Source: Alphaproteobacteria bacterium (lineage in GTDB: Bacteria > Pseudomonadota > Alphaproteobacteria > ATCC43930 > CGMCC-115725). Taken from it: a stretch of DNA of 51,592 nucleotides. The stretch is from the NCBI GenBank assembly GCA_021325525.1, contig JAJPHB010000050.1:1-51592 (forward strand), written 5' to 3'. Position 1 is the first letter of the stretch; each line of letters opens with the position of its first letter. Below, in pieces: positions 1 through 51,592 of this stretch. Below the pieces are notes generated by a model. That model saw only the letters and a list, made by a program, of their open reading frames with translations, searched no databases and had not been told where the DNA came from. The translations under genes were made by a program, and so were the position numbers.

Positions 1-1094
1 CCCATCATGAGCTGCGCCGGCTTGAGGTCCGTCTCCTGGAGCGCCTTCTGGATCGCCTCGGGCTTGGTCGAGCCGGCGCGGTTGATGGCGTCGGCGAGGA
101 CGAAGAAGGCCTGCATGTTGCGCGCCGAGGTGTCGTCCATCTCGTGCCCGGTCTTCTTCTTGAACATCTCGTTGATGAGATATGTCGGGCTGCCCGGCTT
201 GCCGGCATCCCAGGCGCTGCGGTTGACGGCGCCTTGCGCGATGTCGCCGACATTCTCGATGAAGGCCGGATCGGAGAAGCCGGAATCGTCGCCGATCACC
301 ACCGGCGGCCGATAGTCGAGGCTTTTCAGCGTCTTCATGTAGAGAATGGTGTCGGCGGTGTAGCTGACGAAGATGATCGCGTCCGGCTTCTTCTCCTTGA
401 GCTGGAGCACCTGCGCCGAGACGTCCGCCGTGTTCGCGTTATAGGAGACGTCGGCGCCGATCGGCAGGTTGGCGGCTTTCGCGGCCTCGCGCAGGCTGCC
501 GGCGATGGAGGTGCCGTAATCGGTGTTCTCGTAGACGATCGCAATCGATTTGATGTCATGACCTTCTTTTTTAAGATCGTTCAGAAACTCCATGTAATTG
601 TTGGCGAAATCCTTCGCGACCGGCGTGACGCGGAAGATCCATTTGAAGCCGCGGCCGGTGATGTTGCCGGCGACCGAATCGCCGACCACGAAGGGGATGC
701 CGTAACGCTCGGCGACGGCGGTCGAGGCGAAGGTCACGGAGGATTGGTAGGCGCCTTGCAGGGCGATGACGTGCTCCTGCGTGATGAGGCGCAGCGCCTG
801 GCTCTGCCCGACCGAGGGGTTGCCCTGATGGTCGGCGACGACGAGCTCGATCTTGGCGCCTTTGAGGTTGGGCAGCCCCGCGGTCTTGGCGAGCGGCAGA
901 TCGCCGAGCTCGGGATGCGCGGTGTTGACGATCTCGGCGGCGAGCTCGATCGCCGCCTTCGACTGCTGGCCGGCGCTCGCGGCATTGCCGGAGAGCGGCA
1001 TTAAGACGCCGATCCTGACGGTCTCCTGCGCGCCCGCCGCGGCGGCAAAGCCGAGCACGGCGGCCGCGGCCGCCGCCATCATCATTCCACGCAT
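1..1094 (-). CDS. LivK-type ABC transporter substrate-binding protein (3' end off the window)
   Basis: Periplasmic binding protein of the branched-chain amino acid type (receptor-ligand-binding, type 1 fold), expected to deliver a solute to a LivHMGF-like importer. The start at 1094 is chosen because an AAGGGGAGGG ribosome site lies just upstream; an in-frame ATG at 1100 would sit on top of it. The N-terminus has a hydrophobic, alanine-rich signal peptide ending near AAAAGAQE, then the family-typical VRIGVLMPLSG strand and ADHQGNP. About 364 residues are visible, with the C-terminus beyond base 1. It is paralogous to the binding protein at 38543-39790 (shared ADHQG, RLITQE, GAYQS, RGFKW blocks). 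No permease or ATPase is adjacent in the window, so it may use the system at 40-43 kb or one beyond the left edge. Ligand unknown; its hyuB neighbour suggests a cyclic amide or amino-acid-like compound. Confidence 0.9.
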   Translation of the reverse strand, partial: MRGMMMAAAAAAVLGFAAAAGAQETVRIGVLMPLSGNAASAGQQSKAAIELAAEIVNTAHPELGDLPLAKTAGLPNLKGAKIELVVADHQGNPSVGQSQALRLITQEHVIALQGAYQSSVTFASTAVAERYGIPFVVGDSVAGNITGRGFKWIFRVTPVAKDFANNYMEFLNDLKKEGHDIKSIAIVYENTDYGTSIAGSLREAAKAANLPIGADVSYNANTADVSAQVLQLKEKKPDAIIFVSYTADTILYMKTLKSLDYRPPVVIGDDSGFSDPAFIENVGDIAQGAVNRSAWDAGKPGSPTYLINEMFKKKTGHEMDDTSARNMQAFFVLADAINRAGSTKPEAIQKALQETDLKPAQLMM

Positions 1095-1116
1095 GAGCAT
1101 CCCTCCCCTTTGTCTA

Positions 1117-1273
1117 TTTCACCACGGAGGTACGGAGGAGTGAGGAAACAAACGCTCGAACCACGAAGCCACTAAGGCACGAACAAGGATGATGGGCGCG
1201 AAGCGCCCGATAGAGACCCCTGTGTCTTCGTGTCTTCGTGGTGATCCGCCTTCTCCATGACTCCGTGTTGAAA
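1117..1273. repeat. Nested inverted repeat of the CACGAAG type
   Basis: This gap between livK-like and hyuB genes is built from nested inverted repeats. The outer arms are 1117-1128 and 1262-1273 (12 bases, one mismatch). Middle arms are ccacgaag at 1161-1168 and cttcgtgg at 1234-1241. A central hairpin gggcgc/gcgccc lies at 1194-1208 with a 3-base loop. Purine-rich words such as cacggagg and cacgaag recur in it. A related element lies at 47238-47367. It looks like a dispersed non-coding repeat rather than a promoter; any terminator role for hyuB is inferred. Confidence 0.7.
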
Positions 1274-1280
1274 TCAGTTC

Positions 1281-3032
1281 TTATTCCGCCGCAGCACGGG
1301 CGCGGCGCTTCGCGGTCGCCGCGGCATCGACCGCGCCGTCGGCGCGCAGCACGACGCCGTATTCCCGCTCCGCCGTCTCGCGCGAGACGAGCCCGTCGAG
1401 CACGTCCTCCGCCACCTGCTCGGCCGGGCGCAGCAGCGGATCGCCGAAGCCGCCGCCGCCCGGCAGTTCGAGGCGCACGGCGTCGCGCGGCGGCACGGTC
1501 TGCCGCCCCTTGGCGCGGATCGGCCGGCCCGAGAGCAGCGTGACGCGGCCCGGCCGGCCCTCGCCGCCGCCCTCGCGGCCGCGCGCCGGATTGTTGATGC
1601 GCTCGAAATTGCAGAGAAGGCTGATCGGCGCGCCGCCGGCGCCGGCGAGCTCGATCACCTGTCCGAGCCCGCCGCGATAGCGGCCGGCGCCGCCCGAATC
1701 GGCGCGGAACTCGCGGCGGCGGAAGAGGATGGGCGCGATCGACTCCGTCGCCTCGACCGGGATGGTGCGGACGCCGCTCGGGAAGGCGGTGACGTTGAGC
1801 CCGTCCTTGCCCGGGCGGGCCCCGGCGCCGCCGCAATGGAAAATGACGGTCGAAAACTCCTCGAGCGCGCCGGCGTCGCTCCCCTCCTCCACCTCGTCGA
1901 CCATCGAGCCGCCGCCATAGATTTGCGGGTTCCACAGCGAGGAGGCGCCCTCGGCGGGAACGCCCCCCGGCAGCACCTGGTGGAGACAGCCGAAGACGGT
2001 GTCCGGCAACATGTGGCCGACCGTATGGCGCGCCGCCACCGCCCAGGGGCGCTTCACATTGAGGATGCAGCCCTCGGGCGCGCTCACGGTCAAGGGTTCG
2101 AGCGAACCCGCATTGTTCGGCACCTCGGGCGCGACGAGGCATTTGATGCCGAAGGCGGTGTAGGCCGTCGTGTAGTTGAGGACGACATTGATGCCATAGG
2201 GGCTCGCGGGCGACGTGCCGGTGTAGTCGGTGTGGATTCCGTTCTCGTGGATGGTCATCGCGGCCTTGAGCACGAGCGGCTTGTCATAGCCGTCCATGCG
2301 CACGCTGTTGCGATAGGTGCCGCGCGGCAGCTTGCGAATCTCGGCGAGCGTCGCCTCGCGCGAAGCCTCGATGATGTGATTGCCGAGCGTTTCGAGATGG
2401 GTGATCTCGAACTCCTCCATCATCTCGACGAGGCGGCGGCCGCCTTCCTCGTTGCAGGCGGCGAGAGCGTAAATATCGCCCTCGACCTGCAAGGGCTCGC
2501 GGACATTGGCGCGGACGATCCGCAGCAGGTCCTCGTTCATGCGGCCTTCGCGCGACAGCGGCATGATCGGGATGGCGAGACCCTCCTCGAAGACCTGGCG
2601 GCCGTCGGGCCCCATGCCGAGCCCGCAGATATCGACGACGTGAACGGTCGATGCGAAGAGACCCACCGGCTTGCCTGCGACGAAGGTTGGGCTCACCACC
2701 GTCAGGTCGTGGAGATGGCCGCAAGTGAGCCACGGATCGTTGGTGACGTAGTGATCGCCCTCCTTCATCGTCTTCAGCGGATAGGCGGCGAGGAAGTGCT
2801 TCACCGCCATCGCCATCGAGTTGACGTGGCCGGGGGTCCCCGTCACCGCTTGCGCCAGCATGCGTCCCTCGGCATCGAAAACGCCGGCCGAGAGATCGCC
2901 CGCCTCGCGCACCGAGGTCGAGAAGGCGGTGCGCACCAGCGTCTGCGCCTGCTCCTCGACGACCGCGATGAGGCGCGACCACATGATCTGCATGTGGATC
3001 TGCGCCAGCGCCGAATTCGCCTTGTCGATCAT
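1281..3032 (-). CDS. hyuB: Hydantoinase B / oxoprolinase-type subunit (module 1)
   Basis: HyuB-family subunit of 583 residues, the usual length for N-methylhydantoinase B. With HyuA it forms ATP-dependent cytoplasmic enzymes that open cyclic amides such as hydantoins, 5-oxoproline or related carbonyl substrates. Family hallmarks are the N-terminal TLVRTAFSTSVREAGDLSAG segment, TNDPWLTCGHLHD, the GTSPASPYGINV block and a glycine-rich C-terminus (GGAGRYRGGLGQ, LPGGGGFGDPL). The start at 3032 (MIDKANS) fits the family N-terminus; an in-frame start at 3098 would add 22 unlikely residues. No strong ribosome site is visible. Its HyuA partner is probably the gene at 5647-7788, separated from it by two plus-strand genes, which is unusual because hyuA and hyuB are normally adjacent. 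Substrate unknown. Confidence 0.92.
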   Translation of the reverse strand: MIDKANSALAQIHMQIMWSRLIAVVEEQAQTLVRTAFSTSVREAGDLSAGVFDAEGRMLAQAVTGTPGHVNSMAMAVKHFLAAYPLKTMKEGDHYVTNDPWLTCGHLHDLTVVSPTFVAGKPVGLFASTVHVVDICGLGMGPDGRQVFEEGLAIPIMPLSREGRMNEDLLRIVRANVREPLQVEGDIYALAACNEEGGRRLVEMMEEFEITHLETLGNHIIEASREATLAEIRKLPRGTYRNSVRMDGYDKPLVLKAAMTIHENGIHTDYTGTSPASPYGINVVLNYTTAYTAFGIKCLVAPEVPNNAGSLEPLTVSAPEGCILNVKRPWAVAARHTVGHMLPDTVFGCLHQVLPGGVPAEGASSLWNPQIYGGGSMVDEVEEGSDAGALEEFSTVIFHCGGAGARPGKDGLNVTAFPSGVRTIPVEATESIAPILFRRREFRADSGGAGRYRGGLGQVIELAGAGGAPISLLCNFERINNPARGREGGGEGRPGRVTLLSGRPIRAKGRQTVPPRDAVRLELPGGGGFGDPLLRPAEQVAEDVLDGLVSRETAEREYGVVLRADGAVDAAATAKRRARAAAE

Positions 3033-3145
3033 GGGTCCGGAGGCTAGCGCGCGAGACGGGCGAGGGCAAGGAGCCGAGGCCGCGACGCCGTCAAACACTT
3101 TTCGCTCACTCGCTTCACGGCGCGGCTTTGCGCTAAGCTTCTTCC

Positions 3146-3337
3146 ATGCCGGTGGCCCAACTCGACCAGCTCCGCAATCTCGTCAGCCTCGTCATCGAGA
3201 AGCACGGGATCAGGGCGCCCTCGGTCGCGCAGCACACCGCGCTTCGCGCGCGCCGCGACGGCGATCTCGAACGCGCCATGACTTGGGACGAGGTGGCGCG
3301 CCTCGCCGAGGCCGCGCTGCGCGATCCGGAGGCCTGA
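3146..3337 (+). CDS. Small conserved-looking protein of unknown function (63 aa)
   Basis: A 63-residue charged, mostly helical protein beginning MPVAQLDQLRNLVSLVIE and ending ALRDPEA, with no membrane segment or signal peptide. It lies 113 bases after the divergent hyuB start and 150 bases before the chemoreceptor. Codon use resembles that of the neighbours, which favours a real gene, but I do not recognise a function. The gap to the chemoreceptor is AT-rich. It holds a weak stem, ctctt-act-aagag at 3379-3391, followed by attttt, which could end this transcript. Confidence 0.55.
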   Translation: MPVAQLDQLRNLVSLVIEKHGIRAPSVAQHTALRARRDGDLERAMTWDEVARLAEAALRDPEA

Positions 3338-3487
3338 CTCCGAACACAATTATAGAGGGTCGCTGATCTATACAATTCTCTTACTAAGAGATTTTTAAGA
3401 GCGCGCGTCCTATCTCCCGCAACCGTTCGGCGAAGCGGGCGGAACTTCTGCGCCTATTCTGGCCGAAGAGGGAAAGGAGGCGAAGCC

Positions 3488-5503
3488 ATGCGCGCACTCG
3501 ACAATCTCGGCACACGGGCGAAGATGTACGTGATCTGCGCCGTCTTCATTGCCCCGGTCGTCTACGCCGTCTGGAGCTATGCCGCGCAGAAGCGCGAGCT
3601 CATCACCTTCGCCGAGAAGGAGCAGCGCGGCGCCGCTTATGCGACGGCGGTGCGCAGCGCCGTTGCCGCCGCGGCGGCGCGGCTGGCGGGTGGCGCCGGC
3701 GCCGCGCTCGGCGCCGCGAGCGAGAGGCTCGAGCGCACGGCCGGGGCCGCTGGTCACGGCATGGATACGGAAGACCAGCGCCGCGCGCTTGCGGAGGCGC
3801 TGCGCGCTCTCGCCGCGAGCGCCGGCAGCGAGGAGGCGGACGCCGCCTTCGCTGCCGTCCTCGGCAAGGCCGCGGCGCTCGCCTCGCGCATCGCCGACGA
3901 CTCCAACCTGTCGCTCGATCCCGACCTCGACAGCTACTACACGCAGGATCTCGTCATGGGCAAGCTGCCGGCGCTGCTCGACGACCTCGCCGAGCTGCGC
4001 CGTCTTCTGCGACGGATCGCAAAAACCGGCGCACCGACGACCGAGGAGGGCGTCGCCTATTTGACCCTTCTGGCACGCCTCAAGGACACTGCCGAAGGCG
4101 CGAAAGCCGATCTTGCCAGCGCCGCTCGCGGCCGCCATGGGCGCGCGATCGAGCGCGAGCTCGGCGGTCCGGCGACCGCCTTCGTCGAGGTGATGGCTCG
4201 GCTTGCCGCCACCCGCGGATCGGCGGCCGATGCCGGGAAGACGCTCGACCTCGCCGCGGCCGAGCGCGACGCCGCGGCCGCATCGCGGCAGGCCTTCATC
4301 CTCTGGGACGATGCCGCCGCGGCGCTCGACCGGCTGCTGGCGTCCCGGATCGGCGAATTGCGCCTCTCGCTGTGGGCGACGCTCGGCATGGCGATGCTGC
4401 TTCTGGCGCTCTCCTTCGGCCTTGCGACGCTCATCGCCCGGCGGATCGCGGGGCCGCTCGGCCGCCTCGAAGGCCTCGCCAAGACCGTGCGCGAAACCAA
4501 TGACTACAGTCTGCGCAGCGACTACGCGGCGCGCGACGAGGTTGGCCGCCTTGCCGGGGCGTTCAACGCGATGCTGGCGGAGATCGCCGAGAGCCGCGAG
4601 CGGCGGACCGGCGAGGAGGCCGAGCGCGAGCGCCTGCGCGCAGCGCAGGAGAAGCGCGCCCGGCGCCTTGCCGAGCTGACGGAGGGCTTCGAGCGCGAGG
4701 CTGCGGGCGTCGTCGAGACGGTGTCCGGTGCGGCCGCCGAGATGCAGAGCGCAGCGAGCGCGATGGTCGCCAATGCCGAGCAGACGACGCGGCAATCGAG
4801 CACGGTCGCCGCCGCCTCCGAGCAGACATCGACCAATGTGCAAATGGTGGCGACCGCGGCCGAGGAGCTCGCCGCGTCGATCGCCGAGATCGGCCGCCAA
4901 GTCGCGCAATCGACGGCGATGGCGCAAACTGCCGTCGGCGAGGCGGAGCGCGCCAACACGACCGTCAAGAGCCTTGCCGAAGCCGCGCAGCGGATCGGCC
5001 AAGTCGTCGATCTCATCAACTCGATCGCGGGGCAGACCAACCTCCTCGCCCTCAATGCGACGATCGAGGCGGCGCGCGCGGGCGAGGCGGGCAAAGGCTT
5101 CGCCGTCGTCGCCGCGGAGGTGAAGAGCCTCGCCAACCAGACGGCGAAGGCGACGGAGGAGATCGCGGCGCAGATCGCCGGGATTCAGCAGTCGACGGGC
5201 GAGGCGGTGACCGCCATAGAGCGGATCGGCGAGACGATCGAGGAAGTGAGCGAGATCGCCACCTCGATCGCCTCGGCCATCGAGGAGCAGAGCGCGTCGA
5301 CCCAGGAGATCGCGCGCAACGTGCAGCAGGCGGCGGCGGGCTCTCAGGAGGTGTCGGGCACCATCGCCGAGGTGACGTCAGCCGCGACCGATACGGGCAA
5401 GACGGCGCATGCGGTGCTCGCCTCCGCGACCGGCCTTGCCGCCCAGGCGAAGCTGCTCCAGGCCGAAGTCGACCGCTTCCTCGGCGAGGTCAAAGCGGCG
5501 TGA
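3488..5503 (+). CDS. Methyl-accepting chemotaxis protein
   Basis: Inner-membrane chemoreceptor of 671 residues that signals to CheA/CheW. A strong ribosome site, GAAAGGAGG, sits 7 bases before the ATG. The order is: first membrane helix about residues 14-34; a long alanine-rich helical periplasmic domain to about 293, containing [18 protein letters not shown]; second membrane helix about 294-316; HAMP domain about 317-370; cytoplasmic signalling domain about 395-665. The hairpin tip carries [20 protein letters not shown] and [19 protein letters not shown] at about 509-550, which is diagnostic. No C-terminal CheR-binding pentapeptide is seen. It stands alone between hyuB and hyuA of module 1, both on the other strand, so it may sense the substrate of that module, but this is inference from position. 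Confidence 0.97.
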
Positions 5504-5536
5504 AACGCAATTCCCTTGGCGCGACCAAAAAACATT

Positions 5537-5690
5537 CCTCGCCCCGCTTGCGGGGAGAGGAAGGGGCTCATTGCGAAGCAATGGAAAGGTGAGGGGGTTG
5601 ATTCAGTGCACTCGTCTTAACGATCGAGCGATCTGCGAAAATACCCTCACCTCAATCCTCTCCCCGCATCGCGCGCATCGCGGTAAGAGG
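5537..5690. repeat. Palindromic doublet repeat, copy 1, overlapping the hyuA 3' end
   Basis: Two hairpin units face each other. The left unit is cctc-g-ccccg-cttg-cgggg-a-gagg at 5537-5560. It is followed by ggtgaggg at 5588-5595, whose complement ccctcacc lies at 5644-5651, and then a right unit at about 5656-5690 (cctct...agagg around ccgc...gcgg). The plan, hairpin, agggtgaggg-like word, spacer, ccctcacc word, hairpin, matches the copies at 17031-17171 and 39853-39973. It lies between the convergent chemoreceptor and hyuA genes, and its right part encodes the end of hyuA. It may also serve as a bidirectional terminator. Confidence 0.75.
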
Positions 5691-7788
5691 AGGTCAGTAC
5701 GCCCCCCGCTTCCGTGCGCCGCCGCAGCTCGATATAGCCGAAGCCGTCGATCATCGCCTCGAAGCGCGGGCTGACGATGGTCGAGGTCTCGTCCTCGGCG
5801 ATGACGGCGGGGCCGCCGACGACGGCGCCGGGCGGCAGATCGCGGCGGAGATAGACGGCGGCGTCGAGGAATTCGCCGGCGACGGGATCGAAGATGCGGC
5901 GCCGCCCGGCGGGCGCGGGCGCTGACGGCGCCAGGGCGGCCGGGGCATCCTCGGCGGCTTCGACGGGCGCGCTCAGCGTCAGGACCCAGCTCAGGATCTC
6001 GACATCGACGCCGGGGATGGTGCGCTTGTAAAGCGTGCGGTAGGCCGCCTCGAAGGCGGCGAGCAGAAGCCGCGCGTCCTCGGCGGCGTAGCGGCGGACG
6101 GGAAGCGCCACCGGAATCTCGTGGCCCTGGCCGCGATAGCGCATGAAGGCGGAGCGGGTCTCGGCGAGCGGCGCATCGCCGGCGCCGCGCCGCACGATCG
6201 CCTCCGCCTCGCTCCGCATCTCGCCGAGAATGCGGTTCGCCGTTGCCGCGTCGAAGGCGGAGAGGCGCTGCAGATTGGTGCGCACGATCTCGTAGGCGAC
6301 GGGCGCCCGCAGGAAGCCTACCGCCGAGCCGACACCGGCGTTGGCCGGGACGAGCACACGGTCGATGCCGAGCTTCTCGGCGACGCGCGCCGCATGGAGC
6401 GGCGCCGCGCCGCCGAAGGCGATGAGCGTCCGCCTGCGCAGATCCTTGCCGCTCTCGATGGCATGGACGCGCGCCGCATTCGCCATGTTCTCGTCCACCA
6501 TCTCGCTGATGCCGACCGCGGCGAGTTCGAGCGGGAGCTCCAGCCGCTCGCCGATGGTCCCGATCGCCGCCGCCGCGGCCGCCGTATCGAGCGGCAGCTT
6601 GCCGCCGGAAAAGGCGGCCGGATCGATGCGGCCCAAGGCGAGGTCGGCGTCGGTCACCGTCGGCGCGGTGCCGCCGCGGCCATAGGAGGCGGGGCCGGGC
6701 TCCGAGCCCGCGCTTTCCGGGCCGACGGCGATGCGGCCCATTTGATCGACGCGCGCGATCGAGCCGCCGCCGGCGCCGATCTCGACCATCTCGATGACCG
6801 GGATGCGCAGCGGGATGCCGCTCCCCTTCTTGAAGCGGTAGATGCGCGCCACTTCGAAAACGCGGTTCGTCTGCGGCCGCGCCTTATCGATGAGGCAGAT
6901 CTTGGCCGTCGTGCCGCCCATATCGAAGGACAGCACCTCGTCGAGGCTTCGCTGGCGGGCGATGTGGCTGGCGAAGATGGCGCCGCCCGCCGGCCCCGAT
7001 TCGACGAGGCGGACGGGAAAGCGGATCGCCGTCTCGATGGTGGTGAGGCCGCCGCCCGACAGCATGAGAAAGAGCGGACAAGCAAAGCCCGCGGCTTCGA
7101 GGTCGCGCTCGAGATTGCCGAGATAGCGCGCCATGAGCGGCTGGATGTAGGCGTTGGCGCAGGCGGTCGAGAAGCGCTCATATTCGCGCATCTCGGGCGA
7201 GACCTCGGAGGAGAGCGTGACGGGAAGGCCCGGCAGGCGCGCCGCCAGCAGTTCGGCGATGCGTCGCTCGTGCTCGGGGTTGGTGAAGCTGTGGAGGAAC
7301 CCGACCGCGACCGCCTCGATCCCTTGCCGCTCGATCTCGCCGATGACCCGGCCCGCATCGCCCTCGTCGAGCGGGGTGACGACGCGGCCCCGCGCGTCGA
7401 TCCGCTCAGCGACGCCGAAGCGCCAGCGCCGGGGCACGAGCGGCGGCGGCAAGTCGATGTTGACGTCGTATTGCTCGAAGCGGTTCTCGTGCCGGATCTC
7501 GATCGTGTCGCGGAAGCCCTCCGTCGTGATGAGCGCGGTGCGGGCGCCCTTGCGCTCGATGAGGGCGTTCGTCGCCAGCGTCGTGCCGTGAATGATGATG
7601 CCGAGATCGGCCGGCCGCAGCCGCGCCTCGTCGAGGACGCGAGCGATCGCCTGGAGGACGCCGCGCTCGGGCGCGCTCGCCGTGGTCAGCACCTTGGCGC
7701 TGAAGCGGCGGCCCTCGCTTTCGAGGGCGACATCGGTGAAGGTCCCGCCAATATCGACGCCGAGACGCGCTTTCTGCCTGGGCTGCAC
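5647..7788 (-). CDS. hyuA: Hydantoinase A / oxoprolinase-type ATPase subunit (module 1)
   Basis: HyuA-family subunit of 713 residues with the actin/hexokinase-like ATP-binding fold; it supplies phosphate for ring opening with HyuB in the cytoplasm. It starts LGVDIGGTFTDVAL (phosphate-1 loop). Other family blocks are HGTTLATNALIERKGA, SGPAGGAIFASHIA, DMGGTTAKICLIDKA, GAGGGSIARVDQMG and SEPGPASYGRGG. The start is GTG at 7788; no ATG lies between it and the first strand, and no clear ribosome site precedes it. It is 84 bases downstream of, and on the same strand as, the unknown gene of the polysaccharide locus, so it could be read from there. The last 15 or so residues (from about TSSYRDARDAG to the stop) are encoded by a palindromic repeat and are not expected to be part of the family fold. 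Confidence 0.93.
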   Translation of the reverse strand: MQPRQKARLGVDIGGTFTDVALESEGRRFSAKVLTTASAPERGVLQAIARVLDEARLRPADLGIIIHGTTLATNALIERKGARTALITTEGFRDTIEIRHENRFEQYDVNIDLPPPLVPRRWRFGVAERIDARGRVVTPLDEGDAGRVIGEIERQGIEAVAVGFLHSFTNPEHERRIAELLAARLPGLPVTLSSEVSPEMREYERFSTACANAYIQPLMARYLGNLERDLEAAGFACPLFLMLSGGGLTTIETAIRFPVRLVESGPAGGAIFASHIARQRSLDEVLSFDMGGTTAKICLIDKARPQTNRVFEVARIYRFKKGSGIPLRIPVIEMVEIGAGGGSIARVDQMGRIAVGPESAGSEPGPASYGRGGTAPTVTDADLALGRIDPAAFSGGKLPLDTAAAAAAIGTIGERLELPLELAAVGISEMVDENMANAARVHAIESGKDLRRRTLIAFGGAAPLHAARVAEKLGIDRVLVPANAGVGSAVGFLRAPVAYEIVRTNLQRLSAFDAATANRILGEMRSEAEAIVRRGAGDAPLAETRSAFMRYRGQGHEIPVALPVRRYAAEDARLLLAAFEAAYRTLYKRTIPGVDVEILSWVLTLSAPVEAAEDAPAALAPSAPAPAGRRRIFDPVAGEFLDAAVYLRRDLPPGAVVGGPAVIAEDETSTIVSPRFEAMIDGFGYIELRRRTEAGGVLTSSYRDARDAGRGLR

Positions 7789-7872
7789 GGTCTGTCTCTG
7801 GAGCAGGAGGGAGGATGGTCGCCGGCATCGCCGCCGGACGGCGCCGAATTCTCGTTGCGAGCGGCGGCGCTG

Positions 7873-8664
7873 TCAATTCGGGCGGGCGGGAGCCTCGCTG
7901 CCGCGCCGCGGCTCCCCCACCCTCCCCGCGCCCGCAGGCGCGGCAGGGTTCGGGAGGGAGGCGGGCGCTGCCAGCAACGCCGCGAGGCGCTCGCCCGCTC
8001 CCGGGAGGGCGGCCAGCGCCGCGCCAGCGAGGGCGGCAGCGCCGCGGTTCCGGACGATCGCGGCGGTGCGCGCCGGGTCGGCCGACCATGCCCTGCGGAC
8101 GGCATCGGTGAGAAGCCAGCGATCCGCCGCGTCCGTCGCCGGGTAGACGGCGAGGGCGAGATCGAGGCGGCGCCACAGCAAGGCCGGATCGCTGGCACCC
8201 GTCTGCAGCGACAGGGCGAGGGCACGGCTGGAGGCCGCCGTCGCGCCGGAGGCGAGCTCCAGATCGGCGAGGGCGACCCAGGCGGCGGGGTCGACCGGCG
8301 CGCGGGCAAGCCCGCGCCCGAGCGCGACCTCCGCCGCGCGGCGCAGTTCGCCCGGCGCGGCAACGCGCTCGCCGGGCTGGTCTGCCAGCAGATACTGCGC
8401 CTTGCCGAGGCGGGCGAGACGCTCGCCCGACGGGTGCCATCTCACCGCCGCGGCCTCGCTCCTGACGAGGCGCGCAAGATCGCCTTGGGACAAGCGGTCT
8501 CCGGCGGCAAGCCGCGCCGCCAGCCGGTCGCCGGCGGCGCCGGCGACCGCGGCGCCGAGGCGCGGCGCCCCGGCGAAGACAAGCAGAACCCCGCCGGCGG
8601 CGAGAAGGGCGACGCGGGCATGCGCCGCCCAGCGGCGCGCGCCGGCCCGGCCGTCAGCTCGCAT
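7873..8664 (-). CDS. Membrane-anchored repeat-like protein of unknown function in the polysaccharide locus
   Basis: A 263-residue alanine- and arginine-rich protein. The chosen start, ATG at 8664 (MRADGRAGARRW), overlaps the end of the tyrosine kinase gene by 11 bases, so translation is probably coupled. An N-terminal membrane segment at about residues 17-40 (VALLAAGGVLLVFAG) is followed by a helical domain. Helix pairs such as DPAAWVALADLELASGAT and DPALLWRRLDLALAVYP resemble tetratricopeptide-like repeats, which suggests a periplasmic scaffold role. The C-terminus is proline-rich and low in complexity. I know no named family for it. Position suggests a part in polysaccharide assembly or export. 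Codon use matches the neighbours. Confidence 0.7.
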   Translation of the reverse strand: MRADGRAGARRWAAHARVALLAAGGVLLVFAGAPRLGAAVAGAAGDRLAARLAAGDRLSQGDLARLVRSEAAAVRWHPSGERLARLGKAQYLLADQPGERVAAPGELRRAAEVALGRGLARAPVDPAAWVALADLELASGATAASSRALALSLQTGASDPALLWRRLDLALAVYPATDAADRWLLTDAVRRAWSADPARTAAIVRNRGAAALAGAALAALPGAGERLAALLAAPASLPNPAAPAGAGRVGEPRRGSEAPARPN

Positions 8665-10936
8665 ATTCCTTGTAGGTGCCGTAGTAGTAGCCGTGGTCGC
8701 CATAGCCGAAGCGGGCATGCTTGCGGACATTGACGCGGCTCAGAACGACGCCCGCGATCTGGCCGCCCACGGTCTGAATTTGCTTCAGCGCGCCGAGGAC
8801 GACCTGGCGCGGCGTCTTCTCCCAGCGGACGATGAAGATCGTGGCGTCGACGATGCGCGAGAGGACGAGCGAGTCGGAGGCGGCCAGCACCGGCGGGCTG
8901 TCGATGACGACCATATCGTAGTGCTGCGAGATCGACCGGACGAAGTCGCGCATATGCTGCGAGCCCAGAAGGTCCTGCGGGTTGGGCATGCCGGCATGGG
9001 CGCAGATGAAGTCGACGCCGCTCTCGGCATCCCGGTTCAGCACCTCTTCCGGCGCGATCTTGCCGGCAAAAAGCTCGGGCAGGGTCGCATCGCTGCGGCC
9101 CTTCAACATCGCCGCGATCTTCGGCCGCCGCAAGTCGGCGTCGATGAGCAGGACCTTCTGGCCGGCCTTGGCGGCGCTGCGCGCGAGCGAGACGGAGATC
9201 AGCGACTTGCCCTCTTCCGGCACAGCCGAGGTGACGAGCAGCACGCGCGGCGGCTTGTCCACGTTGGCGTAGAGAATGGCCGTGCGCACGGAGCGGATCG
9301 ATTCGGCAAAGGCCGAGCTCGGCTGGCGCAGCACGGTGTCCTCGGGCTTCCGCAGCAGACCGCGGCCGGAGATCATCGGGATCATGCCGAGGCCGACGAC
9401 GCCGGTCATGCTCTCGACCTGCTCGGCCGCGCGGAAGCCGTTGTCGAGCCGCTCGGCGATGACGGCGATGACGATGCCGATGAGGGCGGAGCCGAGCAGC
9501 GCCAGGGCGATGAACAGCTTCTTGTTCGGAAAGGACGGATCGACCGGCACATCGGCCCGCGCGATGACGCGCGCATCGGGCTGCTGGATGTCCTCCTCCT
9601 GCGAGGTCTCCTTGAAGCGCGTGAGGAAGCTCTCATAGAGCGCCCGGCTCGCCTGCGCCTCGCGCTCCAGCTCGTGCAGCTTCACGGTCGCATCGTTGCT
9701 TTTCGAGGCGTTCTTCTGCAGCTCGGCGAGGTTCTGCTGCAGGCTCTGCACGCGGATGCGGGCGACCTGCACGTCCTGCGCCAGGTTGCCGACGATCTTG
9801 TTGATCTCTTGCGCGATCTGGCGGCGCACATCGCGCAGCTCGGCGCGCACATTGATGATGGCGGGATGGCGCGGCCCGAAGCGGGCGGAGAGATCGGCCT
9901 CCTTGCGCACCACCTCGGTCTCCTGCGCGCGGAGCTGGGTGATGAGCGGCGAATTCAGCACTTCGGGGGCATCCGCCTCGACCGTGCCCTTCTTCATCGC
10001 CTCCTGGAACTGCCGCAGCCGCGCCTCCTTCTGCGCGAGATCGGCGTTGGCAAGGACGAGCTGCGAGTTCAGCTCGCCCAATTGCTGCGTGGTGATCGTC
10101 GTGCCTTTAACGTCGGCCGCGGTCAGCTTGTGCTGGTCGCGATAGGTCTGGACCGCCTGCTCGGCTGCGTTGACCTGCGTGCGCAGCTCGGCCACCTGCT
10201 GGCTGAGCCAGGCATTGGCTCGCTTCGTCGCGTCGAACTTCGCTTCGAGCTGATCGACGAGGTAGAGATCGGCGACCGTGTTGACGATCTGGGTCGCGAG
10301 CTCGGGATTCTCGTCGGTGTAGCTGAGCTTGATCGTGTAGGAGCGCGTGTCGTTGCCGATGGCGAGGTGGTCGAGGAGCTTGTCGGTGAGCCGCATCAGG
10401 GTCTGCTGCTGCTGCTCCGCCGGGGTCAGCGCGACCCGCGCCGGCGGCCGGATCACCCCGATCTCGGCGAGCCAGTCGAGCGCGCTCCGGCGGAACTTGG
10501 CGAGGCTCGACCAGACGTCGCCCTTATCGCCTTTGAGCTCGGTGTTGAAATCGGGATTGCCGACGAGACCCAGCTTCTCGATCACCTTTTCGATGAGCTG
10601 GCGCGAGCGCAGCACGTCGATCTCGGAGCGGACGGCCGCGGCCTCGGGCTGAAGTCCGGAGACGACCGCCTGAAGGTCGATGACATTGGTCTTGCGCGTG
10701 TCGAGGAGGAGCGCCGTGTCCGCCGTGTATTTCGGCTTGAGGTTGAAGACGACGAGCACCGCAATCGTCGTCAGCACCAGCATACAGCCGAGGATGAGCG
10801 CGCGGCGGCGGCGCAGCATTCCCAGCATCTCGCGAATATCGAACTGATCGCGCCAAATCGAGGAGCGCGTGAGGCGCGGCCCCGCCGCGCGCAGGGTGAT
10901 TGCGTCGTCCCGCGTGCCAACGCCGCTTCCGTCCAT
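8654..10936 (-). CDS. Polysaccharide co-polymerase with fused tyrosine autokinase (Wzc/ExoP-like)
   Basis: Inner-membrane protein of 760 residues that controls chain length and export of a surface polysaccharide. An N-terminal Wzz domain has its first membrane helix at about 46-66 (LILGCMLVLTTIAVLVV). A long periplasmic coiled coil follows, then a second helix at about 475-495 (LFIALALLGSALIGIVIAV). The cytoplasmic bacterial tyrosine kinase domain has Walker A SAVPEEGKSLISVSLA near 570, Walker A' LLIDADLRRPK near 598 and Walker B MVVIDSPPV near 677. The C-terminal tail holds six tyrosines (GYGDHGYYYGTYKEYAS), the usual autophosphorylation cluster. Gene order outer-membrane protein, kinase, unknown protein on the minus strand suggests one operon. 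The cognate outer-membrane exporter Wza and the phosphatase are not in the window. Confidence 0.95.
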   Translation of the reverse strand: MDGSGVGTRDDAITLRAAGPRLTRSSIWRDQFDIREMLGMLRRRRALILGCMLVLTTIAVLVVFNLKPKYTADTALLLDTRKTNVIDLQAVVSGLQPEAAAVRSEIDVLRSRQLIEKVIEKLGLVGNPDFNTELKGDKGDVWSSLAKFRRSALDWLAEIGVIRPPARVALTPAEQQQQTLMRLTDKLLDHLAIGNDTRSYTIKLSYTDENPELATQIVNTVADLYLVDQLEAKFDATKRANAWLSQQVAELRTQVNAAEQAVQTYRDQHKLTAADVKGTTITTQQLGELNSQLVLANADLAQKEARLRQFQEAMKKGTVEADAPEVLNSPLITQLRAQETEVVRKEADLSARFGPRHPAIINVRAELRDVRRQIAQEINKIVGNLAQDVQVARIRVQSLQQNLAELQKNASKSNDATVKLHELEREAQASRALYESFLTRFKETSQEEDIQQPDARVIARADVPVDPSFPNKKLFIALALLGSALIGIVIAVIAERLDNGFRAAEQVESMTGVVGLGMIPMISGRGLLRKPEDTVLRQPSSAFAESIRSVRTAILYANVDKPPRVLLVTSAVPEEGKSLISVSLARSAAKAGQKVLLIDADLRRPKIAAMLKGRSDATLPELFAGKIAPEEVLNRDAESGVDFICAHAGMPNPQDLLGSQHMRDFVRSISQHYDMVVIDSPPVLAASDSLVLSRIVDATIFIVRWEKTPRQVVLGALKQIQTVGGQIAGVVLSRVNVRKHARFGYGDHGYYYGTYKEYAS

Positions 10937-11063
10937 CTGCTACCCCGCCCCTCTGCCAGAACGCAGTTGCGGGAGCAAACAACCGGATGTCCAACGCGTT
11001 CCCGCAAGTGGAACGGAAGGCGCCGTCATATCACCCAAAGCAACAATGAAAGGCGGCGCGCGG

Positions 11064-11147
11064 CACCCCGAAGGGAGAAGGCGAGAGCCGCCGACGAGAG
11101 AGGCGCCGCTCGGACGGCTCGCCCACCCCGAGGGGAGCGGGCGAGCC
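11064..11147. repeat. Two imperfect direct copies of a CACCCCGAGGGGAG word, one forming a strong hairpin
   Basis: The gap between the outer-membrane protein gene and the kinase gene has two related words at 11064-11089 and 11124-11147, each starting cacccccga-like and ending gcgag(a)gcc. Around the second, ggctcgccc (11116-11124) and gggcgagcc (11139-11147) form a perfect 9-bp stem about 12 bases after the outer-membrane gene stop. No T-run follows it on the minus strand, so it may stabilise the upstream mRNA or attenuate reading into the kinase gene rather than terminate fully. Confidence 0.5.
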
Positions 11148-11158
11148 GATAGGCGCGG

Positions 11159-12526
11159 TCAGAGCTGCGCGCCGAGGCGCAAGAGGAAGAGGTCGCGCGA
11201 GAACTGGCCGGTGGCCGAGGTTCCGGCGGAGCTGCGGTTCGTATAGGTGTAGGAGCCGCCGAGGTAGAAATTGCGGGTGAAGAGATAGCGCAGGCCGGCG
11301 CCGACATCGAAGCGGTCGTCCGTCCGGTCGATGCCTTTGTAATCGTCGTTCTCGTAGTCGACTTCGCCGTGCAGGAGCAGGTTGCGCAGCAGCTCGTGGT
11401 CGATGGCGAGGGCGACGGTCGAGCGCAGATAGCCCGGCGAGTTGGCGGAAAGGCCCTGGGAATTCAGCGCGATCGTGTTCTCGTCCTGAACCTGGCGCTG
11501 CCCGTTCAGGGAAATCGAGGTCAGCTCGGTGACGTTCCAGACGATGCGCGCGCCGAAATCGAGGCCGCCGATCGAGCCGAGGGCGCTCGAGCGGTAGTCC
11601 TGGTTCAAATAGCCGGCATAGACCTCGGCATAGGTGATCCCGGTGAGGTCTATGGTGGCGCCGACATCGGCGCGGTAGCCCGAGGAGTTGCGGTCGGGCA
11701 CGCCGGCCACGCCGCCCGTCGAATTGTCGTAGTCGCGGATATTCCCGGACACGCGCGCGAAGGCCTCGTAGCGCGGCGCGAATTCATAGCTGACGCGCAG
11801 CGACGGCGCGTAGACATTGACGTTGCGGACCTTCTCGTTGATGGTCCCGCCGCCGATCGCCGCCACGTTCTGATAGTCCTCGCGGCGGAAATCGAAGCTG
11901 GCGAGATAGCCGATCCGCAAGCCGTGCTGGGTGAGGCCGAGCGTGCCGGTATAGGCGTCGAATTCGACGGGATTGGCGGCGCCGCCGGGCGCATCCGGCG
12001 AGTCGCGCTCTTCATGCAGGTGCTCGTATTTGAGGCCGGCAAGCCCGGCGAAGGTCGCGCTCACATCGTAGCGGCCCTGCGCCGCCGCGAAGTAGTCGCC
12101 GTAATTCTCGCTGCTTTGCTTTGCATAAGTGCCGACGCTGGCGCCGGCCCGCAGGTCGAGCTCGTGAACGCCCCAATTGGAGCGGAGATCGAGCGTCGGC
12201 GAGACGACGGTGACGAAATCGTCCTTGGTGTTCGTCTTGGTCGCGAAGACGTTGTCATTGTAGAGCTCGTCCGCTTCGAGCTTCGGATAGAGAAAGAAGC
12301 TGCCGAGCCGCAGACCCAGCGGGTCGTATTCCGGACGCGGCCGCTCCGTCACGCTCTGCCCGCGCTGAAGCAGCTGCCCGAAATCCTCCGGCCGCTGCGA
12401 GGGCTCGGTGGGCGAGACGGGCGGCGCCGCCGTTGGCGGAGCCGGAGGGAGATCGATCTGGGCCTGGGCGGCCGAAGCGAGCACCAGCCCCACAGCGCTT
12501 GTCGCGAGAAGCAGTCGGACGATCAT
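11159..12526 (-). CDS. Outer-membrane beta-barrel protein of the polysaccharide locus
   Basis: A 455-residue protein starting MIVRLLLATSAVGLVLASAA; the signal peptide probably ends at AQA-QIDLPP near residue 22. A proline-rich linker (APPTAAPPVSPTEPSQRP) leads to a C-terminal barrel rich in alternating aromatic and polar strands (RLGSFFLYPKLEADELYNDN, LGLTQHGLRIGYLASFDFRR, FYLGGSYTYTNRSS) and ends in a strand LFLLRLGAQL. This matches the putative beta-barrel porin 2 family that accompanies exopolysaccharide loci. The start at 12526 is preferred over the in-frame start at 12613 because it gives a clean signal peptide and has AAGGG six or so bases upstream. It is likely the first gene of the operon with the kinase. 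A role in polysaccharide export or anchoring is inferred from context. Confidence 0.85.
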   Translation of the reverse strand: MIVRLLLATSAVGLVLASAAQAQIDLPPAPPTAAPPVSPTEPSQRPEDFGQLLQRGQSVTERPRPEYDPLGLRLGSFFLYPKLEADELYNDNVFATKTNTKDDFVTVVSPTLDLRSNWGVHELDLRAGASVGTYAKQSSENYGDYFAAAQGRYDVSATFAGLAGLKYEHLHEERDSPDAPGGAANPVEFDAYTGTLGLTQHGLRIGYLASFDFRREDYQNVAAIGGGTINEKVRNVNVYAPSLRVSYEFAPRYEAFARVSGNIRDYDNSTGGVAGVPDRNSSGYRADVGATIDLTGITYAEVYAGYLNQDYRSSALGSIGGLDFGARIVWNVTELTSISLNGQRQVQDENTIALNSQGLSANSPGYLRSTVALAIDHELLRNLLLHGEVDYENDDYKGIDRTDDRFDVGAGLRYLFTRNFYLGGSYTYTNRSSAGTSATGQFSRDLFLLRLGAQL

Positions 12527-12578
12527 TCTCCACCCTTGGCTCTCGTTTCCCCTGACGACGCAATAACCTAACTTCCGC

Positions 12579-12596
12579 TTGCCGCGCGGCAATATA
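12579..12596 (-). promoter_or_regulatory. Candidate promoter -10 abutting a 14-bp palindrome upstream of the polysaccharide operon
   Basis: On the minus strand a TATATT -10-like box (12591-12596) runs into the perfect palindrome TTGCCGCGCGGCAA (12579-12592), about 55-70 bases before the outer-membrane gene start. A -35 match at the right spacing is poor, so an activator or another sigma factor may be needed. The palindrome would cover the transcription start, where a repressor site is common. The whole 12527-12739 gap is AT-rich compared with the genes. Confidence 0.35.
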
Positions 12597-12739
12597 GCCG
12601 AAAATTGCGTCAAACGACACCATTACAGTTAATGCGCAATCTTTGCACGATTTACAAACGAAATCCGCGAGAACGCCGCGGATCCGTCCGGCAAGAATAA
12701 TCCCAAAGGGTTTGAAGCCGTGACCATTCGGGGATCGGC

Positions 12740-12913
12740 TCAGTAGAAGAGCTTCAGCACCAGGAAGATCGGCACGGCCCAGCACAGGGCCGCAGCCGCG
12801 ACGATGAAGAGAAACCGCCGGCGCCGCGACCAGCGGCGCTCGGCGGCCGCGTCGATGACGCCGAGAGCGGGTTCGTCGGCAACGGGCCGTGGCTCGCGCG
12901 CTTCGCCGATCAA
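12740..12913 (-). CDS. Small single-pass membrane protein (57 aa)
   Basis: An open frame starting with TTG at 12913 encodes 57 residues: a charged N-terminal part (EAREPRPVADEPALG, then ERRWSRRRR) followed by one hydrophobic helix (FLFIVAAAALCWAVPIFLVL) and a short KLFY end. The positive cluster before the helix predicts that the N-terminus stays in the cytoplasm. AGGGA lies 8 bases before the TTG, and a plausible promoter lies upstream at 12987-13014. It is easy to miss because it lacks an ATG and is short. Function unknown. It is transcribed towards the polysaccharide operon and divergently from the GMC oxidoreductase gene. Confidence 0.55.
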   Translation of the reverse strand: MIGEAREPRPVADEPALGVIDAAAERRWSRRRRFLFIVAAAALCWAVPIFLVLKLFY

Positions 12914-12986
12914 GTAGTCAGTCCCTGCAGCGGACCGGTCTCTCGGCCGATCCTTCCCGTTTTGGTCGCCCGGTCGCGACGCCGAC

Positions 12987-13014
12987 AGTATAGAGTCTTA
13001 TCCCGCGCCGGCAA
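12987..13014 (-). promoter_or_regulatory. Candidate sigma-70-type promoter for the small membrane protein gene
   Basis: On the minus strand TTGCCG (13009-13014) and TATACT (12987-12992) are separated by 16 bases. The spacing and both boxes are close to consensus. Transcription would start near 12980, giving a leader of about 65 bases before the TTG start at 12913. Confidence 0.4.
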
Positions 13015-13098
13015 TCCGCCGCGTTGCGCCGCGCCGCGACGGAAGCGCCCCTCGACGACGCGCCGCCGCTCGGGCATGTTGCGCCGGAGGGACACGCC

Positions 13099-14733
13099 AT
13101 GGACGACATCGCGCGACACAGCGTCGGCCGCTACGACTACGTTATCGTCGGTGCGGGGCCGGCCGGCTGCATCCTCGCCAACCGCCTCAGCGCCGATCCG
13201 GCGACACGGGTCCTCCTCCTCGAGGCGGGCGGCAAGGACGACTATCTCTGGATCCATATTCCGGTCGGCTACCTTTATTGCATGGGCAATCCGCGCACCG
13301 ACTGGTGCTTCACGACCGAGGCCGAGGCGGGCCTCAACGGCCGGAGCTTGGCGTATCCCCGCGGCCGCGTCCTCGGCGGCTGCTCCTCGATCAACGGCAT
13401 GATCTATATGCGCGGCCAGGCGCGCGACTATGACGGCTGGCGACAGCTCGGCAATGCCGGATGGTCGTGGGACGACGTCTTGCCCTACTTCAAGAAATCC
13501 GAGGACCACGTCCATGGCGCCGACGCGCTGCACGGCGCCGGCGGCGAGCTGCGCGTCGAGGAGCCGCGCATCGCCTGGGAGATCCTCGACGCCTTCCGCG
13601 AAGCGGCGGCCGAGACCGGGATTCCGCCGACCAAGGACTTCAATCGCGGCGACAACGAAGGCTGCGGCTATTTCCAGGTGACGCAGCGCCGCGGCTGGCG
13701 CTGGAGCGCGGCCCGCGCCTTCCTCCATCCGGTCATGAAGCGGCCGAACCTCAGGGTGCTGACGGGCGCGCAGACGAGCGCCATCCGCTTCGAGGGAAGG
13801 CGGGCGACCGGCGTCGAGTTCTGGCAGGCGGGGGCGGCGCGCACGGCCGAGGCGGCGGGCGAGGTCATCCTTGCCGCCGGCGCCGTCGGCTCGCCGCACC
13901 TCCTCGAGCTCTCCGGCATCGGCCGCGGCGCGCTGCTGCAGGCCCATGGCATCAGCGTCCGCCACGACCTGCCCGGCGTCGGCGAGAATCTGCAGGACCA
14001 TCTGCAGCTCCGCCTCTGCTACAAGGTGCGCAACACCAAGACGCTGAACGAGCGGGCCAACCGCCTCCTCGGCAGGCTGGGCATCGGGCTCGAATACTTC
14101 CTCTTCCGCCGCGGCCCCATGGTCATGGCGCCGAGCCAGCTCGGCGCCTTCGCCAGGAGCGATCCGGCGCGCGAGACCCCGGACCTGCAATACCATGTGC
14201 AGCCGCTGACCCTCGACCGCTTCGGCGACCCGCTGCACCCCTTCCCGGCCTTCACGGCCTCCGTCTGCAATTTGCGGCCGACGAGCCGCGGCAGCATCCA
14301 TTTGAAGAGCTCGGATGCGCGGACCCAGCCGGCGATCGCCCCCAACTACCTCGCGAGCGAGGAGGACCGTCGCATCGCGGTCGCCGCCATCCGGCTGACG
14401 CGCCGGATTTGCGCCGCCCCCGCCCTCGCCCGCTTCGCGCCCGACGAGTTCAAGCCGGGTCCCGCCGCGCAATCCGATGCCGAGCTCGAACGCGCTGCCG
14501 GCGATATCGGAACGACGATCTTCCACCCGGTCGGGACCTGCAAGATGGGGCAGGACGACGCGGCGGTCGTCGACGAGCGGCTGCGCGTCCGCGGCCTCGC
14601 CGGGCTGCGCGTCGTCGACGCCTCGATCATGCCGCGGATCACCTCGGGCAATACCAATGCGCCCACGATGATGATCGCGGAGAAGGCATCGGACATGATC
14701 CGCGAGGATGCGCGGGCGCGCGCCGCCCTTTGA
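13099..14733 (+). CDS. GMC-family FAD-dependent oxidoreductase (choline/alcohol dehydrogenase-like)
   Basis: A 544-residue flavoprotein of the glucose-methanol-choline family, which oxidises an alcohol group to an aldehyde or ketone. The start at 13099 (MDDIARHS) has GGAGGG 8 bases upstream; an upstream in-frame start at 13024 lacks one. The N-terminal FAD fingerprint YVIVGAGPAGCILANRLS is at about residues 14-31. The GMC signature stretch GRVLGGCSSINGMIYMRGQ follows, then the second signature GSPHLLELSGIG. Near the C-terminus HPVGTCKMG at about 476 holds the catalytic histidine, and GNTNAPTMMIAEKAS closes the FAD site. It resembles BetA-like dehydrogenases, but no BetB or BetI gene is nearby, so choline is not established as substrate. 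Its stop codon directly abuts that of the convergent acetyltransferase gene. Confidence 0.95.
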   Translation: MDDIARHSVGRYDYVIVGAGPAGCILANRLSADPATRVLLLEAGGKDDYLWIHIPVGYLYCMGNPRTDWCFTTEAEAGLNGRSLAYPRGRVLGGCSSINGMIYMRGQARDYDGWRQLGNAGWSWDDVLPYFKKSEDHVHGADALHGAGGELRVEEPRIAWEILDAFREAAAETGIPPTKDFNRGDNEGCGYFQVTQRRGWRWSAARAFLHPVMKRPNLRVLTGAQTSAIRFEGRRATGVEFWQAGAARTAEAAGEVILAAGAVGSPHLLELSGIGRGALLQAHGISVRHDLPGVGENLQDHLQLRLCYKVRNTKTLNERANRLLGRLGIGLEYFLFRRGPMVMAPSQLGAFARSDPARETPDLQYHVQPLTLDRFGDPLHPFPAFTASVCNLRPTSRGSIHLKSSDARTQPAIAPNYLASEEDRRIAVAAIRLTRRICAAPALARFAPDEFKPGPAAQSDAELERAAGDIGTTIFHPVGTCKMGQDDAAVVDERLRVRGLAGLRVVDASIMPRITSGNTNAPTMMIAEKASDMIREDARARAAL

Positions 14734-15228
14734 TCAGCGGCGGCCGGCTCCGTCTTCGGCGCTCTCCGGCTGCCCGTAAACGCCGGGATCGAGCTTCTCC
14801 AGGAAGGCGAAGGGAGGCGGCGGCGGCGCGAAGCCGCAGCGGCGATAGAGGCCCTGCGCATCCCGCGTGCCGAGCAGCCAGCGCCGCATCCCGCGCAGCT
14901 CGGGATGGGCGAGGATCGCCTCGACAAGGCGGCGGCCGAGCCCGGCGCCGCGCTCCTCTTCGAGGATGAAGACGTCGGCGAGATAGGCGAAGGTGGCATG
15001 ATCCGTCACCACCCGCGCGAACCCCACCTGGCGACCCTCGCGATAGACGCCGAAGGGAATGGAGTTGCGAATCGCCTTGCGCAGGACGGCGAGGGGAATG
15101 CCCTTGGCCCAGTGCGAGCGCGTCAGAAACGCGTGGATCATTCCGAGATCGAGTCGCGCCCGATCGGTGTCGATCTCGTAGCTTGGAACCGCCGCCGGAG
15201 CGGCGAGCGCAGCGGGGGATTTCGGCAT
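14734..15228 (-). CDS. GNAT-family N-acetyltransferase
   Basis: A 164-residue cytoplasmic acetyl-CoA-dependent acetyltransferase. After the N-terminal helices (MIHAFLTRSHWAKGIP), the central strands lead into VFILEEERGAGLGRRLVEAI. There E-E-E-R-G-A-G-L-G-R is the acetyl-CoA pyrophosphate-binding loop (Q/R-x-x-G-x-G/A pattern). The C-terminal LLGTRDAQGLYRRCGF is typical of the small-molecule GNATs. The start at 15228 (MPKSPAAL) has GGAG 7 bases upstream; the frame stays open to 15435 but without domain support. Substrate unknown. It converges on the GMC gene, with stop codons TGA and TCA back to back. Confidence 0.9.
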   Translation of the reverse strand: MPKSPAALAAPAAVPSYEIDTDRARLDLGMIHAFLTRSHWAKGIPLAVLRKAIRNSIPFGVYREGRQVGFARVVTDHATFAYLADVFILEEERGAGLGRRLVEAILAHPELRGMRRWLLGTRDAQGLYRRCGFAPPPPPFAFLEKLDPGVYGQPESAEDGAGRR

Positions 15229-15605
15229 TGGCTGGCTCCGCGAGTGCGGGAAGATGCGGGACGGCAAGGGCGAGGCAGACGTCAGGATCGCGCGCCTCGA
15301 ACAGCCTTCGAGGGCTGTCAGCGGGTTCGTCGTCGCAGCATCCGGCGAAGCGTGGCCATGGCTAAATAAAGCAATGAAGCGAGGGCGTGTGTCAATCGCA
15401 CTCGAAGCCTCGGCAAAGCCTTCCCTCGCCGTCATGGCCGGCCGCTATCGTCGGATAGGCAATCGCTCATCGACAAGACGCCGTGTCGTCCTAGAATGCT
15501 TCAAAATCAGCGGAATATGGCCCTCGCGCCAAGCGTTGAGGAAGTGCCAGCGGTGCCATAACACCGTGGCCGCCGCCACCGCCAGCATGCCGGGAACATG
15601 CGATC
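15229..15605. other. Divergent intergenic region (377 bp), no gene recognised
   Basis: This gap separates the divergent acetyltransferase and TAXI genes. It should hold promoters for both, but I see no convincing -35/-10 pair, only an AT-rich patch (gctaaataaagcaatgaag) near 15360-15380. Open frames crossing it have no recognisable content. Confidence 0.5.
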
Positions 15606-16676
15606 ATGGGTGCCGCAGCTCTACGCCCTCGGATGAGCATCTTTCGCCGGCGCGGCACCGTCCATCGCCGGATGCTCGCCGTCGCGCTCGGGACGCTTCT
15701 CGCGGGCGCGACGGCGCGCGCGGACGAGCCGCATTTCTTCCGCATCGGCACGGCGGGAACGACGGGGACCTATTTCCAGATCGGCGGGATCATCGCCAAC
15801 GCGATCTCCAATCCGCCGGGCTCGCCGAGCTGCGAGCGCGGCGGAAGCTGCGGCGTGCCGGGCCTCGTCGCCGTGGCGCAGGCGACGCAAGGCTCCGTCG
15901 AGAATGTCGATCTGATCGGCAAGGGCCAGCTCGAAGCCGCCCTGGCGCAGGCCGATGTCACCTCCTGGGCCTATCACGGCACCGGCATCTTCAAGAGCCG
16001 CGCGCCGATCACCGATCTGCGCGCCATCGCCGCGCTCTTCCCCGAGAGCCTGCACGTCGTCGTGCAGCGCGACGGGCCGATCGCCAGCCTCAAGGACCTG
16101 AAGGGCAAGCGCGTCGCCATCGGCGAGAAGGAATCGGGCACGCTCGTCGATGCGCGCATCGTGCTCGAAGCGGCGGGGCTGACGGAGCGCGACATCAAGC
16201 CGGATTTCTCCCGCCTCGGCGAAGCCGCCGCCGGCCTGCGGGCCGGCACGTTCGACGCCTTCTTCCTGCTCGGCGGCTATCCCATCCCGGCCGTCTCCGA
16301 GCTCGCCGCGTCGACGCCGATCCGCCTCCTGCCGATCGGCGAGGACCTCTTCGACAAGCTGAAACGGCGCTACCCGTTCTTCAGCCGCTCGGAGATCCCG
16401 GCCAGCGCCTATCCGGGGCTTCCCGACGATGTCTCGACGGTCGGAATCAACGCCCTCTTCATCGTCGGCGAGGCCGTGCCCGAGCCGCTCGTCTACGCCA
16501 TCACCAAATCGCTGTGGAGCGAAGCGACGCACAATCTGCTGCTGAGCCGTTCGCCGACGGGAAGCCGTATTCTCCTGGCGCATGCGCTGGACGGGCTCGA
16601 TATCCCGCTCCACCCCGGCGCGCGCCGCTACTATCGCGAGATCGGGCTGCTCAAGGAATCGGGCGATCAGCAATAG
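15606..16676 (+). CDS. TAXI-type TRAP transporter solute-binding protein
   Basis: Periplasmic solute receptor of the TAXI family (TRAP-associated extracytoplasmic immunogenic), 356 residues from the first ATG. Possible starts are 15606, 15633 and 15672. None has a strong ribosome site, and the signal peptide core (MLAVALGTLLAGATARA) fits any of them. Hallmarks are FFRIGTAGTTGTYFQIGG just after the signal peptide, ANAIS, and LKDLKGKRVAIGEKESGT. An insert with two cysteines (CERGGSCGVPG) follows the first motif. It ends in a helical region with HPGARRYYREIGLL. TAXI proteins normally lie beside a fused DctQM permease, but none is present here, so it is an orphan in the window. It converges on the TusA-like gene with a 7-base gap. 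Confidence 0.9.
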   Translation: MGAAALRPRMSIFRRRGTVHRRMLAVALGTLLAGATARADEPHFFRIGTAGTTGTYFQIGGIIANAISNPPGSPSCERGGSCGVPGLVAVAQATQGSVENVDLIGKGQLEAALAQADVTSWAYHGTGIFKSRAPITDLRAIAALFPESLHVVVQRDGPIASLKDLKGKRVAIGEKESGTLVDARIVLEAAGLTERDIKPDFSRLGEAAAGLRAGTFDAFFLLGGYPIPAVSELAASTPIRLLPIGEDLFDKLKRRYPFFSRSEIPASAYPGLPDDVSTVGINALFIVGEAVPEPLVYAITKSLWSEATHNLLLSRSPTGSRILLAHALDGLDIPLHPGARRYYREIGLLKESGDQQ

Positions 16677-16683
16677 CCGGCGC

Positions 16684-16926
16684 TCAAGGCACGCCGGCCT
16701 TGCGGATCACGAAGACGAAGCTGCTCCCCTCCGCGCGGCTCTCCAGCAGCGCGTCGCCGGTCGTGCGGCAGAAGGCGTCGAAATCCTTGACCGCGCCGGG
16801 ATCGGTGGCAATGACGGTGAGAACCGCGCCCGGCGCCATTCCCTTCAGCGCCTTCCGCGCCTTGAGGACGGGCAGCGGGCAGAGGAGCCCGGTCGTGTCG
16901 AGGGTCGCCACGGGTTGATCGGTCAT
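16684..16926 (-). CDS. TusA-family sulfurtransferase
   Basis: An 80-residue cytoplasmic protein of the TusA/SirA/YedF family, which carries sulfur as a persulfide for tRNA thiolation, molybdenum cofactor or sulfur metabolism. The defining N-terminal CPxP motif is present in TTGLLCPLPVLKARKAL, with the active cysteine near residue 16. The fold continues through VLTVIATDPGAVKDFDAFCR and ends in SFVFVIRKAG, as expected for the two-layer alpha/beta fold. No other sulfur-relay gene is adjacent, so its pathway cannot be named. It lies downstream of parC on the same strand, separated by a palindromic repeat. Confidence 0.9.
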   Translation of the reverse strand: MTDQPVATLDTTGLLCPLPVLKARKALKGMAPGAVLTVIATDPGAVKDFDAFCRTTGDALLESRAEGSSFVFVIRKAGVP

Positions 16927-17030
16927 CGCTTTTGAGCACCCTTTGGGTCATGATGGTCGGTCGCCCGTGAAGGGCGTCGGCTCCGCGAACTATTATCAAC
17001 CTTCTTCTCACCAGGAACATTTGCAAGACT

Positions 17031-17171
17031 CCCTCTCCCGCTTGCGGGAGAGGGGTCAGGGTGAGGGCGAGTCCGTCGTATTCTACGGCTTCAATTTGTT
17101 GCAGCACCCCTCACCCTTCTCTCTCCAAGGAGGGGAGAGGGTTTTTCAAAGGTCTCGCAAGCGGGAGAGAG
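17031..17171. repeat. Palindromic doublet repeat, copy 2
   Basis: Left hairpin: ccctctcccgc (17031-17041), tt, gcgggagaggg (17044-17054). It is followed by agggtgaggg, a spacer, then cccctcaccc and a gggagaggg-rich right unit, with a further gcgggagag arm reaching 17171. The 24-base left hairpin is identical to the one at 39853-39876. It lies between parC and the TusA-like gene and may act as a transcription barrier after parC. Confidence 0.75.
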
Positions 17172-17177
17172 ACCCGC

Positions 17178-19403
17178 TCACCCGAAGCGGTTGGTCTTCG
17201 GAAAGCCGCTCGGCACGATGCGGCCCGAGGAGGCGCGGGCGCCGAGCCAATTGGCGAGGTCGGTCTCGGTCCGGGTGCGGCTCTCGCCCTGGCGCCAGCT
17301 CAGCCCCTCGGCGAGGGTGAACACCTTGGCATCGGCGAGGCCGCCCTCCTTGTAGCGCTGGAGGATGACGCCGCGGCCGCGGCTCATCTCGGGGATCTCG
17401 TCGAGCTTGCAGACGAGGAGCTTGCGGTTGTCGCCGAGGAGCGCCACGGCATCGCCGGTCGCGGGCAGGCAGATGCGCGCCTGCGCCCCCTCGCCCGGCA
17501 CCAGCACCTGCTTGCCCGCGCGCGTCTGCGCCAGCGCCTCCTCGCCGGCGACGAGGAAGCCGCGCCCGTCGCTCGCCGCGAGGAGCAGCTTCTGCGCCGC
17601 CCGGTAGGGGAAGAGCGCGACGATGTCGTGCTCGTTCGGCAGGTCGATCATGAGGCGGATCGGCTCGCCATGGCCGCGCCCGCCCGGCAGCCTGTCGACG
17701 GGGAGCGTGTAGAAGCGCCCGTTGGTGCCGAAGACGATTAGGCGATCGGTGGTCTCGGTGGGCACGATGAAGCGCGGCGCGTCGCCTTCCTTGTACTTGA
17801 CCTCGGCGGCGGCGCCGTTATGGCCCTTGACGGTGCGGATCCAGCCCTTGGCCGAGCAGAGCACGGTCACCGCCTCGCGCTCGACCAGCGCCTCGACCGG
17901 CACCAGGACCGGCGCCGGCGCCTCGCCGATCTCGGTGCGGCGCCGGCCGAGCGCGGTTCCCGCGCCGAACTCCTTGCGCGTCTCGGCGATCTCCTTGCCG
18001 ATCGCCCGCCATTGCCGGCGATCCTGCGCGAGCAGCGCGGTCAGCTCGCCCTCCTCCTTCTCGAGCGCCGTCAGCTCCTTGCGGATCTCGATTTCCTCGA
18101 GCTTGCGCAAGGCGCGCAGGCGCAGGTTGAGGATCGCCTCCGCCTGCAGCTCGCTCAAATCCCAGCGCGCCATGAGCTCCGTCTTCGGCTCGTCGCTCTC
18201 GCGGATGATGCGGATCACCTCGTCGATGTTGAGATAGACGATGATCTGGCCCTTGAGGATCTCCATGCGCCGCGCGATCGCCGCGAGGCGGTGGCGGGTG
18301 CGGCGCTGCAGCACGATGCGGCGGTGATCGAGGAAGGCCTGCAGCGCCTCCTTCAAATTCATGACGCGCGGCACGCCGGCGGCGTCGAGGACGTTGAGGT
18401 TGAGCGGAATGCGCGTCTCGAGCTCGCTCGCGCGGAACAGCGACTCCATCAGCACCGCCGGATCGACGTTGCGCGATTTCGGCTCGAGGACGAGGCGCAC
18501 CTCCTCGGTCGATTCATCGCGCACATCGGCGAGGAGCGGCAGCTTCTTCTCTTCGAGGAGGGTCGCCAGACGCTCGACGACGCGCGATTTCGGCGCCTGA
18601 TAGGGCATCTCGGTCACGACGATCTGGAACATGCCGTGGCTCATGCGCTCGACCGTCCATTTCGCCCGGAGGCGGAAGCTGCCGCGGCCGGTCGCATAGG
18701 CCTGGCGGATCTGCTCGGCCGGCTCGACAAGGACGCCGCCCGTCGGAAAATCGGGGCCGCGCACGATCGCGACGAGCTCGTCGATCGGGCAGGCCGGATT
18801 GTCGATGAGGTGCAGCAGCGCCGCGCAGAGCTCGTCGACATTGTGCGGCGGGATGCTGGTCGCCATGCCGACGGCGATGCCGGCGGCGCCATTGGCAAGG
18901 AGGTTCGGAAAGCGCGCCGGCAGGACGACGGGCTCTTCCGCCTCGCCGTCATAGGTCGGGCGGAAATCGACGGCATCCTCCTCGATCCCGTCGAGAAGCG
19001 CCTGGGCGACGGCGGTGAGGCGGCTTTCGGTGTAGCGCATCGCCGCCGCGTTATCGCCGTCGATATTGCCGAAATTGCCCTGGCCGTCGACGAGCGGATA
19101 GCGCTGCGCGAAATCCTGGGCGAGGCGCACCAGCGTCTCGTAGACGGCGTCGTTGCCGTGGGGATGGTATTTGCCGACCACGTCGCCGACGATGCGCGCG
19201 CTCTTCTTGTAGCCGGAGCCCGGATCGAGCCGCAGCTCGCGCATGGCGTAGAGGACGCGGCGATGGACCGGCTTCAGCCCGTCGCGCACATCGGGCAGCG
19301 AGCGGGCGACGATGGTCGAGAGCGCATAGGAGAGATAGCGCTCGCCCAAAGCCTCGGCGAAGTCCACATCGCGCACCTCGCCCATTTCCGCCGTCTTGAC
19401 CAT
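17178..19403 (-). CDS. parC: DNA topoisomerase IV subunit A
   Basis: A 741-residue type IIA topoisomerase subunit that decatenates daughter chromosomes with ParE. The N-terminal breakage-reunion domain starts [21 protein letters not shown] and contains [14 protein letters not shown]. The active tyrosine is Y124 in [11 protein letters not shown]. The alphaproteobacterial ParC form [16 protein letters not shown], without the insertion of enterobacterial ParC, separates it from GyrA. The C-terminal DNA-wrapping blades are present but lack a GyrA box. The quinolone region reads [15 protein letters not shown]: asparagine and aspartate stand where E. coli ParC has D79 and S80, while the position of E84 keeps glutamate. 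It is downstream of recO on the same strand. Start ATG 19403 or 19385; neither has a strong ribosome site. Confidence 0.97.
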
Positions 19404-19463
19404 CGACGCACCCGGATACCGCTAATCGTGGAGATAAGGAGAGAACAGCCCCAGATATTGTCG

Positions 19464-20183
19464 TCACCGAGCCATTCGGTCAACAAATCGCGCGCGCGCC
19501 GCGGGCAGGGAACGGCCGAGCGGCGCGAAGAGATGGCGCTCGAGGAAGAAGCCGGTGAGCCGAAGCCCGTCAAGAATGTCGGCCGCGCTCGCCTCGGCCG
19601 CGGAAGCGCGCAGAAACCGGGGAAGCGGCAGGAGCTTCTCGCGATAGGGCGCGCCAGCCGCGCGCGAGACGGCCTGCGCCGATTTCGGCGAGACGAAGAC
19701 GAGATCCTCGGCCGAGCCGGTCGCGGCGCAGCGCGCGAGATCGAGGCCGAAACCGAGCTCCGCCAGGAGGCCCAGCTCCCACACGACATAGCGCGCGGCC
19801 CAATCCGCATTCGCGGCGAGCGCATCGAGGAGGACGGCGAGGCCCGCGAAGCTGCCAGGCGCCGGCTCGCGCTCGGGGAGGGCCGCCTCGGCCAGCGCAC
19901 AGGCGGCGGCGAGGCAGGCGAGGCGGCGCGGATCGTCGATGAGACCCGCGGCGCAGCCCCTGACAAGCTCGCAGCGCAGGATGCCGAGATGCTCCGGCAG
20001 GCGTGCCTGCCAATGCGCCAGCACCCGGTTGCCGAGCTCGTAGGCGCCCCGCCCGCGCGCCCGCTGCCCGCCGCGCACGAGCCCGCCGTGCCGTCCGCGC
20101 GCTTTCGTCAGCAGCTGGACGATGAGCGCGCTCTCGGCATGCGGCCGCGCCGAGAGGATGATGGCCTCATCCTCCCACTGCAT
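19464..20183 (-). CDS. recO: DNA repair protein RecO
   Basis: A 239-residue recombination mediator that helps RecR load RecA on SSB-coated DNA. The N-terminal OB fold starts with the family pattern WEDEAIILSARPHAESALIV and LLTKARGRHGGLVRGGQR. The helical C-terminal part includes RYVVWELGLLAELGFGLDL, where the family typically has a conserved E-L-G-LL-x-x-x-G-F-x-L block. It lies between era and parC on the same strand, the standard alphaproteobacterial order. No CxxC zinc pair is seen, which is common in this class. Confidence 0.95.
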   Translation of the reverse strand: MQWEDEAIILSARPHAESALIVQLLTKARGRHGGLVRGGQRARGRGAYELGNRVLAHWQARLPEHLGILRCELVRGCAAGLIDDPRRLACLAAACALAEAALPEREPAPGSFAGLAVLLDALAANADWAARYVVWELGLLAELGFGLDLARCAATGSAEDLVFVSPKSAQAVSRAAGAPYREKLLPLPRFLRASAAEASAADILDGLRLTGFFLERHLFAPLGRSLPAARARFVDRMAR

Positions 20184-20200
20184 GGGACCTGCCGTGCGGC

Positions 20201-20222
20201 CCTCTCCCGCAGGCGGGAGAGG
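20201..20222. repeat. Isolated hairpin of the CCCTCTCCCGC family
   Basis: cctctcccgc (20201-20210), ag, gcgggagagg (20213-20222) make a near-perfect 10-bp stem between era and recO. It matches one hairpin unit of the doublet repeats at 17031 and 39853, so it looks like a single unit of that family. It may reduce read-through from era to recO. Confidence 0.65.
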
Positions 20223-20246
20223 AGGAGTGACGCGCCGCCATGCTCC

Positions 20247-21161
20247 CTACTGCGTCCAATCGAGCCGCATCGCCTCGTAGCGCGCGCGGTCCTCGGTCCA
20301 GCCCTCGCGGACCTTGACGAAGAGGAAGAGATGGACCTTGCGGCCGAGCAGCTTCTCGATCTCGGCGCGCGCCCGGGCGCCGATCCGCTTCACTTGCCGG
20401 CCGCCTTGCCCGAGAACGATGGCCTTCTGGCCTTCGCGCTGCACATAGATCGTCTGGCTGATCTTGACGCTCCCGTTCTTGAACTCCTCCCAGCCTTCGG
20501 TCTCGACCGTGGAGGCGTAGGGCAGCTCGTCATGGAGCTGCAGGAAGACCTGCTCGCGCGTGATCTCGGCGGCGAGGAGGCGCTCGGGCAGATCGGAGAG
20601 CTGGTCCTCGGGAAAAAGCCACGGCCCCTCGGGCACGGCGCCTGCCAGATGGGCCCGCAAATCGTCGACGCCGCTGCCGGTCAAGCCGGAGATCATAAAG
20701 ACCGGATCGAAGATCCCTTCGCGGGAGAGCGCATCGGCGAGGCCGAGGAGACGCTCGCGCTTGGCCAGATCGATCTTGTTGAGGGCGAGCACGGCGCGGC
20801 GGCCGGCGGCTTTGAGCCCGGCGACGATCCGCTCCGTATCGGCGTCGAGCCCGCGCGCCGCATCGACGAGCAGCACGACGACATCCGCCTCCTGCGCCCC
20901 CGACCAGGCCGCCGCCACCATGGCGCGTTCGAGCCGGCGCTTGGCGCCGAAGATGCCGGGCGTGTCGACGAAGACGAGCTGCGTCGCCCCCTCGATGGCG
21001 ATGCCGAGAAGACGGGCGCGGGTCGTCTGCACCTTGGGGGTGACGATCGAAACCTTGGCGCCGACGAGCTTGTTGAGGAGCGTCGACTTGCCGGCATTGG
21101 GAGCGCCCAGCAAGGCGACGAAGCCGCAGCGGGTCGGCCTTTGCGCCTCCCGCGGCGTCAC
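20247..21161 (-). CDS. era: GTPase Era
   Basis: A 304-residue essential GTPase that binds the 3' end of 16S rRNA and assists 30S subunit maturation. The GTP-binding motifs are GAPNAGKST (G1, about residues 19-27), VDTPG (G3), LNKIDL (G4) and ISGLTG (G5). The C-terminal KH domain carries the family block ITREQVFLQLHDELPYAS, then QTIYVQREGQKAIVLGQGG and VHLFLFVKVREGW. The start is GTG at 21161, inside the rnc stop: GTGA gives a 4-base overlap, so rnc and era are translationally coupled. Confidence 0.98.
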   Translation of the reverse strand: MTPREAQRPTRCGFVALLGAPNAGKSTLLNKLVGAKVSIVTPKVQTTRARLLGIAIEGATQLVFVDTPGIFGAKRRLERAMVAAAWSGAQEADVVVLLVDAARGLDADTERIVAGLKAAGRRAVLALNKIDLAKRERLLGLADALSREGIFDPVFMISGLTGSGVDDLRAHLAGAVPEGPWLFPEDQLSDLPERLLAAEITREQVFLQLHDELPYASTVETEGWEEFKNGSVKISQTIYVQREGQKAIVLGQGGRQVKRIGARARAEIEKLLGRKVHLFLFVKVREGWTEDRARYEAMRLDWTQ

Positions 21162-21901
21162 GATCCGCGCCCGCTTTCGCCCCCCGCGATGCGCGCCAGC
21201 AGCGCCGCGGCGGCGGCGATCTCGGCCGCGCGCTTCGACGAGCCCGCGGCGCTCTCCGGCTCCAGCCCCTCGACGCTGGCGCGCACGGTGAAGCGCCGTT
21301 TATGCGCCGGCCCCTCGATCTGCACCGTCTCGTAGCGCGGCAGCCCGCGGCCGCGCCCTTGCGCCCATTCCTGAAGCGCCGTCTTTGGGTCGCGCGGCGG
21401 CGTCGCATCGGCCTTGATGAGGGGCGCCCAATTGCGCTCGATGAAGCGCGCCGCGGCATCGAGCCCGCCATCGAGATAAAGCGCGGCGATCACCGCCTCG
21501 CAGACATCGGCGAGAATGCCGGCGCTTTCGCGCGTCCGCGCCGCGTCTTCGCCGACCGACATGATGATATGCGGCGCCAGCTCGACCGAGCGCGCGATCT
21601 TGGCCAAAGTCTCGCGGCGGACGAGCTGCGTGTGGCGGCGCGTCAGGGCGCCTTCCGCCTCGTTGGGAAAGCGTCGCCACAACAGCTCGGCGATGACGAG
21701 GCCGAGGACACGGTCGCCGAGGAATTCGAGCCGTTCGTAGCCGCGCGCCGGCTTGCCGCGGGTCTTCTGTCGCGGCACGGCGCTGGCATGCGTCAAGGCT
21801 TCCGCCAACAGCTTTGGATCGGCGAAGGTGTGGCCCAGCGCCTCCGTGAAGCGATCGGCGGTGCGCTCGGCCGCTGCCGCCTCGCTCACGGGCGCGGCCA
21901 T
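21158..21901 (-). CDS. rnc: Ribonuclease III
   Basis: A 247-residue double-stranded RNA endonuclease used in rRNA and mRNA processing. The catalytic signature YERLEFLGDRVLGLVIAELL (with E59 and D63) and the second acidic site LADVCEAVIAALYLDGG are both intact. The C-terminal double-stranded RNA-binding domain begins DPKTALQEWAQGRGRGLPRY. It lies 4 bases after lepB and overlaps era by 4 bases, forming the classical lepB-rnc-era set. Confidence 0.98.
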   Translation of the reverse strand: MAAPVSEAAAAERTADRFTEALGHTFADPKLLAEALTHASAVPRQKTRGKPARGYERLEFLGDRVLGLVIAELLWRRFPNEAEGALTRRHTQLVRRETLAKIARSVELAPHIIMSVGEDAARTRESAGILADVCEAVIAALYLDGGLDAAARFIERNWAPLIKADATPPRDPKTALQEWAQGRGRGLPRYETVQIEGPAHKRRFTVRASVEGLEPESAAGSSKRAAEIAAAAALLARIAGGESGRGS

Positions 21902-21905
21902 TCCC

Positions 21906-22646
21906 TTAATGAATGCCTTCGAACAGGCGGTCGTAGCGGATCGTGAAGGGCCATTCCCAGACCTCCCACCAATGCGCCAAGCCGTTCGTCGAGAAGAAGA
22001 TGAACTGCGCCGGCCCCACCAGGTTCTCGGCCGGCACGAAGCCCCAGACGCGGCTATCCGCCGAGTTGTCGCGGTTGTCGCCCATCATGAAGTATTCGTT
22101 CGGCGGCACTTGGAAGACGCTCGTGTTGTCGAGCGGTCCGCCGTCGCCCTGCTCCTCGATGATGTGATGACGGACGCCGCCGGGCAGCGTCTCGATATAT
22201 TGCGGGACGGGACGTTGCGTCTCGGGGTCGATGTAGTCCTCGATGCGCTCGCGCTTCACCGGCGCGTCGTTGATGTAGAGCACGCCGTCCTTCATCTGGA
22301 TGCGGTCGCCGGGCAGGCCGATGAGGCGCTTGATGTAGTCGGTCGAATTGTCCTTCGGCCATTTGAAGACGACGACATCGCCGCGATGCGGCTGATGGGC
22401 AAGGATCCGGCCGGAGAAGAGCGGTATGCCGAAGGGCAAGGAATAGCGGCTGTAGCCATAGGAGAATTTCGAGACGAAGAGATAATCGCCGATGAGCAGC
22501 GTCGGAATCATCGAGCCCGAAGGAATGTTGAAGGGCTCGTAGGCGACGGTGCGCACGATGAGGGCGATGACGACGGCATAGACGATCGTCTTGACCGTCT
22601 CGACCACCCCGCCGGCGTTCTTCGACTTCAGTAAGGTATCGGTCAA
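21906..22646 (-). CDS. lepB: Signal peptidase I
   Basis: A 246-residue membrane serine protease that removes signal peptides from exported proteins. One N-terminal membrane helix (VKTIVYAVVIALIVRTVAY) is followed by the catalytic serine S45 in NIPSGSMIPTLL. The catalytic lysine K106 is in DYIKRLIGLPGDRI, and the family box YFMMGDNRDNSADSR lies in the C-terminal part. The start is TTG at 22646, since no ATG precedes the membrane helix in frame; CAGGAAA lies about 10 bases upstream. It stands between acpS and rnc. Confidence 0.97.
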   Translation of the reverse strand: MTDTLLKSKNAGGVVETVKTIVYAVVIALIVRTVAYEPFNIPSGSMIPTLLIGDYLFVSKFSYGYSRYSLPFGIPLFSGRILAHQPHRGDVVVFKWPKDNSTDYIKRLIGLPGDRIQMKDGVLYINDAPVKRERIEDYIDPETQRPVPQYIETLPGGVRHHIIEEQGDGGPLDNTSVFQVPPNEYFMMGDNRDNSADSRVWGFVPAENLVGPAQFIFFSTNGLAHWWEVWEWPFTIRYDRLFEGIH

Positions 22647-22745
22647 GGCCTTGATTTCCTGAGAAAATGGGGTACAGGCACCGGCGCGGCGCGAAGGATG
22701 AAGCCCCTCCCCGCGGGTGAAGTCAAGCCTGCGAACGCCGCGCCC

Positions 22746-23153
22746 TCACGCCACCGGGCCGGGAACCGCCGTGATGACCACCACCGCCTGCGCCAGCGGC
22801 GGCTCGTCGGTGAGCGAGAGGTCGATCCGCGCCGTCATGCCGGGCGGCGTCATCGCCTGGAGGCGCCGCAGCGCGCCGCCGGTCAGGACCATGCTCGGCC
22901 GGCCGGAGGCGAGATTGACGACGCCGAGATCGCGCCAATAGACGCCGGAGCGAAACCCCGTGCCGAGGGCCTTCGAGCACGCCTCCTTGGCGGCGTATCG
23001 CTTGGCGTAGCTGGCGATCCGATTGGCGCGGCGCTCGGACTTCGCCCGCTCGATATCGGTGAAGACGCGATTCAGGAAACGCTCGCCGTAGCGGGCGATC
23101 GTCCGCTCGATGCGCGTGATGTCGATGAGATCGCTGCCGATGCCTAGAATCAT
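22746..23153 (-). CDS. acpS: Holo-[acyl-carrier-protein] synthase
   Basis: A 135-residue phosphopantetheinyl transferase that activates acyl carrier protein with coenzyme A. The magnesium-binding residues are seen at D8 in [15 protein letters not shown] and E57 in [15 protein letters not shown]. The C-terminal strand [16 protein letters not shown] completes the fold. Length fits the family. It lies 22 bases downstream of pdxJ and 99 bases upstream of lepB. Confidence 0.97.
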
Positions 23154-23175
23154 CGCCAGGGGCGCCGCCGGCGCC

Positions 23176-23949
23176 TCAAGCGCTCTTCTGGCCGTGGCTC
23201 TCGGCCCGCACCTTGTCCATGAGCGCGCGCATGCGCCGGATCGCGCTTTCGAGCCCGCTGAAGATCGCCTCGCCGACGAGGAAATGCCCGATATTCAGCT
23301 CGGCGATGGTCGGGATCGCGGCGACCGGCCCCACCGTGTCGAAGCTGAGCCCATGCCCGGCATGGCATTCGAGACCGATCGCCGCGGCATGGGCGGCGGC
23401 GTCCTCGAGCCGCTTCAGCTCGCGCCGCGCCTTGGCGCCGCCCGGCTCCTCGGCCCAGGCCTCGCAATAGGCGCCCGTATGGAGCTCGACCACTGGCGCG
23501 CCGAGGGCGACGGCCGCGTCGAGGGCGGCGCGCTCGGGCTCGATGAAGAGCGAGACGCGGATGCCGGTGCCGACGAGCTCGCGCACGAAGGGGCGGATGG
23601 CGCTCTGGCCGCGCACCACGTCGAGCCCGCCCTCGGTCGTGCGCTCCTCGCGCTTTTCCGGGACGAGGCAGGCGGCGTGCGGGCGGTGCTTCACGGCGAT
23701 GGCCAGCATCTCCTTGGTCGCCGCCATTTCGAGGTTGAGCGGCAGGTCGATCTCCCTGGCGAGGCGGTCGATGTCGTCATCGGCGATGTGGCGGCGATCC
23801 TCGCGCAGATGCGCGGTGATGCCATCGGCGCCCGCCTGCGCCGCGAGGCGGGCCGCGCGCACGGGATCGGGATGGCGGCCGCCGCGGGCGTTGCGGATGG
23901 TGGCGACGTGATCGATGTTGACGCCGAGGCGAAGATGGCGCGGGGTCAT
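23176..23949 (-). CDS. pdxJ: Pyridoxine 5'-phosphate synthase
   Basis: A 257-residue TIM-barrel enzyme that condenses aminoacetone 3-phosphate with deoxyxylulose 5-phosphate to pyridoxine phosphate (vitamin B6 route). The family start [19 protein letters not shown], then [52 protein letters not shown] and [13 protein letters not shown], are all intact. ATG at 23949 is preferred over the in-frame GTG at 23961 because only it has a spaced AGGG upstream. It stands between rsh and acpS on the same strand. Confidence 0.98.
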
Positions 23950-24010
23950 GGGGATCAGCACCCTAAGAAGACAAGGGAGACGCTCGAACTGGACCGAGAC
24001 TCGGACCCAA

Positions 24011-24117
24011 TCCTTCGACTTCGGCCTGGCGGCCTTCGCTCAGGATGAGGCGGTTTTTCCAAATGCTTCACCGTCTCCCCTCATCCTGAGCGAAGGGCGG
24101 AGCCCGAAGTCGAAGGA
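24011..24117. repeat. Large two-stem inverted repeat between rsh and pdxJ
   Basis: Outer arms tccttcgacttcgg (24011-24024) and its exact complement (24104-24117) enclose inner arms ccttcgctcaggatgagg (24033-24050) and its exact complement (24079-24096), around a loop with a ggttttt run. Folded, this gives a 14-bp plus 18-bp hairpin with two small internal loops. The words tcctgagcgaag and gaagtcgaagga are a known style of dispersed bacterial repeat. It lies between two housekeeping genes transcribed the same way, so it may block or tune read-through into pdxJ. Confidence 0.8.
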
Positions 24118-24152
24118 CCGTGCCGGAGCACGAATGCAGCTCCTGCACACGC

Positions 24153-26291
24153 TCACCCCCGCGCCCGTTCGACGGAATTGATGACCGGTGTCGCGCGGAG
24201 CGCGGCGATGATGTTGGTGAGGTGACGCAGATCCTCGACCTCGATATCGACGAGAATTTCGAAGAAATCGAGCGAGCGATTGGTGATTTTGAGGTTGCTG
24301 ATGTTGCCGCCGTTCTTGCCGATGACGGTGGTGAGGCTGCCGAGGCTGCCCGGCTCGTTGCCGATGGTGACGTTGATGCGGCCGACATGGACATGCTCGG
24401 CATCGCCGCTCTCCTTCCAGGCGACGTCGAGCCAGCGTTCGGGGGCGTTGGCGAAGCTCTCCAGCGTCTCGCAGTCGATGGTGTGCACGGTGACGCCCTT
24501 GCCGGTGGTGACGATGCCGACGATGCGGTCGCCCGGCAGCGGGTGGCAGCAACCAGCGAAGTGCAGGGCCATTCCGGGGATAAGGCCGCGGATGGGAACC
24601 GCGTTCTCCTGGCTCTTGCTCTTGCGCGCCCGCAGCGGCACGACCTTGCCCGCCTTGCCCTCGGCCTTCTGCGGAAAGATCGCGTGAACCACCTCGCGCC
24701 CGGTGCGCACGCCCTCGCCGACGGCGAGGTAAAGGTCCTCGACGGTCGGGCAGTCGAACTGCTTCAGCACCGATTCCAGCGACTTTTCCGTGAAATCATG
24801 GCCTTCCTGGCGGAACGCCTTCTGCAGAATGGTCTTGCCGAGATCGAGATACTGCTCGCGCTGCTGCGTGCGGATGAAGCGGCGGATGCGCGCCCGCGCC
24901 TTGCCGGTGACGACGAAGCGCTCCCAGGTGGGCGACGGCGTCTGCGCCTTCGAGGTGACGATCTCGACCTGATCGCCATTGACGAGCTGGGTCCTCAGCG
25001 GCACGAGGCGGCCGTTGATCTTGGCGCCGACGCAGGTGTCGCCGATCTGCGAGTGGACGGCATAGGCGAAATCGACCGGCGTCGCGCCGCGCGGCAAGGC
25101 GATGAGGTCGCCTTTCGGCGTGAAGCAGAAGACCTGGTCCTGGAACATTTCGAGCTTCGTGTGCTCGAGGAATTCTTCCGGCCCCGAGGCGTGCTCGAGA
25201 ATATCGAGCAGCTCGCGCAGCCAGCGGTACTGCTTGCCTTCGGTCTTCGGCCGGTCCTGCTTGTAGGTCCAATGCGCGGCGACGCCGAGCTCGGCGACCT
25301 CGTGCATGTCGCGGGTGCGGATCTGGACCTCGATGCGCTGCCGCTCCGGCCCGATGATGCCGGTATGGAGCGAGCGGTAGTTGTTCGGCTTCGGGGTCGA
25401 GATGTAGTCCTTGAAGCGGCCCGGCACCACGGGATAGGCGCTGTGGAGGATGCCGAGGGCGTGATAGCACTCCTCGACGGTGTCGACGGTGACGCGGAAG
25501 GCCATGATGTCGGAGAGCTGCTCGAAGCCGACATTCTTGCGCTGCATCTTGCGCCAGATGGCGTAGGGCGCCTTCTCGCGGCCCGAGACGGAGGCGTTCG
25601 CGATGCCGCCGTTCTTCAGCGTCTGATCGAGCGCGGCGATGATCCGCGGCACGAGCTCGCCGCCCTTCTCGCGCAGGAAGGCGAGGCGCGCCTTGATGCT
25701 CTGCCGCGCCTCGGGATAGAGCTCGGCGAAGGCGAGGTCCTCGAGCTCGTCCTTCATCCGATGCATGCCGATGCGCTCGGCCAAGGGCGCGTAGATGTCC
25801 ATCGTCTCGCGGGCGATGCGGCGGCGCTTCTCCCCGTCCTTGATGTAGTGGAGCGTCTGCATGTTGTGCAGCCGGTCGGCGAGCTTGACGAGGAGGACGC
25901 GGATGTCCTCGGACATGGCGAGGACGAGCTTGCGGAAATTCTCCGCCTGCTTCGTCTGGTCCGATTGCAGCTCGATGCGCGACAGCTTGGTGACGCCGTC
26001 GACGAGGCGGCCGATCTCGGGACCGAACAGGCGCTCGATATCCTCGAGCGTCGCCACGGTGTCCTCGACCGTGTCGTGGAGGAGGCCGGTAATGATCGAA
26101 GCGCCGTCGAGCTTCATCTGCGCCAGGATGCCGGCGACCTCGACGGGGTGGGAGAAATAGGGGTCGCCCGAGGCGCGCTTCTGCGCGCCATGGGCCTTCA
26201 TCGAGAACACGTAGGCGCGGTTCAGCGCGTCCTCATTGGCCGACGGGTCGTAGGCCCTGACGCGCTCGACGAGCTCGAATTGGCGCATCAT
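24153..26291 (-). CDS. rsh: Bifunctional (p)ppGpp synthetase/hydrolase (RelA/SpoT homolog)
   Basis: A 712-residue stringent-response enzyme that makes and degrades (p)ppGpp. The hydrolase HD domain has the intact metal pair in GLLHDTVEDT (H72, D73). The synthetase domain carries GRFKDYISTPKPNNYRSLHT near residue 290 and EVQIRTRDMHEVAE. TGS follows (VFCFTPKGDLIALPRGATP) and a C-terminal ACT domain (GNEPGSLGSLTTVIGKNGG) ends the protein. Both catalytic domains look complete, as expected for the single Rsh of most alphaproteobacteria. The start at 26291 (MMRQFELVERV) has AGG 7 bases upstream; a GTG at 26306 is also in frame. rpoZ lies immediately upstream. Confidence 0.97.
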   Translation of the reverse strand: MMRQFELVERVRAYDPSANEDALNRAYVFSMKAHGAQKRASGDPYFSHPVEVAGILAQMKLDGASIITGLLHDTVEDTVATLEDIERLFGPEIGRLVDGVTKLSRIELQSDQTKQAENFRKLVLAMSEDIRVLLVKLADRLHNMQTLHYIKDGEKRRRIARETMDIYAPLAERIGMHRMKDELEDLAFAELYPEARQSIKARLAFLREKGGELVPRIIAALDQTLKNGGIANASVSGREKAPYAIWRKMQRKNVGFEQLSDIMAFRVTVDTVEECYHALGILHSAYPVVPGRFKDYISTPKPNNYRSLHTGIIGPERQRIEVQIRTRDMHEVAELGVAAHWTYKQDRPKTEGKQYRWLRELLDILEHASGPEEFLEHTKLEMFQDQVFCFTPKGDLIALPRGATPVDFAYAVHSQIGDTCVGAKINGRLVPLRTQLVNGDQVEIVTSKAQTPSPTWERFVVTGKARARIRRFIRTQQREQYLDLGKTILQKAFRQEGHDFTEKSLESVLKQFDCPTVEDLYLAVGEGVRTGREVVHAIFPQKAEGKAGKVVPLRARKSKSQENAVPIRGLIPGMALHFAGCCHPLPGDRIVGIVTTGKGVTVHTIDCETLESFANAPERWLDVAWKESGDAEHVHVGRINVTIGNEPGSLGSLTTVIGKNGGNISNLKITNRSLDFFEILVDIEVEDLRHLTNIIAALRATPVINSVERARG

Positions 26292-26366
26292 GGCGCGCCT
26301 GCCCACCGCCGCGGCTCGCTCCGGACGGCGCTGCGCGGCTTGCGAGCGCCGCCCCCGGTCATCGCA

Positions 26367-26813
26367 TCAGGGCTCTTCGTCGGGCGCCTCGTCCGCGAGC
26401 TCGCCCGGAACCGCGGCGTCGTCGAGCGCGGCGCCGTCCTCGTCGACAAACAGCATGTCTTCCTGGAGCTCTTCCTCGACGGCGGCATCCTCGCCGCCCT
26501 CCTCGCTCATGCCGGGCGCGGCGGCGACATCGGCCGGCCAGACGCCCTCGGCGGCGAATTCGCGGTCCTCCTCCGGCTCGTCGATCTCGACATGCTTCTG
26601 CATGCCCTTGATGAGCGCGTTCTGCAGCCCCTCGATCGGCACCGTCTCGTCGGCGATCTCGCGCAGCGCCACGACGGGATTCTTGTCGTTGTCGCGCTCG
26701 AGGGTGAGGGCGCCGCCCGCCGCGATGTCGCGCGCCCGCTGGGCCGCGATCAGCACCAGCTCGAAGCGGTTCGGAATCTTGAGGACGCAATCTTCGACCG
26801 TAACACGCGCCAT
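26367..26813 (-). CDS. rpoZ: RNA polymerase omega subunit with long acidic tail
   Basis: A 148-residue omega subunit; it helps assemble RNA polymerase and, with the beta' subunit, forms a ppGpp site. The N-terminal 80 residues match the family: [45 protein letters not shown]. The rest is an acidic, low-complexity tail ([20 protein letters not shown], ending DEAPDEEP) of about 60 residues; E. coli omega is only about 91 residues in total. The start is ATG at 26813 with GGGAAAG upstream; a TTG at 26819 is the only alternative. A good promoter lies upstream at 26850-26878. It precedes rsh, the usual linkage. Confidence 0.96.
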
Positions 26814-26849
26814 ATTCAATCTTTCCCGTAAATCTCTTAGAGTTATCCT

Positions 26850-26878
26850 AATATATGTGCCCGCTTCGCCTGCCGCAA
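26850..26878 (-). promoter_or_regulatory. Candidate sigma-70-type promoter of rpoZ-rsh
   Basis: On the minus strand TTGCGG (26873-26878) and TATATT (26850-26855) are exactly 17 bases apart. Transcription would start near 26843 and give a leader of about 30 bases to the rpoZ ATG. The surrounding 26814-26894 gap is AT-rich. It would serve rpoZ and probably rsh. Confidence 0.5.
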
Positions 26879-26894
26879 TGATCGCCTGGCGGTC

Positions 26895-27407
26895 TCAGGA
26901 TGCGGCGCGCGGCCGCGCGATCTGCCCTGGCGGCAGCATGCGAATGAGCTCACCGACGGTGCGGCCGAGGAGCGGGTGGCGCCAGTCGGGCGCGATCTCG
27001 CGCAAGGGCAGCAGCACGAAGGCGCGCTCATGCATGCGGGGATGCGGCAGCAGCGGCGCCGCGCCGCCCGTCGCGACGCGGTCGCCATAGGCCAACAGGT
27101 CGAGATCGATGAGCCGCGGCGCGTTGCGCGCGCCGCGGACCCGCCCGAACTCGGCCTCGACGCGGTGCAGAAGCGCGAGCAGCGCCGCCGGGTCGAGGGC
27201 GGTCTCGAGGCGCGCCACGGCATTGAGGTACCAGGGCTGGTCCGAAGCCGGCACCGGCGCCGATTCGTACCAGCGCGAGCGCGCCGACACTCTGAGACCG
27301 AGCGCATCAAGACGCTCCAGCGCCGCCGCCAGGGTCGCCTCGGGCGGCCCATGCGCCGGGCTCGGCAGATTGGCGCCGAGGCCGATGAAAATCGCCGGAT
27401 CCGCCAT
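26895..27407 (-). CDS. folK: 2-amino-4-hydroxy-6-hydroxymethyldihydropteridine pyrophosphokinase
   Basis: A 170-residue folate enzyme that transfers pyrophosphate from ATP to 6-hydroxymethyl-dihydropterin. It starts with the family strand IFIGLGANLPSPAHGP, continues with SARSRWYESAPVPASDQPWYLNAV, and has the metal- and ATP-binding signature RNAPRLIDLDLLAYGD and LPHPRMHERAFVLLPL. ATG 27407 is chosen over 27506 because the family begins here and AAGGAG lies 7 bases upstream. It is the last gene of the minus-strand run and is divergent from the NYN gene. No folB or folP is nearby. Confidence 0.96.
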   Translation of the reverse strand: MADPAIFIGLGANLPSPAHGPPEATLAAALERLDALGLRVSARSRWYESAPVPASDQPWYLNAVARLETALDPAALLALLHRVEAEFGRVRGARNAPRLIDLDLLAYGDRVATGGAAPLLPHPRMHERAFVLLPLREIAPDWRHPLLGRTVGELIRMLPPGQIARPRAAS

Positions 27408-27536
27408 GCCTTCGCTCCTTTCTGCGCCGCCCCGCCGCCCTGCGACTTCCCTGCTTGACCTTGCGGCACAATCTATTGCAAATCCGGCATGGCTCGCTCC
27501 ATCCATTTGCGGCGGGCCCTACGTGGAGTGTTGTTG

Positions 27537-28121
27537 ATGTTATTCTACCCCCAAGAGAAAATTGGACTGTTCATCGACGGCGCAAATCTTTATGCGGCGG
27601 CGCGATCCCTTGGCTTCGATATCGATTACAAGAGACTTCTTGAATTGTTCGGCTCCAAGGGGCGGCTTATTCGTGCATTTTACTATACGGCCTTGGTCGA
27701 GGATCAGGAGTATTCCCCGATTCGTCCTCTCGTCGATTGGCTCGATTACAACGGCTACACCATGGTGACGAAGCCGACGAAGGAGTACATGGACGCCACC
27801 GGCCGCCGCAAGATCAAGGGCAATATGGATATCGAGCTCGCCATCGACGTCATGGAGATGGCGCAGTATCTCGATCACATCGTGCTCTTCTCCGGCGACG
27901 GCGACTTCCGCCGCCTCGTCGAGGCGGTGCAGCGCAAGGGCGTCCGCGTGAGCTGCGTCTCGACCATCCGCTCCTCGCCTCCCATGGTCGCGGACGAGCT
28001 GCGGCGCCAGGCCGACAATTTCATCGAGCTGCAGGATCTGGCCCACAGCATCATGCGCGTCCACCACCATCGCGAGGAGGGTGGGCAGCGCCAAACGCCG
28101 CAGGCCTATCAGGAGGCATGA
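27537..28121 (+). CDS. NYN (PIN-like) domain protein, LabA/DUF88 type
   Basis: A 194-residue predicted metal-dependent ribonuclease-like protein of the NYN family. The first acidic site is in KIGLFIDGANLYAAARSLGF. Further conserved acidic residues are in GNMDIELAIDVMEMA and in IVLFSGDGDFRRLVEAVQRK, then GVRVSCVST, the usual LabA-type order. The start at 27537 has GTGGAG 9 bases upstream. Early codons are more AT-rich than those of the neighbours. Its stop overlaps the uracil-DNA glycosylase start (ATGA), so the two are co-translated. The target RNA is unknown; homologs are conserved beside housekeeping genes in alphaproteobacteria. Confidence 0.93.
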   Translation: MLFYPQEKIGLFIDGANLYAAARSLGFDIDYKRLLELFGSKGRLIRAFYYTALVEDQEYSPIRPLVDWLDYNGYTMVTKPTKEYMDATGRRKIKGNMDIELAIDVMEMAQYLDHIVLFSGDGDFRRLVEAVQRKGVRVSCVSTIRSSPPMVADELRRQADNFIELQDLAHSIMRVHHHREEGGQRQTPQAYQEA

Positions 28122-28780
28122 GCGCGGGAGCGCCGGCCGGGGCGGCGCCCGCGACGCCGCCGCGCGATTGCCCGCTCTGCCCACGCCTCGCCGCCTTCCG
28201 GGCACGACAGCGCGCCGCCTTCCCCGATTGGCACAACGCGCCCGTCGCCTCCTTCGGGCCGCGCGAGGCGCCGCTCCTCATCGTCGGGTTGGCGCCGGGG
28301 CTGCGCGGCGCCAACCGCACCGGCCGGCCCTTTACCGGCGACTATGCCGGCGACCTCCTGTACGCGACGCTCTTGCGCCAGGGCTTCGCCGAAGGCCGCT
28401 ACGGCGCCCGGCCCGATGACGGGCTGCGCCTCACGCGCTGCCGCATCACCAACACGGTCCGCTGCGTGCCGCCGGAGAACAAGCCGGAACCGGCGGAGGT
28501 CGCCGCCTGCCGGCCCTTCCTTGCCGCCGAGATCGCCTCCATGCCGCGCCTTCGCGCCGTTCTCGCGCTCGGCGCCACCGCCCATGCCGGGGTGCTGGCG
28601 GCGCTCGGCTGCATCCGCGCCCGCCATCCCTTCGCCCATGGCGCCCTCCACGAGCTGGCGAACGGCCTCCTCCTCGCCGACAGCTATCATTGCTCGCGCT
28701 ACAACACGAATACGGGGAAGCTGACGACGGCGATGTTCGAGGCGGTATTCACGGCGCTGGAGCCGCGGCTCGACGGCTGA
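28118..28780 (+). CDS. Uracil-DNA glycosylase, family 5 (UDGb) type
   Basis: A 220-residue base-excision repair enzyme that removes uracil and possibly other deaminated bases. Motif 1 is the family 5 form VGLAPGLRGANRTGRPFTGD, lacking the catalytic acid of families 1 and 4. Motif 2 is SYHCSRYNTNTGKLT. The four cysteines expected for the 4Fe-4S cluster are visible: C18 and C21 in DCPLCPRL, then those in NTVRCVPPENKPEPAEVAAC. The start ATG overlaps the stop of the NYN gene by 4 bases; AGGAGG is only one base upstream, so initiation probably relies on coupling. It is convergent with vapC, 8 bases apart. Confidence 0.93.
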   Translation: MSAGAPAGAAPATPPRDCPLCPRLAAFRARQRAAFPDWHNAPVASFGPREAPLLIVGLAPGLRGANRTGRPFTGDYAGDLLYATLLRQGFAEGRYGARPDDGLRLTRCRITNTVRCVPPENKPEPAEVAACRPFLAAEIASMPRLRAVLALGATAHAGVLAALGCIRARHPFAHGALHELANGLLLADSYHCSRYNTNTGKLTTAMFEAVFTALEPRLDG

Positions 28781-28788
28781 GACGAAGC

Positions 28789-29178
28789 TCAGCGGACTCG
28801 CTCGACCGTGACGCCGACCGCATCGGCAATGTTCTGCCAGGAGCGGTCGGCCGTGACGGCCGGCAGGCCGAGTCGCCGGGCGAGCGCCAAGCAGGCGCGG
28901 TCGCCCAGCGACAAACCGGCTCGCCGCGTCATCGGGATGAGCATGCCGGCTGCGAATGCGAGACCCTCGTCGAAATCGACCCGCTCGATGGGCAAGGGAT
29001 CCAGCACGATCCGGAGATCGCCTTCGGCGACACCCTGCTTTGCGTAGTACCCTGCGACCTCGGCTATATTGACGGTCGTCATGCACGACCGGACAAGGAG
29101 CGCCTTGACGCTCTCGCCGCCGGGCTCCCGCAGCAGCATGGCGAGCAACGCCGAGGCGTCGAGAACGACCGAGATCAC
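28789..29178 (-). CDS. vapC: PIN-domain toxin VapC
   Basis: A 129-residue PIN-domain ribonuclease, the toxin of a type II pair. Catalytic acids are present: D7 in VVLDASALLA, E40 in TVNIAEVAGYY, D93 in LSLGDRACLALA and D111 in AVTADRSW. The start is GTG at 29178, overlapping the antitoxin stop by 4 bases (GTGA). With the antitoxin it interrupts the usual path from the uracil-DNA glycosylase to smpB, which suggests later insertion, although base composition is not obviously foreign. Its RNA target is unknown. Confidence 0.92.
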   Translation of the reverse strand: MISVVLDASALLAMLLREPGGESVKALLVRSCMTTVNIAEVAGYYAKQGVAEGDLRIVLDPLPIERVDFDEGLAFAAGMLIPMTRRAGLSLGDRACLALARRLGLPAVTADRSWQNIADAVGVTVERVR

Positions 29179-29426
29179 TCCCGTGCGGCCTCGGCCCGAC
29201 GATCGGCGAGGAAATCGTCCACGCTGGCGCCCTTCTTGCCTTTGAGGAGCCGCGCCGTGAGTTCCTGGGCGTGCGCGATGACCTCGTCCACGGTCCGGAT
29301 GCGGATCTCGTGCCCAATGAGCTCCACGATGACATCGCCGCCATGCTCGATGCCGGCGGCCTTGCGAAATTCCGCCGGAATGCTGAGGCGGCCCGATTCG
29401 GAGACCTTGACCCGGATCGCATTCAT
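29175..29426 (-). CDS. vapB: AbrB-type antitoxin (VapB)
   Basis: An 83-residue antitoxin. The N-terminal swapped-hairpin AbrB/SpoVT DNA-binding domain is clear in KVSESGRLSIPAEFRKAAG and DVIVELIGHEIRIRT. The C-terminal part (LLKGKKGASVDDFLADRRAE) should wrap around the toxin. ATG 29426 has TGGAAA 8 bases upstream. It overlaps vapC by 4 bases and probably represses the pair's own promoter through the inverted repeat at 29445-29466. Confidence 0.93.
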   Translation of the reverse strand: MNAIRVKVSESGRLSIPAEFRKAAGIEHGGDVIVELIGHEIRIRTVDEVIAHAQELTARLLKGKKGASVDDFLADRRAEAARE

Positions 29427-29444
29427 GGCACGATTTCCAGTGAA

Positions 29445-29466
29445 GCCATTTCATCTCTGATATGGC
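29445..29466 (-). promoter_or_regulatory. Candidate operator/promoter of vapBC
   Basis: gccat (29445-29449) and atggc (29462-29466) form an inverted repeat about 20 bases upstream of the vapB start. A weak promoter with TTGCCA at 29482-29487 and a TATCAG-like -10 (29457-29462) overlaps it. This is the expected site for autoregulation, but the match is modest. Confidence 0.3.
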
Positions 29467-29581
29467 GTATTTTCCCGCTGATGGCAAGTTTGCGGTCCGA
29501 GCCTTGTGCTTCCCGTCCCAATATGCGGACGCGTTGCGGCGCCATCGGCGAGCGGCAATCCGCATCGAAACCGCGGCGAGA

Positions 29582-30046
29582 TCACCCGCGCTCGCGCATG
29601 ATGCGCGCCTTGTCGCGCTGCCAGTCGCGCGCTTTCTCGGCCTGGCGCTTGTCGGCCTTGCGCTTGCCTTTGGCGAGGCCGAGCTCGCATTTGGCAAGGC
29701 CGCGCGCGTTGAAATAGATGCCGAGCGGCACGATCGTCATGCCCTCGCGGCGGATGGCGCCGAGGAGCTTCCCCAACTCCTTGCGGTGGACGAGAAGCTT
29801 GCGCGGGCGGCCGGGCTCGTGGTTGATGCGCGCGGATTTGTATTCGGGAATATGGGCGTTGACGAGGAAGAGCTCGCCGGCGCGCTCGGCGGCGTAGCTC
29901 TCGGCGATGCTGGCCTGGCCCTGGCGCAGCATCTTGACCTCGGTGCCGCGCAGGACGAGCCCGGCTTCGAGCGTGTCCTGGATCAGGTAGTCGTGGCGCG
30001 CCCGGCGGTTCTGGGCGACGTAGCGGTCGGCCTCGCGGCGGACCAT
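29582..30046 (-). CDS. smpB: SsrA-binding protein
   Basis: A 154-residue RNA-binding protein that brings tmRNA to stalled ribosomes. Family blocks are [75 protein letters not shown] and [20 protein letters not shown] basic C-terminal tail ([20 protein letters not shown]) enters the decoding site. The start at 30046 has GAGGG 7 bases upstream and is 10 bases after the dapA stop, so dapA and smpB form an operon. Confidence 0.98.
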
Positions 30047-30056
30047 CGCTTCGCCC

Positions 30057-30932
30057 TCAATTGAGGAGCCCCGCCCCGCGCATCGCCGCGGCGACGCGCT
30101 CCTTGCTTTCGGCGGCGATCTCGCAAATGGGAAGGCGCGTCTCGGCCGAGGCGCGGCCGATGAGCGAGGCCGCATATTTGACCGGACCCGGGCTCGCCTC
30201 GCAGAACATGGCGTCGTGCAGGGGCGCCAGGCGCTCGTTGATGCGGGAGACCGTCGCGAGGTCGCGCCGCTGCCAGGCGTCGTGCAGCTCGGCGCAGAGC
30301 GCCGGGGCGACGTTCGCCGTCACCGAGATGCAGCCATGGCCGCCCTGCGCCAGATAGGCGACCGTGGTGATGTCTTCGCCCGAGAGCTGGCAGAAATCGG
30401 GGCCGATGGCGAGGCGCGTGCGCAGCGGCCGCGCCAGGTCCATGGTCGCGTCCTTGACGCCGACGATGTTGGGCAGCTTCGCGAGCCGCGCCATGGTGGC
30501 GACGCTCATGTCGATGACGCTGCGCGGCGGGATGTTGTAGATGAAGATCGGGATGTCGACGGCGTCGTGAATCGCCTTGAAGTGCTGGTAGAGCCCCTCC
30601 TGCGTCGGCTTGTTGTAATAGGGAGTGACGATCAGCACCGCATCGGCGCCGGCTTTCTTCGCGTGCCGCGTCAGCGCGATCGCCTCGGCCGTGGAGTTGG
30701 AGCCGGTTCCGGCCATGACCGGCACCTTGCCGCGCGCCACCTCGACGCAGAGGGCGACGACGCGGTTGTGCTCCTCGTGGCTCAAGGTCGGCGATTCCCC
30801 GGTCGTGCCGCAGGGCACGAGAACATCGGTCCCCTGATCGATCTGCCAGGCGACGAAATCCTGGAAAGCGCGCTCGTCGACCGCGCCGTCGCGGAAAGGC
30901 GTGATGAGCGCGACGCAGGAGCCCTTGAACAT
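30057..30932 (-). CDS. dapA: 4-hydroxy-tetrahydrodipicolinate synthase
   Basis: A 291-residue TIM-barrel lyase of lysine and diaminopimelate synthesis that condenses pyruvate with aspartate semialdehyde. The Schiff-base lysine K160 is in [14 protein letters not shown]43, T44 and Y132 (IFIYNIPPR) make up the catalytic triad region, and [12 protein letters not shown] is typical. The start at 30932 ([13 protein letters not shown]) has GGAGA 8 bases upstream. It is divergent from the lytic transglycosylase gene, with a 230-base gap. Confidence 0.97.
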
Positions 30933-31162
30933 CGGCCGTTCTCCGGGGAGGGCGTTGAATTTCCAGCGACCATACAAGCCTCTAGGCGCCGCGGCAACAA
31001 GGCCGCGCGATGCGCGTTAACGTCGCGTTGACCAAAACCCGCTAACCTTAATTGGCGTGCCGGCAGGCGCGGTCGGGATCGCTTGTCCGCCGCGAGAATC
31101 GCTCTGTAAGATACCGCCGGCTCCATTGTCGAGGCGCTCCGGCAGCCAGGAGTTGGGTTCGA

Positions 31163-33115
31163 GTGAACGTGCTTTTGCGCCTTCTCTTCCTGTCGGTGCT
31201 CGCTTTCTCTCTCGGCGCTTCGCTCGCCCGGGCCGAGCTCCTGTCCTCCGCCGACCGGCAGATCTACCGCAACGCCTTCGCGGCGGCGCGTTCGGGCAAT
31301 TGGGCGGCGGCGGCGCGCGAAGCCGCGCAAGGCAAGGATCCGCTGCCGCGCAAGGTGCTGCGCTGGCTCGAGATGAAGAGCGGCGGCAACGGCATCGCCT
31401 TTTCCGAGATCGCCGAGTTCCTCGACCACAATCCCGATTGGCCGAGCCAGAAGCGCCTGCGCCAGCGCGCCGAGGAGGAGCTGGCCGGCGTCTCCGATCC
31501 GGTGCTGCGCGACTGGTTCAAGCGCTTCCCGCCGATTACCCCCTACGGCAAGCTGCGCCAGGCCGAGCTCCTGATGAATTCCGGCCAGCGCGCCGCGGCG
31601 CTCGCCGAGATTCGCGACGTCTGGATCAACGCCGAGCTCAGCGGCTTCGACGAGAAGAGCATCCTGCAGCGCTTCCCCGGGGTCATCCGGACCGAGGACA
31701 ACATCAAGCGGCTCGATCGCCTCGTCTGGGATGGGCTCGGCGAGGCCGCGCGCCGCGTCATGCCGCGCGTCCCCCAGGAATACCGCCTCCTCGCCGATGC
31801 CCGGCTGAAGCTCGCCGCGGCGCGGCCCGGCGTCGAAGGCGCCGTGGCCAAGGTGCCGCCGCAGTTGCAGCACGATCCCGGCCTCGAATACGACCGGCTG
31901 CGCTGGCGCCGGCACAAGGAGCTGTGGGGCGCCGCGCTGGAGATCCTGCTCAACCCGCCGAAGGATCTGGTGCGCCCGGCGGCGTGGTGGACCGAACGCC
32001 AAGCGGTGGCGCGCCATCTGCTGGCCGACGGCAAGCCCGCCCTCGCCTACAAGATCGTGGTCCATCACGGCCTCACCGAAGGGCCGGCGCATGCCGAGGC
32101 GGAATTCTTCGCCGGCTGGCTCGCGCTGCGCTTCCTCCATGACCCGCACTCGGCCTACGACCATTTCGTCGCGCTCTACAATTCGGTGAAGCTGCCGATC
32201 AGCCTGGCGCGCGGCGCCTATTGGGCGGGCCGCGCGGCCGAGGACCTCAAGGAGCCGAAGCTGGCGCATGACTGGTTCGAGACGGCGGCGCGGCATACGA
32301 CGACCTATTACGGCCAGCTCGCCGCGGCGCGCCTCGGCGAGACGCCGCGCGTCCTGCCGGAGCCGAAGGCTTCGCCCGAAGAGCTCGCCCAGTTCCGCAA
32401 GCGCGAGCTCGTCCGCGTCATCGAGATGCTGGCGGAAATCGGCGACGACGACCACATCGCCTCCTTCGCCGAGCGCCTCAGCGACCTCGCCAAGGTGCCG
32501 GTCGACCACGCGATGCTGGCGCAGCTCACCGATTCGATCGGCCGCGCCGATCTGTCGATCGCCGTCGCCAAGAAGGCCGGCTATGCCGGCGTGCCGCTCA
32601 TCAATCACGGCTATCCGATGCGCGAGCTGCCGCGCGGCGGCAGCGAGGTCGAGCGGCCGCTGCTGCTTGCCATGACCCGCCAGGAGAGCGCCTTCGATCG
32701 CGGCGCCGTCAGCAGCGCCGGCGCGCGCGGCCTGATGCAGCTCATGCCGGCGACGGCGAAGCTGGTGGCGAAGGCGCGGCAGATCCCCTTCTCGGCGAGC
32801 CGGCTCCTCACCGACCCGCATTACAACCTGACGCTCGGGCGGGCCTATGTCGAAGACCTGCTGGAGAAGTTCAACGGCTCCTACGTTCTGTCGATCGCCG
32901 CCTACAATGCCGGGCCGGCGCGGGTCAAGGAGTGGATGGACGATTTCGGCGACCCGCGCGCCAAGAACTCCGATGTCGTGGACTGGATCGAGTCCATTCC
33001 CTTCAGCGAGACGCGCAACTATGTTCAGCGCGTGCTCGAAAACCTCCAAGTCTATCGGATGCGGCTCGGGGGGCGGGCCGTCGCGCTGTCGCTGGCGAGC
33101 GATCTCGGGCGGTGA
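31163..33115 (+). CDS. slt: Soluble lytic murein transglycosylase (Slt70-like)
   Basis: A 650-residue periplasmic enzyme that cleaves peptidoglycan to 1,6-anhydromuropeptides. The GTG at 31163 gives a signal peptide (VLLRLLFLSVLAFSLGASLA ending near ARA) and has AGGAG 10 bases upstream; the frame is open from 31052 but with no exported-protein logic. A long helical superhelix (about residues 30-470) is followed by the catalytic domain: E near 510 in MTRQESAFDRGAVS, then ARGLMQLMPATAKLVA, then SIAAYNAGPARVKEW. It lies opposite dapA, a common alphaproteobacterial neighbour. A TTGACC box at 31028-31033 could be its -35, but no good -10 follows. Confidence 0.95.
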   Translation: MNVLLRLLFLSVLAFSLGASLARAELLSSADRQIYRNAFAAARSGNWAAAAREAAQGKDPLPRKVLRWLEMKSGGNGIAFSEIAEFLDHNPDWPSQKRLRQRAEEELAGVSDPVLRDWFKRFPPITPYGKLRQAELLMNSGQRAAALAEIRDVWINAELSGFDEKSILQRFPGVIRTEDNIKRLDRLVWDGLGEAARRVMPRVPQEYRLLADARLKLAAARPGVEGAVAKVPPQLQHDPGLEYDRLRWRRHKELWGAALEILLNPPKDLVRPAAWWTERQAVARHLLADGKPALAYKIVVHHGLTEGPAHAEAEFFAGWLALRFLHDPHSAYDHFVALYNSVKLPISLARGAYWAGRAAEDLKEPKLAHDWFETAARHTTTYYGQLAAARLGETPRVLPEPKASPEELAQFRKRELVRVIEMLAEIGDDDHIASFAERLSDLAKVPVDHAMLAQLTDSIGRADLSIAVAKKAGYAGVPLINHGYPMRELPRGGSEVERPLLLAMTRQESAFDRGAVSSAGARGLMQLMPATAKLVAKARQIPFSASRLLTDPHYNLTLGRAYVEDLLEKFNGSYVLSIAAYNAGPARVKEWMDDFGDPRAKNSDVVDWIESIPFSETRNYVQRVLENLQVYRMRLGGRAVALSLASDLGR

Positions 33116-33133
33116 CCGGCTACGGGCCGCGCG

Positions 33134-33988
33134 GTGGAACTACCGTATCGTGAAAGGCTGATCTCGGCGCAGGACGGGCTGCGCCTTTATTGCCGCGACT
33201 ACGGCGATCCGTCGAGCTCGAGGACGCCCGTGCTCTGTCTCACGGGGCTGACCCGCAACAGCAAGGATTTCGCCAACCTCGCGCTGCACCTGGCCCCCCG
33301 CCGCCGCGTCCTCTGCCCCGACTATCGCGGCCGCGGGCGCTCGGAATACGATCCGAATTGGCGCAACTACGATCCCTTCGTCTATCTTGCCGATATCGGC
33401 GACATCCTCGCCGCCTGCGGCGTCGAGCGCGTCATCGCCGTCGGCAGCTCGCTCGGCGGGATTCTCGCCATGGGTCTGGCGGTGCTGCGCCCCGCCTGCC
33501 TCGCCGCCGCCGTCCTCAACGACATCGGCCCCGATGTCGCGCCGGACGGGCTCGGCCGCATTCTCGACTTCATCCGCGCCGACCAGCCGCAACGCGATTG
33601 GCCGAGCGCCATCCGCCTGCTGCGGGATGCGCTGCCGCTTCTCGCCAGCAAGGACGATGCGTGGTGGGAAGACTTCACGCGCGCAACCTATCGCGAGGGC
33701 GCCGACGGGCTGCTCCATTTCGACTGGGATATCGCGATCGCCAAGCCGCTGCTGCGCAGCAACGGCAAGTTCCAGGATTTGTGGCCGATCTTCCGCGCCC
33801 TGCGCGACATCCCGACGCTCGCCGTGCGCGGCGCGCTGTCCGACGTGCTGAGCGCCGAAGGGTTGGCGCGCATGGTCGCGGCGAAGCCCGATCTCGAACA
33901 TGTGACGGTGGCCGATGTCGGCCATGTGCCGACGCTCGATGAACCCGAGATCGCCGGCCCACTCGACGCTTTCATCGACCGCTTCTGA
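33134..33988 (+). CDS. Alpha/beta-fold hydrolase
   Basis: A 284-residue cytoplasmic hydrolase. The oxyanion region VLCLTGLTRNSKDF, the block CPDYRGRGRSEYDP, the nucleophile S106 in AVGSSLGGILAMG and the histidine near 264 in ADVGHVPTLDEPE make a complete catalytic triad layout. It most resembles the meta-cleavage product and esterase-like hydrolases; the substrate cannot be named. The start is GTG at 33134, with no strong ribosome site. It is 18 bases after the transglycosylase stop and may be co-transcribed with it. Confidence 0.9.
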   Translation: MELPYRERLISAQDGLRLYCRDYGDPSSSRTPVLCLTGLTRNSKDFANLALHLAPRRRVLCPDYRGRGRSEYDPNWRNYDPFVYLADIGDILAACGVERVIAVGSSLGGILAMGLAVLRPACLAAAVLNDIGPDVAPDGLGRILDFIRADQPQRDWPSAIRLLRDALPLLASKDDAWWEDFTRATYREGADGLLHFDWDIAIAKPLLRSNGKFQDLWPIFRALRDIPTLAVRGALSDVLSAEGLARMVAAKPDLEHVTVADVGHVPTLDEPEIAGPLDAFIDRF

Positions 33989-34001
33989 GGAGGAGTCCGC
34001 G

Positions 34002-34844
34002 TTATCGTGGTGCGACCTGCCGGACCCACTCGGTCACGGCCTCGATCCGCCCGAGCGCCCTCAGCTCCCGATGCGCGATAAGCCAGAGCTCGCGGCTCGG
34101 GAGCGGGATTCGCGCCGAGCAATTCAGCTTTTGCAGCCGTGCGTCGGCATCCGCAATCGCCGAGGGCAGGAGCGAACGACCCAATCCAGATAGCACCGCT
34201 TCGAGCACGGCCTCGGCATCGTTGACGCGCACCGAAGCGATCATCTCTCCGGCTTCCGCCGCTCGCGCCGCGATCCATTGTGCCTGCGGCAGGTGCGCCA
34301 TAGCCTCATCGTAGGTGATCCAGGGCATGGCACCGGCCTCATGCGGCGAGCACGAAGCCGATGCATAGGCCTCATATCGCATCGTTCCGATGCGGCGCGC
34401 CGTGAGCCGCGTTCCACCGGTCTTGGGACGAGCGAGGCGCAAAGCCAAATCGGTTTCTCGCCGGGTAAGGCTTAGATCGCGCGCATCGCCGATCAACCCA
34501 AATTGAGTGCCGGATACCGCTTCAGCAGCGCTGGCGCGGCCGGCAGAAGGATGTGGTTGACGATTATCGGAACCGCAGTCAGGCGGACGGTGCCGGCGGC
34601 GGTGTCGTCAACACCGGATACGGCTGAGGCGAGACCGCAAATCTCGCGTTCGATCCGCTCAGCCTGGAGCGCGGCCCGTTCGCCGGCGGAGGTTAGCTGC
34701 AAGGTTCCGTCGGCACGGCGCAGAAAGAGACCGGCGCCGAGTGCCTTCTGCATCGACCGCAAGCAAACGGGCCGCGGCGGCGAATGTCCCTCCGCGGGCG
34801 ACGGCGAGAATGTAGCGGAGATCATCCCAGTTCAACGTCTTCAT
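34002..34844 (-). pseudogene. LysR-family transcriptional regulator, broken by two lesions
   Basis: Read on the minus strand from ATG 34844, the sequence begins as a normal LysR helix-turn-helix: MKTLNWDDLRYILAVARGG, then TFAAAARLLAVD. At about 34750 the frame changes and continues as QKALGAGLFLRRADGTLQLT. The recognition helix and following turn (about 11-12 codons in relatives) are missing, with four bases left in their place, so a deletion of about 32 bases is inferred. The effector domain then runs to RYPALNLG and meets a stop at 34493-34495. One frame over, it resumes LIGDARDLSLTRRETDLALR to the end at 34002; one missing base (GAG to GG) would explain it. With neither an intact DNA-binding helix nor one frame, the gene should be dead. 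It is divergent from the YciI-like gene, its probable former target. Confidence 0.85.
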
Positions 34845-34862
34845 TTTTGCGCTTTCGATCCG

Positions 34863-34906
34863 CAAGATTGCGCGTTTCAGCGCACAAGATTGCAGCGCAA
34901 GACTGG
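34863..34906. promoter_or_regulatory. Repeated CAAGATTGC words between the LysR pseudogene and the YciI-like gene
   Basis: CAAGATTGC occurs at 34863-34871 and 34885-34893, with a degenerate CAAGACTGG at 34898-34906. Between the first two lies TTGCGC-gtttca-GCGCACAA, a near-palindrome. The placement in a short divergent promoter fits LysR-type operator sites that have outlived their regulator. Confidence 0.35.
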
Positions 34907-34933
34907 CTTCTCCAAATCTCACGGAGGAGCATC

Positions 34934-35230
34934 ATGATTTACGCCGTTATATTTGAAGACGCACCCAACCTCGGTTCCGACCCTCGCCACCAGCACATGG
35001 CCGCCCATCTCGCGTTTCTCGCGGAGAACGCGGCCAGCATCAAGATTGCCGGGCCGCTAACGGAAGCCTCCGGCGACCCTGCAGGCGGACTATGGCTCGT
35101 TGATGCCGAGACCCCCGAGGCGGTCGACAGTCTCGTCAGAGCAGACCCCTTCTGGCCGACTGGCCTCCGCCGCTCCGTCCGCATTCTGGCCTGGCATCAA
35201 GTCTTCGCAGGGGGCAAGCGCCGGATTTGA
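34934..35230 (+). CDS. YciI-like domain protein
   Basis: A 98-residue protein of the YciI family (ferredoxin-like dimeric alpha/beta barrel, sometimes enzymatic). It starts MIYAVIFEDAPNLGSDP and contains the typical RHQHMAAHLAFLAENAASIK with the conserved histidine, IAGPLTEASGDPAGGLWLVD and ADPFWPTGLRRSVRI. The ribosome site ACGGAGGA is at good distance. It is divergent from the broken LysR gene, a pairing common for YciI genes. Actual function unknown. Confidence 0.88.
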   Translation: MIYAVIFEDAPNLGSDPRHQHMAAHLAFLAENAASIKIAGPLTEASGDPAGGLWLVDAETPEAVDSLVRADPFWPTGLRRSVRILAWHQVFAGGKRRI

Positions 35231-35289
35231 GCCCAAGACGCCCTGGCGATCTCTGCCCGTCTCGAACGGGCGGAGATTGCGTCTGACTA

Positions 35290-36732
35290 CTAATTGCCCG
35301 CCGCCTGGATGATTCTCTTGCCGGCGTCGAGGAATTTCTCCGGATCCTGCGGCGTGCCGTTCACCAGCACCTCGTAGTGGACATGCGGCCCGGTGCTGCG
35401 CCCGGTGCTGCCGAGGAGCCCGATCTGCTCGCGCGCGGTGAGGCGCTGGCCGAGCGCGACGGTGATGCGGTGAAGATGGGCATAGCGCGTGACGATGCCC
35501 GAGCCGTGGTCGATTTCGACGACCTTGCCGTATTCGTGCTTGACCCCGGCGAAGACGACGACGCCGGGGGCCGTGTTGTAGACCGGCGATTTGAAGGGCG
35601 CGGCGAAATCGAGCCCGGTATGCATCGATTGCCGATGGTTGAAGGGATCGACGCGCGGACCGAATCGGCTCTCGAGCTGATATTGCGCGAGCGGTGCCGA
35701 CAGGGGGAGCGCCCGCAGCATCTTGCGCATCCCCTCGGAGAGGCCGGCACCCTGCTTGATCGCCCCGAGCGCAACGAAGGGGCCGCCCTGCCCCGGCGGC
35801 ACCGCGCCGTAGCGCGCCGCGAGCTTGTCGAGATCGACCCCGGCCGAGGCGAGGACGCGCATCAGCTCGCCCCAACCGCGCCGCGTCTCGTTTTCGAGAT
35901 AGCCGAAGCCGGTGGCGCCGGCGCCGGCCGCACCGCGCTGATCTGCGAGCGCCGGCTCGGCGAGGGCAAGCTTCTCCGGCTTCTCCGCTTCGAGGCGCGG
36001 GGGCTCGAGAGCGGCAAGCTTGCCGGCGAGGCCGCCGCGCTCGCCGAGCAGCTTCTCGTGCTCGGCCGTCATCTGCCGCAGCTTCCGCTCCGCGGCTTCG
36101 GCGGCAGCCTTCGATTGCGCCGCCTGCGCGCTCGCCGCCTGCAGCTCGGCCGCGAGCTCGTGGATGCGGCTCGTCAAGCCGGCGCGCTGCTGCTCGGTCT
36201 GCTTCAGGTCGGATTTCGTCCCGTCGAGGCTGTGGCTCATCCGCGCGATCTGCGCCGATTTTGCCGCAATGGCGGCCTCCGCCGCGGCGAGACGCTCGCG
36301 CGCCGAGTCGCGCTCGGCCAGCAATCCGGCGCGCGCCTCCTCGGCGCTGCGCAGCCGCGCCTCCATGGCATAGAGGTCGTTGCGTATGGCCGCGTTCTGC
36401 GACATCACCGTGGCGAGTCGCGCGCGCATGCGGCCGGCGTCATGCAGAGCCACGGCGAGCTGGTCTTGTAGGCGTCCGACCAGCTCGCGCAGCTGGTCGT
36501 TCGACATCTCCGCCTGCGCGACCTCGGCGGCGCGATGCGCCGCCTTGCGGTCGCTCGCGATGTAGCCGACGGTCAGACGCGCCATGGCCGAGGCGCCGAC
36601 AAGCAATATGCACAACCCGGCGACCTGCCAGGAGCGCGTCAGGGTGAGATAGCGGATCCGGCCCTTCGAGCGGATCGCGATGTGGCGTTCGGAGATGAGC
36701 CTTCGCGCGAGGCGCGCCACCCTGATGTCCAT
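35290..36732 (-). CDS. M23-family peptidoglycan peptidase with membrane anchor and coiled coil
   Basis: A 480-residue predicted inner-membrane protein facing the periplasm. A membrane helix near residues 33-50 (SWQVAGLCILLVGASAMARL) is followed by a long coiled coil to about 230 (LRELVGRLQDQLAVALHDAG and similar heptads). The C-terminal LytM/M23 domain keeps the zinc site: HTGLDFAAPF near 368 and HVHYEVLVNG near 452, so it is probably active as an endopeptidase. The architecture resembles coiled-coil M23 hydrolases of cell division or elongation. The start at 36732 (MDIRVARLARR) has a G-run directly upstream; 36792 is an alternative. Confidence 0.92.
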   Translation of the reverse strand: MDIRVARLARRLISERHIAIRSKGRIRYLTLTRSWQVAGLCILLVGASAMARLTVGYIASDRKAAHRAAEVAQAEMSNDQLRELVGRLQDQLAVALHDAGRMRARLATVMSQNAAIRNDLYAMEARLRSAEEARAGLLAERDSARERLAAAEAAIAAKSAQIARMSHSLDGTKSDLKQTEQQRAGLTSRIHELAAELQAASAQAAQSKAAAEAAERKLRQMTAEHEKLLGERGGLAGKLAALEPPRLEAEKPEKLALAEPALADQRGAAGAGATGFGYLENETRRGWGELMRVLASAGVDLDKLAARYGAVPPGQGGPFVALGAIKQGAGLSEGMRKMLRALPLSAPLAQYQLESRFGPRVDPFNHRQSMHTGLDFAAPFKSPVYNTAPGVVVFAGVKHEYGKVVEIDHGSGIVTRYAHLHRITVALGQRLTAREQIGLLGSTGRSTGPHVHYEVLVNGTPQDPEKFLDAGKRIIQAAGN

Positions 36733-37039
36733 TACCCCCCAACATGCCCAAAGCGACGGCTCGCGCCGCGCGCTCTCGCCAGCGGCGCTCATGGCCGCTC
36801 GCCCCCGCGGTGACGAGCCTCCCAGCGGCGCCGAATGTCGGTTGCAAGGATCGGGCGTCCGCCATTCATCGGCCGGTTCGCCCAGCTCGACATGGCAGTC
36901 GCCGGCAGAGCGTCGGGAAAGACGCGCCGCCCAGGTTCAGGCGAGCGCACCGTATCGCCGGGAGGTAGCCCTGGCAAGGCGTTTTTCAGCGCTTTCGCGT
37001 GATCGGCCGATGCTCTCGCATCGCCGTCGTGAGCGGCGC
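36733..37039. other. Intergenic region (307 bp), no gene recognised
   Basis: This lies between the lipoprotein gene and the M23 gene, both on the minus strand. An open frame at 36789-37043 on the minus strand encodes a charged sequence with no recognisable features, so I do not call it. If the peptidase starts at 36792, 60 bases of this region are coding. No clear promoter is seen. Confidence 0.4.
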
Positions 37040-37273
37040 TCATTGGCAGCTATAGACGGCAATCTTGCCGCCGCCCGATTCGTTGCTGACGCTGTCGAGC
37101 GTCGCCGTCTTGCCGTATTGCCCGCAATACTGCGCGGCGCGCTCGTTGCTCTCAGCGAGGTTGCCGTTGTTGATGCGATATGAGACGCCGGGCGGCGTCT
37201 CGGAACCGGCGTTGGGTCTGCTGCATGCCGCCACGGCGGCGCACATCGCTAGGAGCGCAAAAGCCGCGCGCAT
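37040..37273 (-). CDS. Small predicted lipoprotein
   Basis: A 77-residue protein. The N-terminus MRAAFALLAMCAAVAACSRP is a lipoprotein signal with lipobox AVAAC, so the mature protein would start at cysteine 17 and be anchored in the outer or inner membrane. The remaining 60 residues hold two further cysteines (AAQYCGQYGK and the final YSCQ), which could pair. Function unknown; no homolog name comes to mind. Confidence 0.8.
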   Translation of the reverse strand: MRAAFALLAMCAAVAACSRPNAGSETPPGVSYRINNGNLAESNERAAQYCGQYGKTATLDSVSNESGGGKIAVYSCQ

Positions 37274-37459
37274 CAGAGACCTCCCGGAATCTTGGTTATG
37301 CCTTCATTCACCAATACGCCCCATCGGAAGGTTGGTTCCGCAAGGTGAAACAAAGGTAAATTCCGCTACCTTTGCGCTCGCTTGCGCGGTGTGTCAAAGT
37401 TGCGACGCGGCCTCGGCCCCTTTTGCCGCATCTGCGAGAGACAGCTCCTTGCCATCGAG

Positions 37460-38443
37460 ATGACTGCGCCATCGCCGCTCAATTTCGCTTTTCCCCGCCC
37501 ATTCCTCCGCCGCCGGCGGCAGGTTCGGGAAGGTCGGAAAGAGCGGCCGCGGCGCCGATGGCGCCGGCTGACATCATGGGCGATCGGGTTCTGGCTCGCC
37601 GCGCTCTTCGGCGCCGCCGCCGAGGAACGCGACCCGGCGGTGATCGCCTGCTACGACGCCGAGCGCGAGATCGTCACCCACACTCTGCCGGACCTCTGCC
37701 GCGGAGAGGTGATCTCGGCGGAGCGCGAGGCGGCGCTGGCCGCCGCGCGGCGCCTGCGCATCCAGTCGGGCGTGCAGGAGACGACCGCCGATCCCGTCGC
37801 CGGGACACGCCGCCTTATCGGCACCGGCTCCGGCTTTTATGTCGGCAGCGGCGGCGAGCTCCTGACCAACGCGCATGTCGTCGATCATTGCGGCCTCTTC
37901 ACCGCCGCTTCCGATGACGGCGACAAGCTGGCGCTGCATCTCGTCGCGAGCGACGCGCGGCAGGATCTCGCCCTGCTGAAAGCCGACGCGCCGCCCCCCG
38001 GGATCGCCGCCTTCAGCGCCGCGCCGGGGCGGTCGGACGGGGCGCGACTCGCTGTCGTCGGATATCCTGCCTACGGACTGCCGACTCGCTTGTCGACACT
38101 TTCGCCGGCGCGCATCGACCCGATTCGCCTGGCGACCGCGAGCGACCGCGTCGAGTTCAGAGGCGAGGTGCGGCATGGCAACAGCGGCAGCCCGCTGCTC
38201 GACGAGGCGGGGAATGTTCTCGGCGTCGTCCATGCGACGATCGACACGCCGAAGGTGTTCCGGGCGACCCATACGCTCGTCACCGATATCGGCGTCGCGA
38301 TCTCGTGGACGGCCGTCATGCGCTTCCTTGCCGCCCATTCCGTCACCCCGGTCATCGCCGCGGGGCCGCAGCGCGGCTTGAGTTTGGAGGAGGTGCATGC
38401 CAAGTCGCGCCGGTTCGTCGTCCAGATCGGCTGCTGGCAGTAG
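37460..38443 (+). CDS. Trypsin-like serine protease, exported
   Basis: A 327-residue protease of the HtrA/trypsin fold without a visible PDZ domain. A strongly basic N-terminus (RRRRQVREGRKERPRRRWRR) precedes a hydrophobic segment SWAIGFWLAALFGAAA that should act as signal or anchor. The triad is complete: H near 138 in LLTNAHVVDHC, D near 170 in SDARQDLALLKA, and S near 242 in RHGNSGSPLLDEAG. Four cysteines are visible: CYDAE and DLCRG near the mature N-terminus, VDHCG beside the active histidine, and IGCWQ at the C-terminus; they could form disulfides. The start at 37460 is uncertain because no ribosome site is clear; the frame is open from 37382. Substrate unknown. Confidence 0.88.
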   Translation: MTAPSPLNFAFPRPFLRRRRQVREGRKERPRRRWRRLTSWAIGFWLAALFGAAAEERDPAVIACYDAEREIVTHTLPDLCRGEVISAEREAALAAARRLRIQSGVQETTADPVAGTRRLIGTGSGFYVGSGGELLTNAHVVDHCGLFTAASDDGDKLALHLVASDARQDLALLKADAPPPGIAAFSAAPGRSDGARLAVVGYPAYGLPTRLSTLSPARIDPIRLATASDRVEFRGEVRHGNSGSPLLDEAGNVLGVVHATIDTPKVFRATHTLVTDIGVAISWTAVMRFLAAHSVTPVIAAGPQRGLSLEEVHAKSRRFVVQIGCWQ

Positions 38444-38542
38444 CCGATTCGGGCGCGGCGGCGCGCTTGCATTCGCGCCGGCGGCTCCGTAGCATTTTTT
38501 TCAACAACGGGCGCGCGGGCGCCGTTTTGCGGGGAGGGAATC

Positions 38543-39790
38543 ATGCGGTTGGCATCCGCTGCGCTTGGTGCCTTGGGATTGCTGCTGATCACGGCGTTGG
38601 GCGCGGCGCCGGCCGGCGCCGCGCCCAACGAAGTGGTGATCGGCGCGCTCTACCCGCTGAGCGGCGGCAGCGCCCCCGTCGGGCTCGACGACCGCCATGC
38701 CCTCGAGACCGCCGTCGACCTTGTCAACAACAGCTACGATCTCGACTTGCCGCTCGCCAAGACGAGCGGGCTGCCGCATCTCGGCGGCGCCAAGATCCGC
38801 GTCATCATCGCCGACCACCAGGGCGACCCGCAGAAAGGCCGCGCGGAAGCCGAGCGCCTTATCACGCAGGAGAAGGTCGTGGCCCTCATCGGCGCCTATC
38901 AGAGCGCCGTCTCGGCGACGGTCGCGCAGACTGCCGAGCGCTACGGCGTTCCCTTCCTCTGCGCCGACAGCACCTCGCCGAGCCTCACGCAGCGCGGCTT
39001 CAAATGGTTCTTCCGGCCGACGGCGCACGACCTCATGTTCTCGACGGCGATGTTCGATTTCATTGGCGATATGGAGAAGAAGACCGGCAAGAAGGTCGCT
39101 TCGGTCTCGCTCATCGCCGAGGACACGCTGTTCGGCACCGACAGCCGGACCATTCTCCGCAAGCTCGCCGAGGAGCGCGGCATCAAGGTTGCCGCCGACA
39201 TCAAGTACCGCGCCAACAGCCCCTCCCTCACCGCCGAGGTTCAGGAGCTGAAGGCGGCGAATGCGCCGGTGCTGATGCCGAGCTCCTATACCAGCGACGC
39301 GATCCTGATGATGAAGACCATGTCCGAGCTCGGCTGGCGGCCGAAGGCGATCGTGGCGCAAGCCGCCGGCTTCGCCGATCAGGCGCTCGTCGATGCCGTG
39401 GGCCCCGCCGCCGAAGGCATCATCAGCCGCAGCAGCTTCGCCACCGACGTGAAGAACCGGCCGGCGATCGGCCCTGTCAACGAGATGTTCAAGAAGCGCG
39501 CGAACAAGGACCTCAACGACAGCAGCGGCCGCGTCTTCACCGGCCTCATCATTCTCGCCGATGCGATCGACCGCGCCCGCAGCACCGACCCCGCGAAGAT
39601 CCGGGCGGCGCTGCAGGCGACGGACATGCCCGGCTCGCGCACCATCATGCCGTGGAAGGGCGTCAAGTTCGACGCCAACGGGCAGAACACCGAGGCGACG
39701 CCGATCATCACGCAGATCAAGAACGGCAAATGGCGCACGATCTGGCCCTTCGACGTGGCGAGCGAGCCGGCGGTGTGGAACGTCCAATAA
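38543..39790 (+). CDS. LivK-type ABC transporter substrate-binding protein (module 2)
   Basis: A 415-residue periplasmic receptor, first gene of a complete Liv-type importer. GGGGAGGG lies just before the ATG. The signal peptide (LGALGLLLITALGAAPAGAA) is followed by VVIGALYPLSGGSAPVG, then ADHQGDPQKGRAEAERLITQ and LIGAYQSAVSATVAQTAER, typical of this binding-protein class. The paralog at 1-1094 shares these blocks. The permease and ATPase genes follow after a 239-base gap containing a palindromic repeat, which could lower their expression relative to the receptor. Ligand not known; the hyuAB genes at the other end suggest a cyclic amide or related compound rather than leucine. Confidence 0.93.
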   Translation: MRLASAALGALGLLLITALGAAPAGAAPNEVVIGALYPLSGGSAPVGLDDRHALETAVDLVNNSYDLDLPLAKTSGLPHLGGAKIRVIIADHQGDPQKGRAEAERLITQEKVVALIGAYQSAVSATVAQTAERYGVPFLCADSTSPSLTQRGFKWFFRPTAHDLMFSTAMFDFIGDMEKKTGKKVASVSLIAEDTLFGTDSRTILRKLAEERGIKVAADIKYRANSPSLTAEVQELKAANAPVLMPSSYTSDAILMMKTMSELGWRPKAIVAQAAGFADQALVDAVGPAAEGIISRSSFATDVKNRPAIGPVNEMFKKRANKDLNDSSGRVFTGLIILADAIDRARSTDPAKIRAALQATDMPGSRTIMPWKGVKFDANGQNTEATPIITQIKNGKWRTIWPFDVASEPAVWNVQ

Positions 39791-39852
39791 GGGCGGTCGG
39801 CGCGAGAATAGGGTTCTCTTGCCCCCTCTCCCCTTGCGCGGCCTTCGAATGC

Positions 39853-39973
39853 CCCTCTCCCGCTTGCGGGAGAGGGTTAGGGTGAGGGCAAGTCGTTGTG
39901 TCTCGATGATTTGAATCCGGCGGCGGTCCCCCTCACCCTCCCCTCTCGCCGGAGGGGAGAGGGTTTTGCAAAG
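39853..39973. repeat. Palindromic doublet repeat, copy 3, inside the liv operon
   Basis: The left hairpin ccctctcccgc (39853-39863), tt, gcgggagaggg (39866-39876) is identical to copy 2. It is followed by ttagggtgagggcaagtc, a spacer, then ccccctcaccctcccctctc and a ggaggggagagggtttt right unit ending near 39973. It separates the binding-protein gene from livH and could stabilise the upstream mRNA 3' end, as such elements do in other binding-protein operons. Confidence 0.75.
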
Positions 39974-40029
39974 GCGTTGCGGAGCGAAAGGGAGAACGGC
40001 GCCGAATCGCTCACCGACGATCCGCCCGC

Positions 40030-40908
40030 ATGACCGCCGAGACCCTCATCCAGATCATCGTCAGCGGGCTCTTGACGGGGCTCATTTACGCGCTCATCGC
40101 GGCGGGGCTCAGCCTCATTTTCGGCCTCATGGACGTCGTCAACTTCGCCCATGGCGAATTCCTGATGGTGGCGATGTACGCCGCCTTCTTCCTGTGGGTT
40201 GCCTTCGCCCTCGACCCGCTGCTCGCGCTGCCGGTCGTCGCCGGCTTCCTCTTCCTCATCGGCGTCATGGTCTACCGCGTCTTCATCACGCGCGCCTTGA
40301 GCCTCAAGGTGAATTCCGGCATGGCCCAGATCTTCGTCACCTTCGGCCTCGCCATCTTCCTGCGCGGCGTCGCGCAATTCGCCTTCGGCCCCGATTTCCG
40401 CGCCATCCGCGGCGCCTTTCTCAGCGACAAGACGATGAGCGTCGCCGGCATCTACCTGCCGCTGCCGCAGCTCGCCGGCGCCGCGGTCTGCGTCGCTGCT
40501 TTCCTCGGCCTCTGGCTGCTGACGACGCGCACCGATTTCGGCCGCGCCCTCGAAGCGACGCGCGAGGACCGCGAGGCGGTCGCCCTCATCGGCATCGACC
40601 GCCACTACATCTTCTCGGTCGGCTGGGGCATCGGCGCCGCGACGGTCGGCATCGCCGGCACCATGCTCGCGCTTTTCTATTACGTCTCGCCCATCATCGG
40701 CGACGTCTTCGCCCTCATCGCCTTCGTCACCGTGGCGCTCGGCGGCTTCGGCAGCCTCATGGGCGCGCTCATCGCCGGCCTCGCCATCGGCCTCGTCGAG
40801 GCGCTCACCGCCATTCTCATCTCCCCGGCGATGAAGCAGATCGGCATCTTCGCCCTCTATCTTCTCGTCATCTTCCTGCGGCCGCGAGGGCTCTTTGGCA
40901 AGCTCTGA
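40030..40908 (+). CDS. livH: Liv-type ABC transporter permease, LivH family
   Basis: A 292-residue inner-membrane permease subunit with about eight hydrophobic helices. The start MTAETLIQIIVSGLLTGLIY and LIAAGLSLIFGLMDVVNFAH are the classical LivH opening. The cytoplasmic coupling loop ATREDREAVALIGIDRHYIF (EAA-like) contacts an ATPase subunit, and GGFGSLMGALIAGLAIGLVE is typical of the C-terminal half. It overlaps livM by 14 bases. Expected to pair with LivM to form the channel. Confidence 0.95.
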   Translation: MTAETLIQIIVSGLLTGLIYALIAAGLSLIFGLMDVVNFAHGEFLMVAMYAAFFLWVAFALDPLLALPVVAGFLFLIGVMVYRVFITRALSLKVNSGMAQIFVTFGLAIFLRGVAQFAFGPDFRAIRGAFLSDKTMSVAGIYLPLPQLAGAAVCVAAFLGLWLLTTRTDFGRALEATREDREAVALIGIDRHYIFSVGWGIGAATVGIAGTMLALFYYVSPIIGDVFALIAFVTVALGGFGSLMGALIAGLAIGLVEALTAILISPAMKQIGIFALYLLVIFLRPRGLFGKL

Positions 40909-41932
40909 GCCGAGGGCGCCGCTCGACGCCGAAGCGCGCTACCGGCGGCGCCAGGCCCGCATCGGCGGCCTCGTCCTCGCGGCGCTCATCCTCGCCCCGC
41001 TCGCCATCCGCGATCCCTATTGGCAGAACGTCCTCATCCTCACCGTGATGTATGCGGGCCTGGCGCAGGCCTGGAACATCCTCGGCGGCTATTGCGGCCA
41101 GATCTCGCTGGGCCAGGCGCTGTTCTTCGGCATCGGCGGTTATGTCGCGACCGTGCTCGACGCTTCGGCGGGCGTGCCGACGCTGCTCGGCCTCGTGCCG
41201 GCAGGCATCGCCGCCGCCCTCGCCTCGCTTCTCGTCGGCTGGCCCTGCTTCCGCATGAGCGGCCACTACTACGCCATCGCGACGCTCGTCGTGGCGCAGA
41301 TCGGCTATCTGCTCTTCCTCAACTGGGATGCGGTGGGCGGCGCCAGCGGCATCTTCATCCCCTATGTCGCCGAAAGCTGGCCGCATCTCCAATTCCGCAG
41401 CTCGAAGCTGCCCTATTACTACGCCTTCCTTGCCCTCGCCGCGATCGTCTGGCTCGCCAGCTATGCGCTCGAGAACTCGCGCTGGGGCTTTTCCTGGCGG
41501 GCCATCAAGGACGATCCCATCGCCGCCGAAAGCGTCGGCGTCCGCATCTTCCGCGCGAAGCTCGTCGCCGCCGCAGCCAGCGCCTTCTTCACTGGCATCA
41601 TCGGCGCCGTCTACGCCCAGTTCGTCGCCTTCATCGATCCCGACAGCGTCTTGAGCGGCCAGCTCTCGATCCTCATCACCCTTCCCGCCGTGCTGGGCGG
41701 CGTCGGCACGCTCTGGGGGCCGGCGCTCGGCGCCGCGATCCTCATCCCGCTCTCGGAGGCGACGCGCAGCTATGTCGGGGGCAGCGGCAGCGGCCTCGAC
41801 CTCATCGTCTACGGCGCGCTCGTCATGGTCGTCGCGGTGGCGAAGCCGCAGGGGCTCGTCGGTCTCGTCCCCGCCTTGCAGCGCCATGCCGCCGCGGCGC
41901 GGGTCCGCAGGGAGGCGGCGCGTGCTGCTTGA
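40895..41932 (+). CDS. livM: Liv-type ABC transporter permease, LivM family
   Basis: A 345-residue inner-membrane permease. The start is TTG at 40895 within the end of livH; GAGGG lies 3-4 bases before it and no ATG occurs before the first membrane helix. The family pattern is clear: ILTVMYAGLAQAWNILGGYC, QISLGQALFFGIGGYVATVL, coupling loop WRAIKDDPIAAESVGVRIF, then LPAVLGGVGTLWGPALGAAI. It overlaps livG by 11 bases. The C-terminus ends in a short basic tail. Confidence 0.95.
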   Translation: MASSEPRAPLDAEARYRRRQARIGGLVLAALILAPLAIRDPYWQNVLILTVMYAGLAQAWNILGGYCGQISLGQALFFGIGGYVATVLDASAGVPTLLGLVPAGIAAALASLLVGWPCFRMSGHYYAIATLVVAQIGYLLFLNWDAVGGASGIFIPYVAESWPHLQFRSSKLPYYYAFLALAAIVWLASYALENSRWGFSWRAIKDDPIAAESVGVRIFRAKLVAAAASAFFTGIIGAVYAQFVAFIDPDSVLSGQLSILITLPAVLGGVGTLWGPALGAAILIPLSEATRSYVGGSGSGLDLIVYGALVMVVAVAKPQGLVGLVPALQRHAAAARVRREAARAA

Positions 41933-42659
41933 GCTCGATCGGGTGACGCGCCGCTTCGTTGGGCTCGTCGCCAACGACGCGGTCAGCTTCGCCGTCGCGG
42001 AAGGCGAAATTCTCGGCCTCATCGGCCCCAACGGCGCCGGCAAGACGACGCTCTTCAACCTGATTTCCGGGATGTTGAAGCCTTCATCGGGCCGCATCCG
42101 CTTCGCCGGCGAGGACGTGACGGAGTTGGGCGCCGCCGCCTGCGCCCGGCGCGGCATCGCCCGCACCTTCCAGGTGGTGCGCAATTTCGAGACGATGACG
42201 GTGCTCGAGAACGTCATGGTCGGCGCCTTCAACCGTCTGCCCGCCAGCGCTGCCGCCAAAGCCGCGGCGCTGGAGATTCTCGACTTCACCGGCCTCGGCG
42301 CGCGGCGCGACGCGCTGGCCTCCGCGCTGACCCCGCCGGAGAAGCGCCGCCTCGAAGTGGCGCGCGCGCTCGCGACGGGGCCGAAGCTCCTCCTCCTGGA
42401 CGAGGTCCTGACCGGGCTGACGCCGACCGAGGCGCAGGCCGGAGTCGAGCTCGTTCGCGCAATCCGCCGCCGCGGCGTCACCATCCTCATGGTCGAGCAT
42501 GTGATGGAAGTGGTGATGCCGCTCGTCGACCGCGCCGTCGTCCTCGATCTTGGCCGCGTCATCGCCGAGGGCAAGCCGGCGGACATCGTGCGGAACGAAA
42601 CGGTGATCGCCGCCTATCTCGGCGAGCGCTACCGGCGGCGGGTGGAGGCAGGCGCGTGA
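41922..42659 (+). CDS. livG: Liv-type ABC transporter ATPase, LivG family, with degenerate signature motif
   Basis: A 245-residue ATPase subunit. GTG at 41922 has GGAGG 6 bases upstream and lies inside the end of livM. Walker A is GPNGAGKTT (about 35-43), the Q-loop lies in RTFQVVRNFETM, Walker B is LLLLDEVLTGL (about 157-166) and the switch histidine is in MVEHVMEVV. The ABC signature, usually LSxGQ in LivG, reads LTPPEKRRLEVARAL (about 136-150), and the residue after the Walker B glutamate is valine instead of proline. Some Liv-like subfamilies carry similar LT..(R/K)KRLE forms, so this is probably functional, with an asymmetric ATP site paired with LivF. Confidence 0.93.
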   Translation: MLLELDRVTRRFVGLVANDAVSFAVAEGEILGLIGPNGAGKTTLFNLISGMLKPSSGRIRFAGEDVTELGAAACARRGIARTFQVVRNFETMTVLENVMVGAFNRLPASAAAKAAALEILDFTGLGARRDALASALTPPEKRRLEVARALATGPKLLLLDEVLTGLTPTEAQAGVELVRAIRRRGVTILMVEHVMEVVMPLVDRAVVLDLGRVIAEGKPADIVRNETVIAAYLGERYRRRVEAGA

Positions 42660-42706
42660 ATTCGATCGTCCACGCTCATTGATTGCAGCAGCGACGTGAC
42701 GTCCTC

Positions 42707-43411
42707 ATGCTGACCGTTACCGATCTCAGCGCCTCCTACGGCGGCCTCAAGGCGCTGCACGGCGTGTCGCTCGCGGTCGAGCGCGGCGAGATCGTCGCCG
42801 TGCTCGGCGCCAATGGCGCCGGCAAGAGCACGCTCTTGAAGGCGATCGCCGGGATGGTGCGGATCGACAGCGGCGATCTTCGCCTCGACGGCGCCGACCT
42901 TCGCCAGCTCCCGCCGCACGGCATCGCCCGCGCCGGCGTCTCGCTCGTACCCGAAGGCCGCCGCCTCTTCCCGCGCCTGCGCGTCGTCGACAATCTCCGC
43001 CTCGGCGCCTATGCGCATCGCCGCGATGCCGGGCGCGACGCACCGCTCGACCTCGTCTTCGCCCTCTTTCCGCGCCTCAAGGAGCGCCTCGGCCAGCGGG
43101 CGGAGACGCTGTCCGGCGGCGAGCAGCAGATGCTGGCGATCGGCCGGGCCCTCATGAACCGCCCGCGCCTCCTCATGCTGGACGAGCCCTCGCAAGGGAT
43201 CATGCCGCGCCTCGTCGACGACATTCTCGCCGCCGTCTCCCGCATCCGCGCCGAAGGGACGACGGTGCTCATCGTCGAGCAGCGCGTCGCCGAATGCCTC
43301 GAAATCGCCGATCGCGCCTATGTATTGCAGACGGGGCGCATCGCCTTCGAGGGCCGGGCTGCGGCGCTGCGCGAAGACGACCGCATCCGCACGGCCTATC
43401 TCGGGCTCTGA
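42707..43411 (+). CDS. livF: Liv-type ABC transporter ATPase, LivF family
   Basis: A 234-residue ATPase, partner of LivG. It starts MLTVTDLSASYGGLKALHGV; the upstream TTG at 42683 is in frame but not needed. Walker A is LGANGAGKSTLL, the signature is a normal LSGGEQQMLAIGRAL, Walker B is LLMLDEPSQGI, and the switch histidine is replaced by glutamine in LIVEQRVAE, as is common in LivF. SLVPEGRRLFPRLRVVDNL is the LivF hallmark. It overlaps the convergent hyuB 3' end by 16 bases. Confidence 0.96.
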   Translation: MLTVTDLSASYGGLKALHGVSLAVERGEIVAVLGANGAGKSTLLKAIAGMVRIDSGDLRLDGADLRQLPPHGIARAGVSLVPEGRRLFPRLRVVDNLRLGAYAHRRDAGRDAPLDLVFALFPRLKERLGQRAETLSGGEQQMLAIGRALMNRPRLLMLDEPSQGIMPRLVDDILAAVSRIRAEGTTVLIVEQRVAECLEIADRAYVLQTGRIAFEGRAAALREDDRIRTAYLGL

Positions 43412-45033
43412 ACCGGCGCCTCCTCGATATAGCCCAAAGCGCGGTCGCGCTCGGCGAGCGCGTGCGGCCGCGCGCGCGGATCGCCATAGCCGCCGCCGCC
43501 CGGCGTCGCCATCAATATGCTGTCGCCCTTGACGAGGGTGTGCTGCAGCCGATTGTCGACGGGCTTGCCGTTGATCTCGACCCGGCCGAGGCCGCCCGGC
43601 CCGCCGCCCGCGAGGCCCGGCGCCGGAAACCGCGTCCGCTCGGTGATGAAGCCGACGGCGATCGGCGTCTCGGAGCGGTTCTCCATCAGGATCTCCTGGC
43701 CGAGCCCGCCGCGATGGCGACCGGCGCCGCCCGAGCCGGGGCGGAGGCGCTTGTGGCGGAAGACGAGCGGGCTGTTGCGCTCGGCGACCTCGACCGGCGT
43801 CGAGGAGATGTTGCTCGGCCAGGAGAGGCAGCTCTCGCCGTCCTTCTCCCGGAGCGCGCCCATGCCGCCATTGAAGAACAGCACATTGGCATAGGTCATG
43901 CCGTTGTCGCGGATGCCGGTCTGCGTCAGGATCCAGAGCGGCGAGCCGGCCCCCGCCATGACGCGGTCGGGAACCGCCTCTTCCATGGCGGCGAAAATTG
44001 CGACCGGAAGATAGTGTCCGACGGAGGCCCGGCCGCCGCAGGAGGCGGGAAAGCGCGGGTTGACGAGCGAGCCCTCGGGCGCCGTCACCGTCAAGGAGCG
44101 GAACATGCCGGCGTTGTTCGGCAGGTTGGGCAGCAGCAAGCATTTCACGGCATAGGCGCTCATCGCATAGGTATAGGCCCAGACCGTGTTGACGGCGCGC
44201 GGCTGCTGCGGCGAAGTACCGGCGTAGTCGATGGCGATGTCGCTGCCGGCGACCGTCACCGCGACCTTGATGGTGAACGGCTCGTCGAGCCCGTCGGTCG
44301 TCATCTCGTAGCGCCAGGTACCGTCGGGCAGCGCCGCGATCGCCTTGCGCATCGCCGCCTCGGCCCGCGCGAAGAGGGCGTCGGCGATCGCCTCGAGGCT
44401 CGCGAGACCGTAATCCGCCATCATCTCGCCGAGGCGGCGCTCCAGGAGGTCGAGCGCGCCCACCTGCGCGAAGATGTCGCCCACCGTCTGGTCGGGGGTG
44501 CGCACATTGGTGCGCAGCAGGGTCAGCAGCGACTCGTCGGGCTCGCCCGCGCGCAGCAGGTGCATGAGCGGAATATGGAAGCCTTCCTCGAAGAGCTCCT
44601 TCGGCTCGATCGAGCGGATCTTGCCGCCGATATCGGGAACATGCGAGGTGCTGGCGCCGAACGCCACGAGTCGGCCCTCTCGGAAGATCGGGCGGACGAG
44701 GCAGACATCGTTGAGGTGCCCCGTCCCCTGCCACGGGTTGTTGGTCACGAGCACGTCGCCGGGCCGCATCCGCTCGACCCCGATGCCGGCGATCATGTGG
44801 CGCACCGTCGCCGGCAAGGTCGCGATGAAGGAGGGAATGGAGCCGGTATTCTCGGCGAGCGAATTGCCGCGCGCGTCGGTCAGCACGCAGGCGAAGTCGT
44901 TGGCCTCGTTCGACAAGGTCGAGAAGGCGGTGCGCGCGATCACCTTCGCCGCCTCATCGACCATCGAGCCGATGCGCGTCCAGACGATTTCCAGCGTGAC
45001 CGGGTCGATCGTAGTCGGGGCACCGGCCGTCAT
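43396..45033 (-). CDS. hyuB: Hydantoinase B / oxoprolinase-type subunit (module 2)
   Basis: A 545-residue HyuB subunit, partner of the HyuA just upstream. It starts near MTAGAPTTIDPVTLEIVWTR, the canonical HyuB opening. VLVTNNPWQGTGHLNDVCLV, DYAGTSPQQPRAVNTVWAY, LPNNAGMFRSLTVTAPEGS and GSGGAGRHRGGLGQEILM are all family blocks. ATG 45033 overlaps the hyuA stop by one base (TGATG) with GAGG seven bases upstream; GTG 45036 is an alternative. The last 16 bases, including the TAG stop, lie inside the 3' end of the convergent livF. Substrate unknown. Confidence 0.94.
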   Translation of the reverse strand: MTAGAPTTIDPVTLEIVWTRIGSMVDEAAKVIARTAFSTLSNEANDFACVLTDARGNSLAENTGSIPSFIATLPATVRHMIAGIGVERMRPGDVLVTNNPWQGTGHLNDVCLVRPIFREGRLVAFGASTSHVPDIGGKIRSIEPKELFEEGFHIPLMHLLRAGEPDESLLTLLRTNVRTPDQTVGDIFAQVGALDLLERRLGEMMADYGLASLEAIADALFARAEAAMRKAIAALPDGTWRYEMTTDGLDEPFTIKVAVTVAGSDIAIDYAGTSPQQPRAVNTVWAYTYAMSAYAVKCLLLPNLPNNAGMFRSLTVTAPEGSLVNPRFPASCGGRASVGHYLPVAIFAAMEEAVPDRVMAGAGSPLWILTQTGIRDNGMTYANVLFFNGGMGALREKDGESCLSWPSNISSTPVEVAERNSPLVFRHKRLRPGSGGAGRHRGGLGQEILMENRSETPIAVGFITERTRFPAPGLAGGGPGGLGRVEINGKPVDNRLQHTLVKGDSILMATPGGGGYGDPRARPHALAERDRALGYIEEAPVQSPR

Positions 45034-47123
45034 CACTCCACCTCGACGATGATGTTGCCGGAAGCGGCGACGCGGAGGCGGCCCGCGGGACCGAGGACGA
45101 GGGTCGAGCCGTCCTCCTCGACAAGGGCTGGACCGCCATATTCCTCGCCCGGGGCGAGCCGCGCGCGGTCATAGACCGGCGTCTCGACGAAGCGCCGGAG
45201 CTCCGGGAAGTAGGCGGAGCGCCGCCCCTTCAGCGCTTCGCCGCGGGCATGCCGCGCCGCGCCGCCGAGCCGCGCCGACCCAGGCACCTTCGCCCGCAGC
45301 GTCGTGCGGATATTGGTGAACTCGATCGGCACGCGGCCGGGCGTGCGGGCGAATTTGCCCCGGTAGCCCGCCTCGAAGGCGGCGGCGAGGCGCTGCCGCG
45401 TCTCGTCCTCGGGCGCCCGGTCATAGGGACCGGCGGGGAGCGCGACGGTGAGCTCGAACCCTTGGCCGACATAGCGCCCGTCGACGAGCCGGTCGACGGC
45501 GATATGGTCGAGCACGAGGCCGGAATCCGCGATGGTGCGCCGCGCATCCTCCTCGAGCGCGCGGAAGTGCGCTTCGAGCGCCGCCGGCGCGTGCCGGTCG
45601 AGGCGGAAGCCGATCGTGGCGACGCGATCGACGCGGATGGGCGCGACGAGGAGGCCGAAGGCCGAGGCGACCCCCGCCGCGGGCGGCACGATGAGGCGCG
45701 TTAATCCCAGCTTCTTGGCGACGTAATAGCCATGCACCGGCCCGCCGCCGCCGGTCGGCACGAGCTGATAGTGGCGCGGGTCGCGGCCGCGCTCGGCGAC
45801 ATGGACGCGGGCGGCGCGGACCATGTTCTCGTTGACGATGTCGTAGATGCCCCAGGCCGTCGCCATCGGGGACAGATCGAGGCGGCGGGCGAGGCCTTCG
45901 ATCGCATCGCGCGCCGCCGCGAGGTCGATCGCCATGGTGCCGCCGGCGAAGAAATCGGGGTTGAGGTAGCCCAGGAGGAAATTGGCGTCGGTCACGGTCG
46001 GGGCCGTTCCGCCGCGCCCGTAGGCGGCGGGGCCCGGCTCCGAGCCGGCGCTCTCGGGGCCGACCTTCAAGAGCCCGATCTCATCGCGACGGGCGATGCT
46101 ACCGCCGCCGGCGCCGATCTCGATGAGGTCGAGCGCCGAGATGCGGATCGGCAGGCCGCTGCCCTCGACGAAGCGCTTCTGCCGCGCCGCCTCGAAGCCG
46201 TAGGCGACGAGCGGCTCGCCCTTGTCGATGAGGCTGAGCTTCGCCGTCGTGCCGCCCATGTCGAAGGCGAGCACATCGCCGCCGCTGTCGGCGGCGCCGA
46301 AGAAGGCGGCGGCAAGCGCCCCGGCCGCCGGGCCCGACTCCAGCATCTGCACGGGACGCCGCTGCGCCTCGGCGACATGCGTCAGCCCGCCATTCGACAG
46401 CATCAGCCAGAGCGGCGCCTCGAGGCCGAGCCCGGCGATCTCCGCCGCCATCCGCTCCAGATAGCGCGTCGCGAGCGGCATGACATAGGCGTTGGCGACC
46501 GTCGTCGTCGCCCGCTCGTATTCGCGGATCTCGCGCACGACCTCCGAGGAGATCGTGACGAAGAGATCAGGAAAGCCGCGGGCGATGAGGGTTCGCGCCG
46601 CTTCCTCATGCGCGGGGTTGCGATAGGAGTGGAGGAAGAGGATGGCGAGCGCCTGCACGCCGCGTCCGGCGAGCGCCGCCGCCGCGGCAAGGACGCCCTC
46701 CTCGTCGAGCGCCTCTTCGACGGCGCCGTCGGCCATGATCCGCTCGGCGACCTCGAAGCGCAGATCGCGCGGCACCAGGGGCGGCGGATTGGCGATGGCG
46801 AGGTCGTAGAGCTCGTATTTGCGCTCGCGGCCGATCTCGAGCGTGTCGCGGAAGCCTTTCGTCGTGAGCAGGCCGGTCACCGCGCCCTTGCGTTCGATGA
46901 GGGCGTTGGTGAACAGCGTCGTCGCATGGACGACGCGGCGGAAGCCGGCCGCATCGAGGCGCTCCGCGGCGAGGATTGCGGCGATGCCGTCGATGACGCC
47001 GAGCGCCGGGTCGCCATGGGTCGTCAGCACCTTGCGGCTCCACTGGCGGCCGGAGCCGTGGTCGTAGACGACGATGTCGGTGAACGTGCCGCCGATATCG
47101 ATCCCGAGGGAATAGTCCGGCAT
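45033..47123 (-). CDS. hyuA: Hydantoinase A / oxoprolinase-type ATPase subunit (module 2)
   Basis: A 696-residue HyuA subunit. MPDYSLGIDIGGTFTDIVVY begins the ATP-binding fold; HATTLFTNALIERKGAVTGL, SNGGLTHVAEAQRRPVQMLE, SGPAAGALAAAFFGAAD, DMGGTTAKLSLIDKGEP and GAGGGSIARRDEIG follow. ATG 47123 has AAGGGG 5 bases upstream; the frame stays open to 47252 without family support. It overlaps hyuB by one base, so the two are coupled. It differs from the module 1 HyuA in many positions, so the modules are likely old paralogs or separate acquisitions rather than a recent duplication. Confidence 0.95.
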   Translation of the reverse strand: MPDYSLGIDIGGTFTDIVVYDHGSGRQWSRKVLTTHGDPALGVIDGIAAILAAERLDAAGFRRVVHATTLFTNALIERKGAVTGLLTTKGFRDTLEIGRERKYELYDLAIANPPPLVPRDLRFEVAERIMADGAVEEALDEEGVLAAAAALAGRGVQALAILFLHSYRNPAHEEAARTLIARGFPDLFVTISSEVVREIREYERATTTVANAYVMPLATRYLERMAAEIAGLGLEAPLWLMLSNGGLTHVAEAQRRPVQMLESGPAAGALAAAFFGAADSGGDVLAFDMGGTTAKLSLIDKGEPLVAYGFEAARQKRFVEGSGLPIRISALDLIEIGAGGGSIARRDEIGLLKVGPESAGSEPGPAAYGRGGTAPTVTDANFLLGYLNPDFFAGGTMAIDLAAARDAIEGLARRLDLSPMATAWGIYDIVNENMVRAARVHVAERGRDPRHYQLVPTGGGGPVHGYYVAKKLGLTRLIVPPAAGVASAFGLLVAPIRVDRVATIGFRLDRHAPAALEAHFRALEEDARRTIADSGLVLDHIAVDRLVDGRYVGQGFELTVALPAGPYDRAPEDETRQRLAAAFEAGYRGKFARTPGRVPIEFTNIRTTLRAKVPGSARLGGAARHARGEALKGRRSAYFPELRRFVETPVYDRARLAPGEEYGGPALVEEDGSTLVLGPAGRLRVAASGNIIVEVE

Positions 47124-47237
47124 CACCACCCCTTGCGCCCGCGTCGCCGCCGGATCGGCACCGGCGGCGAGCGAACGATAGCCGCCGCGGCGAGGAAAAG
47201 GGGAGGAAAATCGATTGGAGCGGGCGCGCTGACGGTT

Positions 47238-47367
47238 GAACCACCAAGGCACGAAGGCACGAAGATGGTTCGCGCGCGAAGCGCGATCAATTCTCGTGCT
47301 CTTCGAGGACGCGCATCAGGGCGTCACGCGGCGGCGCCAGCTCGGCGCCTTCCTGACTTGGTGGTTC
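47238..47367. repeat. Inverted repeat of the CACGAAG type, second copy
   Basis: gaaccaccaag (47238-47248) and cttggtggttc (47357-47367) are perfect 11-base inverted arms. Just inside the left arm, gcacgaaggcacgaag repeats the word that marks the element at 1117-1273; a gcgcgcgaagcgcg palindrome follows. It fills most of the 278-base gap upstream of hyuA of module 2. No promoter for hyuA is obvious in the rest of the gap. Confidence 0.65.
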
Positions 47368-47401
47368 GAGCGTCCCCGCGACCGCGCGATCCGACCCGCG
47401 G

Positions 47402-48073
47402 CTATTGGGCGCCGAGCTGCGCCACCTGCTCGGGGGTGAGCACGAAGTCGATGGGCGTGCCGTCTTCTTCCGTGCGGAAGCGCACAGGGATGCCGCGGCT
47501 ATTCATCCAGACATCCTGATGCTTATCGGTCTGGAACTGATAATGCCGAACCGGCACTTGCGCGCCATAGAGAGAGACGACGGCCTGGTCGGCGCCGCTC
47601 GCCTTGACCGGGAAGAGCTTGCCGCTCTTCGTCGACATCATGACGACGGGATTCGCCATCCCCGCCGCCCAGGGCTCGGACGGGTAGACATTGGCCGGCG
47701 CGACGGTGGTGCCCGTCGGCGTCGTGATGACGAAGCCATTGCCTTGCGCCTTGCCGTGCACCTCGACGCGCTCGCCATTCGTCACCGTGACGCCGTCGAA
47801 GCCGACGAGGCGGTTGCCGCGCCAGAGCTCGGTGCGGTCGGCTTCCTCGCGGAACATGACGATGCCGAGCACCTTGACGGCGACGCGCAGCCGCGTGTCG
47901 ATCCGCCGCGAATCGCCGTTCTGCTCGACGGTGTCGACATAGGTGCCGATGTCGCCATAGCGCGGATGCTCGACGCGATATGTGTAGGTCTGGCGCGTGC
48001 CCGCCGCCGCGGGGCCGGCGCCGGCCCCGGCGAGGAGAAAAGCGCAGACGATGAGCCCACAGGCTTTCAGCAA
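47402..48073 (-). CDS. Exported DUF6134-like protein
   Basis: A 223-residue predicted periplasmic protein. The signal peptide LIVCAFLLAGAGAGPAAAG leads to a beta-rich domain: YTYRVEHPRYGDIGTYVDTV, LRVAVKVLGIVMFREEADR, then VYPSEPWAAGMANPVVM and PVRFRTEEDGTPIDFVL. This matches proteins annotated DUF6134, of unknown function. The start is TTG at 48073 with a GGGGGC site nearby; no ATG is available. A TATTAT box at 48149-48154 on the minus strand could be its -10, but the -35 is weak. The position between hyuA and a dehydrogenase gives no hint of its role. Confidence 0.8.
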   Translation of the reverse strand: MLKACGLIVCAFLLAGAGAGPAAAGTRQTYTYRVEHPRYGDIGTYVDTVEQNGDSRRIDTRLRVAVKVLGIVMFREEADRTELWRGNRLVGFDGVTVTNGERVEVHGKAQGNGFVITTPTGTTVAPANVYPSEPWAAGMANPVVMMSTKSGKLFPVKASGADQAVVSLYGAQVPVRHYQFQTDKHQDVWMNSRGIPVRFRTEEDGTPIDFVLTPEQVAQLGAQ

Positions 48074-48211
48074 AGCAGCCCCCAGATGCGCAGCGAGAGA
48101 GTCTAGCCCGATTTACCGCGGCTACAAGCGGCATTTCAGAGCGCTGCTATAATACGCTCCGCGCCGCCGCTTCATTCCCTGGAAACGCGACCAAAATCCG
48201 CCAAAAGCGAT

Positions 48212-49231
48212 CTACTGCTCGTTCCGCCGGAGGAATTCGGCATTGACGCAGTTGACGAGGATGCCGTCGCGCAAATAGCGCAGCGCCGTCTCGATCGACT
48301 TCCGCCGCTGATCGGCGAAGCTCGCGGCGCTGTAGAAGGCGGCGTGCGGCGACAGGAGGACGCGCCCTCTGATCCAGGGCTCGTCGGCGTGCCAGGCGGC
48401 GATCAGCGGATCGGCGAGGTCGAGCGGTTCCTTCGGCAGCACGTCGAGGCCGACGCCGCCGATCCGACCTGTCTTCAGCCCGGCCAGCACGGCGGCGGTA
48501 TCGACGATGGGCCCGCGCGCCGCATTGATGAGGAGCGCGCCCTCCTTCATGCGGGCGACCGCGCCGTCGTCGATCATGCGCCGCGTCTCGTCCGTAAGCG
48601 GCGCGTGGATGGTGACGACATCGGCGGCGGCGAGCAGAGCTTCGAGCTTCATGTCGCGCTCGAAGCCCAAGGCGAGGTCCCGCCCGGGGAGGATGTAGGG
48701 ATCGTAGAAACGGACCGCCATGCCGAAGGCGCGGGCGCGGAGCGCTGCCGCCGTGCCGATGGCGCCGAGGCCGATGACCCCGAAGACGGCGCCGCGCAGG
48801 CGCCGCACCGTCGACGGCGCGTCGTAGCGCCAGCCCTGCGCGAGCTCGGCGCGGAGCACCTCGTTGTAGCGCGCCGTGCCGCGGGCAAGGCTCAGCATCA
48901 TGGCGATGGCGTGGTCGGCGACATCGGTCGTGCCGTAATCGGGCACGTTGCAGACGGCGACGCCCCGCCGGCCGCAGGCGGCGAGGTCGACCGTGTCGTA
49001 GCCGACCCCCATCCGCACGACGATGCGGCAGCGCGGCGCGCGCGCCAGCTCCGCCTCTCCGAAATTCATCCGCGTCATGATGACGGCATCGCACTTGGCC
49101 CAGCTCTCGGCCGAGATCACCGAGCCCGAGCGAATGCGATGCACCTCGATCTCCGTGTCGGCGCCGCCGACCTCGCGCTCGATATCGGGCTCGCCGCGAA
49201 AGGAGGCGTCAGGATAGAGCACGCGGATCAT
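48212..49231 (-). CDS. D-2-hydroxyacid dehydrogenase, NAD-dependent (CtBP-like)
   Basis: A 339-residue oxidoreductase that interconverts a 2-oxoacid and a D-2-hydroxyacid. The NAD fingerprint GAVFGVIGLGAIGTAAALRA is intact. Catalytic residues are visible: arginine in INAARGPIVDTAAV, glutamate in VGLDVLPKEPLDL, histidine in LLSPHAAFYSAAS. The substrate-loop VRMGVGYDTVDL is typical. It most resembles the C-terminal-binding-protein branch, whose substrates vary. The start at 49231 (MIRVLYPDASF) fits the family; the frame is open to 49450 but its extra residues come from the AT-rich leader. Confidence 0.93.
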   Translation of the reverse strand: MIRVLYPDASFRGEPDIEREVGGADTEIEVHRIRSGSVISAESWAKCDAVIMTRMNFGEAELARAPRCRIVVRMGVGYDTVDLAACGRRGVAVCNVPDYGTTDVADHAIAMMLSLARGTARYNEVLRAELAQGWRYDAPSTVRRLRGAVFGVIGLGAIGTAAALRARAFGMAVRFYDPYILPGRDLALGFERDMKLEALLAAADVVTIHAPLTDETRRMIDDGAVARMKEGALLINAARGPIVDTAAVLAGLKTGRIGGVGLDVLPKEPLDLADPLIAAWHADEPWIRGRVLLSPHAAFYSAASFADQRRKSIETALRYLRDGILVNCVNAEFLRRNEQ

Positions 49232-49586
49232 CGGGTTCTCGTCGCTCAGCGAAACGTCGCCGGCAGGATAATGGCGCGGCGAAGCGGCGAAAACCGTGAA
49301 GTTCCCGCGCGAAACGCATCCGGGCGAATGGGAGGCAAATTGTATCAGAGCCCTCTCTCGGCTCCCGATGGTGCAACACAATGTAAAAGAACACGTAAAT
49401 TGCGGGAACAAACACAAATGAGCCGTATCAAACCGCGTATGGCCAAACATAATTGAAACACATTATTACACGCCGATAAGGATGAATTTCACCGTCCCAT
49501 GTGTTGAGCGGGAAGTGTATTCGGCGCGCGCTCATCAACAGCGAAACGCCCGAGAACAGAACCGACTCAACACAGCAGGAATATCG
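49232..49586. promoter_or_regulatory. AT-rich divergent intergenic region (355 bp) with a candidate promoter
   Basis: This is one of the most AT-rich stretches in the window, especially 49370-49480. On the plus strand TTGAAA (49453-49458) and GATAAG (49475-49480) are 16 bases apart and would drive the 47-aa gene with a leader of about 100 bases. The minus strand should carry the dehydrogenase promoter, but I see no clear pair. No gene is supported inside it. Confidence 0.35.
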
Positions 49587-49730
49587 ATGGATGCTGGATA
49601 TTTGCGTGAAAAAGCCCGTGAATTTGTCGAGCTCGCCTCGCTCGCGAGCGAGGAGAATGTGCGCAGACGCCTTCTGAAGCTGGCCCAGGAATTCGAGGAT
49701 CTCGCGGACCGCATCGAGGAGGGGGAGTAG
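49587..49730 (+). CDS. Small helical protein (47 aa)
   Basis: MDAGYLREKAREFVELASLA followed by SEENVRRRLLKLAQEFEDLA and a short acidic end makes two amphipathic helices, probably a helical hairpin. AGGA lies 7 bases before the ATG at 49587. Similar short REKAREF...L..LA.EF..LA proteins are common and uncharacterised in alphaproteobacteria. An in-frame ATG at 49482 would add residues that do not fit. Function unknown; the long AT-rich leader suggests regulated expression. Confidence 0.7.
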   Translation: MDAGYLREKAREFVELASLASEENVRRRLLKLAQEFEDLADRIEEGE

Positions 49731-49772
49731 CCTCAGGTTTCGGCCTGACGCCGAGGCGAGAATATCCAGAGA

Positions 49773-50894
49773 TCAGCCGACGAGGCTCGTGCGGCGCATG
49801 GCGCTCGTGAGCGGCACGACCCTTATGCCTTGCGATGTCGCGGCGGGCAGCCACTCCGCCAGAACCGAAAGCGTCGCGTCGTGCGGGTGGCCGATGCCGA
49901 TCGCGGCGCCGTGCCGGCGGGCGACGCCCACCAGCTCCGCCAATTGCCGCCGCACGCCGTCGGCCGTCGCCTCATTGTCGAGGAAGACGTTGCGCGAGGC
50001 GAAGGGCAAATCATGCGCGGCCGCCACGCGCGGGCAAACGGTGCGCGGCGTCGTCCGGGAATCGAGGAAGAGCAAGCCGCGCGCCTTCAGCTCCTCGAGC
50101 ACGATGCTCATGCGCGCGGCATCGGCGGTGAAGCGGCTGCCCATATGGTTGTTGACGCCGACATACCCCTCCATGCGGCTCAGCCCCCAACGGAGGCGGC
50201 GGAGGATTTCGGGCTCGGCGAGGCTCGTCGTCAACGCATTCGGCCCGGGATCGACCGCCAGCGATTCCGGCTGCATCGGCAAGTGCACCAGGTACTCGCG
50301 GCCGCGCTCGCGCGCCGCTCTCGTCCAATCGGAGAGCCGGTCGCCATAGGTCATGAAGGCCAAGGTGACCTCGCCCGGCAGCGCGACAGCCTGGCTGGTG
50401 CGCGCCTGGTCGAGGCCGAGATCGTCGATGACGATGGCAACGGCCGGAGCGGCGCCCGCGCCGACGAAGGGGCGGGCATTGCGCAGCCAGGTCGGCGTGC
50501 CGGTCGCCGGCCGTGGACGGGGCGGCGCAGAAGGGCGGGCGACGGGGACGGGTTGGAGGGGGGCGGGTTCGGTCTTCGGCACCGCCGGACCCGGCGCGGC
50601 GGCGGGCTCTTCCGGCTCCGGCGGAACATAGATATCCGCCGGCAGCGGCACTTCCTCCATGGTCACGATCGCCGGGCGCGACGCCGCCACGCGCCTGGCG
50701 GCCTCGGGCGGGGTGGCGCGCGGCAGGGGCGGCGCCGCACGCAGCAGCTCGGCAATGCCGAAGCCGGCGGCAACGGCGCCGAAGCCGCCGAGAAGGAGGG
50801 CGCGGCGCGACGGCGCCGCCGCCCGCCGGCGCTGCCGTGGCGCCTGCGGCGGCCTGCGGTATGTCGCCAGAGGATGCGTCCTTCGCTTCGCCAT
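49773..50894 (-). CDS. Divergent polysaccharide deacetylase family protein (YibQ/DUF610)
   Basis: A 373-residue exported protein. A basic N-terminus with PSRRALLLGGFGAVAAG resembles a twin-arginine or signal-anchor segment near residues 29-45. A proline-rich linker (EPEEPAAAPGPAVPKTEP) precedes the deacetylase-like barrel: AVAIVIDDLGLDQARTSQAV, LVHLPMQPESLAVDPGP, VNNHMGSRFTADAARM, LLFLDSRTTPRTVCPRVAAA and GIGHPHDATLSVLAEWL. Two acids in IDDLG and histidines in NNHMGS and GHPH would hold a metal. This family usually lies beside an EnvC-like peptidase and a CtpA protease; here neither is adjacent. A role in cell-wall or surface-polymer modification is inferred from the family. Confidence 0.92.
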   Translation of the reverse strand: MAKRRTHPLATYRRPPQAPRQRRRAAAPSRRALLLGGFGAVAAGFGIAELLRAAPPLPRATPPEAARRVAASRPAIVTMEEVPLPADIYVPPEPEEPAAAPGPAVPKTEPAPLQPVPVARPSAPPRPRPATGTPTWLRNARPFVGAGAAPAVAIVIDDLGLDQARTSQAVALPGEVTLAFMTYGDRLSDWTRAARERGREYLVHLPMQPESLAVDPGPNALTTSLAEPEILRRLRWGLSRMEGYVGVNNHMGSRFTADAARMSIVLEELKARGLLFLDSRTTPRTVCPRVAAAHDLPFASRNVFLDNEATADGVRRQLAELVGVARRHGAAIGIGHPHDATLSVLAEWLPAATSQGIRVVPLTSAMRRTSLVG

Positions 50895-50984
50895 CGCCCG
50901 CCTGCTCTCGCCCTCATCGGTATCGGCCAAACCCTAATTTAACCCTAATCGCCGGGCGATTTGCCGCCGCTTCCGTGCGCGCGT

Positions 50985-51592
50985 TCAGGCGTGAATATGC
51001 GAGCGGACCAAATGGCGCGTGCGCACGCTGTCGCGCCGCCCCGCGAGAAGGGAGGCGATGTAGCAGACGGACGCGGTGAGGATGATCGCCGGACCCGAAG
51101 GCAGGTTCGCGTGGTAGGAGAGCAGCAGGCCGACATAGCTCGAGGCGAAGGCGATGGCGGTCGAGAGCAGGCTCAAGGTCCACACCTCGCGCGCCCAGAA
51201 GCGCGCCGCCGCCGCGGGAAGCATCATGAGGCCGACCGACATCAGCGTGCCGAGGGCCTGGAAGCCGGCGACCAGGTTGACGACGACGAGAGCGAGGAAA
51301 ACGGTGTGGACGGCCCCGCCGCGCCCCCCGACCGAGCGGACGAAGGCGGGATCGAAGCATTCCATGACGAGCGGCCGGTAGATGAGCGCGAGGACCAGCA
51401 GCGACGCGGTCTCGATGCTCGCGACCAGGATGAGCGACGCGTCGTCGACGGCGAGAATCGAGCCGAAGAGGACGGTCAGGAGATCGATGCTGCTGCCGTA
51501 GGTCGAGACGATGAGGACGCCGAGGGCGAGCGAGGTCAGATAGAAGCCGGCAAAGCTCGCGTCCTCGCGCAGGGTGGTCGCCCGGCTGACGA
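50985..51592 (-). CDS. Metal ABC transporter permease, ABC-3 (ZnuB/MntB-like) family, 5' end off the window
   Basis: About 202 residues of an inner-membrane permease; the N-terminus lies beyond base 51592. Several hydrophobic helices are visible (LTSLALGVLIVSTYG, LLVLALIYRPLVMECFDP, FLALVVVNLVAGFQALGTLM, SVGLMMLPAAAARFW, AFASSYVGLLLSYHANLPSG, PAIILTASVCYIASLLAG). The QALGTLMSVGLMMLPAAAAR stretch is the ABC-3 family hallmark. It should import zinc or manganese with an ATPase and binding protein outside the window. The 90-base gap to the deacetylase gene holds nothing clear. Confidence 0.93.
   Translation of the reverse strand, partial: VSRATTLREDASFAGFYLTSLALGVLIVSTYGSSIDLLTVLFGSILAVDDASLILVASIETASLLVLALIYRPLVMECFDPAFVRSVGGRGGAVHTVFLALVVVNLVAGFQALGTLMSVGLMMLPAAAARFWAREVWTLSLLSTAIAFASSYVGLLLSYHANLPSGPAIILTASVCYIASLLAGRRDSVRTRHLVRSHIHA

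Follow-up and report, generated by a model that had tools for sequence, protein, structure and literature searches.

In the 51,592-nucleotide stretch of alphaproteobacterial DNA analysed here, which we call the window, the open reading frame (ORF) of hyuA runs at its 3' end into a copy of a dispersed repeat doublet that supplies both the tail of the protein and its stop codon, a reading to which we assign a probability of roughly 0.78. The feature at hyuA is one copy of a dispersed REP-type doublet, built from two inverted hairpin units with CCCTCACC/GGTGAGGG boxes and a variable linker. Events of this kind, in which a repeat provides a protein tail or a stop, or a palindrome lies within a gene, DNA-repair genes included, have been described before, in other bacteria and for other repeat families; the most interesting result is the recurrence of palindromic inserts in the same DNA-repair protein loops of related species. 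The observation at hyuA was first made in an earlier note on this DNA, and that observation is true and its general idea sound; the stop-replacement mechanism that it put forward is unproven, and its view that such elements are rare outside Rickettsia is outdated.

The palindromic doublet at the 3' end of hyuA spans about 5537-5693, and its parts are given in Table 1 together with the other features. The end GGGGAGAGG-AGG is common to three sister copies of the repeat (L003, L012 and L017), which sets the boundary between host and repeat near 5693/5694; codon 699 probably still has a host base (5694) in its first position. The HyuA C-terminus reads GYIELRRRTEAGGVL followed by TSSYRDARDAGRGLR and the stop, with 15 codons (699-713) inside the right half of the doublet and the stop TGA (5649-5647) read from AGG-TGA-GGG, that is, from the GGTGAGGG box of the right unit. 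Since the ORF crosses the right hairpin and ends at the TGA of the box, the repeat supplies both tail and stop, as had been claimed; the range first assigned to the element, 5644-5700, takes in the right unit together with seven bases of host sequence. The copies at 17 kb and 39.8 kb had been described as non-coding, and codon-model gene calls place both of them between genes. For parC, which lies beside the second copy, no sign of a repeat-derived tail was found, the model match reaching residue 740 of 741.

Table 1. Coordinates of the hyuA gene, of the repeat doublets in the window and of the genes elsewhere in the genome that carry in-frame palindromic inserts (window positions, or locus and positions within it).
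Feature	Location	Strand	Details or basis
hyuA ORF, Hydantoinase/oxoprolinase A subunit	5647..7788	minus	GTG start, 713 aa; Pfam PF05378, PF01968, PF19278
Repeat-encoded hyuA end: codons 699-713 (TSSYRDARDAGRGLR) and stop TGA	5647..5694	minus	sister copies, homolog ends
Left unit	5537..5595	plus	hairpin 5537-5560, inner palindrome ~5569-5583, GGTGAGGG 5588-5595; partial matches elsewhere in genome
Linker, 48 bases	5596..5643	no strand	differs between doublets, not conserved
Right unit	5644..5693	plus	CCCTCACC 5644-5651, TCAAT, hairpin 5657-5690, AGG 5691-5693; complement carries hyuA stop
Out-of-frame TGA at host/repeat junction	5694..5696	minus	one-base frame shift would give 697-aa protein
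Run of six C (six G in hyuA), candidate indel or sequencing-error site	5702..5707	plus	sequence
Second doublet copy, intergenic, adjoins parC	17031..17141	plus	sequence and gene calls
Third doublet copy, intergenic	39853..39963	plus	sequence and gene calls
uvrC with in-frame doublet in RNase H-like domain, ~residues 464-527	L065:821-2950	minus	contig C105
dnaE2 with in-frame doublet, ~residues 444-526	L058:673-3018	minus	contig C35
imuB-like gene with two palindromic inserts	L194:1006-2736	minus	contig C35
FAD/Fe-S oxidase gene with in-frame single unit	L212:1215-4001	minus	contig C79
tagF (type VI secretion) with in-frame doublet	L230:1531-2385	plus	contig C134

The repeat is more abundant than chance would allow. 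Across the 4.79 Mb genome, the pattern CTCACC-N(2-8)-CCTCTCCC has 139 exact matches and the reversed-pattern control has 1. In all, 16 strict inverted pairs were found; several of them, compared by linker, join unlike ones, such as CCCTGC with CCCCGA. A comparison of window positions 5530-5700 with the genome returned 21 further matches, of which the two longest, at 74-76% identity, span the greater part of it and the remainder are mostly partial. Folded as single-stranded DNA, the repeat region at hyuA has a z value of -5.24, with none of 200 shuffles as good; no structured-RNA match to Rfam was obtained in 5400-5800 up to E = 1. The 11-base core alone, with two mismatches allowed, is not enriched in the window (60 occurrences against 59.2 in shuffles), so that the case depends on the complete unit and on the genome-wide counts. 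An alignment of 23 repeat units was too gappy, and a gapless set of nine was aligned instead. Among the 61 genomes searched, the pattern is present in 44, the organism's own genome included, which is the richest with its 139 matches, the next holding 48. Counting against the main reading are the degenerate right hairpin of the hyuA copy and the fact that one base fewer in the C6 run would put the repeat outside hyuA, together with two negative results given below, that no close relative showed an empty site and that no mover was found.

The ends of homologous proteins support a repeat-derived tail. The comparison took in 103 loci with HyuA relatives (L024-L038 and L078-L165, one of the searches behind them keeping the best 80 of 551) and left aside 14 more distant ones (L039-L052); 98 of the 103 had a readable end, and 85 of these ends were distinct. 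Among these relatives, all 85 distinct ends fall at query-equivalent positions 686-703, most often at 693 and then at 694; eight of them reach at least 698 and none reaches 704. Homologs had been expected to end earlier than this HyuA, and they do so by about 10-27 residues, mostly by 19-20. The closest relatives (about 70-74% identical, among the best 80 of 551) come from metagenome-assembled genomes labelled Xanthobacteraceae, Pseudolabrys, Rhizobium, Hyphomicrobiales or Alphaproteobacteria, which points to that order as the probable origin of the window. Distant homologs with the same C-terminal residues, which would have spoken against the repeat, did not appear among the homologs examined. 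The five loci that gave no readable end are two copies of a contig ending at the motif, two of a gene with an internal stop, and L038. The last of these, from genome G029, runs on without a stop into HyuB-like sequence, with residues unlike the TSSYRDARDAGRGLR tail, and is probably a natural HyuA-HyuB-like fusion. The gene seen twice, as L079 and L101, has its internal stop codon after about residue 207 and is possibly a broken gene or the product of a sequencing error. The same-genus genome G001 offered no empty-site comparison, being without this hyuA (its best match is 43% identical). In an AlphaFold2 model of HyuA built from 16 sequences (pTM 0.80), residues 651-690 have mean pLDDT values of 87-94 and residues 694-713 fall below 50; values under 50 also occur at residues 1-3 and in three stretches within the protein. 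The low values of the tail are partly expected, since the other 15 alignment rows are without it. The tail may well be neutral.

With regard to how the tail arose, a dispersed REP-type doublet now occupies the 3' end of hyuA, and the ORF passes through the outer hairpin of its right unit as TSSYRDARDAGRGLR and stops at the TGA in its GGTGAGGG box; either the insertion of the doublet would have removed the old hyuA stop, or the doublet would have landed just past that stop and a one-base shift would have followed. The first of these routes, in which the doublet landed in or just before the last hyuA codons, cut off the original stop and let a new ORF enter the repeat, is a tentative proposal at somewhat less than even odds. 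It is consistent with a tail that starts at the host/repeat junction, with the five in-frame internal insertions in the same genome, and with a published parallel, an amidase gene whose stop was lost to RU-1 (PMC2759123). Against it stands the host part of hyuA, which is free of in-frame stops to residue 698, beyond the ends of 77 of the 85 distinct homologs; with only eight of the 85 ends at 698 or further, little coding room was left for such an insertion. The TGA at the junction would moreover have to be a coincidence, out-of-frame stops of this class having a background rate of 0.0183 per codon.

Under the second route, the doublet inserted just downstream of the original stop (TGA 5696-5694, giving a protein of 697 aa) and the G6 run later gained one base, which put that stop out of frame. 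This, too, may be entertained, at marginally lower odds than the first route: the TGA, in the +1 frame, ends at the junction, 697 aa falls within the range of homolog lengths, and in the relative G014 a similar palindrome begins two bases past the stop of its own hyuA. The route also needs a coincidence of its own, sites so near a stop being few (3 of 75 lie at 5 nt or less), and no sequence in the unshifted frame was seen. With the same junction TGA lying behind the six-base C run, a shift of one base, or a sequencing error, accounts for the tail about as well as replacement of the stop does. The latter possibility, an error of sequencing or assembly within the C6 run with a real hyuA of 697 aa and a repeat lying wholly between genes, agrees with the draft state of the assembly (172 contigs) and with a homopolymer that adjoins a strong hairpin, but is unlikely, as it comes with no positive sign of error and does not touch the internal insertions, which are independent of the C6 run because the same loops bear inserts in relatives from other assemblies. 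Of the earlier statement that repeat insertion had replaced the stop and added a new tail, the repeat-encoded tail is thus upheld, and the removal of the stop by the insertion itself is not established in view of the junction TGA and the C6 run.

A search for the repeat inside other genes had also been suggested, and it was found in frame in uvrC, dnaE2, imuB, a FAD/Fe-S oxidase gene and tagF. For this analysis the neighbourhoods of the listed copies were fetched and gene calling used a codon model that had been trained on the window; this gave 98 sites, corresponding to 117 units, among the matches listed. Seven of these 98 sites share more than half a unit with a predicted gene, five internally and in frame and two at the C-terminus, in DNA of which 87% was called coding (overlapping stretches being counted more than once). 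The oxidase gene holds a single unit, and the other four genes, uvrC (where one box is altered), dnaE2, imuB and tagF, each hold a doublet; the second palindromic insert of imuB, which the search pattern does not match, lies near the N-terminus. In the two tail cases, hyuA and a LysR gene (L204), the box is read as TGA; the four internal cases with a box read it as GGT-GAG. Three of the five genes with internal inserts are repair or translesion genes, a small number, and since imuB and dnaE2 lie close together on contig C35, at most two of the repair-gene cases are independent. The LysR gene stops at the TGA of a repeat box, and it was rejected as a second tail case because the evidence is weak: only its last eight residues are repeat-encoded, and the ends of its homologs are mixed, two of the three fetched (of 8 listed) ending near query-equivalent 298 and one at about 332. 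Taken as a whole, the element would seem to spread as mobile DNA of a non-autonomous kind and to survive within genes when it is in frame and falls in a loop or a tail.

The repair-gene loops were also compared across relatives. For UvrC, 30 relatives were searched, 28 matched and 23 were aligned, and 21 of the 23 are without a palindromic insert at about residues 464-527; several of them, most of all G006, G010 and G015, have longer loops of unrelated sequence. The other two, G001 and G014, carry their own, different palindromic inserts in the same loop, and that of G014 is repeated across its genome (87 match rows, both strands counted). For DnaE2, all 18 relatives searched were matched and 15 were aligned; G001 and G011 have their own doublets in the same loop, G003 and G029 have shorter extensions, and the remaining aligned relatives, G005 aside, have short loops. 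In the dnaE2 region of G005 (L262), the same loop holds an insert with inverted repeats of different sequence, which, judged from its letters, looks like another repeat family. For ImuB, 24 relatives were searched, of which 21 gave a match and 17 entered the alignment. The insert of G001 lies in the same (second) loop and, compared at the peptide level, matches the insert of the G001 DnaE2; G003, G006 and G028 have other extensions, and the rest are short. Outside the repair genes, three plasmid-borne homologs of the FAD/Fe-S oxidase are about 20 residues shorter at the insert site, and the two tagF homologs fetched were too divergent for a clean insert boundary. It would be a bold reading of these data, and one we regard as quite improbable, that the same UvrC, DnaE2 and ImuB loops have been colonised again and again, in several genera of this alphaproteobacterial family, by palindromic doublets of more than one sequence family, through a selected change in repair or through spread tied to these genes, with the hyuA tail as a by-product.

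Several readings of the element itself were considered and rejected. No mover was found, the organism's genome having no match to PF01797, the family of the Y1 (RAYT) transposase. This profile is present in nine of 41 genomes, namely in two of the ten with at least 20 pattern matches and in seven of the 31 others; a RAYT-driven REPIN was rejected on both counts, absence from the genome itself and a presence in relatives that does not track repeat number, though a mover may have been lost. Terminator-like placement was likewise set aside: among the 75 intergenic sites that have the 3' end of a gene beside them, 15 are no more than 15 nt from its stop, against 12.6 expected, and the neighbouring genes are convergent at 14, tandem at 61 and divergent at 11 of 86 sites. 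As for a CcrM-associated intergenic repeat (CIR), GANTC occurs in none of the 16 strict linkers (shuffle mean 1.5, maximum 5), and in three of 19 once the window's own three are added, linkers alone being scored. The site is seen by eye once in each of the window's three linkers, at 5600-5604, 17069-17073 and 39913-39917.

Several known repeat systems invite comparison. Judged by its letters, the unit resembles the G/C-rich intrastrand triplex motif (TM, TMECO) that Holder et al. described in 2015 from more than 260 genomes, partly as inverted pairs (PMC4666352). The likeness lies in the order of stem, loop, stem, loop and third strand, in inverted pairs of about 100 bp and in a mostly intergenic location. 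The left unit of the 39.85 kb copy, CCCTCTCCC-GCTTGC-GGGAGAGGG-TTA-GGGTGAGGG, corresponds to the type A of that paper save for the first loop, and the layout, including the G-rich third strand (GGGTGAGGG), is seen in this copy and in many units when compared by eye with Table 1 of the paper. In E. coli, according to the same source, all 23 copies are intergenic and inverted pairs always couple a type A with a type B unit; here, unlike in E. coli, seven of the 98 sites among the matches listed overlap genes, and many units, the hyuA copy included, are extended or degenerate. As the paper gives the intergenic location for E. coli alone, it may not be a defining trait. A search of the open-licence literature returned no report of this motif family inside genes.

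The Rickettsia palindromic elements (RPE) lie in frame in conserved genes and also between genes (PMC2229807, PMC10969869), and a review from 2024 describes the in-gene case in Rickettsia as unusually frequent (PMC10969869). The present element shares with them its in-frame position within conserved protein genes and its intergenic copies; compared by eye with what is described for RPE, it differs in the sequence of the unit, in its GC-rich host and in having only a minority of its sites in genes. The GTAG/CGTC REPs of many species are in part intragenic, with excinuclease genes and dnaE2 singled out and with REP ends that supply stop codons (PMC3733652). They share with the present repeat the small-hairpin dimers, the mostly intergenic location with some copies in genes, the excinuclease and DnaE2 targets and the stops supplied by their ends; here, however, the unpaired conserved tag is CCCTCACC/GGTGAGGG and the genome has no detectable Y1 transposase, and for these two reasons the element is held to be separate from the GTAG/REPIN systems. 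Fusions with RU-1 (ERIC) have been reported in Erwinia and other enterobacteria, including the amidase ECA3499 with its lost stop (PMC2759123), in which, as in HyuA, tail and stop come from a dispersed repeat and homologs end earlier; by its description, RU-1 differs from the hyuA repeat in being a 127-bp enterobacterial repeat. In-gene repeat fusions outside Rickettsia are also described for Neisseria elements (PMC2229807). The statement that in-gene palindromes are known mainly from Rickettsia has thus been overtaken by the published cases of Erwinia RU-1/ERIC, of Neisseria and of the GTAG/CGTC REPs (PMC2759123, PMC2229807, PMC3733652). No paper on the insert peptide strings, or on REPINs with RAYT in alphaproteobacteria, was found in the open-licence literature.

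These data indicate that a common bacterial repeat motif, reported as strictly intergenic in E. coli, makes protein sequence in an alphaproteobacterium outside Rickettsia. For annotators, it follows that an unusual C-terminal tail beside a repeat of this kind may itself stem from the repeat. Palindromic inserts occupy the same UvrC, DnaE2 and ImuB loops in more than one species and, in the case of the first two proteins, in two or more genera, in agreement with the bias toward DNA repair reported in 2013 for other REP families (PMC3733652); the question of whether such inserts alter repair or are simply tolerated thereby becomes testable on defined proteins.
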